The notes under the pieces: model-generated
What the model was told of the DNA's origin: nothing
The model's input: the letters and a program-made list of their open reading frames with translations, nothing else
Databases searched by the model: none
NCBI GenBank assembly: GCA_014695295.1
Contig: JACJNY010000036.1
Coordinates: 1 to 64,000, forward strand
Direction of reading: 5' to 3'
DNA: 64,000 bases
Origin: Microcoleus sp. FACHB-61
Lineage (GTDB): Bacteria; Cyanobacteriota; Cyanobacteriia; Cyanobacteriales; Microcoleaceae
Made by a program: the position numbers and the translations under genes
In this document: one piece after another, positions 1-64,000 of the stretch
How positions within the stretch are numbered: the stretch's first letter is position 1
Layout of the letters: each line of letters opens with the position of its first letter

Positions 1-172
1 TGGTGATGCACGGGTTTTGATCTATTTTAACCGTTTATCTTGCACTTTACTCTCGATCCCGCGCTCGAAACCTTTCGCCACGCAATATGCGATCGATTAT
101 TCAGCAAGCCCTATTTATTTTTCATTCCTAAGAGGCCACCGCACCGTGCCGTTTCCCTAGCGCAAAAAATAA

Positions 173-208
173 TTAATCGCGCGAGAGATGTAACTATCGC
201 GCGATTAA
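173..208. repeat. Perfect 12-bp hairpin
   Basis: TTAATCGCGCGA at 173-184 pairs perfectly with its reverse complement at 197-208 around a 12-nt loop. The arms are flanked by A/T-rich sequence, so it could act as a bidirectional terminator for a gene ending left of the window, or be a small dispersed palindrome. The T-tract is weak. Confidence 0.5.
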
Positions 209-400
209 ATTTAGGCGGAACTACCCCGCAGGGGGTAAGTTCCGATTAAACGACGGCTGCACTAACTAATTGTTGTTACAAATCGTCGTTACAGCTACTC
301 ATGCTTAGCGATTTTAATTTTGAATGCCCTGCAAGTAACTTCAAGCGACCGTCCTAATTGAGACCTGGCGGTCTAACGCCACGTTCACCGATTTGCCCAG

Positions 401-481
401 TAGACATCTCCAATAATTACGAAAAACAGGGCTGAAACCCTAATAATATCGTTCAAAATTTAGAATTTCTGGAGATGTCTA
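401..481. repeat. 81-bp element with 12-bp terminal inverted repeats
   Basis: TAGACATCTCCA (401-412) and TGGAGATGTCTA (470-481) form a perfect inverted pair around 57 bp of non-coding sequence. The arrangement resembles a miniature insertion element or a remnant of one (inference). No obvious target-site duplication is seen at its edges. It lies directly beyond the 3' end of the HxlR gene. Confidence 0.45.
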
Positions 482-494
482 GTGGAATGTTTTG

Positions 495-836
495 TTAAGC
501 TGAGTCCTCGAAACGACCCTTCTGCTCCGCCCAATTCAGAAGTGCATCCAGAGCAGGGCACAAAGCCTGTCCCCACGCGGTCAGCCTATATTCAACCTTA
601 GGCGGTACCTGCGGATAGATCTTTCGGATCACAATCCCGTCAGCTTCCAGCGTCTTTAATTGCTGGGACAGCATCTTTTGGGAGATGCCCGGAATAAGTT
701 TCTCGAAATCAGAATAGCGCTGCACTTTGCCGTCGAACAAATGAAAGAGGATGACCAGCTTCCAGCGCCCTTCCAGCAACCGTATCACTTCTGCGACATC
801 TGCCGCTGCCGTCGAGGGGGTGTAAACCTTTCTCAT
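495..836 (-). CDS. HxlR-family winged-helix transcriptional regulator
   Basis: A 113-residue protein, the normal size for HxlR regulators. It reads through the family pattern: LLEGRWKLVILFHL in the first helix, a wing region with RYSDFEKLIPGISQKMLSQQ, then LKTLEADGIVIRK and PPKVEYRLTAWG. It has no Cys at the sensor position used by HypR/QorR-type members. HxlR proteins bind as dimers to the intergenic region next to their targets, often redox enzymes. This gene is divergent from the NTF2-like/SDR pair starting about 90 bp away, so it probably controls that operon (inference from layout). The stop lies just beyond the 401-481 inverted-repeat element. Confidence 0.88.
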   Translation of the reverse strand: MRKVYTPSTAAADVAEVIRLLEGRWKLVILFHLFDGKVQRYSDFEKLIPGISQKMLSQQLKTLEADGIVIRKIYPQVPPKVEYRLTAWGQALCPALDALLNWAEQKGRFEDSA

Positions 837-929
837 AGGTGTGCAACTTACTTTTTCGTGCGTTCTTGATTATTTGCAAGTCTAAGCAGAGAATTCTTGT
901 ACAGCAACTTTCCAGCAAGAGAAACAAAA

Positions 930-1256
930 ATGAATCTGCAACTGGCTGAATCGATCGGCACCTATTTCGTCACCTGTAACGGCACAGACACTACCCGGAT
1001 AACGGATTGTTTCACGCAGGATGCCGTAGTGTTTGACGAAGGCAAGACTCATCGAGGGCATGGAGCGATTCAGTCGTGGCTTCAGGAGTCGCGGAAAAAA
1101 TTTGAATATTGTACAGAGCCAATTAGCACCGCTCAAGTGGGAGAGTCTGTGACAGTCGTTGCCAAAATCACCGGGAATTTTCCCGGCAGTCCGATACAAC
1201 TCCGTCACTCTTTTCAACTTAAAAGTGGCAAAATCCAATCTCTGGAGATTAACTGA
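930..1256 (+). CDS. NTF2-like (SnoaL-type) small protein
   Basis: A 108-residue protein starting at ATG 930. An in-frame TTG at 897 is possible, but the ATG follows an AAGAGAAA stretch and begins a better helix. The pattern (helical start [37 protein letters not shown], then antiparallel strands ending [13 protein letters not shown]) is typical of the SnoaL/NTF2-like fold. These proteins form cone-shaped cavities and act as isomerases, hydrolases or binding partners; no substrate can be named. The stop overlaps the next gene's start (TGATG at 1254-1258), so the two are translationally coupled, which suggests a joint role with the SDR enzyme under the divergent HxlR regulator. Confidence 0.8.
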
Positions 1257-2035
1257 TGTCTATGAATTTAGAACTGAACGGGAAACGAGTATTGGTTACT
1301 GCTGGCACCAAAGGAATTGGTGGAGCCGTTGTCACTCTCTTTCAAGATTGTGGAGCCAGTGTGCTGACTGCGGCACGAGTCCGCCCTCGCTCCTTTCCAG
1401 AAAAACTGTTTATCTCCGCCGATCTGACGACCCTAGAGGGATGTAACGCTGTGGTGGACGCCGTTAACGAACGTCTTGGTGGCGTAGATATCATCGTTCA
1501 TGTGTTGGGTGGTTCATCAGCACCGGCTGGCGGTTTTGCGGCACTCGACGATCGAGAATGGCAACAGGAATTGAATCTCAACCTTTTTCCCGCAGTACGC
1601 CTAGACCGCGCCCTACTGCCCGGAATGGTGACGCAAGGGGAGGGGGTAATTATCCATGTCACATCAATTCAACACCAGCTTCCCCTGCCGGACTCAACCA
1701 CTGCTTATGCGGCAGCCAAAGCCGCGCTTTCAACCTACAGCAAAAGCTTGTCTAAAGAAGTCGCGCCAAAAGGTGTACGAGTCTTGCGCGTGTCTCCGGG
1801 ATGGGTAGAAACCGAGGCATCCGTGGCTTTAGCCGAACGCCTTGCCCAACAAGCAGGCACCGATTACGAAGGAGGCAAGCGGATCATTATGGAATCGCTG
1901 GGTGGCATTCCACTCGGGCGACCATCAACACCGGCTGAAGTGGCAAATCTGATCGCGTTTTTGGCATCACCGCGCGCAGCGTCTATTACCGGTACAGAAC
2001 ACGTGATTGACGGAGGAACTGTCCCAACAGCTTAA
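1256..2035 (+). CDS. SDR-family NAD(P)-dependent oxidoreductase
   Basis: A 259-residue short-chain dehydrogenase/reductase. The Rossmann cofactor motif TAGTKGIG is at residues 15-22, the catalytic Ser is S137 (VTSIQH), and Y151/K155 form the YxxxK pair (YAAAK). The C-terminus ends in the usual [13 protein letters not shown] segment. The NNAG segment of classical SDRs is replaced by HVLGGSS, as in several divergent members. The ATG overlaps the stop of the NTF2-like gene; an alternative ATG lies two codons in. It likely reduces or oxidises a small carbonyl or alcohol in the cytosol; the substrate is unknown. A GC-rich hairpin lies immediately after the stop. Confidence 0.9.
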
Positions 2036-2036
2036 C

Positions 2037-2070
2037 CGGAACTTCCCCCGTATGCGGGGGAGTTCCGTTT
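2037..2070 (+). terminator. Rho-independent terminator after the SDR gene
   Basis: Immediately after the SDR stop, GGAACTTCCCCC (2038 onwards) pairs with GGGGGAGTTCC (ending about 2066) around a short GTATGC loop, with one bulged T. It is followed by GTTTAG. The T-run is short but the stem is strong and sits where the two-gene operon should end. Confidence 0.7.
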
Positions 2071-2136
2071 AGGGAACAGTCAACAGTCAACCATCATTCC
2101 GGTGTCACCGGAATTGATATCAACTACATTCTCTGA

Positions 2137-2529
2137 CTACTTGATAGAAATCTTTGCGCCAACAGCTTCAAGCTGTTTCTTCATGTCTTCAGCAGCATCC
2201 TTAGCAATAGCTTCCTTAACTGCCTTCGGTGCGGCTTCTACCAAATCTTTCGCTTCCTTCAGACCCAGACCGGTAATTGCGCGGACTTCCTTCAGAATTG
2301 CGATTTTCTTGTCAGCAGGAACTTCTTCGAGCATGACAGTAAACTCGGTTTGCTCTTCTACGGGTTCAGGAGCGGCTCCGCCACCCATACCGGGCATCAT
2401 CATCATGCCGCCGACAGGAGCAGCAGCGCTAACGCCGAAAGCTTCTTCAATTTGCTTGACCAATTCAGAAGCTTCGAGCAAAGTCAGAGACTTAAGTTTA
2501 TCCAAGATTTCATCAGTTGCTGTAGACAT
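2137..2529 (-). CDS. rplL: 50S ribosomal protein L7/L12
   Basis: A 130-residue protein with the N-terminal dimerisation/L10-binding helices ([20 protein letters not shown]), the flexible hinge ([16 protein letters not shown]) and the C-terminal factor-binding domain ([23 protein letters not shown]...). It forms the stalk that recruits elongation factors. The frame stays open a further 40 codons upstream, but the ATG at 2527-2529 is preceded by AGGAG at correct spacing and begins the conserved MSTATDEI, so the longer form is rejected. It follows rplJ by about 137 bp in the same operon. Confidence 0.97.
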
Positions 2530-2666
2530 TTTTTGAACTCCTAGTTCGATTGTAGATTTGGAATTTGAGATTTTCGATTGGTCATTAATTATTAGTTTCT
2601 CGTCTGCAGTTATCAGTTTGTTTCTCAAAACTAACGACTTATGACTCACGACTAATTACTAATGAC

Positions 2667-3293
2667 TTACGCAGATGTGCTTTCTGCTTCTGCTTCAGGT
2701 TGTGCTTGTGCTTCTACTTCTGCTTCTGCTTGAGGTTCTGCTTCAGGTTGTGCTTCTACTTCTGCTGAATCGCCGTCTTTTTCAGCATAAGCTTTAAGAC
2801 CGCGAGCGATCGAAGTAGGAACTTGATTGATACCCACAGCCAACTTGGTTGCGACACCGTTGATAGCGCCAGCAATTTGAGCCATGAGTTGTTCTTTCGA
2901 CGGCAGATCAGCTAATGCTTTAACATCAGCTTCTTTCAGTACCCGTCCTTCCATCACGCCGCCGCGAAGTTCAGTCTTCTTAGAGACTTTTTGGAATTCT
3001 TGGTAAGCTTTGATCGCGCCGCCAATATCTTCTTGCACGAACACAAACGCCGACGTACCCGTCAGCAATTCCTGTAGCGGCTGCCAGGTATCGTTGCCTT
3101 CAACAGCAATTCGCATCAGCGTGTTTTTTGCCACTTGGCAACTGCTGCCTTTCGGACGCAAACGCCGACGCAAATCTGTGATTTCAGCAACAGTTAAGCC
3201 TGTGTAGTCAATCACGATCGCCAGTTGAGATTCGCTCAAGGTTTGCTTGAGGTCTGCAATAATCTCATTTTTTACTGCTAAACTTTTGCCCAT
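2667..3293 (-). CDS. rplJ: 50S ribosomal protein L10 with an acidic C-terminal tail
   Basis: 208 residues. The first ~175 are a normal L10: MGKSLAVKNEIIADLKQTL, the RRRLRPKGSSCQVAKNTLM rRNA-binding part, and a C-terminal helix that docks L12 dimers. L10 is usually 165-185 residues; this one adds about 30 residues of Glu/Ala/Gln/Pro repeats (EAQPEAEPQAEAEVEAQAQ) ending ESTSA. The tail is encoded by repeated GCTTCTGCTTC-type units. A good AGGAGG ribosome binding site precedes the ATG. Transcription is probably autoregulated through the leader and attenuator hairpin just upstream. Confidence 0.96.
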   Translation of the reverse strand: MGKSLAVKNEIIADLKQTLSESQLAIVIDYTGLTVAEITDLRRRLRPKGSSCQVAKNTLMRIAVEGNDTWQPLQELLTGTSAFVFVQEDIGGAIKAYQEFQKVSKKTELRGGVMEGRVLKEADVKALADLPSKEQLMAQIAGAINGVATKLAVGINQVPTSIARGLKAYAEKDGDSAEVEAQPEAEPQAEAEVEAQAQPEAEAESTSA

Positions 3294-3605
3294 ACTTATT
3301 TCACCTCCTTTTAGGATCGAAAATTGCCCGTCAAAAACCCCGACCTTCGAGCCGGGGCAGAGAATTAAAAATTAACAAGTCAGAATTAAAAAATAGAAAT
3401 TTTCTAATCTTTGAGTCTTGAGTTTTTATTTCTTCAGCCTCGGCAGGAAATTAAGCGATCGGCACCTGCGGTCTTCAGCTTATTGATTTTTGATTAGGCT
3501 ATCACCAGAAGGCAGACATTAGCAGGGGTCTGGCGTAAGTCTTGTGAGAGATTTACACAGACAGCCGAAGCTGTCTTTTACCTTCTGCCTTCTGCTTAAT
3601 TCTTT
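3294..3605 (-). promoter_or_regulatory. rplJ leader region (L10-leader-like)
   Basis: This 312-bp gap between rplA and rplJ carries no gene. In bacteria the L10(L12)4 complex binds a structured leader here to control rplJL. The position, the terminator-like hairpin at 3333-3357 and the strong AGGAGG close to the rplJ start fit that arrangement. I cannot trace the complete kink-turn consensus by eye, so the L10-leader call is an inference from position plus the attenuator. Confidence 0.55.
3333..3357 (-). terminator. Attenuator hairpin upstream of rplJ
   Basis: Read on the minus strand, CCCCG and CGGGG pair around a 10-nt loop, directly followed by TTTTTG, a compact intrinsic terminator about 40 nt before the rplJ start codon. 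Its placement inside the operon, before L10 and L12, suggests premature termination control rather than operon end. Confidence 0.65.
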
Positions 3606-4319
3606 CTACGCAGCATCAAGTTTGGTATCGCGCAGGGCACTGATATCGACTTCGATCGACGGGCCCATTGTTGCGGATACGTACAAAGTGCGCCAGTAGC
3701 GACCTTTAGCACCAGAAGGACGGTTGCGGTCAACAGTTTCTTGCAAAGCATGAAGGTTGACGAGCAAATCTTCCGCTGAGAAAGCTGCCTTGCCAAACAT
3801 AACATGAACGATGCCAGTTCGATCGGCACGGAATTCTAGTTTACCACCTTTAAACTCGTTGATCGCCTGAGCAATGTCAGTCGTCACCGTGCCACCTTTC
3901 GGAGAAGGCATCAAACCGCGCGGGCCCAACAACCGACCCAATTTTGCCACCAACGGCATCACGTCTGGGGTAGCAATCAGGCAATCGAAGTCCATCATGC
4001 CTTTCTGAATTTCATCGATCAACTCTTCAGAACCAGCAATATCAGCGCCGGCATTCAGAGCTTCTTTAACTTTTTCGCCCTTAGCAATCACCGCAATTCT
4101 GACTACTTGACCAGTTCCTTTTGGTAGCGATACAGTTGTCCGCAACTGTTGGTCAGTATATTTCGGGTCAATTCCCAAACGGATGTGAGCTTCAGCAGCT
4201 TCGCCAAACTTAGCGGTTGCTGTCTCTTTCAAAAGTTGCAGAGCTTCCAGCGGTAGATAAGGTCTGTCTTCAACTTTCTTTTGAAGTTCTTGCAGTCTTC
4301 GGGATACTTTCTTTGCCAT
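3606..4319 (-). CDS. rplA: 50S ribosomal protein L1
   Basis: 237 residues, standard length. The conserved L1 segments are visible: [47 protein letters not shown], the [32 protein letters not shown] signature, and the C-terminal GPSIEVD segment. L1 forms the mobile stalk near the E site and often represses its own L11-L1 mRNA. It lies between rplK and rplJ; the 294-bp gap to rplK is filled with AT-rich tandem repeats. The start ATG is preceded by AGGAGATAAC, a clear ribosome binding site. Confidence 0.97.
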
Positions 4320-4613
4320 TGTTATCTCCTGGGGTCAGTCGATTTTAGATTTTAGATTTTAGATTTTAGATTGAACCTATCGGACAATCTTAAAATCTAC
4401 CAGTTTTCGGTTTTTCGGTTACTAGCGAAGCTTTGCTTCTCCCCCTGAACCGATCGATTTTGGATTTTGGATTTTGGATTTTGGATTGAAGATTTTACCT
4501 TCAAAATCAGGAATTTTGGATTAGCAATTTGGAACTTAGACTAGGAAAACTCTTCCTTCTTCCTTCTTCCTTCTTCCTTCTTCCTTCTTCCTTCTTCCTT
4601 CTTCCTTCTTCCT
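4320..4613. repeat. Tandem repeats between rplK and rplA
   Basis: Three simple-repeat tracts fill this gap. TTTTAGA-type 8-mers lie at about 4342-4372. TTTTGGA-type 8-mers lie at about 4450-4485. A run of the 7-mer CTTCCTT/TTCCTTC spans about 4550-4616, reaching into the end of rplK. No gene. The 7-mer tract recurs elsewhere in the window (7656-7705, 52075-52137, about 55540-55566). Confidence 0.85.
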
Positions 4614-5039
4614 TCAATCCGCGATCGCCACGCCCATATTTTTAGCCGTTCCTGCCACAATTTTCATAGCAGCCTCAACATCATTAGCATTGAGGTCAGG
4701 CATTTTCGTTTCAGCGATTTCTCGTAACTGAGCCTGTGTAATTGTCCCTACTTGCTTGCGATTAGGTTCTCCCGAACCCTTAGCAATGCCAGCCGCTTTT
4801 TGAATCAAAACCGACGCCGGCGGGGTTTTGAGAATAAACGTAAAACTGCGGTCTTCAAACACCGAAATTTCTACCGGAACCACCAGACCCGCTTGGTCTG
4901 CGGTTCTAGCATTGTACTCCTTGCAAAACATCATAATATTGACGCCGTGCTGACCCAGAGCTGGGCCGATCGGAGGAGCTGGGTTGGCTTTTCCCGCCGT
5001 AATCGCCAACTTAATTACTGCAACAACTTTCTTTGCCAT
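4614..5039 (-). CDS. rplK: 50S ribosomal protein L11
   Basis: 141 residues, the usual length. It begins [20 protein letters not shown], continues [23 protein letters not shown], and has the C-terminal rRNA-binding domain with [15 protein letters not shown] and the [21 protein letters not shown] signature. L11 binds the GTPase-associated centre of 23S rRNA. The start is 3 bp from the nusG stop, so nusG and rplK are tightly linked. The last codons lie at the edge of a CTTCCTT repeat tract that immediately follows the gene. Confidence 0.97.
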
Positions 5040-5042
5040 TAG

Positions 5043-5681
5043 TTAGTTCTGTTTCTGAACCTGATTGAACTCCAATTCTACAGGCGTATCGCGCCCAAAA
5101 ATCGAGAGTAAAACTTTGAGCTTGTTTCGTTCCGGGCTAACTTCAATCACATCACCTTCAAAATCTTTAAACGGCCCGGAAAGTACCACAACGTGGTCTC
5201 CAGTAGACATCGATACTTTGACAACCGGTTCTGATTCCTGAGCGTTTCTGAAGATCCGTTCTACTTCTGAATGACTCAGAGGTAGCGGTTTGACGTGACC
5301 CCTGCCGCGCCCGTAGCGGCGTTTCTGCTCTGCCCCGACAAAATTAATTACATTCGGGGTATTCTTGATCACCTGCCACGTATCCTCGTCCATAAACATA
5401 CGGATGAGTACGTAGCCGGGAAAGATTTTTTCATCTGACTGCCGCCTGGAACCGTCTTTGCCGACTTTGATTGCCGGAGTTTGCGGAATTTCCACTTGAA
5501 CGATGCGATCGGCAACATCCAAAGTTTGAATCCGCTGCTGCAAGTTTGCCTTCACGCGCTTTTCGCAGCCTGAGGCAACCTGAACAGCATACCAGCGAGC
5601 ATCAATCTCCGGCACATCTGGCGATGCTGGCTGTCCCGTCGCTTCTGTGGAATACTCAGATTCTTCTGATGCAAAAGTCAT
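5043..5681 (-). CDS. nusG: Transcription termination/antitermination protein NusG
   Basis: 212 residues with the NGN domain (ARWYAVQVASGCEKRVKANLQQRIQ ... FPGYVLIRMFMDEDTWQVIKNTPNVINFVG) and the C-terminal KOW domain (GDHVVVLSGPFKDFEGDVIEV ... RNKLKVLLSIFGRDTPVELEFNQV). It binds RNA polymerase and couples transcription to Rho or ribosomes. An acidic extension of about 25 residues precedes the NGN domain, as in many cyanobacteria. The ATG overlaps the secE stop by 4 bp (ATGA), giving translational coupling. Confidence 0.97.
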   Translation of the reverse strand: MTFASEESEYSTEATGQPASPDVPEIDARWYAVQVASGCEKRVKANLQQRIQTLDVADRIVQVEIPQTPAIKVGKDGSRRQSDEKIFPGYVLIRMFMDEDTWQVIKNTPNVINFVGAEQKRRYGRGRGHVKPLPLSHSEVERIFRNAQESEPVVKVSMSTGDHVVVLSGPFKDFEGDVIEVSPERNKLKVLLSIFGRDTPVELEFNQVQKQN

Positions 5682-5911
5682 GGCCCAAACACCTTTCCCG
5701 CGCCCCAGTTAAAGAAGTTATCCACCAAATAGATCAGGCTTGCTGAGAGGATTACCATCAAAAGCACTGCCAAAGACTCGCTGATTAACTGCTGCCTGCT
5801 GGGCCAAACCACTTTGTCGAGTTCTTCTCTAGTTTCCTTTAAAAAACCCGCAGGATTAAACCCAGGCGCCGTTATTTCTTGAGTTTCTTGAGCTTGGTCT
5901 TTTTTTGCCAC
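5678..5911 (-). CDS. secE: Preprotein translocase subunit SecE
   Basis: A 77-residue protein with the SecE core: an amphipathic helix (GFLKETREELDKVVWPSRQQLISE) followed by one transmembrane helix (LAVLLMVILSASLIYLVDNFF). It clamps SecY in the plasma and thylakoid membranes. The E-L-x-K-V-x-W-P-S motif is intact. The N-terminus is short and charged (KKDQAQETQEI). It is the first coding gene of the secE-nusG-rplK-rplA-rplJ-rplL run; AGGAGG lies just before the start. Confidence 0.95.
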   Translation of the reverse strand: MAKKDQAQETQEITAPGFNPAGFLKETREELDKVVWPSRQQLISESLAVLLMVILSASLIYLVDNFFNWGAGKVFGP

Positions 5912-6242
5912 GATTCAATCCTCCTTGCGATTTTAGATTTTAGATTTTAGATTTTAGATGGTGTGAGTGGCCCGCAGCTCTCAGATTTTGTGACACTAAC
6001 CACTTACGCCCAAGTCCCAAATCTCAAATCTAAAGCCACGACTTTTTTACAAGCCCAACCTATCAACTGTGTAACTGCCGATCGCCTAAACCGACGATCT
6101 AGAAGCCACACCGAGCATTTGTTGATGGCATTTTTTGCGAACCGCCCACAAAAATTAATTCTACCCGAAAGTTTGCGGTTTTGACTGTTGCCAGCCAATA
6201 ATCCGGGCGCTTTCGGGCAGAATTTAAAGTTTGGTGATTCAG
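5912..6242. other. Non-coding gap between trnW and secE
   Basis: 331 bp without a convincing gene. It starts with AT-rich TTTTAGA tandem repeats (about 5930-5958) close to the secE start and otherwise contains unstructured sequence, presumably the secE promoter and leader. A 73-codon plus-strand frame at 5963-6184 has no motif and begins in the repeat-adjacent sequence, so it is not called. Confidence 0.6.
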
Positions 6243-6315
6243 CGCGCCCTGGAGGACTTGAACCCCCGACATCAGGTTTTGGAGACCTGCGTTCTACCAA
6301 CTGAACTAAGAGCGC
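6243..6315 (-). tRNA. trnW: tRNA-Trp (anticodon CCA)
   Basis: The minus strand folds into a complete 73-nt tRNA. The acceptor stem pairs GCGCTCT with AGGGCGC. The D-arm contains AGTTCAGTTGGTAGAAC, the anticodon loop reads CTCCAAA, and the T-arm is GGGGGTTCAAGTCCTCC. The discriminator base is G, as expected for bacterial tRNA-Trp. No CCA is encoded. It sits between rplS and secE, the standard cyanobacterial location. Confidence 0.97.
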
Positions 6316-6449
6316 ACAGGTGAGGTTGCTGAAATTCGCTTAACCTCTAGATTTCTATTTTAACACAGTGCGCTCGTAAATGGAAAACTTTTTTTTGATT
6401 TTTTTCAATTTCCCATGAATCATGAACCAAGGGAAAGCTGGGTGCATTC

Positions 6450-6833
6450 CTACAGGGAGCGATCGAACCGCTGTTTGACGCGGGTAGCTTTGCCCACCCG
6501 ATCGCGCAGGTAGTAAAGTTTTGCTCTGCGGACTTTCCCGCGGCGCATCACTTGGATCGTAGCGATGCGGGGCGAGTGAATCAAAAACACCCGTTCCACG
6601 CCGACGCCCTGAAACACGCGGCGGACGGTGATTGTTTCATTAATCCCGCCGTTACGCATGGCAATCACAGTCCCTTCGTAGGGCTGAACCCGTTCTTTGT
6701 TACCCTCTTTAATTTTCACGCCGACTCGCACTGTGTCGCCCACGTAAATTTCCGGGAGTTGTTTATTAAGTTCTTGCTTGACTCTATTTATTTCTTCCGT
6801 TTCGATAGAACGGATTATTTCTGCGCCTTTCAT
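6450..6833 (-). CDS. rplS: 50S ribosomal protein L19
   Basis: 127 residues from ATG 6833 ([15 protein letters not shown]). A TTG four codons upstream also fits but is less likely. The family signature is clear: [29 protein letters not shown], then [38 protein letters not shown]19 sits at the 30S-50S interface. It is divergent from the PiT transporter gene, with 67 bp between the two start codons, which must hold both promoters. Confidence 0.96.
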
Positions 6834-6900
6834 GGGATTTACCAAAACTCACAATCCCTTATCATATATCGAAACGCCCGTTTTATGTCAAAAAAATTCT

Positions 6901-8274
6901 ATGTTAAATACCTCTGAGGTCGTATTTCTGCAACTGGGGGCAATGGCTGCACTCGCCTTCTACGTCGCCGCCAACTTGGGGGCCAACGATGTCGCTAACT
7001 CGATGGGGACATCCGTAGGCTCGAAGGCGCTAACGCTGCGGCAGGCAATAATTGTTGCAGGCATACTGGAGTTTTCCGGCGCAGTGCTGTTCGGGCAAGG
7101 CGTTTCCGAAACTCTGGCAACAGGAGTTGTGAATGCACAAGTGTTCGCTACCCAACCGCAAGTATTTTTAATCGGGATGGTGTCAGTGCTGATAGCTTGC
7201 GGGATCTGGCTGCAAATCGCTACCAGTCGAGGTTTGCCAGTTTCTTCATCCCATGCAGTGGTGGGCGCGATCGCGGGTTTTAGCTGTGTTGCAGCCGGAA
7301 TTAATGCAGTTGATTGGCGAACCATCGGCACCATCTCCCTAACTTGGGTGGCGACACCTGTTGCCAGCGGTGCTTTAGCAGCGCTATTTTACAGTGTGGT
7401 GAAGTATTCGATTCTCGATCGGCCAGATCCTCTATCTCAAATGCGCGAGTGGATACCTTGGCTGAGTGCAGCAATGCTGAGCGTATTTGGGATAATTGTA
7501 CTGCCGTCTGTTGTGGATGTTGCTTTGGTGCAGACAGGGGCGATCGCCGCCGCGCACGATCGATTTGGCTGGAATCTTCCAACTCACGATATTGTCATTG
7601 GCATCGGAAGTATTGGGGCGATCGGCCTGACATTCAATAGCTGGAACAAATTAGAATCAGTTGAGAAGGAAGAAGAAAGAAGGAAGAAGGAAGAAGGAAG
7701 AGGAGATAAGGGATTCGGCCCAAGTACAAACTCCTCCCCCACTCCGACACTCCGTCATTCTCTCATCGAGCAACAAATGGCGAGATTTCAAGTCTTGAGC
7801 GCCTGTTTTGTAGCATTTTCCCACGGTTCCAACGACGTAGGAAATGCCGTTGCTCCCCTAGCTGCGATCGCCTACATCCGGCGCACAGGTTCCTTTCCCT
7901 CAGGGGATTTCAGCGTACCACTGTGGATTTTAGTCGTCGGAGGCGCAGGAATAGTCATCGGTTTAGCCATCTGGGGCAAAAATGTAATTGCCACAGTCGG
8001 CGAAAAGATCATCGAACTCCAACCAAGCGGTGGATTTTGCGCGGAATTAGCCACAGCCACCACAGTCTTGCTAGCATCCCGCTTCGGTTTGCCAGTTTCC
8101 ACATCCCACGCTTTAGTCGGTGCAGTTGTCGGAGTCGGGCTGATCAAAGCTTGGAAAACAGTACGCTTGCAAACTTTGCTGTCCATTGGTTCGGCTTGGC
8201 TGGTGACAATTCCGATCGCAGCAGGTTTGGGTGCTAGCATTTTCAGCATCGCCCAATGGATTGGGCGATTTTAG
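6901..8274 (+). CDS. Inorganic phosphate transporter, PiT family
   Basis: 457 residues from ATG 6901; the frame is open upstream into rplS but that part has no membrane character. Both halves of the inverted-topology PiT fold carry the signature: GANDVANSMGTSVGSKALT near the N-terminus and SHGSNDVGNAVAPLAAI after the central loop, each followed by G-LPVS(S/T)SHA(L/V)VGA. PiT proteins import phosphate (often as a metal-phosphate complex) using the proton or sodium gradient. The central cytoplasmic loop (about residues 252-290) contains a highly charged run (EKEEERRKKEEGR) encoded by GAAGGAA-type tandem repeat DNA, the same simple repeat found between genes elsewhere. No phoU neighbour is present. 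Confidence 0.93.
   Translation: MLNTSEVVFLQLGAMAALAFYVAANLGANDVANSMGTSVGSKALTLRQAIIVAGILEFSGAVLFGQGVSETLATGVVNAQVFATQPQVFLIGMVSVLIACGIWLQIATSRGLPVSSSHAVVGAIAGFSCVAAGINAVDWRTIGTISLTWVATPVASGALAALFYSVVKYSILDRPDPLSQMREWIPWLSAAMLSVFGIIVLPSVVDVALVQTGAIAAAHDRFGWNLPTHDIVIGIGSIGAIGLTFNSWNKLESVEKEEERRKKEEGRGDKGFGPSTNSSPTPTLRHSLIEQQMARFQVLSACFVAFSHGSNDVGNAVAPLAAIAYIRRTGSFPSGDFSVPLWILVVGGAGIVIGLAIWGKNVIATVGEKIIELQPSGGFCAELATATTVLLASRFGLPVSTSHALVGAVVGVGLIKAWKTVRLQTLLSIGSAWLVTIPIAAGLGASIFSIAQWIGRF
7656..7705 (+). repeat. GAAGGAA tandem repeat inside the PiT gene
   Basis: GAAGGAAGAAG-type units run through the codons of the central loop of the transporter in frame. The same 7-mer (reverse complement TTCCTTC) forms intergenic tracts at about 4550-4616 and 52075-52137. 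The protein stays open, and the insertion falls in a loop between the two halves of the fold, where extra length is tolerated. Confidence 0.75.
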
Positions 8275-8310
8275 ATTTTTGATTTTAGATTTTAGATTGA
8301 GGAATTTGAT

Positions 8311-8567
8311 CCCACATTCCGCACCCTCAACTGTCACACGGGGGCTTTTGGTGTTCTTGGTGGTAGTAAGCTTGCTCAACCTAGGTGAGACTAAGCACTA
8401 ATAGTTAAGTCGAATTAGCTGTCAGGCTCAGGATGAACTCAACTTGTCATTAATTTCTGTTAATTGACAATAACTAGGGAGAAAAAACAAGCACTCCCTG
8501 AAAAATCATTAGTTTTTTCCGTTGGGCCTCAGCAGCCCGTGTGACAGTTGAGGGTGCGGAATGTGGG
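8311..8567. repeat. Internal 257-bp segment bounded by 32-bp perfect inverted repeats
   Basis: 8311-8342 and 8536-8567 are perfect 32-bp reverse complements. This segment on its own looks like a MITE, nested at the left end of the larger cassette. It has no open frame. The inner TIR copy abuts the truncation point of the transposase stub, so that copy probably arose when the original IS was rearranged. Confidence 0.75.
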
Positions 8568-8573
8568 CTTTAA

Positions 8574-8705
8574 ACCTCCAGTCTGCATATCAACGCTAGG
8601 TTTTCGACCACCTGTTTTTGGAGCAGGGATTAGTTGTGATAATACTTCCCATTGCTCACAAGTCAGGTTGTTTAGTACGATGGATTCATGGCTCTGGTAA
8701 CTCTG
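8574..8705 (-). pseudogene. N-terminal fragment of an IS5-type (DUF4096) transposase
   Basis: The minus strand reads IVLNNLTCEQWEVLSQL followed by IPAPKTGGRKPSVDM, which matches the beginning of IS5/IS1031-group transposases (LTxEQWxxLxPLIPxxKxGGRxRxxDM). After SVDM the reading frame leaves the family pattern (QTGGLKPT) and runs straight into the TIR at 8567, so all of the catalytic DDE domain is missing. There is a stop just upstream and no clear start codon. It is a decayed remnant inside the cassette, evidence that the element descends from an IS5-like transposon. Confidence 0.7.
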
Positions 8706-8788
8706 TCATACTGAAGTGTTATTTGTAATGGTAGGATAACCGTTACATAAGCTTTTTTACTTTTGAGACATCCACTAAGCAGGTTCCT

Positions 8789-9130
8789 ATGGAAATACCA
8801 AAAACAATTACTCTCAGAGTTGGCGACATGAACACCGTGAGATTACCAGGACTAGGAACGGCCGGTTATGCCTGGACTCACGAGGTTATTGAAAACAGTG
8901 CTTTAATCGAGGTGTCCACTGGGCGAGGGGCGCTTCCAGAAACTGCAGGCGGGAGCCCAAAACCTGGTGAGGCTGTCCTGCCAATTATGGGTGCTAGTGT
9001 AGATGAGCTAATCTATATTCGAGCTCTAAGAGCAGGACGCTCTAGAATTCGCCTCACTCAAAGGGGACCTGGGAAATCTGACCAACCACCATCCAAGGAA
9101 CACATTCTTGAGGTTGATATTAGAAACTAA
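8789..9130 (+). CDS. Chagasin-family (I42) cysteine-protease inhibitor-like protein
   Basis: A 113-residue all-beta protein. It has MEIPKTITLRVGDMNTVRLP, then GLGTAGYAWT, which corresponds to the NPTTGYxW loop of inhibitor family I42, and later a segment YIRALRAGRSRIRLTQRGP corresponding to the R-x-x-W/G loop and final strands. Known I42 proteins block papain-like cysteine peptidases by inserting three loops into the active site. No signal peptide is visible, so it would act in the cytosol. The gene is cargo inside the TIR-flanked cassette 8311-9514. Substitutions in the first loop (GTAGYAWT instead of NPTTGYxW) leave inhibitory activity uncertain. Confidence 0.75.
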   Translation: MEIPKTITLRVGDMNTVRLPGLGTAGYAWTHEVIENSALIEVSTGRGALPETAGGSPKPGEAVLPIMGASVDELIYIRALRAGRSRIRLTQRGPGKSDQPPSKEHILEVDIRN

Positions 9131-9160
9131 ATTTAGAATATTTATCGCTCATAACTTCAT

Positions 9161-9355
9161 TTAACGAACTGAACGCTCAACTGCAAGCTTCCTTTGCTCG
9201 CTGGGTAGCTCAACAAACTTCTCTCTTTCTACTCTCCGATTAGGTCGAGTGATAGATAAACTCGATCTCAGAATCGTCTGAGCCACTTTTCCTTTCATAA
9301 TTGACATCAGTGCTGCAACTTTTTCAGGCAGTTCTTGTTTGTTGTATCTGTGCAT
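9161..9355 (-). CDS. Small hypothetical protein in the cassette
   Basis: A 64-residue frame from ATG 9355 (MHRYNKQELPEKVAALMSIM), basic and mostly helical, with KGKVAQTILRSSL in the middle and a charged end (FVELPSEQRKLAVERSVR). I do not recognise it. It converges on the I42-like inhibitor gene with about 30 bp between the stops. The ATG has no good ribosome binding site. It could be a second cargo gene, a regulator fragment, or not a gene. It lies within the TIR-bounded element. Confidence 0.35.
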   Translation of the reverse strand: MHRYNKQELPEKVAALMSIMKGKVAQTILRSSLSITRPNRRVEREKFVELPSEQRKLAVERSVR

Positions 9356-9520
9356 TTTCAATTAAAAATAATTAATGATAATGACAGCGCACTCTCTCCT
9401 AACTACCTTTCTGACTTAAGTATTATTGCTTAAGTAAATGGCGAGTTGCTCAGCTAATCCACCGCTTTGGTAGCCACAGCCATCCTTGTGACAGTTGTGG
9501 GTGCGGAATGTGGGTTTGAT

Positions 9521-9892
9521 CGCAGTCAACAGTCAACAGTCAACAGTCAACAATCACGGATGGTGCAACCGGAATTGAGAGAATTCATCTGCGTTAATCT
9601 GTGTTTATCTGCCCTCATCTGCGGTTAAAAAAAGAGAATGTAAACCGCAGATGACAATGGATTGACGCGGATTCACGCAGAGGTCGAGAATAGGGGGAAT
9701 AATTCCGATTCTAACAGATTTGATATGATTTCTAGTTGCACAAAGTTTGCTTCTGGCGCTCACACTTTTTTTACATCCTCACTACAAACATAATCAAGGT
9801 GATATTACCGGATATGAGATTGCCCACTTCTTCATCACTAATAATAATTTCCCCGATCGAACCCGATTTCGACGCACAATAACCCGGGTAAA
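9521..9892. other. Repeat-rich spacer between the cassette and the NRPS locus
   Basis: Contains a tandem of the 7-mer CAGTCAA (about 9524-9555) and a long imperfect inverted pair: ATCTGCGTTAATCTGTG to CATCTGCGGTTA (about 9587-9627) against TAAACCGCAGATGACA to TTCACGCAGAG (about 9641-9683). Position 9724-9746 matches a sequence upstream of the first NRPS gene (25770-25792). No gene is supported; a 62-codon plus frame starting at 9747 lacks motifs. Confidence 0.65.
9724..9746 (+). repeat. Left copy of a 23-bp direct repeat flanking the NRPS locus
   Basis: TATGATTTCTAGTTGCACAAAGT-type sequence; 22 of 23 positions equal the copy at 25770-25792 in the same orientation. The two copies stand outside the last and first NRPS genes. 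It might be a dispersed promoter-like repeat or a footprint of how the locus was acquired. Confidence 0.6.
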
Positions 9893-12800
9893 TCAATCAC
9901 TTAATTCCCGATCCAAGCAATGCTTTAGCTGTTGAGCCAGCACTTCAACGTTGGGCTTTCTCAACATAGTAAGGTGATTCCCAGGAACTCTAATCACCTC
10001 TACTTTTTCCGTCGTTAATTCGCTCCAGCCAAGAGTCGGATCTTGATGACTCATGCTTAGCTGTTCCCTCGATCTAAACAGAGTAATTCGCTGCGGATAA
10101 ATTTTTGGTACATAGCTGAGAGTTGCTTGACTGTTAGCCTGAAATACAGTAAACATCGAGGGAATTGCCAGCTCGCGCCAGCTCCTTTCTTTTGACTCCT
10201 GAGATAGGATGCTAACCATAACGGCCTGTTTCCAATTCCAGCGATGCCAAAAATTAGCTACTAGATTAAGCATCTTATTTAATTTCGGAAATCGCGCAGC
10301 AATACCGCCACTTTGAACATTTTCCGCAGCAGCCACCAAGCGAAAATAATCTACTACAAAAGGCCAGATAGAGCGCGAAACAGTAGTCAGAAGAAACTTG
10401 CAACCATCCCACAAAGAAGGTTTGTTAGCAGACACCGGCGCTAAATTATCCAGCACAGCAAGTAAAGCCACTTCATCCCCCGCTGCGAGCAACTGTTGAG
10501 CCATCTCAAAAGCAACCAAACCTCCAAAAGACCAGCCTCCTAAAAAATAAGGCCCTTTTGGTTGAACGGTACGCAAGGCTGCGATGTAGTCAGTCGCCAT
10601 GTCTTCAATGCTAGTTAGCGGAGAACTTTCGCCGTCAATACCCTTTGGTTGCAGCCCGTAAAACGGTTGATTTTCTCCTAGCTGAAACGCCAACTCGACA
10701 TAAGGAAATACCACGCCAAAGATGGGATGGACGCAGAAGAAAGGGGGATTTTTACCGCGAGGCTTAATTGCAACTAAAGGCGACCATTCCAGAGAATTTG
10801 TTTCTGAAGATAGCGAATCGGCTAAACCTTCAATTGTGGGATTTAAAAAAAGAGCAGACAGCGGTAATTCGCGCTCAAATTGCTGGTTAATCTCATTGAT
10901 GAGGCGGATTGCCAGCAGGGAATCTCCACCCAAATCGAAGAAGTTATCGCCAATGCCAACGCACTCTGCGTTGAGGATTTCGGCCCAAATTTGGGCGAGG
11001 GTTGACTCGGTTGGTGTGCGAGGTGCAATGCAGCTTTTATCTATTGAATTGCTAGTTAGAGTTCCCGGTGCAGGTAGGCGCTGGCGGTCGATTTTACGAT
11101 TGGGAGTTAGGGGCAGAAAATCCATCGCCACAAAAGCACTGGGAATCATGTAATTGGGCAGTTGTTGTTTGAGGAAATTGCGTAGTTCCCCGGGATTAAG
11201 CGTCTGATTGTGATTGGGGACGACATAAGCAACTAGGCGTTTTTTGCCCGATAAATCATCCACAGCAACCGCCGCTGTTTCTTTGACTGCTGGATGCTGA
11301 ACCAGCAGCGCTTCAATTTCTCCCAATTCTATTCGATAACCGCGAATTTTTACCTGTTCGTCAGTGCGGCCTAAAAACTCAATATTGCCGTCGGGAAAAT
11401 AGCGAGCTAAGTCACCAGTTTTATAAATTCGTTCTCCTGCTTTCTGGCTAAACGGATTAGCAATAAATCGCTGGGCGGTTAATTCGGGGCGGTTCAGGTA
11501 GCCTCGCGCCAATCCGCTGCCGCCGATGTACAATTCACCGGGAATTCCAACGGGTACAGGCTGTAAGTTTTCATCTAAAATATAGAGTTGAGTGTTGGCA
11601 ATTGGGCGGCCTATGGGCGGTTTTTTGCGTGAAGCGAAGCTATCCCGCAGGGAATCGCCAATTTCGGCCAAACTTGACCAGACTGTCGCTTCTGTAGGGC
11701 CGTAAGCGTTAAAAAACCTGCGCCCAGAAGCCCAGCGTTTAACAATATCCGGGGAACAAGATTCGCCAGCACAGATGATTGTTTGCAGTGCGGGAAGTTC
11801 GGCGTTTGGAAGGACAGCTAGCAGTGAGGGCGGGAGGGTAGCGTGGGTAATAGCATTGTCCTGCAAAAATTGGATTAATGTTTGTCCGGGCAACAAAGAT
11901 TCTTTCTTGGCACAGTAAAGTGTTGCTCCGGTTCCCAAGGCCATGACAATCTCAAAGATTGAGGCATCAAAACTCAGGGAGGCGAATTGCAAAATGCGGT
12001 GATTTGAGTTTAAGTTAAAAGCTTCTATTTGAGCTAGGGCTAAGTTGTAGAGTCCCCGATGTTCGATTAAAACGCCTTTGGGTTTTCCGGTTGAACCAGA
12101 TGTGTAAATGACGTAGGCTAGGTTTTCTGGTAGGATATTTGTAGTTGGGTTTTCTGGGCTTTTTCGGGCGATAATTTCTCTGTCGGAGTCCAAACACACT
12201 ACTGAAAAAACTCCGTAATTTTCCGGCTGCGTCAAGTTTTTTGCTAAGTGCTGCTGAGTTACCAAAATCGACACCTGAGCATCTTCTAACATGAAGTTAA
12301 GGCGCTCTTGAGGATAAGTTGGATCTAAAGGCAGGTAGGCTGCGCCTGCTTTGATAATGCCTAGCAATCCGACGATCGCATCTAAGGAACGTTCTACACA
12401 AAGGCCCACTAAAACTTCTGGTGCTGCTCCCAATTGCTGCAAGTAACTTGCAAGTTGGTTGGCTCGGCTGTTGAGTTGGCGGTAGTTTAACTGCTGGTTT
12501 TCAAAGACGGCGGCGACAGCCTCGGGCGATCGCGCGACTCGATCTTCAAATAGCTGATGGAAACACTGGTTTTGCGGATAATCTCTCTGAGTGTCATTCC
12601 AATGGATTAATAATTGCCGGTATTCTGGCGCTGTCAGCAAAGCCAAGTCGCAGAGGTGCTGTTTGGGATTGGCAACAATGGCTTCAAGCAGCGTTTGGAA
12701 ATGTCCCGCCATGCGCGCAATTGTGGCGCTATCAAATAAATCTGTGCTGTAGACAAATTGCCCTTGAATACTTCCTGCATCTTCCCACAAGTGGCACTCT

Positions 12801-13966
12801 AAATCGAGCTTGGCGGTTCCCGCATCAAAGTCGATCGCCTCGAAAGCGATTCCCGGCAATTCTAGCGCTGCTACAGGAGTGTTTTGCAGGCTAAAACTAA
12901 CTTGAAATAGGGGGTTGCGGCTCAACTCGCGATCGGGGTGCATTTCCTCAACCAACTTCTCGAAGGGCAAATCTTGGTGAGCGTAGGCTGCCATTGCGAC
13001 GTTTTTCACCCGATGCAATAGTTCCCGAAAAGTTGGGTTTCCTGATAAATCTGCACGCAGCACTAAACTGTTGACAAAAAAACCGATTAATGCTTCTATT
13101 TCGCTCAGGTTGCGATTGGCGATCGGCGTTCCTACTGCAATATCTACTTGTCCTGTATAGCGGTACAGCAAAGTTTGAAAAGCGGCTAGTAGAGTGATAA
13201 ATAAAGTCGCGCTTTCTTGCTGGCTCAATGACTTTAGCGCCTCGCTCAAAGCAGGTGATAGTGTTATAAATTGTTTAGCGCCGCGATAGGATGGAACGGC
13301 TGGTCTTTGCCTGTCTGTTGGTAGATTGAGTGCGGTAATTCCGTTTAACTGCTGCCGCCAATAAGCTAACTGGGTTTCTAATACTTCGCCCTGCAACCAT
13401 TGGTGCTGCCATTCTGCAAAGTCGGCGTACTGCACGGGCAGTGCTGGTAAGTGCGATCGCTCATTTTTTACAAATGCTGTGTAGAGCGTTCCTAGCTCTC
13501 GAATTAGCACTCCAATCGACCAACCATCAGCCACAATATGATGTAAATTCAGCAACAATATATGTTCTGTTTCACTCAGTTGTAACAGCGTTACTTTGAA
13601 TAACGGCCCGGCGGCTAAATCGAAAGGGCATTGCGCTGCATCGGTTGCGAGTTGCAGCGCTGCGGTTTCCTGCTGATTTGGCGAGAGATTTTGTAAGTCG
13701 ATTGTGGGGAGGGATACGGTTAAAATGGGAGCAATAATTTGTACGAGTTCCCCTTCCAAAAGCGTAAAAGTGGTGCGTAAAGTTTCGTGCCGCTGCACAA
13801 TTTCGTTGAAGGTTTGCTCTAAGGATCTGAAGTTGAGGGAACCTGTTAAGCGGAGTGCTGCTGAGACATTGTAGAAAGGATTGCCCGGTGCTAATTGATT
13901 GAGGAACCAAAGCCGCTGCTGGGCAAAGGATGCCGGGAAGACGAAAACTTCTGTTTCTTGCTGCAT
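9893..13966 (-). CDS. NRPS termination module C-A-PCP-TE
   Basis: 1357 residues. The condensation domain has HHIVADG at 142-148 and the LCL-like start SFAQQRLWFLNQL. The adenylation domain carries A3 (YTSGSTGKPKG, 621-631), A5 NAYGPTE, A7 YKTGDLARY and A8 GRTDEQVKIRGYRIELGE. The carrier domain has the phosphopantetheine Ser at about 1016 (LGGDSLL). The type-I thioesterase has GWSFGG (Ser1146), a likely Asp1173 and His1331. My aligned specificity code is DAFTIAAVWK, closest to the Phe code DAWTIAAICK, so an aromatic or large hydrophobic residue is a tentative call. Residues about 769-782 (GDSLRDSFASRKK) are an insertion encoded by a dispersed repeat. It releases the peptide as an acid or macrocycle. 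The gene lies 38 bp after the upstream NRPS gene. Confidence 0.93.
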   Translation of the reverse strand: MQQETEVFVFPASFAQQRLWFLNQLAPGNPFYNVSAALRLTGSLNFRSLEQTFNEIVQRHETLRTTFTLLEGELVQIIAPILTVSLPTIDLQNLSPNQQETAALQLATDAAQCPFDLAAGPLFKVTLLQLSETEHILLLNLHHIVADGWSIGVLIRELGTLYTAFVKNERSHLPALPVQYADFAEWQHQWLQGEVLETQLAYWRQQLNGITALNLPTDRQRPAVPSYRGAKQFITLSPALSEALKSLSQQESATLFITLLAAFQTLLYRYTGQVDIAVGTPIANRNLSEIEALIGFFVNSLVLRADLSGNPTFRELLHRVKNVAMAAYAHQDLPFEKLVEEMHPDRELSRNPLFQVSFSLQNTPVAALELPGIAFEAIDFDAGTAKLDLECHLWEDAGSIQGQFVYSTDLFDSATIARMAGHFQTLLEAIVANPKQHLCDLALLTAPEYRQLLIHWNDTQRDYPQNQCFHQLFEDRVARSPEAVAAVFENQQLNYRQLNSRANQLASYLQQLGAAPEVLVGLCVERSLDAIVGLLGIIKAGAAYLPLDPTYPQERLNFMLEDAQVSILVTQQHLAKNLTQPENYGVFSVVCLDSDREIIARKSPENPTTNILPENLAYVIYTSGSTGKPKGVLIEHRGLYNLALAQIEAFNLNSNHRILQFASLSFDASIFEIVMALGTGATLYCAKKESLLPGQTLIQFLQDNAITHATLPPSLLAVLPNAELPALQTIICAGESCSPDIVKRWASGRRFFNAYGPTEATVWSSLAEIGDSLRDSFASRKKPPIGRPIANTQLYILDENLQPVPVGIPGELYIGGSGLARGYLNRPELTAQRFIANPFSQKAGERIYKTGDLARYFPDGNIEFLGRTDEQVKIRGYRIELGEIEALLVQHPAVKETAAVAVDDLSGKKRLVAYVVPNHNQTLNPGELRNFLKQQLPNYMIPSAFVAMDFLPLTPNRKIDRQRLPAPGTLTSNSIDKSCIAPRTPTESTLAQIWAEILNAECVGIGDNFFDLGGDSLLAIRLINEINQQFERELPLSALFLNPTIEGLADSLSSETNSLEWSPLVAIKPRGKNPPFFCVHPIFGVVFPYVELAFQLGENQPFYGLQPKGIDGESSPLTSIEDMATDYIAALRTVQPKGPYFLGGWSFGGLVAFEMAQQLLAAGDEVALLAVLDNLAPVSANKPSLWDGCKFLLTTVSRSIWPFVVDYFRLVAAAENVQSGGIAARFPKLNKMLNLVANFWHRWNWKQAVMVSILSQESKERSWRELAIPSMFTVFQANSQATLSYVPKIYPQRITLFRSREQLSMSHQDPTLGWSELTTEKVEVIRVPGNHLTMLRKPNVEVLAQQLKHCLDRELSD
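11626..11660 (-). repeat. Dispersed repeat embedded in frame in an NRPS A domain
   Basis: GCGTGAAGCGAAGCTATCCC and the following AGGGAATCGC (plus-strand reading) recur at 25804-25835 (inverted), 28513-28545 and 39198-39225. Here the repeat falls inside the adenylation domain between motifs A5 and A6 and is translated as GDSLRDSFASR. The two sister NRPS proteins lack these residues. Confidence 0.8.
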
Positions 13967-14004
13967 ATTTATCGAAAGTGTACCCTGTTTAACAGCGCTC
14001 CTTT

Positions 14005-17000
14005 TTATTTACTTTCTTGATTAAAAGATGATAGCTTCATCCGCCGACTGTCCCGAGAAATCGCCACTAAAGCAGGAGCTTTAATATTAGCATCGCTCTC
14101 TTTTAAATTCTCCACAATCTTAGATAATTCTGCAATTGTCGGTGCTTCAAAAACGCGACGCAAAGGCAACTCTACCCCGAAAGCATCTCGCACTCTAGAA
14201 ACAAGCTGAGTCGCCAGCAGCGAATGGCCTCCCAATTCAAAGAAATTGTCGCGGATACCCACTCGCTTTATCCCCAAAACCTCAGCCCAAATTTTCACTA
14301 AAACTTCCTCAATAGAAGTATGAGGCGCAACATAACCGCCAGCCCATTCTAACTTAATCGGCTCCGGTGCAGGCAAAGCGAGGCGATCGACCTTTCCGTT
14401 AGCCGTCACCGGTAGCGACTCCAGCACCACAAAAGCCGACGGAACCATATATTCCGGCAGTTTTTCTGCTAGATAAGCCTGCAACTGCGGCACTAATTTA
14501 CGCGCTGCTTTAGCTTGTAAGGGATTGTTAGCATAAGAGCGCCAAGGACGCAAGTTATCGCTTCTGGTTTCTGGCACAAAATCTCTAGTTTCGCCCCGTG
14601 CAAACACTACATCGTAGCGCCCTTGACTGTCGGAATTAGACCAACTAATATTAACATTATACGGAACTTCCAAAGCATACCAAGCTTCGGGATCGACTCC
14701 TAAATCCTCGACTTTTTCCACGGCTTTTTGCAACTGACCTGCTGTTGGAAATTTATCGACAACAGACAGCAACTCTGCCGCCTTAACTGCTGCCGTTACC
14801 CGCGCATTAGGCACATTAGCAATTCTTAAAACATCGAGTTGATTTTCCAATAATATTTGTTGCACCTTGGTAACAGTCAGATTCTGATTCTCAGCCGACC
14901 AATCCAGCCGTTTCGATCCCCCTAACTCCCCTTGTGCCGGGGAGTGGGGGGGATCTGTTTTCGACGAAATATGCAGAATAGCATTGTACCGAAAATCTGT
15001 TAACTCATTGTGATAATTACCGCGAATTAATTGAATTTCTACGCCGCCAATCTGCGGAAAGCGGTGCTTTAATGCGCTAAAAAACTCTGGTTCAATAACT
15101 AACTCTGTTTCTTGAAAAATTTGCATTTGTACTCGCTGCTGCAACTGTTCGCCCGCGAGAGAAGGTTCGGCTTGATACAGTTGTACCGAAGCGTGAAAAG
15201 CTGCCAGCAACGGCAAGCTGCGGACATCTCCGATGAATATAAACCCGCCGGGAGCAGTTGCTTTCACCGCACCTTCTAGCACCTGCACGAGATAGTCGAT
15301 AGTCGGGAAATATTGCACGACAGAGTTGAGAATTACGGCGTCAAAAGCTGCTGTCTCTACTCCTTCAAAGTCTGTCGCCATTTTCTGAAGGAGCGTTACA
15401 TTAGCTAACTGTTGATTTGCCAAGTGCTGCCGAATATAGTTGAGCGAAATAGGTGAAAAGTCTGTTCCGCAATATTGAGTGCAGCGAGAGGCAATTTGGA
15501 ACAGCAGCAAACCTGTGCCGCAGCCAATTTCTAACACTCGGCTAGGCTGCAAAGCTAAAATTTGGGCGGCTTGATTGTTCGCCCAGTCGCGCATCTGTTC
15601 TGCTGGGATTGGCTGATTAGTATAACTGCTATTCCAGCCGACAATATTAAATGTTGGATCGGACTCAACAGCAGGTTGATTGTAAGTTTCATTGTAGAGC
15701 ATTTGCCACTGCAAAACCTGTTCGTCCTGCAATTGCATTATTTGGTTTTTTTCGCTGGCACTGCTATATTCTGGATTCAGGGCAATATAAGCTACTAAAC
15801 GTTTATCTCCCTGTCCATCTTCCGAAGCTATTGCTACAGTTTGCTGCACCGCCGGATGTTGAGTTAATACTGTCTCGATTTCTCCTAATTCGATGCGGAA
15901 ACCGCGAATTTTTACTTGTTCGTCAATGCGTCCTAAAAATTCAAGGTTGCGATCGGCTCTGTAGCGCACTAAGTCGCCGGTTTTGTAAATTCGCTCTCCT
16001 GAATTTGGTTGAAAAGGATTGACAATAAATCGTTCTGCGGTTAAATCTGGGCGGTTGAGGTAGCCGCGAGCGAGTCCATTTCCGCCGATGTACAATTCGC
16101 CAACAACGCCGATCGCCACTGGCTGCAAATATTTGTCTAATATGTAGATTTGAGTGTTAGCAATGGGGCGGCCAATTGTCGGGGCGATGTCTGTTTGCTC
16201 TGTTACAGGAATATAACCGGAAGTTGTGACGACGGTGTTTTCGGTTGGGCCGTAATTATTTACTAGCTTAAATGGATGGGATTTTAAAGGATGTTGTTGC
16301 AGTTTTTCGCCACCTGCGAGCAAGATTCGCAACGATGTTGTTTGAGGCCAATCTAATAGCAAAAGTTTCTCGGCTAAAGGTGTTGGCAAAAAGCTAATTG
16401 TGATGGCTTTTGATACTAACCAGTTTTGCAGTTTTTCAGGATCTCGCCTGATGTCATCTTCTGGAAAGTAGATGCTAGCTCCCGCGGCGAGATAAGGCCA
16501 AATTTCCCACCCGCAAGCATCAAAGCCGATCGCTGCAATTTGCGTTGCTCGATCGCCCGCTGACACCCCAAACTCTCTTTGATGCCAAAAAACGAGATTT
16601 AACAAGCTCCCGTGCTCAATTTCAACTCCTTTCGGCTTTCCCGTGGAGCCCGAGGTGTAAATCGCGTAAACCAGATTTTCGGCTGTGACTGCGCTGGTGG
16701 GATTGTCGGCGATTTCTTGGGAAATCATCTCCCAGTCTGTGTCTAAACAAACTATCTGTAAATTGGGCGAGCGCAAATTCTCTACCCATTGCTGCTGAGT
16801 TAACACAACAGATAATTGAGCATCTTTTACCATAAAGCTCGATCGCTCAGCAGGATAGCTCGGATCTAAAATTAAGTAAGCTCCTCCCGCTTTCAGGATA
16901 CCCAACATCCCCACAATCAGATCGAGCGATCGCCCGCAGCAAAGCCCGACTAAAACTTCCGCCCCAACCCCAATTTTTTGCAAATAACGTGCTACTTGGT

Positions 17001-18813
17001 TGCTGCGGAGATTTAGCTCTCCATAGGTGACTCGCTCCTCTCCAAATACCAGCGCCACCGCCTCCGGTGTCCGATCGGCCTGCATTTCAAATAGCTGATG
17101 GATGCACAAATCTTGCGGATAATCCGCCTGAGTATTGTTGCATTCAACTAACAAATTATCGCGCTCTTGGGCGCTCAAATATTGTAAGTTTGCTATGCGC
17201 TGTTCGGGATTTGTAACAATGCTTTCTAACAAGGTTTGAAAATGCCCGATCAGGCGGGTAATCGTAGCTTCATCAAATAAATCGGCGCTGTAAATAACCA
17301 TGCCGCTGATGCCCAGAGAGCTATCAACCCACAGCTTATTGCTGGGCGATTGGTTGCTTCCCGAACTGTTGGGCGATCGCTCCCACAAATGAAACTCCAA
17401 ATCAAACCGCGCTGTACCCACATCTAACTGCTGCGGACTCAGTGTTAATTCTGGCAATTCTAACCGATTCCCCGGCGCGTTTTGCAGCGCAAACGCCACC
17501 TGAAATAAGGGATTTTGGTTCAACGCGCGATCGGGGTGCAGTTCTTCTACTAACTTCTCAAACGGCAAATCTTGGTGAGCGTAAGCTCCTAATGCTACCT
17601 CTTTGACTCGGTTTAAAAGTTCCCGAAAAGTTGGATTTCCCGACAAATCTGTACGCAGCACCAAACTGTTGACAAAAAACCCGATTAATGCTTCAATTTC
17701 ACTGCGGTTGCGATTGGCGATCGGCGAACCTACAACAATATCTTCTTGCTGGGCGTAATGGTAAAGCAACGTTTTAAAAGCTGCCAGCATAGTCATAAAC
17801 AGCGTCACTCCTTCGCGCTGGCTCAACGTTTCTAAAGCCTCGCTCAGTTGTTTTGGCAGTTGCAAAAATTGCCTTTTGCCTCGGTAACTTTGAATTGCTG
17901 GCCTGGGGCGATCCGCAGGCAAATTTAGCATAGAAATGCCGTTTAACTGCTGTCTCCAGTAAGCAAGCTGCGTTTCTAAAACTTCCCCTTGCAGCCATTC
18001 GCGCTGCCATTTTGCAAAATCAGCATACTGGATCGACAAAGCCGGTAAAGGCGAAGGTTTTTCGCTAGCAAATGCCGTGTAAAGTGCGCCTAATTCCTGA
18101 ATAAGCACTCCGATAGACCAACCATCGGAGACAATGTGGTGCATATTCAGCATTAGTAAATATTCGGCATCATCTAACTGCAATAATGTGACTCGCAGCA
18201 ACAAGTCATTGGACAAATTGAAAGAGCGTTGAGCTTCCTCAGCGGTGAGCCTGTTTGCTTCAGTTTGTCGAGATTCCTTTGGCAAATTTCGCAAGTCCAC
18301 TACATTAATCGGAAGGTGGAAAGCAGCAGCTATTCTCTGAACAGGTTGGCCCGAAACTACGGCTAAAGTCGTGCGTAAAGCTTCGTGGCGGCGCACAATT
18401 TCATTGAAGGTTTGTTGCAGCGCAGAAAAATTGAGCGAACCTGTCAAACGCAATGCTGCGGGAACATTATAAAAAGGATTGTTAGGGACTAATTGGTCGA
18501 GAAACCACAAGCGCTGCTGTGCAAAGGAAAGCGGTAGATTTCCGTCCCGCCCCATAGGAACAATCGGTGTATGAGTGAAACTAGCAGTACGATTAGCTGC
18601 TTTTAAAAATAAAATAATTTCGGCTTTTTTCTGAGAAATTTCGGCGCGCAGTTCTGGTGTAATAATTCCTTCTGGAGCGTTGCAGCGCAGGATCTCGCCC
18701 TCAACAAAAATATTAATATCTAGACTGCGAAGGTAAGATAAAAACTCAACTAAATCCACCGTGACAGAATCTCTGGCATTTGGCGATGAACTAGATATTT
18801 TTGGCTCTGGCAT
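14005..18813 (-). CDS. NRPS module TubC-C-A-NMT-PCP, predicted N-methyl-leucine
   Basis: 1602 residues. An N-terminal TubC-type docking domain (about 18-72, LVEFLSYLRSLDINIFVEGE) is followed by a condensation domain (HHIVSDG at 225-231), then an adenylation domain with A3 YTSGSTGKPKG at 719-729. The pocket residues read DAWFLGNVVK, the classical Leu code. Between A8 (GRIDEQVKIRGFRIELGE, ~961) and A10 (ANGKVDR) sits an N-methyltransferase domain of ~400 residues with the SAM motif VLEIGCGTG (1093-1101). The carrier Ser is at about 1531 (LGGHSLL). It should add N-Me-Leu. The docking domain implies an upstream partner protein, most likely the NRPS at 22107-25442. A palindromic repeat is translated within the methyltransferase region (~1287-1300). 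Confidence 0.93.
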   Translation of the reverse strand: MPEPKISSSSPNARDSVTVDLVEFLSYLRSLDINIFVEGEILRCNAPEGIITPELRAEISQKKAEIILFLKAANRTASFTHTPIVPMGRDGNLPLSFAQQRLWFLDQLVPNNPFYNVPAALRLTGSLNFSALQQTFNEIVRRHEALRTTLAVVSGQPVQRIAAAFHLPINVVDLRNLPKESRQTEANRLTAEEAQRSFNLSNDLLLRVTLLQLDDAEYLLMLNMHHIVSDGWSIGVLIQELGALYTAFASEKPSPLPALSIQYADFAKWQREWLQGEVLETQLAYWRQQLNGISMLNLPADRPRPAIQSYRGKRQFLQLPKQLSEALETLSQREGVTLFMTMLAAFKTLLYHYAQQEDIVVGSPIANRNRSEIEALIGFFVNSLVLRTDLSGNPTFRELLNRVKEVALGAYAHQDLPFEKLVEELHPDRALNQNPLFQVAFALQNAPGNRLELPELTLSPQQLDVGTARFDLEFHLWERSPNSSGSNQSPSNKLWVDSSLGISGMVIYSADLFDEATITRLIGHFQTLLESIVTNPEQRIANLQYLSAQERDNLLVECNNTQADYPQDLCIHQLFEMQADRTPEAVALVFGEERVTYGELNLRSNQVARYLQKIGVGAEVLVGLCCGRSLDLIVGMLGILKAGGAYLILDPSYPAERSSFMVKDAQLSVVLTQQQWVENLRSPNLQIVCLDTDWEMISQEIADNPTSAVTAENLVYAIYTSGSTGKPKGVEIEHGSLLNLVFWHQREFGVSAGDRATQIAAIGFDACGWEIWPYLAAGASIYFPEDDIRRDPEKLQNWLVSKAITISFLPTPLAEKLLLLDWPQTTSLRILLAGGEKLQQHPLKSHPFKLVNNYGPTENTVVTTSGYIPVTEQTDIAPTIGRPIANTQIYILDKYLQPVAIGVVGELYIGGNGLARGYLNRPDLTAERFIVNPFQPNSGERIYKTGDLVRYRADRNLEFLGRIDEQVKIRGFRIELGEIETVLTQHPAVQQTVAIASEDGQGDKRLVAYIALNPEYSSASEKNQIMQLQDEQVLQWQMLYNETYNQPAVESDPTFNIVGWNSSYTNQPIPAEQMRDWANNQAAQILALQPSRVLEIGCGTGLLLFQIASRCTQYCGTDFSPISLNYIRQHLANQQLANVTLLQKMATDFEGVETAAFDAVILNSVVQYFPTIDYLVQVLEGAVKATAPGGFIFIGDVRSLPLLAAFHASVQLYQAEPSLAGEQLQQRVQMQIFQETELVIEPEFFSALKHRFPQIGGVEIQLIRGNYHNELTDFRYNAILHISSKTDPPHSPAQGELGGSKRLDWSAENQNLTVTKVQQILLENQLDVLRIANVPNARVTAAVKAAELLSVVDKFPTAGQLQKAVEKVEDLGVDPEAWYALEVPYNVNISWSNSDSQGRYDVVFARGETRDFVPETRSDNLRPWRSYANNPLQAKAARKLVPQLQAYLAEKLPEYMVPSAFVVLESLPVTANGKVDRLALPAPEPIKLEWAGGYVAPHTSIEEVLVKIWAEVLGIKRVGIRDNFFELGGHSLLATQLVSRVRDAFGVELPLRRVFEAPTIAELSKIVENLKESDANIKAPALVAISRDSRRMKLSSFNQESK
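14914..14955 (-). repeat. Palindromic repeat translated inside the N-methyltransferase region
   Basis: GATCCCCCTAACTCCCC pairs imperfectly with GGGGAGTGGGGGGGATC around a short loop. The same palindrome type stands between genes at about 46998-47088. Here it stays in frame and encodes DPPHSPAQGELGGS, a Pro/Gly-rich linker after strand ILHISSK. Confidence 0.7.
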
Positions 18814-18967
18814 TTTGAGTCATCCTGTCATTACTTGGGCAAATCAATAAAATAAATTCCACCAGCGCAGAAATTAAGAGCTTAACTTACCGCTTGCCTA
18901 CTGTGGCCTAACCTGAGTATGATTCTGTTTGAATCCGCAACCCAAATTCTACCCAAGGTTTCAGCTT

Positions 18968-20077
18968 ATGCCGTTCATGCCCTTCAATTTCCTGTTCCTA
19001 TGGCTGTTAGGACTGCTGTCGATCGGGGTACTTGGCGGAGGTATATACATTATTTACGAATGGTACATCGGCGAACTTGTAGGGATGTCCTACTTAGTCA
19101 GCGGAGTCTTGATGCTTCTTTGGTCTGTTGGTGGGCGCTTTATCAGTTTGCCGCTGTTCCGCCGCCCCGGTGCTGACGAACCCAAGCCGACGCGGACGGG
19201 TACGGTGCAGCGGGTAGAGAGGCCTGATGGCACTATTTTACAAGTAGAATTCTACGGCCCAGAGGACGGACAGCCGATTATCCTCTCCCATGGTTGGGGG
19301 CCGAACAGTATGGTTTGGTATTACGCGAAACGGCAACTAAGCGATCGCTTCCGAGTGATTGTTTGGGATCTTCCAGGTCTGGGAAAGTCCACTCGACCAA
19401 AAAACAGCGACTACTCCCTAGAAAAATTTGCCCGCGATCTCGAAGCCGTCATTGCTATAGCAGGAACTAAACCTGTTATCCTACTCGGACACAGCATAGG
19501 CGGCATGATTTGTCTAACATTCAGTCGGCTTTTCCCAGAACTTCTGGGTAGTCGAGTAGCTGGTTTAATTCTGGTAGGTACCACTTATACTAATCCTCTC
19601 AAAACCGCTATTTTTAGCGGTTTATGGCGCGCTTTGCAGAAGCCGCTGCTCCAACCTCTGCTCTACCTCACCATAGCTCTTGAACCCATTATGTGGGGAA
19701 TGACTTGGCTGAGCTATCTCAATGGTTCACTGTACATCAGTGTAGAAGTATCGGGATTTAAAGGCACTGAAACGCGCGGTCAATTAGATTTCTCAGCTTT
19801 CTTATCAGCCTTGGGTTCTCCCGGCGTTCTCGCTCGCGGCACACTGGGAATGCTCAAATTTGAGGAAACAAAAACTTTGCCATCAATTGACATTCCAGTG
19901 TTGGTGATCTGCGGCGATTCAGATATCGCCACTACGCCCCCAGCTAGCCTGCGAATGAAAGCAGAATTACCTCAAGCAGAGCTAGTTACTATAAAGCGAG
20001 GAGGACACATGGCATTAATCGAGCACAACCAGCAGTTTGCCGAAGCTGTCAGGGCATTCTGCACAGAAATTTCTTAA
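18968..20077 (+). CDS. Alpha/beta hydrolase with an N-terminal membrane anchor
   Basis: 369 residues from ATG 18968; a TTG 13 codons upstream is an alternative. Two hydrophobic segments lie near the N-terminus (FLFLWLLGLLSIGVLGGGIY and MSYLVSGVLMLLWSVGG). The alpha/beta hydrolase fold follows: oxyanion segment LSHGWGPNSMVW, WDLPGLGKS, nucleophile elbow GHSIGG (Ser176), acid in VICGDSDIA and His in GGHMALIEH. The triad is complete. The active domain probably faces one side of the plasma or thylakoid membrane. It lies on the opposite strand between NRPS genes. It could be a tailoring or self-protection enzyme of the peptide pathway or an unrelated neighbour; the sequence does not decide. Confidence 0.85.
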   Translation: MPFMPFNFLFLWLLGLLSIGVLGGGIYIIYEWYIGELVGMSYLVSGVLMLLWSVGGRFISLPLFRRPGADEPKPTRTGTVQRVERPDGTILQVEFYGPEDGQPIILSHGWGPNSMVWYYAKRQLSDRFRVIVWDLPGLGKSTRPKNSDYSLEKFARDLEAVIAIAGTKPVILLGHSIGGMICLTFSRLFPELLGSRVAGLILVGTTYTNPLKTAIFSGLWRALQKPLLQPLLYLTIALEPIMWGMTWLSYLNGSLYISVEVSGFKGTETRGQLDFSAFLSALGSPGVLARGTLGMLKFEETKTLPSIDIPVLVICGDSDIATTPPASLRMKAELPQAELVTIKRGGHMALIEHNQQFAEAVRAFCTEIS

Positions 20078-20229
20078 CTAAAAATGTGACTTAAAATCCA
20101 ATACGGTTCAGTTAAGGAAAATTGTAGCGAAAATGTTGGGCGGAGTGAAACGGAGGGTTCGTTCCCTCCGGGCCCAACCTACGCACTGATTCGGTCTAGT
20201 TCCTAGACCTCTTTGTCACCCTCCCACAT

Positions 20230-21666
20230 TTAACTGAAAATGCGCTTGAGGGCAGGAATACGAGCCAACACGAAATAATCCAACAGCAGAACGGTGACGA
20301 GTGAAAGTCCTACAAGCGGGAAGGCAATCCCTAAAACAGCAACGATTGCGAGTGGCACTTTCGATCCCTGAACATGGGTGGGCATTGCAGGCGCACCGAG
20401 CCAACCCGTCCCTTTCGGACGACGCTGCCACCACATCACTGTACCACTGACTGAAAGCACAATCAAAATTAAGGATGCAAACAACATCAGTAGTTGATTG
20501 CTCAATCCAAAATATTTTCCCATGTGAATTGAAATTCCCATTGATACGACTTTGGGTACTAACCCGTAATCCTTCCATCGCACATCTGCTAATACTTTGC
20601 CACTGTATTGATCGATGTGCAAAGTGATTTCTTGCGCCGGATTATTTGGAAAGGCCGAAACCGTATACACACCCGTTTTGGATTCTGGAAAACTAACACT
20701 AAATCCAGGGGGTGCGCCTTTGGCTTGAGCTAAATTTACAACAGAATCTAGATTTACGGACGAATCAGCAAGAGTTCGCTCGATAACTTCGTTGTGTCCT
20801 GAATGATGCTCATCTCTAGGCGTACTCGATTTAGGAATTGGTAATTGCTCTACTGCCCAAGGCACAACTTGATTGCCCTGCTGATTGAGGGAGCCTGTGA
20901 GTGTTGTCGATTGAGGCACGTTATCCCGCATTTGTGCAGGGTAGTAGTTCGACAAACGAGCGAAGGTATCTCCCCAAAAACCTGTCCAGGGTAGTCCACT
21001 GAGGATGAGAAAGCCAATTAGCAATACCCCATAAAATCCCGAAACGGCGTGTAAGTCCCGCCAAAATACCCGCTTATTCTGACTCCACAGACGCGGAATT
21101 AATGTTCCTAAAAAATTTACTTTGCCGCGAGGCAACCACAGATACAATCCCGTAATCAGCAGCACAAGCCCCCAACAGGAAGCAAGCTCTACTAAATAAT
21201 CTCCCAATTTTCCGATCATCAGTTCGCCGTGAATCTTGCGTGCGATCGCTTGGAGATTATTGTTTTCATCGCGCTCGCCTAAAATCTTAGCCGTATAAGG
21301 ATTCACGAAAACGGCTAGTGTTCTTTCATCTTTAGTCGCGATCGTCACTTCAGCACTACGATTAGACGCAACGCTCGGCGTAAATTTTGTTACTTTGGCA
21401 TCAGGATAAGTTCGTTGAACAACTGCCACCTGTTGAGTATAAGGCATCACCACATCCGCAGGCTGCACAAACATATTCTGGTAATACATCGCAGCATCTA
21501 ATTGCGGTTTAAACAGGTAAATGATGCCTGTGATTGACAAAATCAGCATGAAAGGAATAACAAACAAGCCTGCATAGAAGTGCCATCGCCAAACGGTGCG
21601 ATAAAAACGATTGCTGGGAGGTTCAGCCACCACTGAAGCGTTCAAAACGCTGTTCAATTTACTCAT
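20230..21666 (-). CDS. PepSY-associated transmembrane protein (PiuB-like)
   Basis: 478 residues with the PepSY_TM layout. It starts YRTVWRWHFYAGLFVIPFMLILSITGIIYLF, then a periplasmic PepSY part (VVQRTYPDAKVTKFTPS ... VFVNPYTAKILGERD). Next come KIHGELMIG followed by further membrane helices with WRDLHAVSGFYGVLLIGFLILSGLPW, a second PepSY segment (LHIDQYSGKVLADVRW) and terminal helices with VMWWQRRPKG. Conserved His residues in the helices suggest haem or metal handling. Relatives are often found with siderophore uptake and act in reductive iron release (known for PiuB/FsrB-type proteins). Its place directly behind an NRPS gene on the same strand hints that the peptide may be a metallophore, but no TonB receptor or Fur box was seen. 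Confidence 0.85.
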   Translation of the reverse strand: MSKLNSVLNASVVAEPPSNRFYRTVWRWHFYAGLFVIPFMLILSITGIIYLFKPQLDAAMYYQNMFVQPADVVMPYTQQVAVVQRTYPDAKVTKFTPSVASNRSAEVTIATKDERTLAVFVNPYTAKILGERDENNNLQAIARKIHGELMIGKLGDYLVELASCWGLVLLITGLYLWLPRGKVNFLGTLIPRLWSQNKRVFWRDLHAVSGFYGVLLIGFLILSGLPWTGFWGDTFARLSNYYPAQMRDNVPQSTTLTGSLNQQGNQVVPWAVEQLPIPKSSTPRDEHHSGHNEVIERTLADSSVNLDSVVNLAQAKGAPPGFSVSFPESKTGVYTVSAFPNNPAQEITLHIDQYSGKVLADVRWKDYGLVPKVVSMGISIHMGKYFGLSNQLLMLFASLILIVLSVSGTVMWWQRRPKGTGWLGAPAMPTHVQGSKVPLAIVAVLGIAFPLVGLSLVTVLLLDYFVLARIPALKRIFS

Positions 21667-22106
21667 TGTCGTTTGCCAAAAGATCGAGAAAAAACTATTA
21701 TGCTACACAAGTATGAAAAATGTCAAAAGACAGGCTGTTAAACAGAGTTGCTGCTTCTGAAGTTTTTAGCCGTCAGTAATCATGATGAAGATTTATTCAA
21801 CAGGGAAAGTAACTAAAGAGCAGTATATTGCAATACCGTTCAGTTAAGGCTGCCTATCTTTTTTTAGCATAAGCGATGCTCAATCTTTACTCCATCAGGG
21901 TTTGAGGAGGGTTGTCATCCGGGATGTTGCACCCTTCTCAATAAGGCTTTTATGAACAGGCAAGATGCCTGTTCCACAAGAAAATTTATCCTTTGTGGAA
22001 CGGGCATCTTGCCCGTTCTTGAGAATGGTGCAAAAGTGAGATGCTCCCCACTTTTGGACGGTCATCCCACAAAACAATCAAAATCATCCCGCAATTATGT
22101 AAGCCC
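21667..22106. other. Spacer between the first NRPS gene and the PepSY gene
   Basis: 440 bp without a gene. The promoter of the PepSY gene should lie near 21670-21760. The right half is a palindromic repeat element (21927-22033) and its flank. An operon link between the NRPS gene and the PepSY gene is therefore possible but not tight. Confidence 0.6.
21927..22033. repeat. Palindromic dispersed element, TTGCACC-type ends
   Basis: Starts TTGCACCCTTCTCAATAAGG and ends TTGAGAATGGTGCAA; inside are GAACAGGCAAGATGCCTGTT and its near mirror. Related elements with the same ends (TTGCACCATTCTC) and the same GGCCTGTTCCACA core occur at 39643-39755, 59091-59206 and 63037-63150. Confidence 0.75.
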
Positions 22107-25100
22107 TTAAAATTCCACATCTTCTCGCTCATTTTCGTTGGTTCTGGGAGTATCCAAACCTTTCGCAGCCCAGCGCATTGTCTCAATGTATTTTGCCAGA
22201 CTCGCCACAGTCGGAGCCTCAAACAAATTGCTGACCGATAACTCGACTTGCAAAGCGTCTCGGATGCGAGAAATCAACTGAGTTGCTAGCAGGGAATGCC
22301 CGCCTAGTTCAAAGAAATTATCGTAGATACTAACCTGCTGTTTTCCCAAAACCTTAGCCCAAATTTTCCCGATCGCCTTTTCGAGCTCGGTCCTAGGCGC
22401 TACATAATTTTCTGTTATATCCTCGCTGTCTGTATCTATATCGGGCAAGGCGCGGCGGTCTACTTTACCATTAGGCGTCAGTGGCATATTCTCCAACACT
22501 GCATAAGTTGCAGGAACCATATATCCTGGTAACTTTTCTTTCAAAAATTGGCGCAAGTCACTTGATTTTAGATTGTGACTTTCTGATTTTTCATTGATGC
22601 CGTCAGGAATAACATAAGCTACCAAATGTTTATCGTCTGGGATGTCTTCCCTCACAATTACTACTGCTTCGCGCACTTGTGGATGTTGGCACAAAGCCGC
22701 TTCAATTTCTCCCAGTTCGATGCGGTAGCCGCGAATTTTTACTTGGTCGTCAACGCGACCTAAAAACTCGATGTTGCCGTCAACCCAATAGCGACCTAAA
22801 TCACCTGTTTTATAAAGCCTAGAACCAGATTTATTGCTAAAAGGATTAGGAATAAATGCAGCAGCAGTTAAATCGGGCTGGTTGAGATAGCCTTTCGCCA
22901 ACCCGTCACCGCCGACGTACAATTGACCTATAACACCGATCGCCACCGGCTGCAAATCCGCATCGAGGAGATAAATTTGCGTGTTGGCGATCGGGCGGCC
23001 GATGGGGATAGATGTTGCGGTTTCGGGTACGTCTTGCACGCAATAATAAGCCGAAAATGTGGTATTTTCTGTAGGCCCGTAAACGTGAATTAATTTAGTG
23101 CTTGGCTTTTGTTGGAGAACTTTTTTAACCCATCTCATATCGACCGTTTCTCCGCCAAACAGCAAGCAGCGCAGCGAATTAAAAGCTTGCGGTAAAACTC
23201 TAGCAATTTGTTGAAATAAGGCCGTTGTTAAAAACAAAACTGTGATGGCTTGTTGGCGCAGTTCTAAGGCTAAATCGTGAGGCGAAAGGGTAATATTTGT
23301 GCTAATTCCCACGAGTTGAGCGCCGTTAAGCAAGGCTCCCCAAATCTCGAATGTGGCTGCATCGAATGAAGCGTTTGATGCTTGGGCAATTTTATCGGTA
23401 GGTTCTATTTTTATATAGTTGGTGTTGAGTACCAGCCGATTTACCGCTTTGTGGGTGACAGCAACTCCCTTGGGTTTTCCTGTTGAGCCAGATGTGTAAA
23501 TAACGTAAGCTAGGTTGTCTGCTGTTACGGTGTTGGCGGGATTTTCGGCGCTTTCTTTGGCTATGTCTTCCCAGTCGCGATCGAAGTAAATCACCGAGTT
23601 TGAGAAGTCTCGGAAATTCTCAATCAATTTATCTTGAATTAGCAAGACTTTAACTTGAGCATCTTTCAGCATCAAGTTTAGCCGATCGCGCGGATAGCTC
23701 GGATCTAACGGTAGGTAAGCTCCTCCCGCTTTCAGTATAGCCAACATCCCGACAATTAGGTCGATCGATCGCTCTGCACAAAGCCCCACTAAAACCTCCG
23801 CCCCCACGCCGAGTTTTTGTAGGTAGCGCGCCAGTTGGTTGCTGCGACTGTTGAGTTCTCTGTAAGTGAGGTGCTGGCTGTCGAAAGTTAGGGCGACATC
23901 CTCCAGATGCTGCTGGACCCCCTCTTCAAATAACTGATGAATGCACTTATTTTGAGGATAATCTGTCCGAGTATCGTTCCATTCTTTGAATAATTGATTC
24001 ACTTCATCCTCGCTCAATAAAGGTAAGTTAGAAATTCCTTGTTCTGGATTAGCCACAATGCTTTCCAGCAGGGTTTTAAAATGCTTAAGCATTCGGGCGA
24101 TCGTAACTTCATCAAATAAATCTGTATTGTACACAGCTAAGCCTCTGATCCCTTCCGAATCTTCCCAATGGTCGCCGTATCTGCTCCTAAAATTATCGGA
24201 AGCTTCCCACAAATACAGCTCTAAATCAAAGCGCGTTGTTTGAGTCTCCAAAGGGAAAAAACTCAACTTTAATTCTGGCAATTCTAGCTCGTCCAGCGGC
24301 GCATTTTGCAAACCAAACACCACCTGAAACAGCGGGTGGCGATTCAACGATCGCTCTGGGTGCAATTCCTCGACTAGCTTCTCAAAAGGCAAATCTTGGT
24401 GAGCGTAAGCTCCCAGGGTTACTTCCCGCACCCGGCCCAAAAAATCTCGAAATGTCGGGTTTCCCGAGCAGTCTGTTCGCAGCACTAAAGTATTGACAAA
24501 AAAACCGATTAGTGCTTCAATTTCGCTGCGGTTGCGATTGGCGATCGGCGAACCTACAACAATATCTTCTTGTTGCGAGTAGCGGTAAAGTAAAGTTTGA
24601 AATGCTGCCAGCACTGTCATAAATAAAGTCGCTCCTTCTCGCTGCGAGAGCGCTAAAAGTGCGTCCTTCAGCTTTTTAGGCAGTTCTAAATATTGAGTTT
24701 TTCCCCGATAATTTTGCATAGCTGGTGCAGGGCGATCTGTCGGCAAATTTAACACAGAAATCCCGTGCAATTGCTGCCGCCAATAAGCTAGCTGAGTTTC
24801 TAATACTTCACCTTGCAGCCATTCGCGCTGCCACTCGGCAAAGTCGGCATATTGAAGTGATAATTCTGGTAGGGGAGATGGCTGTTGATTTATCAAAGCT
24901 GTATAGATCGCCTCCAGTTCTCGAATTAGCACCCCGATCGACCAATCATCGGAGGCTATGTGGTGCATATTTAGCAAAAGAATATGCTCGGTTTCTGTCA
25001 GCCGCAGGATGGTGACTCGCATCAGCGGCCCGGTGGATAAATTGAAAGGGCGAAGAGATTCTGCTGCAGTGAGTTTATTGGCTTCAGTTTCCCGTAGTTC

Positions 25101-25442
25101 TGGTGGCAAATGTTGCAGTTCTAAGATTTTTAAATGAGTCTTGAAAGCAGGAGATATTATCTGCACTGGTTTGCCTGATACCGCTGCAAAAGTGGTTCGC
25201 AAAGTTTCGTGGCGCTGCACTATTTCGTTGAAGGTTTGCTCTAAGGCTGTTAAGTTGAGGGAACCAGTTAAGCGCAGGGCTGTTACTACATTATAGAAAG
25301 GGTTTTCCGGTGCGAATTGGTCGAGAAACCACAAGCGCTGCTGGGCAAATGATGCCGGAAAAACAAACACTTCGGCTTCTGAGGAAACATTCAGTTTTTG
25401 TAGCTCGTTTGTAAAGGAATTGTCATAAATTTCGGATGCCAT
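22107..25442 (-). CDS. NRPS module C-A-PCP, predicted isoleucine
   Basis: 1111 residues, one module. The condensation domain starts SFAQQRLWFLDQF, but its catalytic motif reads HHIASDD (160-166) instead of HHxxxDG: the glycine is Asp, one base away from GGT. The adenylation domain has A3 YTSGSTGKPKG (649-659), A5 HVYGPTENT, A7 YKTGDLGRY and A8 GRVDDQVKIRGYRIELGE. The aligned pocket residues are DAFFLGVTFK, an Ile-type (branched-chain) code. The carrier domain has its Ser at about 1050 (LGGHSLL), then an acidic tail (TNENEREDVEF) that could be the docking tail for the TubC domain of the next protein. No epimerase or methylase. It is the first module in transcription order. What its C domain condenses, if anything, is open. 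Confidence 0.93.
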   Translation of the reverse strand: MASEIYDNSFTNELQKLNVSSEAEVFVFPASFAQQRLWFLDQFAPENPFYNVVTALRLTGSLNLTALEQTFNEIVQRHETLRTTFAAVSGKPVQIISPAFKTHLKILELQHLPPELRETEANKLTAAESLRPFNLSTGPLMRVTILRLTETEHILLLNMHHIASDDWSIGVLIRELEAIYTALINQQPSPLPELSLQYADFAEWQREWLQGEVLETQLAYWRQQLHGISVLNLPTDRPAPAMQNYRGKTQYLELPKKLKDALLALSQREGATLFMTVLAAFQTLLYRYSQQEDIVVGSPIANRNRSEIEALIGFFVNTLVLRTDCSGNPTFRDFLGRVREVTLGAYAHQDLPFEKLVEELHPERSLNRHPLFQVVFGLQNAPLDELELPELKLSFFPLETQTTRFDLELYLWEASDNFRSRYGDHWEDSEGIRGLAVYNTDLFDEVTIARMLKHFKTLLESIVANPEQGISNLPLLSEDEVNQLFKEWNDTRTDYPQNKCIHQLFEEGVQQHLEDVALTFDSQHLTYRELNSRSNQLARYLQKLGVGAEVLVGLCAERSIDLIVGMLAILKAGGAYLPLDPSYPRDRLNLMLKDAQVKVLLIQDKLIENFRDFSNSVIYFDRDWEDIAKESAENPANTVTADNLAYVIYTSGSTGKPKGVAVTHKAVNRLVLNTNYIKIEPTDKIAQASNASFDAATFEIWGALLNGAQLVGISTNITLSPHDLALELRQQAITVLFLTTALFQQIARVLPQAFNSLRCLLFGGETVDMRWVKKVLQQKPSTKLIHVYGPTENTTFSAYYCVQDVPETATSIPIGRPIANTQIYLLDADLQPVAIGVIGQLYVGGDGLAKGYLNQPDLTAAAFIPNPFSNKSGSRLYKTGDLGRYWVDGNIEFLGRVDDQVKIRGYRIELGEIEAALCQHPQVREAVVIVREDIPDDKHLVAYVIPDGINEKSESHNLKSSDLRQFLKEKLPGYMVPATYAVLENMPLTPNGKVDRRALPDIDTDSEDITENYVAPRTELEKAIGKIWAKVLGKQQVSIYDNFFELGGHSLLATQLISRIRDALQVELSVSNLFEAPTVASLAKYIETMRWAAKGLDTPRTNENEREDVEF

Positions 25443-25979
25443 ATCTGTTGCTCTTGGGGAATGGGATGTGTTAATTTTTTGATGGCGCGGGGTTTCTTTT
25501 TGAGGGTGCGATCGCCTCTTAAAACTTTCGCGAGCAAAAGATCGGAACCTTTAATATAATAAATCTGGGTGCGGGAGTGCGGGAGAGACGCGGACAAAAG
25601 AAACCGGGTTTCTGGCTGCAGGATCGAGTTATCCGTTGAGGGGCTAGGAGTGCCACCCCCCAATCAAATTTAGTCGCAGAAGGGGTCATTAGGCTTGTGA
25701 TTCGGGTGCAATCGGGTGAGTTAGATGCGAGAATTACCGGGAGCAATCCGTGGAGAGGTCAAGCTGTAGTATGATTTCTAATTGCACAAAGTGTTCTTGG
25801 GGGGATTCCCTGCGGGATAGCTTTGCTTCACGCAATTTTCTCACATTTCTAGCTTACCGACTACTATTGATTCAACAGTGTCGGCAATCTTTTAGAGCCA
25901 CTCACTAGAACTTGCGACATGATTTGCCCAAATACTTAAGAACACTGAACGTGCAGTTTAAATTAGAGGTTATAGGCTA
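25443..25979. other. Divergent intergenic region upstream of the NRPS locus
   Basis: 537 bp between the first NRPS gene (minus) and the EamA gene (plus), so both promoters should lie here. It contains the palindrome AGAAACCGGGTTTCT (about 25599-25613), the right copy of the 23-bp NRPS-flanking repeat (25770-25792), and an inverted copy of the GCGAAGCTATCCC repeat (about 25804-25835). Minus-strand frames of 75-90 codons overlapping here lack motifs and are not called. Confidence 0.6.
25770..25792 (+). repeat. Right copy of the 23-bp direct repeat flanking the NRPS locus
   Basis: Matches 9724-9746 at 22 of 23 positions in the same orientation (TATGATTTCTA-TTGCACAAAG core). The pair brackets the three NRPS genes, the hydrolase and the PepSY gene. 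Confidence 0.6.
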
Positions 25980-27758
25980 ATGGCGCAGCGGAACGTATAC
26001 TCGTCAAAGGACGAGCCAGAGGAAGCACAATCAGCAGAAGAAGTCCTCCACTCAGTAATGCAAGAACTGGACGCTTTGCATCAAAATGTCAAAGGTCAGT
26101 TAAATCAGGACATTACTCGGCTGCAAACTGAAAAAAATCACTTGATTGAGGATATTGAAGGCCTCAGAGAGCAATATCGCAAATTGCAGTCTCAGCAAAT
26201 GGAATCTCTGTCGGGGCGATACATTCAGCAGCAGCAATTGTGGCTGAAGCAGTTGGCTCAAGTTTTGGCTCACAATTTGCAAGATTTGTTGGTGCAGCGG
26301 TTCAACGAACTCAGCGCTAACTCGGGACATTCTCTCAGCAGCCCTATTCCCAGCGGCGAGTTCCCGATACCGATGCCGCCAAGCAACTACGACGAACGGG
26401 CCTCGGAGTTGCTGGCGGCGCTGGATGAAAGGATCGATCGCAGTTTCCAGATGCTGGAACAAGATTTGAGCAGCTATGAAAGCGAGCTTTCGGTGCGGCT
26501 CAACAATATGCAAACCCTAGAGCGGCAAGGGGAAGAGCTGTTACAAAATCTCGTAAACCGCATCAGGGAAGAACTCGAAGAAGAAGAAGAATATCTTGAG
26601 AATCCTTTCGATGCTCAAGATTCCTATCCCGAGGAATCAACTAATTCTGTTAATTCTGTCCGCGCGCAAGTTCTGCCGCCAATACCTGCGGAAAGGCCGC
26701 GGGAATCCGTGCCGGAACCCTCTTCAGTGCCCTCTCCAGCAACCGCTAAACCAGCTTCTCAAGTACAGACAGGTTTGGTACTGGCTTTGTCTTCGGCGGT
26801 GGTATTGTCGCTATTTAATGTTTGTTTGAGAATTCTGATTAAAAGCAAAAACCCTCGGGTGGTTTTTGGTTTGTTTGAACTTCCGGGGGTGGTGACTCCG
26901 GGTTTTGGAAATTCTTTGTTGATTTTGTTGATGCGGCTGATCGTGGTGATGGCTTTGATGCCGATATTGGCGACATTTCTGTATCCTTCTGTGTGGAAAG
27001 ATATTAGACGGTTGTTCCAGTCGGGCGATCGAGCTTTGTGGGCGAAGGTTTTAGGAAGCGCATTTTTTCTGTTTTTGTCTCAGGTTTTGATTTATTTGGC
27101 GATCGGCAATATTCCAGCGGGGATTGCGATTACGATTTTCTTTATTTATCCGATCGTCACCGTACTGGGTTCTTGGATCTTGTTTGGCTCTCGCCCCAGC
27201 AGAGTCGGCTTTTTTGCGATATTAGGGATTACCGCAGGTCTGATTTTAGCTGGGTGGCCGAGTTTTGCGGCCCAAGCTCCGGGCGGCGGCAATGTCGGGG
27301 TGGGAGTCACGGCGGCACTGGCTTCTGGGATTACCTTTGCAGGTTACGTATTGCTGACGCAAATGGCGGCGGGCAAGCTGCACCCGATTCCTTTTAGTTT
27401 AGTTAATTTCGCCGCAATTTTTGTATTTTCCTCCCTGAGTTTGTGGGTGCCGCTGTCAGACAATTTTGCTCCTAACATCGACCCAAATGTTTGGCCTGGT
27501 TTGATTGTGGGAGGCGTTGTTTTAGGGGTGCTGACGCTGTTTAGCTATCTTTTGAATAATTTTGCCATCCGGTTCGCGGGGGCCGCCTTAGCGTCAGTAA
27601 TTGGCACTTTGGGGCCGGCGATGACGGCACTTTTGGCGTTTATAATTATCAACGAGAAGTTGCAGCCTGTGGCAATTCTCGGCATGGCTGTGGTGACATT
27701 GAGCGTGGCTGCTATGAGTGTGGAACGCATAACGGCTCCTCAGAAGAAGGCTAGTTAA
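25980..27758 (+). CDS. EamA/DMT-family transporter with a long cytoplasmic coiled-coil
   Basis: 592 residues. Residues 1-~215 are hydrophilic and helical with heptad-like stretches (VLHSVMQELDALHQNVKGQL; LQTEKNHLIEDIEGLREQY; RIREELEEEEEYLENPF). A Pro-rich linker (PPIPAERPRESVPEPSSVPS) follows. Residues ~260-590 hold about ten transmembrane helices in two EamA repeats (LVLALSSAVVLSLFNVCLRI ... LGPAMTALLAFIIINEKLQPVAILGMAVV). DMT-type carriers export or import small metabolites; the substrate is unknown. The coiled-coil extension is unusual for the family and may tether the carrier to a partner. It is divergent from the NRPS operon, so a role as peptide or precursor exporter is conceivable but unproven. 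Confidence 0.85.
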   Translation: MAQRNVYSSKDEPEEAQSAEEVLHSVMQELDALHQNVKGQLNQDITRLQTEKNHLIEDIEGLREQYRKLQSQQMESLSGRYIQQQQLWLKQLAQVLAHNLQDLLVQRFNELSANSGHSLSSPIPSGEFPIPMPPSNYDERASELLAALDERIDRSFQMLEQDLSSYESELSVRLNNMQTLERQGEELLQNLVNRIREELEEEEEYLENPFDAQDSYPEESTNSVNSVRAQVLPPIPAERPRESVPEPSSVPSPATAKPASQVQTGLVLALSSAVVLSLFNVCLRILIKSKNPRVVFGLFELPGVVTPGFGNSLLILLMRLIVVMALMPILATFLYPSVWKDIRRLFQSGDRALWAKVLGSAFFLFLSQVLIYLAIGNIPAGIAITIFFIYPIVTVLGSWILFGSRPSRVGFFAILGITAGLILAGWPSFAAQAPGGGNVGVGVTAALASGITFAGYVLLTQMAAGKLHPIPFSLVNFAAIFVFSSLSLWVPLSDNFAPNIDPNVWPGLIVGGVVLGVLTLFSYLLNNFAIRFAGAALASVIGTLGPAMTALLAFIIINEKLQPVAILGMAVVTLSVAAMSVERITAPQKKAS

Positions 27759-27827
27759 GGCTGGAATTTGTCCTTCATACAGCAGATTCCACGTTGATGA
27801 ATGACACCCGCCGATCGCTCAATCCTC

Positions 27828-27856
27828 GTAGGGACACGGCAATGCCGTGTCCCTAC
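27828..27856. repeat. Perfect 13-bp palindrome
   Basis: GTAGGGACACGGC-AAT-GCCGTGTCCCTAC is a perfect stem with a 3-nt loop between the EamA and Uma2 genes. Sequence relatives are split at 46918-46940 and 47133-47152. It may work as a bidirectional terminator but has no T-run. TTTTAGA-type tandem repeats (about 27896-27932) follow it before the Uma2 start. Confidence 0.7.
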
Positions 27857-27941
27857 TGCTGTTAATAAACCTGGGATACGCTGTATCTATCCAATTTAAA
27901 ATCTAAAATCTAAAATCTAAAATCTAAAATCGACTTTACCT

Positions 27942-28502
27942 ATGACTACAGTCATTAAAATCTCGCCGAACTTAGAGGAGTTCCTAAAACTTCCAGAAAC
28001 GGAACCAGCTTGCGAATATATCAACAAAAAAATCATTCAAAAACTGATACCTCAAGGTGAACATAGCAGATTGCAAGCTAAGCTTTGCAATCTCATCAAC
28101 CAAATAGTCGAAACACCAAAGATTGCTTATGCTTTTCCAGATTTGCGCTGCACTTTCGGCGGTGCATCACTCCTCCCAGATGTAGCAGTATTCCGGTGGG
28201 AAAGAATTTCCTTTCTACCATCGGGTAGAATTGTTAACCGCTTTGAAATTTATCCAGACTGGGCGATTGAAATTCTTTCTCCCGAACAAAGCCAAACTAA
28301 AGTGCTTGCTAAATTACTTGCTTGTTCGCCACAAGGCACTGAATTGGGCTGGTTAGTGATTCCTGAAGAAGAAAGTATTTTAGCGGTATTTCCCGGGCAA
28401 AGAGTGGAACTGTACGAAGGTGGAAATAATTGGCCAATACTTAATGGGATTGAGTTAGAATTGACTGTTGAAACTGTTTTTAGCTGGTTGAGTTTTAGTT
28501 AA
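27942..28502 (+). CDS. Uma2-family (DUF820) endonuclease-like protein
   Basis: 186 residues, the normal size for the cyanobacterial Uma2 family, which has a PD-(D/E)XK nuclease fold. The N-terminal FLKLPETEPACEYINKKIIQK, the HSRLQAKLCNLINQI helix, the acidic strand LLPDVAVFRW and the PDWAIEILSPEQSQTKVLAK segment fit the family's catalytic D...E-x-(L/S) pattern. Members exist in dozens of copies in filamentous cyanobacteria; their biological role is not established. The gene stands alone after TTTTAGA repeats. Confidence 0.88.
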   Translation: MTTVIKISPNLEEFLKLPETEPACEYINKKIIQKLIPQGEHSRLQAKLCNLINQIVETPKIAYAFPDLRCTFGGASLLPDVAVFRWERISFLPSGRIVNRFEIYPDWAIEILSPEQSQTKVLAKLLACSPQGTELGWLVIPEEESILAVFPGQRVELYEGGNNWPILNGIELELTVETVFSWLSFS

Positions 28503-28512
28503 GTTAAAAAGA

Positions 28513-28545
28513 GCGTGAAGCGGAGCTATCCCGTAGGGAATCGCC
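28513..28545 (+). repeat. Copy of the GCGTGAAGC...AGGGAATCGC repeat
   Basis: Intergenic member of the same family that is translated inside the NRPS gene at 11626-11660. It lies between the stops of the convergent Uma2 and kinase-FGE genes. Confidence 0.75.
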
Positions 28546-28549
28546 ATTC

Positions 28550-30544
28550 TTAAACAACAGAAACCACCACTCGAAAACCCACAATACTAGCCTTACAATC
28601 CGGCTGATATCTGAGGCGACACGCGCTGCGACAATTCGGAGGATGATCGTTCCAAGAACCCCCCCGCAACAACCTCAGCGAAGAGTCGCCGTCAGACTCC
28701 CAAACGCTACCATCTGCAGGCGCACCGTTATAATTATTGTGCCAAGAATCCGCGCACCATTCCCAAACATTTCCGTGGAAATCGTACAATCCGAAAGCAT
28801 TCGGTTTAAAACTGCCAACATCTGTCGTTTGAAAGCGATAAACTCCCTTCGGCGCCTCAGCGTAATTAGAATTTCCGTTGTAATTTGCTAAGTCGCTGGT
28901 AATCGTTTCCCCAAAATGAAACGGCCCCGTAGTTTCCCCCCGGCAAGCATATTCCCATTCGGCCTCGCTAGGCAACCGATAACGCTTACCAGTTTTTCGA
29001 GAAAGTCTAGCGCAAAACTCCACCGCCTCGTACCAAGATACATTTTCTACAGGCCGATTTGCACCTTTAAAACGGGCAGCATGGGGATTGAGAAATATTT
29101 TTACTTCCGGCAGCGCTGCAACTGCTGTCCACTGTGCCTGAGTGACTTGAAATTTGCCAATATAGAAAGATGCTAAAGTTACTGGATGCTGGGGTTTTTC
29201 GTCGCTGTCACCCCGATCGCCTGGGGAACCCATGAGGAAAGTACCGCCAGGAACAGATACCATTTCCAGGACTGTACTGTTACCGAGATGTTCTTCAAAA
29301 AAACGCGCTTTGCCACTGTTAACATTAGTTGTCTTCCCGCGCTTGTTTACTGTCACCACCTGAAATTCAAAAGTGCTTTTGACAGCAGCAACTCTTGGCA
29401 CTCCCTTGTTCAAGGGCGGATTGGTGTTGGATTTTTCCCTCGGATTGACAGAGATATTGCTGTTGATTTGCCCGTTTTGATTGAGGGGAGTATTGATGGC
29501 AAGTTGTCCTCCCTTTGTCCGAAAAGAATTTAGAGCAAGTTGTCTTCCATTGGCACAATGGGGTTGGGGAGGTAAAGAATAGAGATTTAAAGCTTTGATT
29601 ACTTCATCAGCAGATTGATATCTATTTTTGAGATAATCTTGAATTAATTTGTCTAAAACATTTGCCAACTCGCTGCTGATTTTTGTGCCGGCTGGCAACC
29701 GTTCTCTCCAAATCCAGCCGCCGTTTATCGGGTCGTAAAGGTCATCGGAACCGTCAGCTTTTGGCAAACATTGAGTTAGCAGTCTCAGGCAAGTTATCCC
29801 CAAACTGTATAAATCGCTTCCAGGGAAAACTTGACCCCGCATTTGTTCCATCGGCGAATATCCGGGCGTTCCTACCGTTGTGCCTACTTTGCTCATCAGC
29901 GAGCCCGTCACTTGTTTGGAAACGCCGAAATCTATCAAAACTAACTCTCCCCGCCCTCCCCTTCGGAAAGCTGAATTGCGAAAATTTCCCGCCTTTGGTA
30001 AGGATGAGCTAACAGAGGTGCGGCGGCGGATGATATTCTCAAGTTTGATGTCTCGGTGAATGACATTGCGATCGTGCACAAATTTCAAAATCGGCAGTAC
30101 ATCTGCCAGCAACTGCCAAATTTTTTCTTCGCTAAAAACACCCTGCTGAGTTAATTCTGCTAGTAAAGTTTGCCCCTCAATCAACTCTTGTACTAAATAA
30201 AGTCGCTTGTCTTGTTCAAAATAAGCAATTAATCGAGGAATTTGGGGATGTTCACCGAGTTCGTAAAGTCGTTTCGCTTCTTGCTTAAACAATTCTGCGG
30301 CTTTTTCAAGTGCTGAGGTTCCTTGAAATTGGGGTACAAACTGCTTGATTACGCAGGAATCGTCCATGCGATCTGTATCTACCGCTTCATAAGTTCTGCC
30401 AAATCCCCCTTCGCCCAACAGTCGAATCACGCGGTAGCGGTTTCTGAAGAGAGGGTTGAGGCCTTGCGATCCGCAACTTTGACAAAATTTAGAGTTGTCG
30501 GGATTGAAAGGATGAGAACACGCGGGATTAGAACAGTAGAACAT
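28550..30544 (-). CDS. Ser/Thr protein kinase fused to a formylglycine-generating-enzyme-like domain
   Basis: 664 residues. A zinc-ribbon-like start with four Cys (FYCSNPACSHPFNPDNSKFCQSCG shortened: C4, C9, C21, C24) precedes a Hanks-type kinase: GEGGFG (44-49), catalytic HRD at 163-165, DFG at 205-207. A linker is followed by an FGE-sulfatase/SUMF1-type domain (about 425-662): VPGGTFLMGSPGDRGDSDEK, FQVTQAQW, RLPSEAEWEYACRG, LYDFHGNVWEWCAD, LLRGGSW, and final GFRVV. Kinase-FGE fusions are known in cyanobacteria; the FGE part probably binds or modifies a substrate rather than acting on a sulfatase (inference). Residues ~174-199 form an extra segment (PKAGNFRNSAFRRGGRG) inside the catalytic loop, apparently repeat-derived. 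It is preceded by a long, poorly coding gap. Confidence 0.9.
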   Translation of the reverse strand: MFYCSNPACSHPFNPDNSKFCQSCGSQGLNPLFRNRYRVIRLLGEGGFGRTYEAVDTDRMDDSCVIKQFVPQFQGTSALEKAAELFKQEAKRLYELGEHPQIPRLIAYFEQDKRLYLVQELIEGQTLLAELTQQGVFSEEKIWQLLADVLPILKFVHDRNVIHRDIKLENIIRRRTSVSSSLPKAGNFRNSAFRRGGRGELVLIDFGVSKQVTGSLMSKVGTTVGTPGYSPMEQMRGQVFPGSDLYSLGITCLRLLTQCLPKADGSDDLYDPINGGWIWRERLPAGTKISSELANVLDKLIQDYLKNRYQSADEVIKALNLYSLPPQPHCANGRQLALNSFRTKGGQLAINTPLNQNGQINSNISVNPREKSNTNPPLNKGVPRVAAVKSTFEFQVVTVNKRGKTTNVNSGKARFFEEHLGNSTVLEMVSVPGGTFLMGSPGDRGDSDEKPQHPVTLASFYIGKFQVTQAQWTAVAALPEVKIFLNPHAARFKGANRPVENVSWYEAVEFCARLSRKTGKRYRLPSEAEWEYACRGETTGPFHFGETITSDLANYNGNSNYAEAPKGVYRFQTTDVGSFKPNAFGLYDFHGNVWEWCADSWHNNYNGAPADGSVWESDGDSSLRLLRGGSWNDHPPNCRSACRLRYQPDCKASIVGFRVVVSVV
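29948..30025 (-). repeat. Probable repeat-derived insertion in the kinase catalytic loop
   Basis: Between HRDIKLENII and LVLIDFG most related kinases have 3-6 residues. Here there are about 28, encoded by sequence with internal near-palindromy (CTTCGGAAAGC ... GCCTTTGGTAAG). The translation KAGNFRNSAFRRG looks like repeat read-through rather than kinase sequence. Family assignment of the repeat is uncertain. Confidence 0.5.
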
Positions 30545-30770
30545 ATCTGGGAAGAAATGATCCGGTTAAGGTTATGATATACCTTTTATGTCTGTCTGCC
30601 TCCTCATGGAGTTATAAAAATTAGAAAGAGATTTGAAGAAGGAGAATCATAGCCCGAGCGACTAATTTTCGCAACCTTCTCACCGCCGATATTCCTCGTC
30701 GCAGTCCCCAATCGACTCATGCAAGTCCCTGGATTTCTCAAAAATAGGGTTGATTAGAAACTACTTTACT

Positions 30771-31499
30771 TCAAATACTATACCGATCGCGCTCTTGCTG
30801 AACTTCTTGCAAGAGTCGTACAACCCCTGCTAGATCGTCTTGAGAATTGGTGTTCTGAAAAACTCTAACTGCCTGCCCAAAAGCTTCAATAGCTCGATCG
30901 TATTGCTTCATAGAGCGATAGGTATGCCCTAGGTTTCTCCACACCCAACCTTCTCGCACAAGAGTTCCTTGAGATCGAGCAATTGCGATCGCACGCAGAT
31001 ATGCTTCGACAGCTCTATCGTACTGCTCAAGTTCTTTATAAGCTGTACCGATATTATTGAGTACCCAAATTTCTTTGCTGTGATTTCCGAGTTGCTGAAA
31101 GATTAGCATCCCTTGTTGATATAGCTCAAGTCCTCTGTTGTATTCACTTAAAGAAACATAGGTTGCACCAAGATTAGTGAGAGCAACACCTTCGAGTTCG
31201 CGATCGCCTGATGCTCTCGCACGCTCTAACTGATTTTGCCAGAATTGGGGATTCTCGTCCGGTCTATTTTGGCTGTGTAGCTCTGATGAAATTGTGAGTG
31301 GATTACCTTTAAGGTCTAGAACTTGCAAGTTCGAGAGTTGCCCAGGAGATGCGGGCAAACTCGTCAACCGATTACAAGCAAAGGAAGAAGGAATAAGGAA
31401 GAAGGGAAATGCACTCAAAGCAATGGTTTCAGCAATTAAGAACCTCCTAATAACTGAGAAGGTTGCTATCTGATAAATGCTTTCGATGGTTTTTAGCAT
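30771..31499 (-). CDS. TPR protein with a leucine-rich-repeat remnant
   Basis: 242 residues. After a hydrophobic N-terminus (ETIALSAFPFFLIPSSFA) comes one LRR-like unit (NRLTSLPASPGQLSNLQVLDL), then three tetratricopeptide repeats: VALTNLGATYVSLSEYNRGLELY, VLNNIGTAYKELEQYDRAVEAY and VWRNLGHTYRSMKQYDRAIEAF. TPRs mediate protein-protein contacts. Parts of two repeat-protein families appear joined, and the joining region (about 31378-31410) contains GAAGGAA-type simple repeat DNA, so the present gene is probably a recombined remnant of larger genes. The start codon is uncertain; the real protein may begin later. Confidence 0.65.
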   Translation of the reverse strand: MLKTIESIYQIATFSVIRRFLIAETIALSAFPFFLIPSSFACNRLTSLPASPGQLSNLQVLDLKGNPLTISSELHSQNRPDENPQFWQNQLERARASGDRELEGVALTNLGATYVSLSEYNRGLELYQQGMLIFQQLGNHSKEIWVLNNIGTAYKELEQYDRAVEAYLRAIAIARSQGTLVREGWVWRNLGHTYRSMKQYDRAIEAFGQAVRVFQNTNSQDDLAGVVRLLQEVQQERDRYSI

Positions 31500-31591
31500 G
31501 AGTTGCAGTTTGGTTAGTCTTCGCTTCTATTCTAGCAAGTACAGAAACAAGAACAATTAAGAGTAAAGACTAAAATGGCGATCGTCTTTAC

Positions 31592-31744
31592 TCACGTCCG
31601 ATCGACCAAATTCATCTTCAAAATAACCGATCGCTGGGAATTCTCTACAAACTGTTTGCCACATTCCTTACAGCGATAGCACTGCTTCCCCCGTCGATAA
31701 CCGTTTTTGCACAACAGCTTCGATTGACAATGAGGACAGTTCAT
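31592..31744 (-). mobile_element. IS1-family InsA-like N-terminal fragment
   Basis: From ATG 31744 the translation MNCPHCQSKLLCKNG...CYRCKECGKQFVE shows the four-Cys zinc finger that begins cyanobacterial IS1-type transposases. After about 35 residues it turns into unrelated sequence (NSQRSVILKMNLVDRT) and stops. The catalytic part is absent. It is joined in frame to the TetR pseudogene. Confidence 0.7.
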
Positions 31745-32290
31745 TACTTTCATTAAATGACTGAACCGACCTTCCCCCGCATACGACTCTAAATACGACA
31801 CCAACAAGTCCTCAATCTGCTGTACCAGTTGTTGGCGATGCTGTCGATCCCGGTTGCGAAGTGCCGACAGAATGACAGCATTACTGCTGTGAACGCAAAC
31901 CTCCGCTAACAGGCTCCACTGCGCCTCCCCCAAGCTGGGATTTCTCTGCTGCAAAAGACTCGCCATAAAGTCGATCGCTTCCTGAGTCATACTTTCATCG
32001 ATCGACTGGAAAATCTCGCGCGCTATATAAAACTGCACGAACACCAGGCGCGATACAGGCTGTTCAAACATCTCTGCAACAGCAGTAACCAGGGTATGAA
32101 TCATTTCGCGCAGCGGTAACTGAACGATTTCCTACGTGTTCGCCTGCGCCCACATCGCCTTAACCCGATCGGCATGACGCAGCTCCATTGCATTAAAAAT
32201 CGCAGCTTTATCAGGAAAAAACTGATACAGAGAACCGATGGCTGTCCCTGCTTTTGCTGCAATTAGAACGGTGAGGAAGGTCGCAAACTG
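31592..32290 (-). pseudogene. TetR-family regulator pseudogene, 3' end fused to an IS1-like fragment
   Basis: Read on the minus strand, the frame gives IAAKAGTAIGSLYQFFPDK, the end of a TetR helix-turn-helix, then AIFNAMELRHADRVKAMWAQANT. A TAG stop follows at about 32133, and the frame continues EIVQLPLREMIHTLV to AEVCVHSSNAVILSALRNRD, a typical TetR C-terminal domain. The first half of the DNA-binding domain is missing or scrambled at the 32.29-kb end, next to the following gene's 3' end. At the other end (31744 downwards) the frame runs into an IS1-type zinc-finger start. The open part 31592-32104 (170 codons) is thus a chimera, not a functional regulator. Confidence 0.75.
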
Positions 32291-32307
32291 TCGTTGGGGA
32301 TGTGCCA

Positions 32308-33789
32308 TCATCGCTTTGGTCGGGTAGAGGATCGGTTTTTGAGCTGTGGCGGTGTCTTGTCGCTATAGGTAAATGGTAGCCATCTTTTGTACTTTAATCT
32401 CTCCTCCAACCATTTGGGTTTCTCGCTAAACGAGATCGACATCGTACCGTCGGGAGCAACGCGATACAGCCATTTTGCCCCCGGACAAATAGACGACTTC
32501 ATATCGGGAACCGATGGCGGCCATTTTCCGGTTTTGGCTGCTAGTGCTTTGACTTGCAAAATTTTCTGAGTCAGTTCCAAATCCAACATAGACTTGGCTC
32601 CTTTACTGGTAAATTGGCTGGGAAAAGTTGTAGATATCCTACCTATATAATTCCACCACGCGAAGTCATCTACCGTGACTGAATCAGAAGCGCAAACATT
32701 CTGCTGGCGAGATGCTGCAAGCCTTCGTTTATAGACTTGATAAGTATCGATCGCACAAAAGCGAACATAAGGTTCGATCGTCGGCTTGAACCACACCAGG
32801 ACATGAGATAAAGTCCAGTCTAAGATTTTTTCTTGTAAAGTTGGGGGCTCGTTTGGGAACCTAAATGGTACAAATATTCCCACCAAATTATAAGCCCCTG
32901 ATGGTTCTTGTATCGAAGACCAGGAGTATTTCCAAACGAAGTTTTGCAAAAATTTGAACTTAAAAAAATATTCTCCCTGCAAGGATGTTAATATCGATTC
33001 GGGGTAATCGTGTTCCAGCAAGCGCTGCTGCCACTGGGCCGGAAGGCGATCGACTTTTCGCATCACGCCTGCTGTATATTTAGTCACAATCAAACCCACC
33101 AGTTGAGAGATTAGGGAGGGGTTTTCTGTTAAAGACTGGTTGATTTTCCAGGATACTTCCAGCATTTCTGCTGCTGCTTGCGTCTGACCTTTACGGTATT
33201 TTTCGAGAATGTCTAGAGCTAAGACTTGTTGGAAATTAATCGGCCATAAATAACTGGGTCGGGCAACCGTTATATCTCCTTCCAGAATCCAGCTAATATC
33301 TGTTCCCCAGTGCGGTACTTCATTATTTAAAACCTGCTGGCGAAGTTCTGCTAAAGCCGTTTGCCGGGAGGCGAGATAGCGCTGTAATTTCTCGGAAGGT
33401 GGATTTACGGTATCGTTTGGTTTGGCAATCTCAGCGTCTAGGTACTGCTTTAATTCTGGTCTGATTTCTTCAAATGCCTTTCGATCGTCCTCTGAAGACC
33501 TAAAATCAGCCCTAGACTCGATGGAGCGATCGACAGAAGAGAAACTTGCCCCGCCTCCACTGAACCCCAATTTAGCGACCGACGCCACCAACTTCAACGC
33601 CGCATCATTCGGCTGTGTTTTGGGAAACCGTTGGGCATATGCTGCTAAATCCTGCTCGATTTCTTTTTCTTGCACAGAAGCCATATAGTTGCCACCCACA
33701 ATCCAGACTGCCAGCAGTCCCGCCAACCCAACAACCGAACCACCTAGAAATTTGAGGTTCCGTCTGAACGATGGCTTTTGAATGCCCAT
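32308..33789 (-). CDS. Hypothetical membrane-anchored protein
   Basis: 493 residues from ATG 33789, chosen because GGAGGAG stands 5-11 bases upstream; the frame is open 16 codons further. I do not recognise the family. One N-terminal transmembrane segment (FLGGSVVGLAGLLAVWIVGG, ~17-36) is followed by a large domain outside the membrane with helical stretches (EKLQRYLASRQTALAELRQQV; WQQRLLEHDYPESILTSLQGE). Its C-terminal part (LDLELTQKILQVKALAAKTGKWPPSVPDM ... WLYRVAPDGTMSISF) resembles the end of prepilin-like/GspG-type or planctomycete-type hypothetical proteins only loosely. It is likely a single-pass protein with a periplasmic domain. Its 3' end abuts the TetR pseudogene. Confidence 0.7.
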   Translation of the reverse strand: MGIQKPSFRRNLKFLGGSVVGLAGLLAVWIVGGNYMASVQEKEIEQDLAAYAQRFPKTQPNDAALKLVASVAKLGFSGGGASFSSVDRSIESRADFRSSEDDRKAFEEIRPELKQYLDAEIAKPNDTVNPPSEKLQRYLASRQTALAELRQQVLNNEVPHWGTDISWILEGDITVARPSYLWPINFQQVLALDILEKYRKGQTQAAAEMLEVSWKINQSLTENPSLISQLVGLIVTKYTAGVMRKVDRLPAQWQQRLLEHDYPESILTSLQGEYFFKFKFLQNFVWKYSWSSIQEPSGAYNLVGIFVPFRFPNEPPTLQEKILDWTLSHVLVWFKPTIEPYVRFCAIDTYQVYKRRLAASRQQNVCASDSVTVDDFAWWNYIGRISTTFPSQFTSKGAKSMLDLELTQKILQVKALAAKTGKWPPSVPDMKSSICPGAKWLYRVAPDGTMSISFSEKPKWLEERLKYKRWLPFTYSDKTPPQLKNRSSTRPKR

Positions 33790-34244
33790 AAACTCCTCCT
33801 TCGTGCGATCGCACCTGAATATGAGCGCCAGAATCAATTTAAACCATTGTCTTCTAAAATTGCCGGTTCTCGATACTTTTAAAAGTTAAATATTGTTAAG
33901 ACGAATTGGATCGATTGGCGAGATTCTTTTGGCGATCGCCCACAGGTAATTTTGAAGTATTGGGTATTGAGTATTGCGATCGCCAGCTAACGATCGATTG
34001 TGCCGAAAAGACCATGAACTGAAAAAGACTTTATATTACTTGTGTTCCTTTGATTGTCCTATTGATTCGAGCCATCAAGTCAAGCTTCTAGCTTTTAATC
34101 GTGGCTTTTTTTAGATTTGCATCAAGGGATTAACTTCAGCTTATAAACAGAATATCACAATTAGGATCGAGTGTCAATTTCTGGTCATGGCGCTCGCGCC
34201 TCCCTTATGAATACTCAAAAATACCGCCTGTGTAATAAACAATT
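33790..34244. other. Intergenic region with copy A of the 33.9-43.9 kb repeat
   Basis: 455 bp, no gene. It contains repeat copy A (33901-34003) and AT-rich sequence towards the end of the histidine kinase gene. The promoter of the hypothetical protein should be near 33800-33900. Confidence 0.6.
33901..34003 (+). repeat. Dispersed repeat family 1, copy A
   Basis: Shares the core TAATTTTGAAGTATTGGGTA followed by TTGAGTATTGCGATCGC and AGCTAACGA with copies at 37489, 39494, 42563 and 43730, all on the plus strand. This copy has a diverged first half. Confidence 0.8.
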
Positions 34245-35978
34245 CTATATTGTCAACTCCTGCTGCTTAACAGGAATACAAATCTCAAACTCCGTCCCTT
34301 TTTCTGGCGTTGAAAAACACCTAAGAATCCCACCATGTTTTTCAGTAATAATCTGATAACTAATCGCCATTCCCATTCCGGTTCCCTTCCCTACAGGCTT
34401 TGTTGTAAAAAATGGATTGAATATCTGTGTTTGAATTGATTCTGGAATTCCATTGCCATTATCGGCGATCGCAATTTTAACCCATTGCGAATTTACCACC
34501 GAGGTACAAATTGTAATACAACATGGGTGCATCTCGATCGAGCAAGCTACCCGTTGAGTATTTATTTCTTCCAGTGCATCAATAGCGTTTGCCAAAATAT
34601 TCATAAATACTTGGTTAAGTTGTCCGGCATAACACTCAACTAGCGGTAAATGGCCATAGTCTCGAATGACTTTAATTTCTGGATGTTTTGGCCGCGCTTT
34701 GAGACGATGTTGCAAAATTAACAGCGTGCTATCAATTCCTTCATGGATATCAACTTCTTTAAATTCTGACTCATCCATCCTGGAAAAATTGCGGAGTGAC
34801 AGCACAATCTGGCGAATGCGATCGGTCCCAATTCTCATTGAACTCAGGATTTTAGGTAAATCATCTTGCAAAAAATCCAGGTCACTATTTTCTGCTTCTT
34901 TCTCAATTTCGCCAATTGGGTTTGGATAATGCTTTTGATATAGGTGTACCAAATTTAATAGACAGTCAGCATAATATTGTACATGAATTAGATTGCTATG
35001 AATGAAGCCGACCGGATTGTTTATTTCATGGGCTACTCCTGCAACTAATTGCCCCAACGATGAGATTTTTTCTGTCTGAATCAGTTGGGATTGCGTTCGT
35101 TTTAATTTCTCAATCGCCTGCTCAAGCTGCTGAGATTTGTCTCGTTCTCTGGCTTCGCTATCGCGTAATGTGACTTCTATTTGTTTGCGTTGAGCTATTT
35201 CGGCGGTGAGTTTATCGTGGATTTCCAATTGTCGGAATACTTCCTCAAATGTGCTTGCCAAAAAGTGAATTTCGTTAGCTGGAATCGTCTTTGGCATAGG
35301 AAAGATGCCAGTTTTTTTACTTTGATAAACTGCTTCGTTTAAGTCGCGCAAGGGTTGCAATACATTCTTCTGAAGGAGTATCCCCATGATTAACAAAATT
35401 GTGATGATGCCAACTAGCAATGACAAAGTTGAGGTAATGAAGGTTCTGCCGGCAGCTTGCTTCATTTGGTTGAGATCGAGTAGCGCGATCGCCACTCCCC
35501 GCCGTTGAGATGCGCTAAACAAGGTACTGCTAAAAGGCAGAATTTGTGCGATCGCAGGCTTGTTGTCCACGACGATATCTTGCCGGACTTCAATGCCTGC
35601 GGTTGCCGCCCGATCGATCGCTTGCGCGAGTTGCGGATAGATCGAAGCGTATGGCTGATTAGTGGCATTCTGAGGGCTGCGCGCCATCGCCATTCCAGAT
35701 GGCTCGACAATCGCAATTTCCAGCACACCGGGCATCGTGGCAAAATTTTGCACAACCCGTCGCAGAATGCTTTTATTCTCCAACTCTACTAAGCCTTCTG
35801 TAGAAAACTCCAGAGATTGTGTAATTGATTGAGCCCGGTTATGAACTTGCGTTTCTAAGTCAGACTGCATCAGCCGATAGTTAAGTCCCAGAATTGCCAG
35901 TCCAACTGTGGTAATCGACAACCCAACGCTAACCAGCAAGCGCTGCGACAAGCTATGGGGATGCACGAATTTCGTCAT
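34245..35978 (-). CDS. Sensor histidine kinase with a periplasmic sensor and HAMP region
   Basis: 577 residues from ATG 35978, whose ATGA overlaps the stop of the upstream lipoprotein gene; an ATG three codons earlier also exists. TM1 (LLVSVGLSITTVGLAILGL), a periplasmic sensor of about 140 residues, TM2 (TSTLSLLVGIITILLIMGIL), a HAMP-like region and a coiled coil lead to the dimerisation helix with phospho-acceptor His at about 317 (GVAHEINNP). The ATPase domain has N-box NILANAIDALEE, IADNGNGIPE and GKGTGMGMAISY. It autophosphorylates and should pass phosphate to an unknown response regulator. The coupling to a solute-binding lipoprotein suggests that the ligand is presented by that protein. 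Confidence 0.93.
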   Translation of the reverse strand: MTKFVHPHSLSQRLLVSVGLSITTVGLAILGLNYRLMQSDLETQVHNRAQSITQSLEFSTEGLVELENKSILRRVVQNFATMPGVLEIAIVEPSGMAMARSPQNATNQPYASIYPQLAQAIDRAATAGIEVRQDIVVDNKPAIAQILPFSSTLFSASQRRGVAIALLDLNQMKQAAGRTFITSTLSLLVGIITILLIMGILLQKNVLQPLRDLNEAVYQSKKTGIFPMPKTIPANEIHFLASTFEEVFRQLEIHDKLTAEIAQRKQIEVTLRDSEARERDKSQQLEQAIEKLKRTQSQLIQTEKISSLGQLVAGVAHEINNPVGFIHSNLIHVQYYADCLLNLVHLYQKHYPNPIGEIEKEAENSDLDFLQDDLPKILSSMRIGTDRIRQIVLSLRNFSRMDESEFKEVDIHEGIDSTLLILQHRLKARPKHPEIKVIRDYGHLPLVECYAGQLNQVFMNILANAIDALEEINTQRVACSIEMHPCCITICTSVVNSQWVKIAIADNGNGIPESIQTQIFNPFFTTKPVGKGTGMGMAISYQIITEKHGGILRCFSTPEKGTEFEICIPVKQQELTI

Positions 35979-37057
35979 AATTTCCATTCATTGATTGCTG
36001 TAGTTACAATCTCAGTGTTAATCTCCACATCCTGACGCGGCATCCGTCCGGCACGGGGGTCAGATTTTAATAGTTCAGCCATTTGAGCGATCGCCTCTGA
36101 CAAGCGACCAGACTTAAACATCTGTTTTTGCATAGCAATATCACCCTTTTTCAGACCAGCGTAATCTTTAGCAAAAGCCTCATCCTTCTGTCCCAGGTTT
36201 TGAGCAACTTTTTGAAACACGACATTAGGCTTTGTTTCCACCGCACTCATAATATCAAACCAAGCAATGATAAATTGCTTCAATTCAGCTTTCTTTGTGG
36301 GAGTAAGAGCTAACCTAGAAACCAACGTATCAATAACTAAACTATCAACTTCCTGAGTGGTAAAAATAATATTCCCCTTGATTGCTTGGGCCGTTTCGCC
36401 TAGAAGCGGTTGCCAGATCACGGCGGCATCTAAACGTCCCTGCTGCATCAAATCAACCGCTGTTTCGTTAGAAATATCTTCAATCTTGACCTCTTCGGGT
36501 TTAATCTGGTGCAACTTGAGGGCTTCCAATAAAATTAGATGATTCACTGTTCCCAGTTTCGCTCCGACTCTTTTACCGCGAAGGTTTGCCACTGACTTGA
36601 TTGCAGGTTGAGCAACAATACCATCAGCCCCATGAGAAATATTTGTTACCATCAGCACCGCAGGCTTGTCACTACGCGAATCAGACTGCACCACATCCCA
36701 CAAAGAGACAAAAGTCGCGTCTAGAGTACCGCGCAGCATGGCGCGAGTCGAATCTTGTTGATTCTCAAATCGAATGAGTTGCACGTCCAATCCGCGCTGT
36801 TTGAATAAGCCTGCTTCCTGAGCATAAAGTACAATATCAAATCCTGCCCAACTGGTGATGCCAACGCGCATAGGAGCTAGTTGCTGTGGTGCAAGGCTAC
36901 AAGCATTCACAATCAGGCTAACCACCAGTGTCAAAACGCAGAGGACACTGAGCGATCGCCATTTCGTTAAGGTCAACCAAGACCTACGCAATAATTGTCT
37001 AGTGCCGGTCTGAGCTTTGCCAGTCATCTCTGCAGCCTCAACGCTCTTGTTCTTCAA
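35975..37057 (-). CDS. Solute-binding lipoprotein, NMT1/THI5-like (SsuA/TauA fold)
   Basis: 360 residues; a start at M11 (ATG 37027) is also possible. A basic N-terminus and hydrophobic segment end in the lipobox LIVNAC (Cys53), so it is a lipid-anchored periplasmic protein. The mature part follows the NMT1-like pattern: MRVGITSWAGFDIVLYAQEAGLFKQRGLDVQLIRFENQQD, STRAMLRGTLDATFVSLWDVV, and VANLRGKRVGAKLGTVNHLILLEAL. Relatives bind sulfonates, nitrate/bicarbonate, or pyrimidine thiamine precursors. There is no ABC permease or ATPase beside it. Instead its stop overlaps the start of a histidine kinase, which suggests a sensing rather than a transport role (inference). Confidence 0.9.
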   Translation of the reverse strand: MKNKSVEAAEMTGKAQTGTRQLLRRSWLTLTKWRSLSVLCVLTLVVSLIVNACSLAPQQLAPMRVGITSWAGFDIVLYAQEAGLFKQRGLDVQLIRFENQQDSTRAMLRGTLDATFVSLWDVVQSDSRSDKPAVLMVTNISHGADGIVAQPAIKSVANLRGKRVGAKLGTVNHLILLEALKLHQIKPEEVKIEDISNETAVDLMQQGRLDAAVIWQPLLGETAQAIKGNIIFTTQEVDSLVIDTLVSRLALTPTKKAELKQFIIAWFDIMSAVETKPNVVFQKVAQNLGQKDEAFAKDYAGLKKGDIAMQKQMFKSGRLSEAIAQMAELLKSDPRAGRMPRQDVEINTEIVTTAINEWKL

Positions 37058-37779
37058 TTATAGCAAGAACTTTTCTGGATGTCATTACCTGAAAAAACGG
37101 CCAAAACAAATGTAAAATAGAACTATTCTCCTCGCTTATAATTCATTACCAAATCCAACCAAAATCAAGAAATCGTCGCTGATTCCCGCACATAAGAATC
37201 CAGGAATTCATCTGCAGGGAAATGTGGTGAGAACTTCTACACAAGGCCGATATTGCGATGCGAATCGCTTCCGGGAGTTGAGGGATTCGTTGCTCTGGCG
37301 GTTCCTGGGCCGCTGCAATCCACGGTTCATCCACATGGGAAAATTCCGCCCAAGATCGCCATCGGTAACGATATCAGCCGGATGAGAATGCTTCCCAGCC
37401 TCAACGAATTCCCCCAAACCGCATTTTTAAACTTAATTTGGGGGTTTTATTGCTATGTTTTTTGCCTATAAGAACCCGATCGAATCAAAACTTGCTCGGT
37501 GCGATCACCCTTGACAAAGATCGGACTCTTCGTCTAACAATAAGGCTAGAAACTAAGAGAGCGATCCTCTTCGAGGGCTTCGCTAACGTACCGAATTGAA
37601 GGGCGATCGCTCAATTGGTAATTTTGAAGTATTGGGTATTGCGATCGCGATCTAACGACTTGGTTTAGTGGCAGACCGCCCCGCAAGACCCGGAACACAC
37701 GCGCAGAAACAGGGCGGGCTTTCCGCTGCACGCTCATTGTGCGGCGACTGTTGATAACTTCTAGCTCATTTGAGCTAGG
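37058..37779. other. Intergenic region with a hairpin and repeat copy B
   Basis: 722 bp. Two overlapping minus-strand frames (37146-37334 and 37208-37417, starting MGEFVEAGKHSHPADIVTDG) look like pieces of one decayed gene read in two frames, but I cannot name the family. A hairpin CCCCCAAA...TTTGGGGG (about 37411-37444) precedes repeat copy B (37489-37660). No intact gene is supported. Confidence 0.5.
37489..37660 (+). repeat. Dispersed repeat family 1, copy B
   Basis: Full-length copy starting near AAAACTTGCTCGGTGCGATC. It includes TTGACAAAGATCGGACTCTT, then GAGAGCGATCCTCTTCGAGG and GCTTCGCTAACGTACCGAAT (about 50 bases nearly identical with copy E), and ends with the GTATTGGGTATTGCGATCGC core. 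The TTGACA...TAACAAT spacing resembles a sigma-70 promoter. Confidence 0.85.
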
Positions 37780-38214
37780 TTAATCAATTGTGCCAAAGTG
37801 GATAAGTGCTGCACGGATCGCGATGAACCACACCGCGAGCGTGGCAAATAGGTAGAGGTAGAACCGAAGTATGATGAGATTGAATGTGCAATGGACAGCG
37901 CTATGCAATGTGCGAAACACAACGAATACCCACGCGGCGTTCACATACACTGTATCCACCTGCTTTGTGATGAACAGGTATAGGACAAGCGCATAGAAAA
38001 GTACCGGAATCTCGAACAGGTTTTTTAGGTTATCCGATGGATTGGATACGCTTGGTGGCGAAATTTGTGCCAGTGTACCCGGTACAGCAAGTTCTTTCGG
38101 GGTGAGCTTTCTACTGGTGATAAAACTGATACGGCGGATGTACATATACACCCAGACTAAGAGTGTAAGAAACACTGTTGCAAAGAAGGGACTGAAAATT
38201 GTATCTTGCGTCAT
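37780..38214 (-). CDS. MAPEG-family membrane protein
   Basis: 144 residues with four predicted transmembrane helices. The MAPEG signature region is present: NLFEIPVLFYALVLYLF (conserved N-x-x-E-x-P) and WVFVVFRTLHSAVHCTFNL (conserved R-x-x-H). MAPEG proteins are trimeric membrane enzymes, often glutathione-dependent transferases or peroxidases; many bacterial ones are uncharacterised. The gene starts 9 bp after the DUF6220 gene's stop, so the two form an operon, with a divergent LuxR-type regulator 5' of them. Confidence 0.88.
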   Translation of the reverse strand: MTQDTIFSPFFATVFLTLLVWVYMYIRRISFITSRKLTPKELAVPGTLAQISPPSVSNPSDNLKNLFEIPVLFYALVLYLFITKQVDTVYVNAAWVFVVFRTLHSAVHCTFNLIILRFYLYLFATLAVWFIAIRAALIHFGTID

Positions 38215-38223
38215 TTCTACCTC

Positions 38224-38652
38224 TCAAATTTGATTGTTCTGATAGTTGGTGGGCGATAAAGTGCGCCATAGGGAATGTACAAGGCTTGAAGAAACATAGA
38301 GCAACGTAAATCCAATTAGAGGATGCAGTATCTCTAGGTGAAGAGGACTTTTGAGATGAATGCTGGAAAATTGTAGTCCAAGCAGCACTGGCAAACTGGC
38401 GGCGAGATGTCGTATTCTGCGTGGGAATGGGGCGAGAAACGACCATCCCAGTAATACTAATGACAGCCCACTGTACCCTCGCACTAGCCAAACGTGGATA
38501 TTCCACCATGCAGGATTATTGAAGTAGGCAACTCCAACCGTTAATAACTGAGCAATCAAGCAGAGATTAAAGATGATTGAAGTCACATAAAAGCCGATAT
38601 GTATCCAACGTGTGGGAGTGCGATCGCGATCGGTTTGCGAACAGGTTGTCAT
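38224..38652 (-). CDS. DUF6220-like membrane protein
   Basis: 142 residues, four transmembrane helices. The pattern WIHIGFYVTSIIFNLCLIAQLLTVGV, WWNIHVWLVRGYSGL, PVLLGLQF and LHPLIGFTLLYVSSSLVHS with spaced His residues (HVW, HPL, HSL) is consistent with the DUF6220/haem-b-like membrane proteins; function unknown. It is upstream partner of the MAPEG gene (9-bp gap), and divergent from the LuxR-type regulator gene (about 86 bp between starts), so it is probably controlled by that regulator. Confidence 0.7.
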   Translation of the reverse strand: MTTCSQTDRDRTPTRWIHIGFYVTSIIFNLCLIAQLLTVGVAYFNNPAWWNIHVWLVRGYSGLSLVLLGWSFLAPFPRRIRHLAASLPVLLGLQFSSIHLKSPLHLEILHPLIGFTLLYVSSSLVHSLWRTLSPTNYQNNQI

Positions 38653-38738
38653 GTCAAGTTGCTTTGTAGATTACAAGGGTAATATAATTCGAGTATTGCA
38701 ATGCTTCTAGACCTCGATCGGGTACTCTTTTTGACACC

Positions 38739-39488
38739 ATGACCATGAAAAGCCCCTTGCAGCTTTTATTTGAAGCGCTCGACCAGGTAAAGGACGAACA
38801 AGATTTGCGATCGCAAGTCCTGCCCAAAATCGGTGAGTATTTTGCAGCTAAACGATCGGGAATCTTTTTCTTCGATCGACTGCCCTTGGTAGATAGTAAT
38901 CTTCAGAAAATACTGAAAGTTGGGCTATCGATCGAACATAATCCTGTTGTGCGTTATCTAGTGGAGCGTCACGCTCCTGTCCATGAAGCATTGGTGGCAT
39001 CACCCAAGGTTTGGACAATAATTTGTCCCCGACCCGATCATTGGCACGTGATGGCGGGGCCGATTATCAGTCGCGGTCAATTAATGGGTGTAGTGGGTTG
39101 CACCCGCGAACAGTCAATGCCCGCTTTCGATACAGAAAATCTAGCCGATATGAGTGCGATCTGTTTGCATTTGTCTGTTTGGGCTGCAACAGTACGCGCG
39201 GCGAAGCTATCCCGTAGGGAATCGCAACACCAACCTTTCAAGACCTCACGCCTAACGCCTCGTGAATTGCAAATTGCCGAATTGGTTGCTTTGGGGCGAA
39301 CCAACGCAGAAATCGGGAGGGAACTTTGGATTACTGAGAATTCAGTGAAGCAAGCTTTGAAGCGAATGTTCCGTAAGCTTGAGGTTTCGTCTCGTGCAGA
39401 AATGGTTGCACAGCTTTCGGCAACCAAATATAATTTTCCAAGTGTAAAAATGTCTCCATCCAACTTGATGCAGAACACCCACCAATAA
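38739..39488 (+). CDS. LuxR-type response regulator-like protein with GAF-like sensor
   Basis: 249 residues; ATG at 38739 or two codons later. Residues ~1-150 fit a GAF-like sensor (LFEALDQVKDEQDLRSQVLPKIGEYFAAKRSGIFFFD ... GPIISRGQLMGVVGCTRE). Residues ~170-235 hold a GerE helix-turn-helix: LTPRELQIAELVALGRTNAEIGRELWITENSVKQALKRMFRKL. No receiver domain is present, so it is not a classical two-component regulator. The linker AAKLSRRESQ is encoded by a copy of the GCGAAGCTATCCC repeat at 39198-39225. It is divergent from the DUF6220/MAPEG pair, which are its likely targets. Confidence 0.9.
   Translation: MTMKSPLQLLFEALDQVKDEQDLRSQVLPKIGEYFAAKRSGIFFFDRLPLVDSNLQKILKVGLSIEHNPVVRYLVERHAPVHEALVASPKVWTIICPRPDHWHVMAGPIISRGQLMGVVGCTREQSMPAFDTENLADMSAICLHLSVWAATVRAAKLSRRESQHQPFKTSRLTPRELQIAELVALGRTNAEIGRELWITENSVKQALKRMFRKLEVSSRAEMVAQLSATKYNFPSVKMSPSNLMQNTHQ
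39198..39225 (+). repeat. GCGAAGCTATCCC repeat translated in the LuxR-type gene
   Basis: Same family as 11626-11660 and 28513-28545, here in the linker between the sensor and the HTH domain, read in frame as AKLSRRESQ. A flexible linker tolerates such an insert. Confidence 0.75.
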
Positions 39489-39493
39489 ACTTA

Positions 39494-39597
39494 ACGCTAG
39501 AAACCCCGAGAGCGATCGCACCGAATTAAAAAGCGATCGTTCTACTGGTAATTTTGAAGTATTCGGTATTGAGTATTGCGATCGCTAGCTAACGACA
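39494..39597 (+). repeat. Dispersed repeat family 1, copy C
   Basis: Starts GCTAGAAACCCCGAGAGCGATCG and ends with TATTGAGTATTGCGATCG and CTAGCTAACGAC; lacks the TTGACA part. It begins directly behind the stop of the LuxR-type gene. Confidence 0.8.
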
Positions 39598-39642
39598 TTA
39601 AACAAAATGAAAAGACTCTCTTGAGTCCGTTTCAACTGAGAT

Positions 39643-39755
39643 ATTGCATCATTCTCGCTTAACAGGCTTTTCGGCCTGTTCCACAAAAAGTGAATTTTTT
39701 TTGTGGGGCGGGCTGGAGCTCCCGGCCGTGAAAGGCTTATTGCAATTGGTGCAAG
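39643..39755. repeat. Palindromic dispersed element, TTGCA(C/T)CATTCTC ends
   Basis: Begins GATATTGCATCATTCTCGC, contains AACAGGCTTTTCGGCCTGTT and a long T-run with GTGGGGCGGGC, and ends TTGGTGCAAGATATC. The ends are mirror images (GATAT-TGCA ... TGCA-AGATATC). Same family as 21927, 59091 and 63037. Confidence 0.75.
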
Positions 39756-39947
39756 ATATCAGTTGCAACGAGTTGTTTTGCTCAAGAGTGCGATCGCTAG
39801 CAACCTCAACTGATTACGCCTCAATCTTTCACCGATAAATCAGAGCGAGCTTACAATTATCAGCCCTAGAAGGAAACACTAGATATTTTTTTCTTGACTG
39901 TGGAAATTACAATTATATCACAATAGGATTACTCCTATCTGCTTGTT

Positions 39948-42455
39948 ATGGAAATAGATCGTGTGCCATTTCTGAATCGCCTCCGCCGCACCATGTCCTC
40001 TGCGGAAGCTTGGGGGTTTAGTGTGGTTGGATATCTGATGTGGTTTACCTTAGCGCCGTCGATGCCAGCAGAAATTGGCTCCGCATCGCTGTTGGTTTGG
40101 ATTCCTGGTGTTATCGTCGGAATTCTGTTTAACCTTCAAGTTCAGAGTTTGGGTGAGAAATATCCAGATGTATCTGGAGGAACACCAAATTACATCACGC
40201 GATTGCTCCATCGTTACCCTGCCCTTTCCCGCTACTTGGGGATTGCCTACTACTTGGGATGGGTTTCCTTTCCGCCCATTAATGCGATCGTCATCACAAA
40301 TTTGATCCAATTCCATTTAGAACCGATGGGGCTGAATATTCCACAAAAAGTGTTTGAGATCGGTTTTACTGCGATCGCTTACTTTTTAGCATTCAGCGGC
40401 ACCCGCGCCGTCGCCATCCTGCACCTCTTTTTTATCTTTCCTTCGGTCGGCTTTTTACTCCTCTTCTGCGTTCAGGGTTTAGGCTGGCTTGCCTTTTCGC
40501 CCCAAAGCCCCGGACTGTTGCCCAGCAGGATTGATGCCATCAGTGTCCAGGACTGGCTCAAATGGTACTTGTTTGCCGCTTATAGCTTCTATGGCTGTGA
40601 TACAGCTTCATCCTTTGTAGCAGACAGTGTACACCCAAAAGACACCCTCAAGGCGCTGTCTAGGGTTGCCTGGTTCATGCCTCTGGTGTTTGTGGGTGGC
40701 ACTTTAGTGTTGTTGCAGTTGGCAACCGCTCCCGGTTTAGAAGGCAATTTGTACGGCAATTTCCTGGCGGCTGCCAAGCCTTTCTGGGGAGACGCTGCCC
40801 CTGCCATAGTCACATTGCTGGTTGCGGCTAGCTGTTTGTTGGGATCTGCGACTAGCGTTTGCAATACGCCCCGCATCCTTTTCCAACTCGCGCAGGATGG
40901 GCTGTTGTCTCCAGTGTTTGGCGCAGTGTCCCGTCGGGGTTCCCTAGAACCCGCGCTGCTGCTAACCTTTATCTGTAGTTTAGGATTTTTAGTATGGGGC
41001 AACACCACTCGAATTGTCGTGGTGGCAGGCGTAAGTTTTTTCATTTCTATCATGGGGTTGCACTTGGGGCTGTGGATGCAGCGCAACGATCCAGCCGTGC
41101 GTTGGGGGCGACTATCCTTAGCATTGCTGGTGGTGGAGTTCATTTCCCTAGTGGTGGGTGGTGTTAGCTGGGGATGGATGGATTTTGGCCTCGGGTTGCT
41201 GTTGCCGTTAGCAGTGATAGCGCTCGACGCTGCGATTCTGCGGATTCCTTGGCCATCTTTGCATTTACCGTGGTGGGATAGACTCCATACCAAGCCAGTA
41301 ACTGCTCCTAAAAACGAATACTTTGTGGTGCTTCAGGTCGGAATTTTGATTGCGCTGATTTGTGGTACAGCGACGATCAGTTGGCTGATTCGCTCCAGGC
41401 TGCGGGTAGAAGCCGGAACCAACAATCCCTATCTGCTGATTATTGTGTTGATGACGCTGGCATTTGTGGGAGTGGCGATTGCTTGCTGGACAACTCTGCC
41501 CCAGGTTGCTGCGATCGAAGAATTAGCAATCTCCTCGACCGCGCAAGCTAAAGAACTGGAAACGACCCTAAACGAACTGAAAAAAGCCCAGATGCAAGTT
41601 ATCCAAAGCGAAAAAATGTCTAGCTTGGGACAGTTGGTTGCGGGAATTGCCCATGAAATCAATAACCCGGTCAACTTCATCCACGGTAATCTCACCCACC
41701 TGGACGAATATACCCAAAATCTGCTGCAGATGATAGAACTCTATCAAGAGCGCCATCCCAGCAACGATCCAGACGTGCAAGCAATGGCAGAGGAAATCGA
41801 TTTGGAATTCCTCACTGAAGATATCCAAAAGATAATTTCATCTATAAAGGTAGGAACCGAGCGAATTCGCGGTATCGTCGTCTCGTTGCGAAACTTTTCT
41901 CGCATGGATGAAGCAGACTTCAAAGATGTTGATATTCATGAGGGAATTGAAAGTACATTGCTGATTTTGCAACACCGGTTCAAAGATAAACCAGACTGTC
42001 CAGGCGTGGTAACGATCAAAGACTATGGCACATTGCCCAAGGTGGAATGTTTCCCCGGACAACTCAATCAGGTATTCATGAATATTTTGGTCAATGCCCT
42101 AGATGCCCTAGATGAGATGAATAGCAAACGCTCCTATCAGGAGCTTAAAGACACCCCGAACCAGATTACGATTCGGACTTCTGCGATTGACCATCAATGG
42201 GTGAAGGTTGCGATCGCTGACAACGGAATCGGTATGCCAGACCGAGTGAAGCAGCGCATTTTTGACCCCTTTTTCACCACCAAACCTATCGGTAAAGGTA
42301 CGGGTTTGGGGATGTCGATTAGTTATCACATCATTACTGAAAAACATGGCGGTCAAATCAAGTGTTTTTCTACACCTGGCTCAGGCACTGAGTTTGTGAT
42401 TCAGATCCCCATTCGGCAACAGACAATTTCAGCATTCCCGAACCCTGAATCTTAA
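39948..42455 (+). CDS. APC-type amino-acid permease fused to a histidine kinase
   Basis: 835 residues, one continuous frame. Residues ~15-430 form an APC-superfamily transporter of about 12 helices: AEAWGFSVVGYLMW, VSGGTPNYITRLLHRYPALSRYLG and NTPRILFQLAQDGLLSPVFG are typical APC segments. Two more helices (~458-481 and ~495-515) and a coiled coil lead to a kinase core with phospho-acceptor His569 (GIAHEINNP), N-box NILVNALDALDE, IADNGIGMPD and GKGTGLGMSISY. A transporter serving as sensor is known from CbrA (an SLC5-type permease); an APC-type version is inferred here to sense an amino acid or related solute. The kinase half is closely similar to that of 34245-35978. No response regulator is adjacent. 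Confidence 0.9.
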   Translation: MEIDRVPFLNRLRRTMSSAEAWGFSVVGYLMWFTLAPSMPAEIGSASLLVWIPGVIVGILFNLQVQSLGEKYPDVSGGTPNYITRLLHRYPALSRYLGIAYYLGWVSFPPINAIVITNLIQFHLEPMGLNIPQKVFEIGFTAIAYFLAFSGTRAVAILHLFFIFPSVGFLLLFCVQGLGWLAFSPQSPGLLPSRIDAISVQDWLKWYLFAAYSFYGCDTASSFVADSVHPKDTLKALSRVAWFMPLVFVGGTLVLLQLATAPGLEGNLYGNFLAAAKPFWGDAAPAIVTLLVAASCLLGSATSVCNTPRILFQLAQDGLLSPVFGAVSRRGSLEPALLLTFICSLGFLVWGNTTRIVVVAGVSFFISIMGLHLGLWMQRNDPAVRWGRLSLALLVVEFISLVVGGVSWGWMDFGLGLLLPLAVIALDAAILRIPWPSLHLPWWDRLHTKPVTAPKNEYFVVLQVGILIALICGTATISWLIRSRLRVEAGTNNPYLLIIVLMTLAFVGVAIACWTTLPQVAAIEELAISSTAQAKELETTLNELKKAQMQVIQSEKMSSLGQLVAGIAHEINNPVNFIHGNLTHLDEYTQNLLQMIELYQERHPSNDPDVQAMAEEIDLEFLTEDIQKIISSIKVGTERIRGIVVSLRNFSRMDEADFKDVDIHEGIESTLLILQHRFKDKPDCPGVVTIKDYGTLPKVECFPGQLNQVFMNILVNALDALDEMNSKRSYQELKDTPNQITIRTSAIDHQWVKVAIADNGIGMPDRVKQRIFDPFFTTKPIGKGTGLGMSISYHIITEKHGGQIKCFSTPGSGTEFVIQIPIRQQTISAFPNPES

Positions 42456-42802
42456 CCACTTTGCGTTCAGTGCAGCCCTCAAACAATCTGAGGCGGTACA
42501 ATAATCGATCGGGGTGTCAATTACCGCCAACTGCTCGCTCTGAAGCCGTAAGAATCTTAGAAGGGCGATCGCCCTTTCCAAAGATTGCACTCTCCGTATA
42601 ACAATAAAGATAGAAACCCTAATAGCGATCGCAATACCGAAATGAAGAGCGATCGACCCACAGATACTTTTGAAGTATTGGGTATTGAGTATTGCGATCG
42701 CTCTGCGGCGCGACTCGGTTCTGGGGCTTCCAGAAAACTTTGCAACCTCACACTTGGTTTTTGTCAGTCTACTTCACGAAATTTTTCAGCGGCTGTTGAT
42801 AA
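42456..42802. other. Intergenic region with repeat copy D
   Basis: 347 bp. Contains family-1 repeat copy D (42563-42702). An 87-codon plus frame at 42585-42848 is simply the repeat read through and is not called. Confidence 0.6.
42563..42702 (+). repeat. Dispersed repeat family 1, copy D
   Basis: Full-length, diverged copy: GGGCGATCGCCCTTTCCAAAG, ATTGCACTCTCCGTATAACA, TAGAAACCCTAATAGCGATC, then TTTTGAAGTATTGGGTATTG and AGTATTGCGATCGC. Plus strand. Confidence 0.8.
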
Positions 42803-43519
42803 CTACACTTCTAGCGAGGGTGGTGTTCGCCTAGCATACCAGGCATGAATGAGCAGGGTTTGTAAGAACAATACAGGTGTATCAAAGCCGCTGGATGCAA
42901 TTATTGATTCGACTTCAAGTGGCGGTAGCACAGCAGTATTTCGACCATAAGAAGCACGAAACTTTTCAATCTCCTCAGCAGGCACTTCGGAATACCTCAG
43001 CATTCGCTGCCAAACCTCGGAAAGGCTTTGGTACGCTGAAGTAGACATATCGGAAGCCAGATCCGCACTGACCAAATATCCGTTAGGGCAAAGTCGTGAA
43101 GCAATTTGACTAAAAAAGTTGCGCCGCTCATCTTGCTGCATAAAGAAGTGAGAAACCAGAAGGCAAGTCGCCGCATCGAAAGAGTGCGATGCCGGCAGTG
43201 AATCGAGATAGCCTTCGTGAAAAGTGCAACGTGACGCGATACCACACTCTTCGGCGCGTTGGCGACAGATGTCAAGCATCGGTGCCGCAGGCTCTACCGC
43301 AGTAAACTGCCACTGTGGGAACGCTTGAGCCAGATAAATCAATTCCAAGCCGGTTCCCGCACCGACACAGAGAATCCGTGCATCGGTAGGAAGTTCAGAA
43401 AGTACAAAGCGGATCAGTAAATGAAGTGCGTCGCGCATCGGCGCCAATTTAGCGAATCTTTTGTCGTAGGAAGAAGCGCGTTCTCGATCGAAAACAATAG
43501 ATGACTCTTGATTTTGCAT
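42803..43519 (-). CDS. Class I SAM-dependent methyltransferase
   Basis: 238 residues from ATG 43519; a TTG eight codons upstream is open but weaker. Motif I is ILCVGAGTGLELIYLA, motif II ends in TAVEPAAPMLDICRQR (acidic residue binding the SAM ribose), followed by FDAATCLLVSHFF and the late motif LCPNGYLVSADLA. The start FDRERASSYDKRFAKLAPMRDALHLL is seen in small-molecule methyltransferases of the UbiE/Methyltransf_25 type. The substrate is unknown. It lies alone between two family-1 repeats (copies D and E). Confidence 0.9.
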   Translation of the reverse strand: MQNQESSIVFDRERASSYDKRFAKLAPMRDALHLLIRFVLSELPTDARILCVGAGTGLELIYLAQAFPQWQFTAVEPAAPMLDICRQRAEECGIASRCTFHEGYLDSLPASHSFDAATCLLVSHFFMQQDERRNFFSQIASRLCPNGYLVSADLASDMSTSAYQSLSEVWQRMLRYSEVPAEEIEKFRASYGRNTAVLPPLEVESIIASSGFDTPVLFLQTLLIHAWYARRTPPSLEV

Positions 43520-43649
43520 TCTGGAAAGCCAATAAGTTTGCAATCTGTATTTTAATAGCTATCTGAATTGGATTTTAGCCCCTCGCTTCAAAACTTACTG
43601 GGTTCGGGCAAAACAAAAGTAATAAGAATCCTAAAAGCTCGATCGCCCT

Positions 43650-43702
43650 AAAAAAAATAGAAAACCCCAAAACCCGTTTAATATTCGAGGTTTTGGGGTT
43701 TT
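43650..43702 (-). terminator. Strong 14-bp hairpin terminator
   Basis: AAAACCCCAAAACC (43661-43674) pairs perfectly with 43689-43702 around a 14-nt loop. On the minus strand it is followed by CTATTTTTTT, a good T-tract. It probably ends the transcript of the nuclease-like gene, after reading through repeat copy E. Confidence 0.8.
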
Positions 43703-43729
43703 CTTCCTCGCAGCCGGTTCAAATTACAA

Positions 43730-43889
43730 CTTGCGAGGGTGCGATCGCCCTTGACAGATATCGCACTCTTGGCAGAACAATAACGCTAGAAATTAAGAGA
43801 GCGATCCTCTTCGAGGGCTTCGCTAACGTACCGAATTGAAGGGCGAGCGACCCACTGGTAATTTTTAAGTATTGGGTATTGCGATCGAA
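43730..43889 (+). repeat. Dispersed repeat family 1, copy E
   Basis: Full-length copy: ACTTGCGAGGGTGCGATCGC, CCTTGACAGATATCGCACTC, the 50-base block beginning GAGAGCGATCCTCTTCGAGG shared nearly exactly with copy B, and AAGTATTGGGTATTGCGATC at its end. Plus strand. Confidence 0.85.
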
Positions 43890-43989
43890 GCATGATGAGT
43901 TCATGAAAATTCTCAACTCCACCTTCAACGACCTCGATACAGTCGGCTTACAATGGGCTTGTTATATCAAGTCCGAGCAATTGCATAAT

Positions 43990-44952
43990 TTAATTGAACT
44001 CACAAGTTATTTGATTTCCCAGATTCAGCGTTTCATCAACTTTTTCTTTCAGCTTACTGAAGTTCATAGAGCATTTTTTCTTTCGATTAATTGACCTTAT
44101 TTGTTCTGATTCGGTCGTTTGTTGACTAGCCATTGTATCAAAGTGCAACCCACCATATTTGGGTTTTGACTCAAAAGGTTGAATTGGAGATTTCAAGGCA
44201 AATAGACTTTTGCATCTACTCTCAATATCATCCAATTGGTGGTAAAATTTTTGAATTTTTGGCATTAACTCTCTACTACTTCTAGCAAGAAGTAAACGGG
44301 ACGAGATATCTCGCCATACGCCGCGATTTTGACTAAAGCATGATTGCCATTTTTCCGATAAATCATATTGATTTTGATTTAGAAGTTCCTGAAGTAAGTT
44401 GCAGTCTTGCTGTATTTCAAAGCTCAAAAGACAATGAATAGATGCAACCTGCTCACTTATACATTTCTCTTCACTAAATATCTCTTTCCAATTAGAAGAG
44501 TAATGCTTCTTGAGTAAATCACGATTATTGGGATCTGCCAAGTCATTGCATATATCTTCCCAAAACACTATATAGACAGGGAACTTATTTTCTAATCCAC
44601 GCTCTTCATTTAAAGACCGGACAAAATCTTGAAGCTTTGTATCTCTTGATGCCGTAGTTGCAATAATGTACTCACTGAGTGGAGGTGAAAAGCATTCTGC
44701 TTTGACAATCTCTTCCTTGATTATTTGCTGGTTTAGCTTGTTATCCTCATATCTTTTACACTGAACACCTATATACTTGCCGGAACTGTTTTGCCGACCA
44801 TAAATATCAATACCATTTTGTGCCTGTCCACTTCTGCCATATTTCTGTGCATGATTATCGTGCCATTTTTGTTTATAAATTTCCCATGTAATATCCTCAA
44901 ATTCATCCCAAGATTTAGGTTTTGGTAAATCACTTGTGGAAGGTGTCGGCAT
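43990..44952 (-). CDS. Restriction-endonuclease-like (PD-(D/E)XK) protein
   Basis: 320 residues from ATG 44952 (MPTPSTSDLPKPKSWDEFED); an upstream TTG extends it by 17 codons. The N-terminal ~140 residues look like an Mrr/PD-(D/E)XK nuclease: W-x-x-F-E-D-I-T-W-E-I helix, QAQNGIDIYGRQ (Asp49), KYIGVQCKRYE (Q64-C65-K66), then a strand ISEYIIATTASRD typed as SEYIIATTASRD. The Q-x-K variant and D are the catalytic pattern. The C-terminal half is helical (FALKSPIQPFESK; KEKVDETLNLGNQ) without a recognised domain. Stand-alone copies of this type occur near defence genes; no methyltransferase or other partner is beside it. The base composition looks more AT-rich than its neighbours, hinting at transfer (visual impression, not measured). 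Confidence 0.75.
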   Translation of the reverse strand: MPTPSTSDLPKPKSWDEFEDITWEIYKQKWHDNHAQKYGRSGQAQNGIDIYGRQNSSGKYIGVQCKRYEDNKLNQQIIKEEIVKAECFSPPLSEYIIATTASRDTKLQDFVRSLNEERGLENKFPVYIVFWEDICNDLADPNNRDLLKKHYSSNWKEIFSEEKCISEQVASIHCLLSFEIQQDCNLLQELLNQNQYDLSEKWQSCFSQNRGVWRDISSRLLLARSSRELMPKIQKFYHQLDDIESRCKSLFALKSPIQPFESKPKYGGLHFDTMASQQTTESEQIRSINRKKKCSMNFSKLKEKVDETLNLGNQITCEFN

Positions 44953-45036
44953 GGCTGCTAATGTAATGTTTTTAACAGAGACTGCACTACTAGGATAGCA
45001 CAACTACCAAATAATTCAGTTTCGAGCGCCCCACCG

Positions 45037-45095
45037 AAAAAAAAATAGAAAACCCCCAAACCCTATCTTTAAAACAAAACGGGTTTGGGGGTTTT
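45037..45095 (-). terminator. ndhD1 terminator
   Basis: AAAACCCCCAAACCC (45049-45063) and GGGTTTGGGGGTTTT (45081-45095) form a perfect 15-bp stem. On the minus strand the stem is followed by CTATTTTTTTTT. It lies about 20 bp beyond the ndhD1 stop. Confidence 0.9.
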
Positions 45096-45115
45096 ATTCC
45101 TAAATCTCGTTCAAA

Positions 45116-46702
45116 TCACAACTTGCTCGGCTCGATCGCCGGAGCACGCAGAGACACAGTTTTATCCGCAGCAGCCTTAGCCACTAGCGAAGGCACAGAA
45201 TCGCGCAACTTTGCAGTCAACTGTATCGTAGTTGCATCGTAAACCTGAGTCAGCATCTTCGGATACAAACCAATGCCAATAATCGGCACTAACAGAGCCG
45301 CAATAATAAACACTTCTCGCGGTTCCGCATCCACCAATTCCTCGTGTTCCGCCAATTCCTTATTTTCAGGGCCGTAGAAGATTTCACGCAGCATCGACAG
45401 CAGATAAATCGGAGTCAAAATCACCCCGACAGCAGCTAGAAATACCACACAAACCTTAAACACAGGATTGTAAGCATCGCTGGTTGCAAAACCCACAAAC
45501 ACCATCAATTCTGCGACAAAACCGCTCATTCCCGGCAAAGCCAAAGAAGCCATAGAACAAGCAGTCCACATCGCGAAAACCTTACGCATTTTGTTCCCTA
45601 CACCGCCCATTTCGTCGAGCATGAGCGTGTGAGTGCGATCGTAAGTGCATCCTACCATGAAGAACAAACTCGCCCCGATTAAACCGTGAGAAACCATTTG
45701 CAGCATTGCACCGCTAATTCCCAAATCGGTAAACGAAGCTATCCCGATTAACACAAACCCCATGTGCGAAATCGAAGAATAAGCAATTTTCCGCTTCAAA
45801 TTTCGCTGAGCAAAAGAAGTTAAAGCTGCGTAAACAATGTTAACCACACCCAAAATTACCAAGATGGGCGCGAAGGTAGCGTGAGCATCCGGGAGCATTC
45901 CCGCATTCATCCGCAGCAAAGCGTAACCGCCCATTTTTAGCAGAATTCCTGCTAGCAACATGTGGGCGGGTGCGGTTGCTTCGCCGTGAGCGTCAGGGAG
46001 CCAAGTATGCAGCGGAAAAATTGGCAGTTTGACGCCGTAAGCTATTAAGAAACCTGTGTACAGGAGCAATTCTACATTGGGGGCGTAATCTTTAGCTGCG
46101 ATCGCCCGCATATCGAAAGTCACCGTATCGCCGTAAAACGCCATCGTCAGCCCGCCAAGCAAAATAAACAGCGAACCGCCTGCGGTGTACAGGATAAACT
46201 TAGTTGCTGCGTAGAGGCGCTTTTTGCCGCCCCAGATGGACAAAATCAGGTAAATTGGGACTAATTCCAGTTCCCAAACCAGGAAAAACAGCAACATATC
46301 CTGCACGGCAAAAACTGCGATTTGGCCGCCGTACATTGTCAGCATCAAAAAGTAAAAAAGCTTCGGTTTAAATGTGACCGGCCAAGCTGCTAAAGTAGCC
46401 AGCGTAGTAATAAAACCAGTCAGCAAAATCAGCGGCATCGACAAACCGTCAGCACCCACCGACCAATTCAAATCGAGTTGCTGCACCCAACTATAGCTTT
46501 CTACCAGTTGCAAATCTGGATTGCTGAAGTCGTACTGAGTGTAAAAAGCGTAAACAAGTAGGGCAAAATCGATTAAACCCACAATTAGGGCATACCACCG
46601 CACCGTCTTGCCATCCTTATCGGGAATTAAAGGAATCAGCAAGGACGCAGCAATGGGAAACAGAATTGTTGTTGTTAACCAGGGAAAGTTAGCTGTATCC
46701 AT
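45116..46702 (-). CDS. ndhD1: NAD(P)H-quinone oxidoreductase subunit 4 (NdhD1)
   Basis: 528 residues with about 14 transmembrane helices. The proton-pumping antiporter-like core is clear: [19 protein letters not shown] (the key Glu), [45 protein letters not shown] (Lys), [16 protein letters not shown]. It is a membrane-arm subunit of NDH-1 in thylakoids, used in respiration and cyclic electron flow. It has the D1-type start ([17 protein letters not shown]), paired with ndhF1 upstream on the same strand, as in other cyanobacteria. It ends with a strong terminator. Confidence 0.96.
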
Positions 46703-47154
46703 TGCGTTTTAAAATGATCCATCAGTTATTAGGTTTAAACACATTTTGCCAATTTTGGCCTAAATTTTATACTTTCTTTAGACGGAACATTTTTTTTTGC
46801 TATTATTTGGACAAATTATGCGATCGCAACAGTTAAGTTTAATTAAATATTTATTTATATTTGCTAATTCTCAATGGTGAGTTACTGAGATAATACCATT
46901 TCTAAAAATATCTCCTGGTGGGGATACGGCAATGCCCAAAGCGTGTTACCTCAACCTTAAAAACCTTTGTATCTCTTGTCGATCGTCGAGTTCAGATTCC
47001 CCTAAATCCCCCTTAAGAAGGGGGACTTTGATAATACTCTTGTTCCCCCCTTAACAACGGGGTCTAGGGGGGATCTAGACTTTGAGACAAACAAGAGATA
47101 AGGTCGGTTTGACATTAAGTTGACACTAAAGGATCGTGCCGTGTCCCTACCGAT
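46703..47154. other. Spacer between ndhF1 and ndhD1 with palindromic repeats
   Basis: 452 bp, no gene. It contains a palindromic block CCCCTAAATCCCCCTTAAGA to GGTCTAGGGGGGATCT (about 46998-47088). Outside it, facing each other, are pieces of the GGGACACGGCAATGCC palindrome (46917-46937 and 47133-47152), as though one repeat had inserted into another. The ndhD1 promoter is probably near 46720-46850, which is very AT-rich. ndhD1 may thus have its own promoter. Confidence 0.65.
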
Positions 47155-49200
47155 TTAACCAACTCCAGAAACGATCGCAAAACCCAGAACTGCGACAAAC
47201 ACAATCAGGGCATAAAATTGAGCGCGACCGCTCTCAAAGTATTTCAAACCTTCGCCACTAACCAGGGTGAGAAGCCCTGTTAAGTTGACTAAACCATCGA
47301 CGACTCGCAAATCCACTTCCATGACTTGCCGCGCTAAACGGCGGCTGCCTTTGACAAAGAGAAAATCGTTGATATCGTCGAGATACCACTTGTTGAGGGA
47401 GAACTCGTAAAGCGGTTTGATTTTTTGGGCGATCGCCCCAGCATCAATTTTACGGCTCAAATACATCAGAGAAGCCAAAGTAATGCCCAACAAAGCAATA
47501 CCTACAGAGCTTCCGCCCATAATCAAAAATTCCGTCAAATTGAACTCAGCAGCGTGTTCCAAAACTTCTTCGAGAGACTCGCCAGGAGCGCGAACAAACT
47601 GCTCGAAATAATTGGCAAACGGCGTACCGAGAAAACCGATAAACACAGAAGGTACTGCCAACACTACCAATGGCAGAGCCATTGTCAGAGGAGATTCGTG
47701 AGGGAAATGGTCGTGCTCGTCGTGACTGTCGCCAGTTGATGCCAATTCCTTAACGTTCATCGCTCCAGGGCCGAAAACAACACCGGGTTGCAGGAGTTGT
47801 CGCTTGATGGCGCTGTCATTGCCCCGGAATTCGCCCTCAAAGGTGCTGAAATACATCCGGAACATATAAAACGCGGTCATCCCGGCCGTCAGCCAGCTAA
47901 CAGCCCACAGAGCGGGATTTGCTGCGAAGGCGCTGGCGAGGATTTCGTCTTTTGACCAAAAACCAGCAAACGGCGGAATTCCGCAGATTGCTAAATTGCC
48001 GATCAAAAAGCAACTAGCGGTAATCGGCATATATTTGCGCAAGCCGCCCATGACTCGCATATCTTGAGCGAGAGCGGGGTTGTGGCCGACGACATCTTCC
48101 ATACCGTGAATGACTGAACCTGAACACAGGAACAGCATTGCTTTGAAGTAAGCGTGTGTCATCAAGTGGAAAAGTCCGGCACTGTAAGCGCCGACACCCA
48201 TTGCCATCACCATGTAGCCGAGTTGGGAGATGGTGGAGTAGGCTAAGCCTTTTTTGATGTCATTTTGGGTAATCGCGATCGAAGCACCCATAAATGCCGT
48301 AAAACAGCCGGTGCAAGCGATCAAATTCATGACTGCCGGCAGCCCTTCAAACACCGGGTACATCCGAGCGATCAGGAATACGCCGGCGGCTACCATTGTC
48401 GCGGCGTGGATTAAGGCCGAAATCGGTGTCGGGCCTTCCATTGCGTCTGGGAGCCATACGTGGAGGGGGAATTGAGCAGATTTGGCTGCTGGTCCCAAAA
48501 ATATGAGGACGCCGAAGATTGTCGCCAAAGTCGCCGAAAGAGCACCGGATTCGACTAATGAGTGCAGGCGTTCGCCCATCACCTCAAATTCAAAGCTGCC
48601 GGTGGCCCAGTAAATGCCGAGGATGCCCAGCAGCAGGCCGAAGTCGCCGACGCGGTTGGTGACAAAAGCTTTTTGGCAAGCGTCAGCAGCGGGTTTGCGA
48701 TCGTACCAAAATCCGACTAGCAGGTATGAACACATACCTACGAGTTCCCAAAAAATGTAAATCTGAACGATGTTCGGGCTGATTACCAGACCCAACATCG
48801 ACGCGCTGAAGATGCTCAGGTAGGCGTAAAAGCGCACGTACCCGTCATCGTGAGCCATGTAGCCGTCGGTGTAAATCATCACCAAAAAGGCGACCGTGGT
48901 TACGATCGCCAGCATTACCGCCGTCAGGGGGTCGATGATATAGCCCATATTCAGCGAGAAGTCGCCAGCAGAAGCCCACTGAATTGTGCGGGTGTAGGGT
49001 GCGTGGCCCTGTAGTTGACTCCACAGCAATGCGAAAGAGAGTACCATTGACCCTCCGAGTGCGGAGACGATTAATATCGCATTCGCTTGTCGGAGCTTGT
49101 TGGTTGCCTGGTTAAAGGTGATTAAGCCTAGACCTACTAGCATTGCGCCTGCCAGCGGCAGGACTGGAATCAGCCAAGCGTATTGATAAAGCAGTTCCAT
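47155..49200 (-). CDS. ndhF1: NAD(P)H-quinone oxidoreductase subunit 5 (NdhF1)
   Basis: 681 residues from ATG 49200 (MELLYQYAWLIPVLPLAGAML); a longer frame of 14 codons exists but the conserved start is here. About 16 membrane helices with the NuoL-type core: FWELVGMCSYLLVGFWYDR, AKSAQFPLHVWLPDAMEGPTPISALIHAATMVAAG, NDIKKGLAYSTISQLGYM, HLMTHAYFKAMLFLCSGSVIHG. The C-terminal lateral-helix part (SLNKWYLDDINDFLFVKG) is present. It is the distal proton-pumping subunit of the F1/D1-type NDH-1 complex in thylakoids. It is upstream of ndhD1. Its upstream region has an inverted repeat at 49233-49261. Confidence 0.96.
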   Translation of the reverse strand: MELLYQYAWLIPVLPLAGAMLVGLGLITFNQATNKLRQANAILIVSALGGSMVLSFALLWSQLQGHAPYTRTIQWASAGDFSLNMGYIIDPLTAVMLAIVTTVAFLVMIYTDGYMAHDDGYVRFYAYLSIFSASMLGLVISPNIVQIYIFWELVGMCSYLLVGFWYDRKPAADACQKAFVTNRVGDFGLLLGILGIYWATGSFEFEVMGERLHSLVESGALSATLATIFGVLIFLGPAAKSAQFPLHVWLPDAMEGPTPISALIHAATMVAAGVFLIARMYPVFEGLPAVMNLIACTGCFTAFMGASIAITQNDIKKGLAYSTISQLGYMVMAMGVGAYSAGLFHLMTHAYFKAMLFLCSGSVIHGMEDVVGHNPALAQDMRVMGGLRKYMPITASCFLIGNLAICGIPPFAGFWSKDEILASAFAANPALWAVSWLTAGMTAFYMFRMYFSTFEGEFRGNDSAIKRQLLQPGVVFGPGAMNVKELASTGDSHDEHDHFPHESPLTMALPLVVLAVPSVFIGFLGTPFANYFEQFVRAPGESLEEVLEHAAEFNLTEFLIMGGSSVGIALLGITLASLMYLSRKIDAGAIAQKIKPLYEFSLNKWYLDDINDFLFVKGSRRLARQVMEVDLRVVDGLVNLTGLLTLVSGEGLKYFESGRAQFYALIVFVAVLGFAIVSGVG

Positions 49201-49561
49201 GACTGATAGGTAGTTTAAAGTTTCTACTAGATAGTGCCACAATTCTTTACAAATTGTGGCACACGCCTGCGCGACTGGGCCAAAATACTCGATCCAATTC
49301 TTTAAGTATTGCTATAGCCGAGTGCGATCGCGAGCGAGACGATCGCACTACTTTTTTCATCGCGGGCGAGACGATCGCCATAAACGCCGAAAATTATTCC
49401 GGTGGAAACTAAAACTATACGACAAATCTCACAGTCCTGTACCTTCAAGACGGCGAGATTTATTTTGGTGTGGGATGGTTGATGGACAAATGGGGAATGC
49501 CTTCTGCTTCCGACATAAAAGCCGAAGACCTTCTCAACAAGAGCCGAATGCCTTGGAACCG
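49201..49561. other. ndhF1 upstream region
   Basis: 361 bp. It contains the 49233-49261 inverted repeat, two GCGAGACGATCGC-type units (about 49330-49378), and an open plus-strand frame without ATG start at 49412-49600 (reading VLYLQDGEIYFGVGWLMDKW), which could be the tail of a decayed gene. Nothing else is visible. Confidence 0.5.
49233..49261. promoter_or_regulatory. Inverted repeat upstream of ndhF1
   Basis: GTGCCACAAT and ATTGTGGCAC are perfect 10-bp mirror arms around 9 nt, about 33 bp before the ndhF1 start. It may be an operator (ndhF/ndhD operons are LysR-controlled in some cyanobacteria) or a 5'-UTR hairpin. No T-run, so not a terminator. Confidence 0.55.
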
Positions 49562-49939
49562 TTACCTGTTGGCTACTTCCTGGCGTTGCAGCCGTTGAGA
49601 TGGGGAAGCTACCTGAGCCGCGAGCATCCAGGAATCTAGAGTCCGCCGCAGTTCCTCCCGCCCTTGGTACTCTTCAAATCTAAATCGAACTTTATCGCCC
49701 TCAAACAAAATCAGCGTGGGCAGACTTGTCAGCCGGTAAGTGTGGGCCAACTTGAAACATTGATCGGCATTCACCCCTACGAGCTTGACTTTTCCTGCCC
49801 ACTGTGCCTCAAAAGTCTTAAGCGTGGGGTCGATCGCGCGGCACAAACCGCACCAAGGCGCTGAAAAGTGAACTAAAACGGGGGTAGAGGCTTGAAACAC
49901 CTCTTGTGCAAAAGTGCGTTCGCTAACCGACAACACCAT
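49562..49939 (-). CDS. Thioredoxin-family protein with a CGLC active site
   Basis: 125 residues with the thioredoxin fold: VLVHFSAPWCGLCRAIDPTL (Cys30, Cys33), KLVGVNADQCFKLAHTYRL, SLPTLILFEGD with the cis-Pro. The dipeptide between the active-site cysteines is Gly-Leu, not Gly-Pro as in TrxA, which usually changes the redox potential. The tail (AAQVASPSQRLQRQEVANR) is longer than in TrxA. It lies 45 bp behind the NnrU-family gene on the same strand and upstream of ndhF1; this neighbourhood is common in cyanobacteria, suggesting a link with NDH-1 or carbon-related redox control. Confidence 0.92.
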   Translation of the reverse strand: MVLSVSERTFAQEVFQASTPVLVHFSAPWCGLCRAIDPTLKTFEAQWAGKVKLVGVNADQCFKLAHTYRLTSLPTLILFEGDKVRFRFEEYQGREELRRTLDSWMLAAQVASPSQRLQRQEVANR

Positions 49940-49984
49940 GATCCCTCAAAATTTAATAATTTTTTTTCTATCCTAGGGATCATG

Positions 49985-50698
49985 CTACCAGTATATGTTC
50001 CTAGTTACACGCATCAAAAAGGGATGAATTTCCCACAGCAGGCCGGTAAAAAGGACTACCCCTAGGTAGGAAGGGCGCAGAAACTCAAGCAAATCAAGGG
50101 TTTGACGCTTTTGTAGGATCGCCAAAAAAGGAATAATTGAGGTTCGAGATTTGATGGTTTCAAAGGATTCTCCAAAGCGAGCCTGAAGTCGTCTGTCGCC
50201 GTGCCACACTCCGAACAGGTGGTGAAGTACCAAACCGATGGAAGTGACGAGGGTAAAGCTAGTGCCAATCCACAGCGTGTGGGCGACGCACCAAATCACC
50301 TGTCCCACCATTTGCGGGTGACGGGTGATGCGAATGATGCCCGTTTCGTAGAGGTGAACTTGGGGCTTTTGGAGGGCGGCAATTTCTAGGAGGTTGAAAG
50401 TTGCTGGGTACAGAAACAGAAAGGAAATTGCCGAAAGTATCCAAACTGCGGGTTTAACTCCGGGTACTCCCTGTACTTGCCAAAGCTGCAGGCCGTCGTA
50501 GCGGTGATTGAAAAAGTAGACAACCAGAATGACGGCTAGCGGTAAACTGACAAGGGCAAACAAAACGCGGTAAAGTCTCGCCCCGATCAGCTTTTCACCT
50601 TTGGGCCGGAGGGCTGCTAAACCGCTGTGGGCGATCGCAAAAACCAGTAACAGGCCCAGAATAACTAAGTGGGAGTCGAGCGCCAAGTCGATCGTCAT
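49985..50698 (-). CDS. NnrU-family membrane protein
   Basis: 237 residues with about six membrane helices. It opens HLVILGLLLVFAIAHSGLAALRP (conserved His), then LPLAVILVVYFFNHRYDG, and the family's core IIRITRHPQMVGQVIWCVAHTLWIG, followed by LHHLFGVWHGDRRLQARFGESFE. NnrU proteins relate to isoprenylcysteine methyltransferase-like and MddA folds; the name comes from genes near nitrite/NO reductases. In photosynthetic organisms relatives (Z-ISO) isomerise 9,15,9'-zeta-carotene; this one could be such an enzyme, but assignment needs alignment. Adjacent on the same strand to the thioredoxin gene; divergent from rbcR. Confidence 0.85.
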   Translation of the reverse strand: MTIDLALDSHLVILGLLLVFAIAHSGLAALRPKGEKLIGARLYRVLFALVSLPLAVILVVYFFNHRYDGLQLWQVQGVPGVKPAVWILSAISFLFLYPATFNLLEIAALQKPQVHLYETGIIRITRHPQMVGQVIWCVAHTLWIGTSFTLVTSIGLVLHHLFGVWHGDRRLQARFGESFETIKSRTSIIPFLAILQKRQTLDLLEFLRPSYLGVVLFTGLLWEIHPFLMRVTRNIYW

Positions 50699-50994
50699 TG
50701 CAAATATTAAGAAAAGTTATTGATTCTCGGCCAATTTGTGTCACAAAGTATCTATGGGAGCATTCAGCGGTTATCAGTCATCAGTCATCAGTCATCAGTC
50801 ATTAGTGACCGGATAACAATTAAAGACAGAGGACGGAGGACGAGTACAACTGCCTGTAAGGTTGCGTCTGTTGCAGCCAGATGACTGGCCTCAAAGTCAA
50901 GCCCGACTTTTGCACACCAAATCGAACCAGCTTGTCGATTGACCGCAGAGATTGACAGAAGACCCGCCCCTAAACCTACTGACAATTTAGATAT
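50699..50994. promoter_or_regulatory. Divergent promoter region of NnrU gene and rbcR
   Basis: 296 bp between divergent starts. It includes a short tandem of CAGTCAT (about 50774-50802). LysR-type regulators typically bind next to their own gene; T-N11-A motifs can be found but none stands out. Otherwise nothing specific. Confidence 0.45.
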
Positions 50995-51999
50995 ATGTCT
51001 GACCTTCCTTTCACTTTAGACCAGTTACGCATTCTCAAGGCGATCGCCTCTGAAGGAAGCTTCAAACGCGCCGCGGACAGCCTCTATGTATCCCAGCCAG
51101 CAGTTAGCTTGCAAGTGCAAAACTTAGAGAGACAATTGGACGTGCCGCTGTTTGACCGGGGGGGGCGGCGGGCTCAACTGACCGAAGCCGGACACCTGCT
51201 GCTGAGTTACGGCGAGAAAATTTTATCGCTTTGCCAGGAAACTTGTCGAGCTCTGGAAGACTTGCAAAATCTGCAAGGCGGTACTTTGATCGTGGGCGCT
51301 TCTCAAACAACGGGGACGTATTTGCTGCCGCGGATGATCGGGATGTTTCGCCAAAAGTACCCGGATGTAGCAGTACAGCTTCACGTTCACTCGACTCGCC
51401 GCACGGCGTGGAGTGTGGCCAACGGGCAAATCGATTTGGCAATTGTTGGCGGAGAAATTCCTACCGAACTTGTAGAAGCTTTAGAAATTGTTCCTTACGC
51501 TGAGGACGAACTGGCTCTGATTCTCCCTCCATCTCACCCGATGGTACAACAAGAAAGTATCCAAAAAGAAGACCTTTACAAATTGCAGTTTATTTCCCTC
51601 GATTCGCAGTCTACTATCCGGAAAGTAATCGATCAGGTACTGACTCGCTGCGGCATTGACACGCGCCGCTTGAAAATCGAAATGGAGCTAAATTCGATCG
51701 AAGCAATTAAAAATGCCGTTCAGTCGGGGCTGGGAGCTGCTTTTGTCTCGGTTTCGGCGATCGAAAAAGAGTTGCTCATGGGCGTCTTGCACAAATCTCA
51801 AATGGACGAAGTTTTGGTAACTCGGATTTTGTCGCTGATTTACAACCCCAACCGCTACCGTTCTAAAGCTGCGGAGGCTTTCAGCAATGAAATTTTGCCC
51901 CAGTTTGCTACTTATTCTACCATCCACGAGAAGAAAGAACGCCCGGCGATCGATTTGGGATTCATAGAAATAGCAACTCCCAACTCGGCGGGAACTTAA
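50995..51999 (+). CDS. rbcR: LysR-type regulator RbcR
   Basis: 334 residues. N-terminal winged helix: [48 protein letters not shown]. The effector domain ([21 protein letters not shown] ... [15 protein letters not shown] ... [25 protein letters not shown]) matches the cyanobacterial/plastid RbcR (Ycf30) type, and the length is typical. RbcR activates Rubisco genes and senses carbon metabolites. It is next to the NnrU gene, thioredoxin-like gene and ndhF1, as in other cyanobacterial genomes. Possible targets include the NDH-1 genes alongside. Confidence 0.9.
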
Positions 52000-52074
52000 T
52001 CTATTAGGTCGCCGGTTGTTAGCAGTTCGCGGTTAGTTGAGAAATCGGAATCTGATTTAACAATCACTTTTTAT

Positions 52075-52137
52075 TCCTTCTTCCCTCTTCCTTCTTCCTT
52101 CTTCCCTCTTCCTTCTTCCCTCTTCCTTCTTCTTAGC
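52075..52137. repeat. TTCCTTC/TTCCCTC tandem tract
   Basis: About eight 7-mer units (CTTCTTC, CTTCCCT variants) just before the kinase start codon. Same simple-repeat family as 4550-4616. Its position in the 5' leader could affect expression by slippage (inference). Confidence 0.75.
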
Positions 52138-52145
52138 AAACAAAA

Positions 52146-53612
52146 ATGGAAGTTTACTGCACCCGCCCGGGCTGCCCGCGCCCTCAAAACTATTTTCCCG
52201 ACCTCGATGACAGTTCGCGGCTGAAAACGGTGCAGCAAAAGTTTTGCACCGCTTGCGGGATGCCCATGATTTTGAGCGGCCGGTATTTGCCCGTGAGGTT
52301 GTTGGGTCAAGGCGGTTTTGGGGCGGCTTTTTTGGCCCGAGACCGCTATACTCCGGCGATGCGGCAGTGCGTTGCTAAACTTTTGCAGCCGTCGGTAAGC
52401 CTGACTCCGGCACAGCTAACAATCGCTCAAACTCTGTTTGAACGGGAAGCGGCGGTGCTGGAAGAACTGGGAAACGAACATTCGCAAATTCCGAGTTTGC
52501 TGGCGTTTTTTGAGCTGAGTGTTCCGAGTTTGCAGCCGGGGAAAAACGATCAGTTTTTCTATTTGGTTCAAGAATTTATTGACGGTGAAAATTTGGAGGA
52601 TGAACTGGCTGTTAAAGGCAAGTTTTCGGAAGCCCAGACGGTGGAGGTGCTGCGGGAAATTTTGAAGATTCTCGATTTTGTGCATTCTCGCGGTTCGATT
52701 CACCGGGATATTAAACCTGCTAATATTATGCGGGCTAAAAATGGTCGGCTTTATTTATTAGATTTTGGGGCTGTTAAACAAGTAACACAAAGTGTTGGAA
52801 GTGTAAAAGCTTCGACTGGGATTTATTCTTTGGGTTACGCTCCGCCAGAACAGATGAGCGGGCAAGAAGTTTATCCGGCAACTGATTTGTATGCTTTGGG
52901 TGTGACTTGCATTACTTTGCTGAGCGGTTTGCAGCCGACGGAGTTGTTTGATAGTTATAGAAACGAATGGAATTGGCAGTCGCGGGTGCAGGTAAGTTCG
53001 CGCTTGGCTCACGTTCTCGATCGAATGTTATTATCAGCTCCCAGCCAGCGTTTTCAATCTGCGAGTGAGGTGGAAGCGGCTCTGATGTCCCGGCCTCAAC
53101 AACATTCTCAACCACCTACAGTCGTGGTGGCGCCGCCTCCGATACCTATTCAACCGACTCAGCAGCCTCCTGTACCGACTCCGCAGCCTCCTGTACGGGC
53201 TCCTGCAACACCTCCAGGAGGGCTGCAACCTTCGCAGAGAGCGACTTTTTCGATTTGGGAGGTTTTGTCGGGGGCTGCGTTTACGGGTTTTGAGGGGGGG
53301 CTGCTGGCGATCGCCCTGACGAGTTTGCCGCTGTCTCCTGGCGTTGGTATCGGATTGTTGGGGATGATTGTGGCGGGTCTGATTTACGGCCAGTACCGCA
53401 GGGCGATCGAACAAACTGAGATGTTGATTATTGGCGCAGGTACTCTGGCTATGCTGTGGTTTTTCCCGGCTTTACAGACGGCGGCACTTGCGATTTATCC
53501 GAATTCTCCGATCACTGGCGTTTTGTTTGTGGGATGGTTGGGTGCTTTGGGGGCGATCGCTGGAACAGCTATTTTTCGGTTGATTTATAAGTTACTTTCT
53601 AATATCTTTTAA
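52146..53612 (+). CDS. Ser/Thr protein kinase with C-terminal membrane helices
   Basis: 488 residues. A short Cys-containing start (C5, C10, C36, C39: YCTRPGCP ... FCTACG), similar to the kinase-FGE protein at 28550, is followed by a Hanks-type kinase: GQGGFGAAFLARD, HRDIKPANIM (about 187-196), LLDFGAVKQ, and YAPPEQ in the activation segment. A Pro-rich linker (VVVAPPPIPIQPTQQPPVPTP) leads to about four membrane helices (IWEVLSGAAFTGFEGGLLAI ... GVLFVGWLGALGAIAG). It is a membrane-bound kinase; substrate unknown. The catalytic residues are intact. It starts just after a TTCCTTC tract. Confidence 0.9.
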   Translation: MEVYCTRPGCPRPQNYFPDLDDSSRLKTVQQKFCTACGMPMILSGRYLPVRLLGQGGFGAAFLARDRYTPAMRQCVAKLLQPSVSLTPAQLTIAQTLFEREAAVLEELGNEHSQIPSLLAFFELSVPSLQPGKNDQFFYLVQEFIDGENLEDELAVKGKFSEAQTVEVLREILKILDFVHSRGSIHRDIKPANIMRAKNGRLYLLDFGAVKQVTQSVGSVKASTGIYSLGYAPPEQMSGQEVYPATDLYALGVTCITLLSGLQPTELFDSYRNEWNWQSRVQVSSRLAHVLDRMLLSAPSQRFQSASEVEAALMSRPQQHSQPPTVVVAPPPIPIQPTQQPPVPTPQPPVRAPATPPGGLQPSQRATFSIWEVLSGAAFTGFEGGLLAIALTSLPLSPGVGIGLLGMIVAGLIYGQYRRAIEQTEMLIIGAGTLAMLWFFPALQTAALAIYPNSPITGVLFVGWLGALGAIAGTAIFRLIYKLLSNIF

Positions 53613-53730
53613 GGCGATAGTTAATGACTAATAACCACATTCCAGGACTCACAAATGGTATTATGTAGGGTGCGCAGTGCGCACCTTACCGCTATTATGT
53701 AAGTCCTGGACTAATGACTAATGGCTTCTT

Positions 53731-54507
53731 TTAGTCTTGCTGGGTAGTAAACTGGCGGGCGCCGATTAAAGAAAAGGCGATCGCAGCCACTAACAAAACA
53801 GGTATGCTGTACCAAGGAAACTTTCCCACATCGTAAGCAGCAGCTCTCAATCCAATGCTGGCATAAGTCAGCGGCAATAGATAAACTATTCCTTTCAGGG
53901 CTACCGGCAGCGACGCTGGATCGAAAAATGTCGCTCCTAAAAATGACATCGGAGTTATCAGAAAATTATTGTACAATCCGACAGATTCCAGAGATTTTAC
54001 GGTTAACCCAACTATTACTCCCATGCCCGCAAATACAGCGCAGTTGAGAATTATCATTAACAAAAATAGCGGATTCAGAAAGACGAGCTTTTGAGTAAAC
54101 AAAACTGCTACTAAAATCACAGAAACTGAAGTCAGCATTCCCCGCAATATTCCTGCTAACATTTTGCCCGCGTGCAAAGCGAGCGGGTGTACTGGCAGCA
54201 ACAGCAATTCCTCAAATGTTTTAGTATAAAGGCGTTCGCCGCAAATCGAAAATACTGTGCCGGTAAAACTTACTGTCATTGATGAAAGTGCTACCATTCC
54301 CGGCAGCATAAATTCTAAATAATTGCCGCCAATTGCAGGTTTAGGCAAGGAACTTCCCAACCCGAAACCAAAAGCGAGAATGTAAATTACTGGGGATACT
54401 AAACCAGCGGCGGCAACTGGCAGGATTCGGACTCGCAAATCTAACCATTCTCCCCAAAACACGGTGATGGTGTCTGTTAATATAGTTATCAGCGATGTTT
54501 TTTTCAT
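53731..54507 (-). CDS. ABC-2-type transport permease
   Basis: 258 residues with about six membrane helices, typical ABC2_membrane layout: a cytoplasmic start (TDTITVFWGEWLDLRVRILPV), then VSPVIYILAFGFGLG, a conserved segment GNYLEFMLPGMVALSSMTVSFTGTVFSICGERLYTKTFEELLLLPVHPL, and C-terminal helices. It would be the membrane part of an ABC exporter (lipid, polysaccharide, drug, or sodium). No ATPase gene is adjacent in the window, so the partner is unknown. Confidence 0.87.
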   Translation of the reverse strand: MKKTSLITILTDTITVFWGEWLDLRVRILPVAAAGLVSPVIYILAFGFGLGSSLPKPAIGGNYLEFMLPGMVALSSMTVSFTGTVFSICGERLYTKTFEELLLLPVHPLALHAGKMLAGILRGMLTSVSVILVAVLFTQKLVFLNPLFLLMIILNCAVFAGMGVIVGLTVKSLESVGLYNNFLITPMSFLGATFFDPASLPVALKGIVYLLPLTYASIGLRAAAYDVGKFPWYSIPVLLVAAIAFSLIGARQFTTQQD

Positions 54508-54545
54508 AATTAGATACTATGGTCTTCCTATAGCAGTAAAGCTAT

Positions 54546-54674
54546 TGATGTATTAAATCTTGTACGTTAGTTAATAAGGGTAAGATGCGCAGCGCCCACC
54601 CTACAGATAATCTTAAGGTGCGCAGTGCGAACCCTACAGATAATTGATTTATTAAATTGTGTACGTTAGCTAAA
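54546..54674. repeat. Duplicated segment between the ABC-2 and HAD genes
   Basis: TTGATGTATTAAATCTTGTA (54546 on) and TTGATTTATTAAATTGTGTA (54645 on), both continuing with CGTTAG(T/C)TAA, are direct repeats about 99 bp apart. Between them are two related GGTGCGCAGTGCG/CCCTACAGATAAT units. A related hairpin GTAGGGTGCGCAGTGCGCAC stands at 53664. No gene. Confidence 0.65.
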
Positions 54675-54683
54675 ATTGTAAAG

Positions 54684-55403
54684 TTAAAATGCCAAATAAT
54701 CAAGGCTGCTGCACTGTTCTATTTTCGTTTCAGTTAAGGGCAATTTGCCTGATTCTACTTTTTCCGGTTCTCGGTTCAACCAAATTGCTTTTAATCCAGC
54801 GGCTTTAGCACCGCAATAATCAGCTTTGAAGCTGTCGCCGATATGCAACACATTTTCGGCAATGCAGTTGTGCTTTTGCAAAGCAGCGGTAAAAATTTGA
54901 GAGTCGGGTTTTGCGGCGCCAACTTCGGTAGAAATTGTCACTGATGTGAAATATTCTGCTAAATTGAGTGCTTTTAATACTGCATAAATTCTGGAATCGA
55001 AATTCGATACTACTGCTAATTCAATTCCTTGTTGCTGCCACTTATTTAATGCTGGCAATACGTCGGGATAGACAAACCAAGGTTCGGCGGTGGCAAAATG
55101 AGCGTAGAGTTCGGCAAAGAATTTGGGAAAGTCTGAAAATTGGTTAAAAACGCCTGCTATTTGAAAAGCTTTCGCGGCAACTGCTTGCCACCATTCAAAT
55201 TCTAGTTGGGGAATTTTTGCTAATTCTCTTCCGGGAAATGCCATCGAATTTGAGTCAGCAAAACTTTGGAAAAAAGCTGTATTTAAGTCTTCGTTAGAAA
55301 CAGTTATTCCCCAACGGCGGGCGAATTTTCCGTAGACTTCGCCGACGCTGCCGCGAACGTCAAATAGTGTACCGGCGGCATCGAGAAAAATAATTTTGGT
55401 CAT
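54684..55403 (-). CDS. HAD-superfamily hydrolase, REG-2-like
   Basis: 239 residues from ATG 55403 (MTKIIFLDAAGTLFD); the frame is open 29 codons upstream but that part looks like intergenic sequence. Motif I is DAAGT: the first Asp is present, but the usual second Asp (general acid/base of DxDGT) is Ala, as in REG-2-like members. Motif II is VVSNFD, the motif III Lys lies in VGAAKPDSQIF, and motif IV is HIGDSFKADYCGAKAAG. A cap segment is between I and II. The loss of the second Asp suggests weak or different activity. Substrate unknown. It stands alone between ABC-2 and S9 genes. Confidence 0.88.
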   Translation of the reverse strand: MTKIIFLDAAGTLFDVRGSVGEVYGKFARRWGITVSNEDLNTAFFQSFADSNSMAFPGRELAKIPQLEFEWWQAVAAKAFQIAGVFNQFSDFPKFFAELYAHFATAEPWFVYPDVLPALNKWQQQGIELAVVSNFDSRIYAVLKALNLAEYFTSVTISTEVGAAKPDSQIFTAALQKHNCIAENVLHIGDSFKADYCGAKAAGLKAIWLNREPEKVESGKLPLTETKIEQCSSLDYLAF

Positions 55404-55566
55404 TTGAGAAGAAAAAGGGAAGAGGGAAGAGGACTTATCGCACATCCGGTTGCATCGGAATGATTTAACCACAGAGGACACAGAGAACACAGAGGAAAAG
55501 AAGAGAAGAGAAGAGAAAAGAGATTTGAATAATTCCTTCTTTCTTCTTCCTTTTTCCTTCTTCCTT

Positions 55567-57480
55567 CTAATTAGTTGTTTGCGGATTCACTACACCAGAA
55601 TGATTGGCAATGTTGGCCGCAGGTTCAAATCTGCCTCCTAAATATTTGGCTAGGAATTCTTCGGCGATCGCATAAAAGTGCAGGCGATTTTCCGGCCGCG
55701 CAAATCCGTGTCCTTCGTCTGTATAAAGCACGTATTCTACAGGTTTGCCGGCTTGCTTCATGGCATTGACAATTTGCTCGCTTTCTGCTTCTTTCACTCG
55801 CGGGTCGTTGGCACCTTGGGCGATTAGCAAAGGTTTCTGGATGCGATCGACAAAAAATAAAGGCGAGATCGATTTCAGAAACTCTGGTTCTGTTTCCAAA
55901 TTACCGACGCGGTGATACATACTTGCTTTGAGCGGTTCCCAGTAAGGGGGAATACTTTGCAGCAGTGTAATCAAATTGCTTGGCCCGACAATATCGACGG
56001 CGCAGGCAAAAACATCGGGACTAAAAGTCAATCCCGCTAAGGCAGCATAACCACCGTAAGAACCGCCCATAATCGCAATTTTATCTGGTTGAGAAATCCC
56101 TGTTTCTACAAGCCAATTAACCCCATCTAGCAAGTCGTCGTGCATCTTAGCCGCCCATTCGCGATTGCCGGCATTGAGAAAGGCTTTGCCGTAGCCGGTG
56201 GAACCGCGAAAATTGATTTGCAAAACGGCGTAACCTCGGTTTGCCAGCCATTGGGCTTGTGGATTGTAACCCCAGGTATCGCGTGCCCAAGGGCCACCGT
56301 GAACAAGCAAGACTGTCGGTACGGGTGTGGCGACGCCGACAGGTTTTGTCAGGTAGCCGTGAATGGTTAAACCATCTCTTGCGGTGTAAGAAATGGGTTC
56401 CATTGATGATAGCGGTAGCCCTTCGAGTTTGGGTTGGTTGCTGAACAGAAAGGTGAAGGTTTTGGAGGCGCGATCGTACGCATAGTAGTAAACTGGGCCG
56501 TCGTCTGTCATGTAAGCGACTAGCCAAGTGGTATCGGCGAGGTTGCGGCTGGTGATGGAGAATTCGCCGGGGCGGAATTTGCCGAGATCCTCAAAATCCT
56601 CTGCTATGCTTTGGTCTAAAATCTGCCACTCTTGCTTGTCCTTGTAGAAGGAAACCGCCTGAATCTCTCGCTTGGTGGGGTGTACGACAATGCCGCCGAC
56701 ATCGTATTCTGGGTCAGAGGCGAGATCGGTTTCTTGCTTGGTTTCTAAGTCGAGTGCGATCAAACGTTCGGCGTTAGCATCGTGATTGCCCATGATGTAA
56801 AGAATTTTGCCGTTTTCTGAGAACATGACGGCACTGCCTTCCTCATCGGGCCCCCATCTTCGCAGGCTTTCCCAAGACTTCTGTGCAGTTTCCCGAAACA
56901 CCAATTCTGAGCCGCCCTCGGCAGTTGTGGCTGTGCCCGCCCGCACTTGAAATTGGGCGTCAGCAGTCCAACCGACGATGTTACCTGGGTTGTCGGTGTC
57001 AAATTCAACGGCACCATTTTTGAGGTTGATGCGGTAAACGTCGTGTTTGCTGCGATCGCGGATGTTCATTCCCACTAATATTTCATTGGGGAAGTTGCGG
57101 TCAAAGGCGATCGGCTGAGCTTGAACGCCTTGAAATGGTGTCAAGTCGCGAACCTGATTTGACTGGATATTGACTGAGAATAAATGCCAGTTTTCATCAC
57201 CCTCGGCATCTTGGAGGTAAATTAACTCTTCGCCGCTGTAAGTCCAGAAAAAGATGCGGATGCCCCGTTTTTTATCTGCTGTCAGTTGGCGATCGTCTGC
57301 TTGACCGACGGTACGCAATTGCACTTGCAAAACGTTGTTTTCATCTGGTGCAATGTAGGCGAGATACTTGCCGTCGGGTGAAAGCTGGGGGCGGGTTTTT
57401 TCGGGATTTCCGAACAGAATTTCCCGCTGAATGAGGGGCGGAATTTCGGTTTTTGGCTGTTGAACTGTTAGATTTTGCAT
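55567..57480 (-). CDS. S9-family prolyl oligopeptidase-like serine peptidase
   Basis: 637 residues. The N-terminal ~360 residues form a beta-propeller (RPQLSPDGKYLAYIAPDENN ... FFWTYSGEELIYLQDAEGDENWHL). The C-terminal hydrolase domain has LLVHGGPWARD (oxyanion), FRGSTGYGKAF, and the triad Ser474 (GGSYGGYA), Asp559 (GANDPRV) and His591 (DEGHGF). It is of the S9C/acylaminoacyl-peptidase or dipeptidyl-peptidase type, cleaving short peptides in the cytosol; no signal peptide. All catalytic residues are intact. A CTTCCTT tract lies just beyond its 3' end (about 55540-55566). Confidence 0.93.
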   Translation of the reverse strand: MQNLTVQQPKTEIPPLIQREILFGNPEKTRPQLSPDGKYLAYIAPDENNVLQVQLRTVGQADDRQLTADKKRGIRIFFWTYSGEELIYLQDAEGDENWHLFSVNIQSNQVRDLTPFQGVQAQPIAFDRNFPNEILVGMNIRDRSKHDVYRINLKNGAVEFDTDNPGNIVGWTADAQFQVRAGTATTAEGGSELVFRETAQKSWESLRRWGPDEEGSAVMFSENGKILYIMGNHDANAERLIALDLETKQETDLASDPEYDVGGIVVHPTKREIQAVSFYKDKQEWQILDQSIAEDFEDLGKFRPGEFSITSRNLADTTWLVAYMTDDGPVYYYAYDRASKTFTFLFSNQPKLEGLPLSSMEPISYTARDGLTIHGYLTKPVGVATPVPTVLLVHGGPWARDTWGYNPQAQWLANRGYAVLQINFRGSTGYGKAFLNAGNREWAAKMHDDLLDGVNWLVETGISQPDKIAIMGGSYGGYAALAGLTFSPDVFACAVDIVGPSNLITLLQSIPPYWEPLKASMYHRVGNLETEPEFLKSISPLFFVDRIQKPLLIAQGANDPRVKEAESEQIVNAMKQAGKPVEYVLYTDEGHGFARPENRLHFYAIAEEFLAKYLGGRFEPAANIANHSGVVNPQTTN

Positions 57481-57510
57481 TTTTTTTGTGCCTAAGATTG
57501 CCTAGCTGAA

Positions 57511-57694
57511 GGGCGGGCAGGATGCCCACCCCACAAAAAAACTGAATCTTGGTGAAACAGGCATCTTGCCTGTTGCTGAACAATAAAACTAATTATTTGT
57601 GGAACAGGCATCTTGCCTGTTGCTGAGGGGCGGGCAGGATGCCCACCCCACAAAAAAACTGAATCTTGGTGGAACAGGCATCTTGCCTGTTGCC
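57511..57694. repeat. Two 66-bp direct repeats of palindromic elements
   Basis: GGGCGGGCAGGATGCCCACC ... AACAGGCATCTTGCCTGTTGC stands at 57511-57577 and again at about 57628-57693, with a related AACAGGCATCTTGCCTGTT unit between them (57603-57621). Each half is itself a palindrome (GGGCAGGATGCCC, AACAGGCATCTTGCCTGTT). Related to the 21927-22033 element core. Confidence 0.8.
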
Positions 57695-57716
57695 GATCTA
57701 TTTGAAGAAGCATCCA

Positions 57717-58910
57717 TTAGCTTTTAAGCAACTCCTGAATCGGCTTGCTAATCCAATTGAAACCAACTTTTAGTTGATGGTCAAATGTTGGCATCCGATA
57801 GAGATAAGCTAAGCGGCGAGCAATGTGTGCTAGTTGTCCGTCGAGTTTAATTCCTAAACCGGCCAGGGTGGCGTTGTCAATTCCTAATGTCATCATTTCT
57901 CCTAGCGGCTGATAGCGGAAAGGAAGTAATGGGCGGCCGGTGAGGGATGCCCAAATGTTCCAGGCGGTGTAGTCAGCTTGCTGGAAGGCTGTTTGGGCTG
58001 TTCCGGGGACTGTTTGACCAGTTGCATCGTGACATTCAGCTAAGTCTCCCAAGGCAAATATATCTGGATGGTCGATAATTTGCATTGTCGGATTGACTGT
58101 TAATTGACCTCGGCGGTTTTGTTTGAGGGGTAGCGATCGCACTGCTTGACTAACTTGAGTTCCTACTGTCCACAGCACTATGTCTACGGGGAGAACATCT
58201 AATTGTCCTTTGTAAAGTAAGGATATTGTGTCCGCTTCGATCGCCTCTACTGCTGTTTCTAAGTCGATCCACACTTTCCGTTTTTCTAAAGCTTTGGTGG
58301 CGGCTTCGCGGTTAAACTCCGGCGATGTCCGCAGAATCATGTCGGTTTGCTCGACTAACCGCACGCGACCTTTGTCTCCGAGTCGATCGGCTAATTTACA
58401 AGCTAATTCTACTCCCGCATAACCGGCGCCGACGATCGCAACCCGAATTTTGTCGGTGTTGCTGGCTTCTAAAAACCGCAGTCTTTCTTCTAAGCGGTAG
58501 GCGTCGTCTAGGGTGCGAAATGAGTAAGCGTATTCAACGGCACCCTTGACCATATCTAGGGGGGTTTCGCCGCCTAAAGCTAAAACAAGGCGATCGCACG
58601 GAATTTCTGGCCCGTCGTGCAACTGCACTCGCTTTTGCTCCAAATCGATGCCGGAGACAGTACCTTGACAAAAGCGCACGCCTGTGTTTTGCAAGAGTTC
58701 GGCAAACGGGGGGGCAATTTCCCAGGTTTGGAGTTCGCCGGTCAGGAGTTCGTACAGCAGGGGAACGAACAAAAATCGATCGCGGCGGTCAACTAGGACA
58801 ATTTCGGGTTTTTCGGTTTTGGAGAAGGGTAACTGACTCAAGCGCAGGGCTGTGTAGAGTCCGCCGAAGCCTCCGCCGAGAATGCAAATCCGGGGTTGTT
58901 GTTGAGTCAT
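57717..58910 (-). CDS. ndbB: Type-2 NAD(P)H dehydrogenase, NdbB-like
   Basis: 397 residues from ATG 58910 (MTQQQPRICILGGGFGGLYTAL); 12 extra open codons upstream lack support. The FAD-binding motif GGGFGG (12-17) and the second Rossmann motif VAIVGAGYAGVELACKL are complete. Also visible are DRFLFVPLLYELLTGEL and DIFALGDLAE, with a C-terminal amphipathic helix (FDHQLKVGFNWISKPIQELL) for membrane attachment. The layout fits the cyanobacterial NdbB/plant NDC1 branch, which reduces the demethyl-naphthoquinone precursor of phylloquinone and other prenylquinones. The exact paralogue (NdbA/B/C) is inferred from resemblance only. It stands alone, flanked by repeats. Confidence 0.85.
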   Translation of the reverse strand: MTQQQPRICILGGGFGGLYTALRLSQLPFSKTEKPEIVLVDRRDRFLFVPLLYELLTGELQTWEIAPPFAELLQNTGVRFCQGTVSGIDLEQKRVQLHDGPEIPCDRLVLALGGETPLDMVKGAVEYAYSFRTLDDAYRLEERLRFLEASNTDKIRVAIVGAGYAGVELACKLADRLGDKGRVRLVEQTDMILRTSPEFNREAATKALEKRKVWIDLETAVEAIEADTISLLYKGQLDVLPVDIVLWTVGTQVSQAVRSLPLKQNRRGQLTVNPTMQIIDHPDIFALGDLAECHDATGQTVPGTAQTAFQQADYTAWNIWASLTGRPLLPFRYQPLGEMMTLGIDNATLAGLGIKLDGQLAHIARRLAYLYRMPTFDHQLKVGFNWISKPIQELLKS

Positions 58911-58961
58911 GGTGTTTTGTTTGAGGGGCGATCGGTAGCAAGGCAACTTATCTTATTGTAA

Positions 58962-59030
58962 CGAGAGTGGGGGAGTGAGGGAGTGGGGTAGTGGGGGAGT
59001 GGGAGAGGGGGGAGTGGGAGAGTGGGGTGG
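58962..59030 (+). repeat. G-rich minisatellite
   Basis: Irregular tandem copies of GGGGGAGTGGGA/GAGTGGGG. Many GGG runs are spaced by 2-4 bases, so a G-quadruplex in the plus strand is possible. Similar CCCCCACTCC runs occur in the PiT gene's central loop (about 7735-7755). Confidence 0.7.
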
Positions 59031-59090
59031 GAAAATATTCCCTCTTTCCCTCGAACCTCAACATCCATCCGTTAAATCCGTTAAACCCAC

Positions 59091-59206
59091 ATCTTGCAGC
59101 ATTGTCGCTTAACAGGCCCGATGGCCTGTTCCACAAAGAATCATTTCTGGTGGGCCGTTTCTTCTAGCCCGCCCCTAAAAGCCTTATTGAGAATGGTGCA
59201 ACATCT
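59091..59206. repeat. Palindromic dispersed element within TTAAATCCG tandem units
   Basis: Starts ATCTTGCAGCATTGTCGC and ends TTGAGAATGGTGCAACATCT; contains AACAGGCCCGATGGCCTGTT. TTAAATCCG units occur on either side, so it appears to have inserted into a short tandem array. Same family as 21927, 39643 and 63037. Confidence 0.7.
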
Positions 59207-59430
59207 CAGTTAAATCCGTTAAATCCGTTAAACAATCCGTTGTCGAACTGTTTTCTACATATCTAGCCTTGATTAGCTCTACCTATTAGCCACTCTCAAA
59301 TTTTCTGAATGTTCGCAGAACTAATTTTGTACTATATTAGTTTATAACGAATTGTTGCGCAAATTAAATTCACTTTTTATAGGGTCATCTACTCTAACAC
59401 TTGCCCCCGCACTCACAAGTGAAAAAAATC

Positions 59431-62400
59431 ATGCAAATTTTCTCGAATTCTTCTAAGTTTAAGAACGGCGACGATCGCAATAACGAAGACGACTCATCTT
59501 TGTTAAACAGCGAAGAAAAATATAAAAATTTAGTAGCTAATATTCCCGGTGCTGTCTACCGCTGTACCTGCGACTGTACGGGCCCTGACGGGGCATTAAC
59601 ACGGACAATGGCGTTTTTGAGCGACGCTGTTCAAGAAATATCAGGCTATCCATCCTCTGATTTTATCAAGGATCGCGTCCGTTCTTTTGCCAGCATTATC
59701 CATCCTCAAGACCGCAAAAATGTGGATGCTGCTGTCAAAAAAAGTGTAGTAACTCGAACTCCGTACATCCTTGAATACCGCATTGTCCGGGCTGACGGCG
59801 AAATTAGCTGGGTTTACGAAAAAGGTCAAGCTGTTGGCTGTGAGGCGGACGAGGGTAGAGGAAGACAAGAGAGACAAGGGGAAATAGAGGAATTTTTGGC
59901 AGTACGGGTTTCGCCGATTTCGCCAGTTTTGCCGATCGCAAATTCTCTGTCTCGGGTTGTTTATCTCGACGGAGTGATTTTGGATATTACTGAGCGAAAG
60001 CGAGCTGAGGAAAACCTGCGAAACACTCAAGATTTTCTGAATGCGGTACTCCAAAATCTGCCGATTAGTGTCTTTATTAAAGATGCTGTAGCACAAAAAT
60101 TTATTTATTGGAATACTGCTAGCGAAGAATTGTTTGGCTATTCCAGCAATGAAGTGCTCTTAAAAAATGCTGCTGACTTGTTGGAGTCAGATCGGGGAAA
60201 TTACTTGCAAGCACAAGATTTAGAAGTATTTGCAACGAGAAAAGGCGTCGATTTGCCCGAAGAAACTATCGAACTTCCGCACCGAGGAAAGCGGATTTTG
60301 CACACGAAAAAAGTTCCTTTGTTTGACGATTCTGGCGCACCTAAGTACATTCTGGGTATTGCTGAAGATATTACGGAAAGCAAAAAAACTGAAACAGAAT
60401 TGTCGCGCTTGGCTATTGTGGCTCAAAAAACGCAAAATGGTGTGATTATTACTGATGCTCAAGGCTGCATTGAATGGGTGAATGAAGGATTTACTCGGAT
60501 TAGCGGTTACGTGCTGGCAGAAATGCAGGGAAAAAAACCGGGTGATGTACTGCAAGGCCCTCAAACAGACCCGTTAACTATTGCTCAACTGCGATCGGCT
60601 TTGGCTGCAGGCGTGCCGTTTAATCAGGAAATTTACAATTACAAAAAGGATGGAAATGGTTATTGGGTGGCGCTTTCGATCGCCCCAATTTATCAAGACA
60701 ATGGGGAACTAGAAGGTTTTATTGCGGTGCAAACTGATATTACCGATCGCAAGCAAGCAGAGGCAACAGTCAGGGAAAGCGAGAGTTATTACCGCTGCAT
60801 TGTCGAGACGGCTTTGGAGGGCGTTTGGATGTTTGACACCGAAAGCATCACGACTTTTGCTAACTCTCGGATGGCCGAAATGCTGGGGTATACTGTAGAG
60901 GAAATGCTGGGGCGATCGCTATTTGAATTTATCGACGACGAATCTAGGGAAATAGCAAAAAATTACGTGCAGCGCAGGCGGGTAGGCATTCGCGAACGCT
61001 ACGATTTTAAGTTTACTCGCAAAGACGGATCTTACTTGTGGGCGATCGTGTCGGCGACGCCAACGTTCGACGCTGAGGGCGAATTTTCCGGGGTTTTGCG
61101 GATGATTACCGATATTAGCGATCGCAAACAAGCAGAAGCAGAATTGCGCCAAACTCTCAAAGAGTTGGAATTTGAAAAATTTGCTTTGGATCAATCAGCA
61201 ATTGTCTCGAATACCGACGAATTCGGAGCCATTACCTATGTCAACGATCAATTTTGTGAACTATTTAAATATTCCCGAGAAGAACTGATCGGCAAAACCC
61301 ACAGACTTGTGAATTCTGGCTATCACCCAGCAGATTTTTTCAAGCAGCTTTGGTCAACCCTCCGCCGGGGAAAGGTGTGGCGGGGAGAAATGAAAAATCA
61401 AGCTAAAGACGGCACATTATTCTGGTTGGATACTACCATTGTACCTTTCTTAAATACCAGCGGAGAACCCCATCAATATGTAGCAATCCGTAAAAATATT
61501 ACCGCTCGCAAACACGCAGAAGAAGCGGTGCGGCTTTCGGAAAGTCAATTGAGGGCTAAAAATCAAGAATTGGCAAAAGCCCTGCGGGACGTGCATAAAA
61601 CTCAAAGCATGATGGTTCAAAATGAAAAAATGGTAAGTTTGGGGCAATTAGTCGCTGGCGTTGCTCACGAAATCAACAATCCAGTTAGCTTTATTTACGG
61701 CAACGTCATGCACGCTGACGATTACTTTAAAGACTTGCTAAAAATGGTGCAACTTTACCAGCAGGAATACCCGCACCCAACACCCGCAATTCAAAAAGAG
61801 ATAGATGATGTCGATTTGAATTTTCTGCTCACAGATTTGCCAAAACTGTTAAATTCGATGAAAATGGGAGCAGAGCGAATTCGCCAGATCGTGCTGTCGC
61901 TGAAGAATTTTTCGCGATTGGATGAAGCCGAACAAAAGCAGGTGGATATTCACGAAGGGATTGAAAGCACTTTGTTGATTTTGCAGCACAGGTTCAAAGA
62001 AACGGCAGGACATCCGAAAATCACGCTGCTCAAAGAGTTCGGAAATTTGCCCCGCGTACAGTGTTATGCAGGACAGTTGAATCAGGTTTTTATGAATATT
62101 ATTGGCAATGCAATTGATGCTTTGGAAGAGGCAATGGAGACTGGACAGTGGGCGGAGGGGGCACTGGCGCCTATTCCTTATTGTCCTTCGCCGACGCTGC
62201 GGATTTGTACGGATGTAAAATATGAACAGGATGCTTTGAGGCAAGCAGATTCTGCTGTTTCTGATGGTTCAATTCGGCATCCTTCTCATATTGTGATTCG
62301 GATTGCTGACAACGGGCCGGGGATTCCCATAGATGTTCACGAAAGGCTGTTCGATCCGTTTTTTACTACCAAAGAGCCTGGTAAAGGTACTGGTTTGGGG

Positions 62401-62523
62401 CTGTCTATCAGCTATCAAATTGTGGTGGAAAAACACGGCGGGCGGCTTAAGTGCGATTCTGCACCGGGTCAAGGCACGGAATTTGCGATCGAGATTCCTG
62501 TAAGCAGAATAGTTAGTAAGTAA
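59431..62523 (+). CDS. Soluble sensor histidine kinase with five PAS domains
   Basis: 1030 residues from ATG 59431 (MQIFSNSSKF); a TTG and a GTG upstream are alternatives. No membrane segment. Five PAS domains follow each other: YKNLVANIPGAVYRCTC (1), AVLQNLPISVFIKD (2), QNGVIITDAQGCIEWVN (3), YRCIVETALEGVWMFD (4), SAIVSNTDEFGAITYVN (5), most ending with ITxRK. PAS 3 has GKKPGDVLQGPQTD, the LOV-like loop but without the photoactive Cys. PAS 1 contains a low-complexity insert (EADEGRGRQERQGEIEEF). The kinase core has the acceptor His at about 746 (GVAHEINNP), N-box NIIGNAIDALEE, IADNGPGIPI and GKGTGLGLSISY. The ligands are unknown. Confidence 0.93.
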   Translation: MQIFSNSSKFKNGDDRNNEDDSSLLNSEEKYKNLVANIPGAVYRCTCDCTGPDGALTRTMAFLSDAVQEISGYPSSDFIKDRVRSFASIIHPQDRKNVDAAVKKSVVTRTPYILEYRIVRADGEISWVYEKGQAVGCEADEGRGRQERQGEIEEFLAVRVSPISPVLPIANSLSRVVYLDGVILDITERKRAEENLRNTQDFLNAVLQNLPISVFIKDAVAQKFIYWNTASEELFGYSSNEVLLKNAADLLESDRGNYLQAQDLEVFATRKGVDLPEETIELPHRGKRILHTKKVPLFDDSGAPKYILGIAEDITESKKTETELSRLAIVAQKTQNGVIITDAQGCIEWVNEGFTRISGYVLAEMQGKKPGDVLQGPQTDPLTIAQLRSALAAGVPFNQEIYNYKKDGNGYWVALSIAPIYQDNGELEGFIAVQTDITDRKQAEATVRESESYYRCIVETALEGVWMFDTESITTFANSRMAEMLGYTVEEMLGRSLFEFIDDESREIAKNYVQRRRVGIRERYDFKFTRKDGSYLWAIVSATPTFDAEGEFSGVLRMITDISDRKQAEAELRQTLKELEFEKFALDQSAIVSNTDEFGAITYVNDQFCELFKYSREELIGKTHRLVNSGYHPADFFKQLWSTLRRGKVWRGEMKNQAKDGTLFWLDTTIVPFLNTSGEPHQYVAIRKNITARKHAEEAVRLSESQLRAKNQELAKALRDVHKTQSMMVQNEKMVSLGQLVAGVAHEINNPVSFIYGNVMHADDYFKDLLKMVQLYQQEYPHPTPAIQKEIDDVDLNFLLTDLPKLLNSMKMGAERIRQIVLSLKNFSRLDEAEQKQVDIHEGIESTLLILQHRFKETAGHPKITLLKEFGNLPRVQCYAGQLNQVFMNIIGNAIDALEEAMETGQWAEGALAPIPYCPSPTLRICTDVKYEQDALRQADSAVSDGSIRHPSHIVIRIADNGPGIPIDVHERLFDPFFTTKEPGKGTGLGLSISYQIVVEKHGGRLKCDSAPGQGTEFAIEIPVSRIVSK

Positions 62524-62604
62524 GGTGCGCCGACGGGCACCCTACAATTAGCAAGTAAGGTGCAATTCCTGCAATAGTTCATCCCAAATTTAGGAAGTTA
62601 TCAA

Positions 62605-63027
62605 ATGAATTACAACGTAATTTACGACGGCCATTGCAATCTCTGCGTTACCTTAGTGCAGTTACTAGAAAACTTAGACCAAGGCAAGCGGTTTGAGTAT
62701 ATTCCAATGCAAGATTTAGAGCAATTAAATCGGTTTGGGATTACGTCTGAAGACTGCGAAATGGGGATGATTTTGATAGATGACAACACCCCGGAACGGC
62801 GCTGGCAGGGCAGCGATGCGGCGGAGGAAATCGGGCGGATATTGCCGGGAGGTGAGGTGTTTGTGGCTGCTTACCGGGCAATGCCGGGGATGAAGTGGAT
62901 GGGCGATCGCGTGTACGAACAAGTCCGCGATAACCGCTATACTTTGTTTGGCAAGCGTCCGACGACTTACAAATCTGTTTATCCAATTGGCTGTAGGTCG
63001 ATCGGCAATTGCGATAGTTTGAAATAA
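62605..63027 (+). CDS. DCC-family thiol-disulfide oxidoreductase (DUF393)
   Basis: 140 residues beginning MNYNVIYDGHCNLCVTLVQL, with the D-x-x-C-x-x-C signature (Cys11, Cys14) that names the DCC family, and the typical KRFEYIPMQ and MILIDDNTPERRWQGSDAAEEIGRIL segments. The family has a thioredoxin-like fold; redox role presumed. The tail YKSVYPIGCRSIGNC holds two more Cys. It follows the PAS kinase by about 80 bp on the same strand, with a GGTGCGCC...GGGCACCCTAC hairpin between (62522-62547), so co-transcription is doubtful. Confidence 0.88.
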   Translation: MNYNVIYDGHCNLCVTLVQLLENLDQGKRFEYIPMQDLEQLNRFGITSEDCEMGMILIDDNTPERRWQGSDAAEEIGRILPGGEVFVAAYRAMPGMKWMGDRVYEQVRDNRYTLFGKRPTTYKSVYPIGCRSIGNCDSLK

Positions 63028-63036
63028 CTCACTCTA

Positions 63037-63150
63037 AAGCACCATTCTCGCTTAACAGGCTTTCCGGCCTGTTCCACAAAAATTAAATTTTATTGTGGGC
63101 CGTTGCTTTGAGCAACGCCTCTAAAGGGATTATTACCAATGGTGCAAGAT
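63037..63150. repeat. Palindromic dispersed element
   Basis: Starts AAAGCACCATTCTCGCTTAA and ends ATTACCAATGGTGCAAGAT, with AACAGGCTTTCCGGCCTGTT inside and a second GTTGCTTTGAGCAAC hairpin. Fourth member of the 21927/39643/59091 family in this window. Confidence 0.75.
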
Positions 63151-63207
63151 AATTGATATCAATTTACTTAGGATGTGGCGCCAAATCCTTGGTACAATCC
63201 CTGGAAC

Positions 63208-63627
63208 TTAACTATTAAACAAACCGAATATCTCGCGGCAAAAGTCTTTGAGCTTTTGGCCAGACTCCGCTGCAGGTTCGGTTTGACCGAGAAAACTCCA
63301 ATTTTCCACGGTGGAAAAGCGCCACTGCTGGCCAGTATGATCGTAACCGGCCGCCTCAACCCCGATCGCCCGACTGCTCCCTTCTACCGGATCTTGGTAA
63401 AATCGGATTTGAATCAGGATGCTGCGGCTTTGCAGCAAGCGGCTTCTACCGGGGAAATGGAAGCCAATATCGATCGAATCTGGATCTACAAGTTCTCTGG
63501 TATCCTCGTCATTCATCCAAGGCTTCAAATCGACTTTCGCATCCGGGAATTCGGACTTGAATAAATTAACAACTGCAGCAATTTTGCTGGCAACTTCTAT
63601 ATTTCTGGCTTGTTCGGCAGCGTTCAC
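63208..63627 (-). CDS. Hypothetical protein
   Basis: 139 residues starting with GTG at 63627, chosen because GGAG stands 9-12 bases upstream; a TTG six codons earlier is also open. I do not recognise the family. It is a soluble alpha/beta protein: helix AAEQARNIEVASKIAAVVNLF, strands VDLKPW and DIGFHF, then SILIQIRFYQDP and RAIGVEAAGYDHTGQQWRFST, ending in a helix KLKDFCREIFGLF. The regular pattern and proper ribosome binding site support a real gene. No operon partner; convergent with the DCC gene across the palindromic element. Confidence 0.7.
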   Translation of the reverse strand: MNAAEQARNIEVASKIAAVVNLFKSEFPDAKVDLKPWMNDEDTRELVDPDSIDIGFHFPGRSRLLQSRSILIQIRFYQDPVEGSSRAIGVEAAGYDHTGQQWRFSTVENWSFLGQTEPAAESGQKLKDFCREIFGLFNS

Positions 63628-63847
63628 TCGAAAAACTCCTATCAAATACAGTTATTACATGATTTAGCTAACAATGTAACTGCATAGTGCGTGGTTTAAA
63701 CAGTGAACTGTGGACTATTTGATAGATATTTAGGAATTGACAAATTTCAAAGTGTGTGTTAAGCACAAGTCATAGCATTTTAGATTTTAGATTTTAGATT
63801 AAACAATTGGCAATGACTGATTCGGTAAGGGTGCTGAATAAATTTTA

Positions 63848-64000
63848 TCAAAGCGGCAGGGCGATCGCAAATTCCGTACCTTCTCCCAGCACCGATTCGC
63901 AACTGAGTTTACCGCCGTGGGTTTCTTCCACAATTTGCCTGCTGATAGACAACCCCAAACCCGTACCTTTCCCTACTCCTTTGGTAGTAAATAAATGGTT
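63848..64000 (-). CDS. Histidine kinase, C-terminal end (cut by the window edge)
   Basis: The last 50 codons of a kinase ATPase domain: NHLFTTKGVGKGTGLGLSIS (G2 box), QIVEETHGGKLSCESVLGEG, FAIALPL and stop TGA. The gene continues beyond position 64000 on the minus strand. The end differs from the three other kinases in the window, so it may belong to another subfamily. TTTTAGA-type tandem repeats (63779-63799) lie downstream. Confidence 0.9.
   Translation of the reverse strand, partial: NHLFTTKGVGKGTGLGLSISRQIVEETHGGKLSCESVLGEGTEFAIALPL

Follow-up and report, generated by a model that had tools for sequence, protein, structure and literature searches.

Mobile insertion cassettes, MITEs and composite transposons are known kinds of element. 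In the accessible text on MIC231A1 (PMC3913671, PMC2266710), the ends of an insertion sequence (IS) enclose a gene for a D-stereospecific endopeptidase that replaces the transposase, and the element is mobilised in trans. Tn6097 of Paracoccus ferrooxidans, as far as the available part of its description goes (PMC3281130), consists of two copies of ISPfe2, a member of the IS1634 family, around a 14-kb core, and transposed with 6-bp repeats. Other families, too, include ISs that carry passenger genes, according to the accessible portion of PMC3129680. Could IS1634-type ends carry a host gene in the same manner, with no transposase between them? We describe such a locus from Microcoleus sp. FACHB-61 (assembly GCA_014695295.1, contig JACJNY010000036.1, positions 1-64,000, forward strand; this whole stretch of 64,000 nucleotides is the window). 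We conclude that positions 8311-9514 are very probably a mobile insertion cassette, a compound element without a transposase whose ends would be used in trans by a transposase of the IS1634 family.

An earlier, sequence-only reading of the window had reported inverted 27-bp ends with one mismatch, the identical hexamer TTTGAT directly outside both, and an intact chagasin-like gene plus a small frame in between. Sequence comparison confirms the ends, which differ by one base and whose similarity reaches 31 nt at 94%, as well as the hexamers; the I42 gene and the 66-aa frame are both open reading frames, and Pfam PF09394 scores above its cut-off. A third copy of the end had been overlooked, and it turns the left part of the cassette into a MITE (Table 1). 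The cassette sits between a phosphate-transporter gene on one side and an NRPS gene on the other (Pfam names). It combines the inverted repeats of a known IS, a passenger in place of the transposase, and a target duplication with an empty site, the features by which a mobile insertion cassette is recognised. No second copy of the whole cassette was found in the own genome and the relatives among the matches listed, so its movement is read from one event.

Table 1. Features of the cassette and its borders, in window coordinates.
Feature	Position	Strand	Remark
Target duplication TTTGAT, left copy	8305..8310	.	Same hexamer beyond the right end
Whole cassette, 1204 bp, without transposase gene	8311..9514	.	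Ends, duplication, empty sites
Left terminal inverted repeat, 27 bp, IS1634 type	8311..8337	+	CCCACATTCCGCACCCTCAACTGTCAC
MITE as left arm, 257 bp, perfect 32-bp terminal repeats	8311..8567	.	
Inner terminal repeat (third copy), closing the MITE on its right	8541..8567	-	Outer flank CTTTAA, unlike TTTGAT
IS5-like transposase N-terminus stub, 44-aa open stretch	8574..8705	-	Truncated close to the MITE border
Passenger gene, 113-aa I42 (chagasin-family) protein	8789..9130	+	Pfam PF09394 and fold match
66-aa frame, no family assigned	9161..9361	-	First codons within the MITE-homologous stretch
Right arm, related to the MITE's left half but diverged	9320..9514	-	9320-9432 aligned with 8392-8505
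Right terminal inverted repeat, 27 bp	9488..9514	-	CCCACATTCCGCACCCACAACTGTCAC
Target duplication TTTGAT, right copy	9515..9520	.	

Did these 1204 bp arrive together? The left flank was compared with 20 loci in relatives. In two of them, G002 and G015, the alignment stops no more than 20 bases from the insertion point; the remaining 18 alignments end at least 33 bases short of it and are uninformative. Both G002 and G015 are continuous across the site (GATTGAGGCATTTCAGAACAG) where the window reads GATTGAGGAATTTGAT, cassette, TTTGATCGCAGT, and the whole stretch 8311-9514 is absent, passenger included. This indicates that the cassette inserted as one unit. At the insertion point both relatives have a single TTTCAG rather than TTTGAT, so the target site had diverged. 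The earlier proposal of a non-autonomous cassette, inserted in one piece, thus stands, on the 6-bp duplication, the two empty sites and ends common to full insertion sequences. As an estimate of chance, the 17 six-base duplications recorded for Oscillatoria nigro-viridis PCC 7112 (G012) form 136 pairs, of which one is alike, so that two unrelated flanks would match in roughly 1% of cases.

The same evidence bears on a different account, namely two independent insertions, one of the MITE at 8311-8567 and one of an element with a solo right end at 9514, with an I42 gene that is not mobile. A complete MITE with perfect ends does lie inside the cassette, and it occurs alone in another genome, G018. 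Taken as a separate insertion, however, the inner MITE has unlike flanks (TTTGAT and CTTTAA) and no target duplication, whereas the outer pair has one, which argues that the last event used the outer ends. Moreover, the stretch from 8567 to 9514 shows no second left end, and the empty sites lack the passenger along with both arms. We therefore regard two insertions as quite improbable and retain insertion as one unit.

The MITE was searched in 58 other genomes, with seven candidate places per genome scored. Among the matches listed, a long MITE match is seen only in G018, a stand-alone copy of 254 bp that is 93% identical and has no target duplication; further copies may exist. The G018 copy (L184, G018:C1:5371242-5378263) lies 6.4 kb from the sole I42 gene found there, which is 41% identical; this nearness is possibly a coincidence. 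The right arm of the cassette, read inward, aligns with the left half of the MITE over about 114 nt at equal distance from the end. The interior alignment scores 62, compared with a maximum of 32 in 2000 dinucleotide shuffles. No such similarity exists between the right half of the MITE and the right arm, for which 837 and 165 of 2000 shuffles were as good under two scorings. Judged by these alignments, the two outer ends of the cassette are inverted relatives of one end type, as in a compound transposon, but with non-autonomous parts.

Which transposase would recognise such ends? The sequence-only reading had named an IS5-like enzyme. It had also pointed to further copies of the 27-bp end, an empty site and a full IS with the same ends as ways to check the proposal; further ends of this type, two empty sites and full elements with such ends were found. 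In the own genome, a search with the 27-mer (two positions free, at most three mismatches) gave 16 matches, three of them in the cassette and 13 outside it; a reversed-pattern control gave none. Relatives hold copies as well. Full elements with such ends occur in G012 and in G046, and they encode IS1634-family transposases: the 566-aa protein of a 2249-bp G012 copy (L055) matches NF033559 with 409.4 bits and its G046 counterpart with 407.4 bits (cut-off 100). The assignment covers these two scanned proteins, and the reading of frames covered L055, L056 and L057. The G012 copies are spread over chromosome and plasmids, and 17 of the 18 paired copies examined show an exact 6-bp target duplication, like the cassette. 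Two G046 copies (L057, L104) have none. Members of the IS1634 family, in the available text of PMC2266710, make duplications of 5-6 bp, have ends of the form C-----YT and are typically 1500-2000 bp long. The end sequence CCCACATT fits this consensus. The G012 copies, at 2247-2250 bp in 17 cases and 3202 bp in one, are somewhat above the typical size. Besides the transposase, the 3202-bp copy (L056 4532-7733) contains further frames, including a DDE_3 endonuclease (107.7 bits), and is probably a nested IS. Two IS1634-type ends also stand back to back in a 55-bp near-palindrome (L054 7011-7065), a possible minimal element.

An IS5-like mover has one point in its favour, the IS5-like N-terminal fragment inside the cassette. 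That fragment is real, as the earlier reading held, but very short (44 aa), and its match to Pfam DUF4096 (E 0.005) is below the family cut-off; its 33-aa core has no Pfam match at E 0.001. Over 30 residues it shares 83% identity with a Nostoc plasmid sequence that carries no annotation there, and over 29 residues 55% with a transposase annotated as IS5-family. The fragment lies away from the outer ends, no full IS5 element with the cassette ends was found among the elements read, and the full elements whose proteins were scanned belong to the IS1634 family. It is hardly conceivable that an IS5-like transposase moves the cassette. Because ends and 6-bp duplications are of IS1634 type, the stub is truncated debris beside the inner MITE end.

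The own genome holds traces of an IS1634-type element. Twelve of its further ends deviate from the pattern, in which two positions are free, by a single mismatch. Eleven of these stand 86 bases from a contig end, the picture that a repeated IS leaves when it collapses in a draft assembly. One more end, on contig C20, has three mismatches. Four flank pairings among the 12 share complementary 6-mers (three different ones), which column-wise random flanks equal in about 1% of trials. The cassette form of the end is CTGTCAC, while CTGGCAC stands at the 12 other close ends; in the own genome the CTGTCAC form was not seen on any full IS. The draft likewise yielded no intact transposase gene for such ends. 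The best piece is a C-terminal frame of 261 aa in the one copy that continues past its end, on contig C65; it shares 70% identity with the transposase of PCC 7112 across 247 aa.

Is the cassette with the I42 gene the only one of its kind? A second cassette lies in G018 (L058 4985-12027; G018:C1:1904984-1912026). It is 7043 bp long, has IS1634-type ends with TTTAAG on both sides, and contains GvpK, GvpG, two GvpF/L proteins, a further Gas_vesicle protein and an ArsA-type ATPase. Two more of its frames we take to be a GvpA-like protein and a gvpN-like AAA ATPase. By eye, no transposase is present among its listed frames of at least 80 aa. Within the genus, gvpK was found in one of 29 genomes, G018, and there between such ends. 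Searched with at most one mismatch in 14 bases, G018 shows no full IS with these ends. The flanks of this cassette match stretches of the window that end at 22106 and begin at 20109, so that the two cassettes share an NRPS neighbourhood, each in a different species of the genus. No clean empty site was found for it among the genomes compared. In the own genome and in G002 its left flank is kept through TTTAAG and is followed by other DNA; G011 has neither the cassette nor the extra gene, and its locus has diverged. Between the NRPS and a hydrolase, where G018 has the gas-vesicle cassette, the window carries a gene of 478 aa (20230-21666, minus strand), so that the species differ in the genes found here.

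The gas-vesicle cassette also has to be weighed in a third account, which in part overlaps with the one we prefer: the locus could be the remnant of a larger IS1634-family element, an IS with passenger genes that lost its own transposase. Full elements with such ends exist, and the first 340 bp of the gas-vesicle cassette resemble the PCC 7112 IS end at 71%. Almost all of this stretch is outside the transposase gene, whose start is position 311 of the element, and no remnant of a transposase was detected there by a protein search. In the cassette with the I42 gene, by contrast, nothing beyond the outermost 27-34 bp is similar at E 1e-5 to any of the seven elements compared, and the right arm is MITE-like instead. 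We consider a decayed larger IS unlikely, if somewhat less so than two separate insertions, and keep to the compound element with MITE-related arms.

Paired ends of this type were also recorded elsewhere. Besides the 17 in G012, a 6-bp duplication is present at L058, L102, L105, L107, L108, L109, L103 and one of the four L117 pairings. None is seen at L127 (the one exception among the 18 G012 copies), L142 (G015), L101 (G017), the two G046 copies, the six MITE-sized pairs L110 to L115, the L106 pairings and the other three L117 pairings. The pair at L099 has a 7-bp duplication. Two of these loci, L103 (860-4088) and L099 (647-2034), have the ends CCCACATTCCGCAG with the duplications TTTAAA and TTTGTAA, respectively, and are perhaps another IS group or cargo carriers. 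Two longer pairs were rejected as cassettes: the right end of the 10-kb pair in G018 (L098) is part of a separate MITE, flanked on each side by ATAAAA, and the 4.4-kb pair in G004 (L100) has unlike flanks.

How might the compound element have been assembled? From its anatomy we infer that the MITE would have landed in an IS5-like remnant near the I42 gene, and that a related non-autonomous element would have come to lie on the other side of this gene in inverted orientation. A transposase of the IS1634 family, acting in trans, could then have recognised this outer pair of ends and carried the whole unit of 1204 bp, with its I42 gene, to a 6-bp target. The enzyme, the order of these steps and any benefit drawn from the passenger are our reconstruction.

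The passenger of 113 aa matches Pfam PF09394 with 32.3 bits (cut-off 27.2). Its single-sequence model (pLDDT 73) retrieves ICP/chagasin structures, EhICP2 among them, at all of Foldseek ranks 1-11 (E 5e-5 to 2e-3, TM 0.48-0.56); a second structure aligner gives ICPs Z scores of 7.4-7.7, compared with up to 9.5 for unrelated folds. By profile and modelled fold, then, the passenger is an I42/chagasin-family protein. Does it inhibit proteases? Chagasin-type inhibitors carry the loops NPTTG, GXGG and RPW/F, according to the available part of PMC2607524. Aligned with a solved ICP, the passenger has LGTAG for NPTTG, GASV for GXGG and GPG for RPW. Because these classical loops of a functional chagasin-type inhibitor are mostly altered, we file it as an I42-family protein rather than as a proven inhibitor. 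Homologues in G147 and G036 keep RRPW. In chagasin, as the accessible text of PMC2607524 states, a change of the loop W lowers the affinity for cathepsin L 100-fold and apparently alters the inhibition of cruzipain little. No C1 (papain-family) peptidase was found in the own genome by a search that was positive in three of 14 control genomes; in G036, the I42 gene adjoins a C1 peptidase gene (80.5 bits). The passenger may act against foreign proteases, or have no such role.

Genes of the I42 family are rare in these genomes. Of 196 searched, the own genome included, four of the 195 relatives have one, and in a phylum sample of 386 genomes, at a stricter cut-off, only the own genome and G018 do. 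These I42 relatives are 40-48% identical to the passenger, and none has cassette-type ends within 1.5 kb. Collections of genome contigs, viral contigs and plasmids yielded no I42 relative of the passenger. The third-position GC of the passenger (0.37, compared with 0.45 and 0.50 in the neighbours) is a weak hint of foreign origin. The 66-aa frame is a candidate gene that is not established as such: it belongs to no Pfam, NCBIfam, PHROG or PADLOC family and has no relative in the genome-contig collection. Its sole non-self match in 98 genomes was weak and looks spurious, with internal stops and a longer overlapping frame. The single-sequence model of this frame shows three helices (pTM 0.30).

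Cyanobacteria thus contain two transposase-less cassettes with IS1634-type ends; the passenger is a gene for a protease-inhibitor-like protein in the first and a gas-vesicle cluster in the second. IS1634 elements are therefore candidates to deliver genes in these organisms. Tentatively, and with slightly less than an even chance in our estimate, IS1634-family ends may form a general cargo system of the genus, in which host genes are captured by MITEs and truncated copies and then travel as units. The cargo would then range from one small inhibitor-like gene to a 7-kb gas-vesicle cluster, and a trait such as buoyancy could be gained in one transposition. The cassette itself is a compact two-ended substrate that can be tested.

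In the parts of the open-licence literature accessible to us, we found no description of an IS1634-type cassette without transposase or of MITE-related arms on such a cassette, and none with an I42 or gas-vesicle passenger. How does the locus compare with its closest relatives? From the IS1634 copies of O. nigro-viridis PCC 7112 it differs by one or two bases in the 27-bp ends, and the 6-bp duplications are alike; unlike these copies, it has no transposase and no detected similarity past the ends. The mobile insertion cassette of qnrD, in the available text of PMC3913671, likewise holds a passenger between inverted repeats without a transposase, but its ends are 24 bp long with six mismatches, its duplication is 2 bp and its passenger is a resistance gene. 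TIMEs (PMC4133298), according to the title of their description, are miniature inverted-repeat elements that generate mosaic non-autonomous transposons; they are Tn3-derived. Similar to our cassette, MIC231 of the Bacillus cereus group has inverted IS ends, a passenger and no transposase. Its parent IS231, as far as the accessible sources tell, is of the IS4 family proper with duplications of 10-12 bp, whereas the present ends are of IS1634 type with 6 bp and MITE-related arms; MIC231 was mobilised in trans, while mobilisation of our cassette is predicted from its sequence. In Tn6097, finally, outer IS1634-type ends likewise move a core with 6-bp repeats, but in the available description both flanks are full autonomous ISs, whereas both arms of the Microcoleus cassette are non-autonomous.
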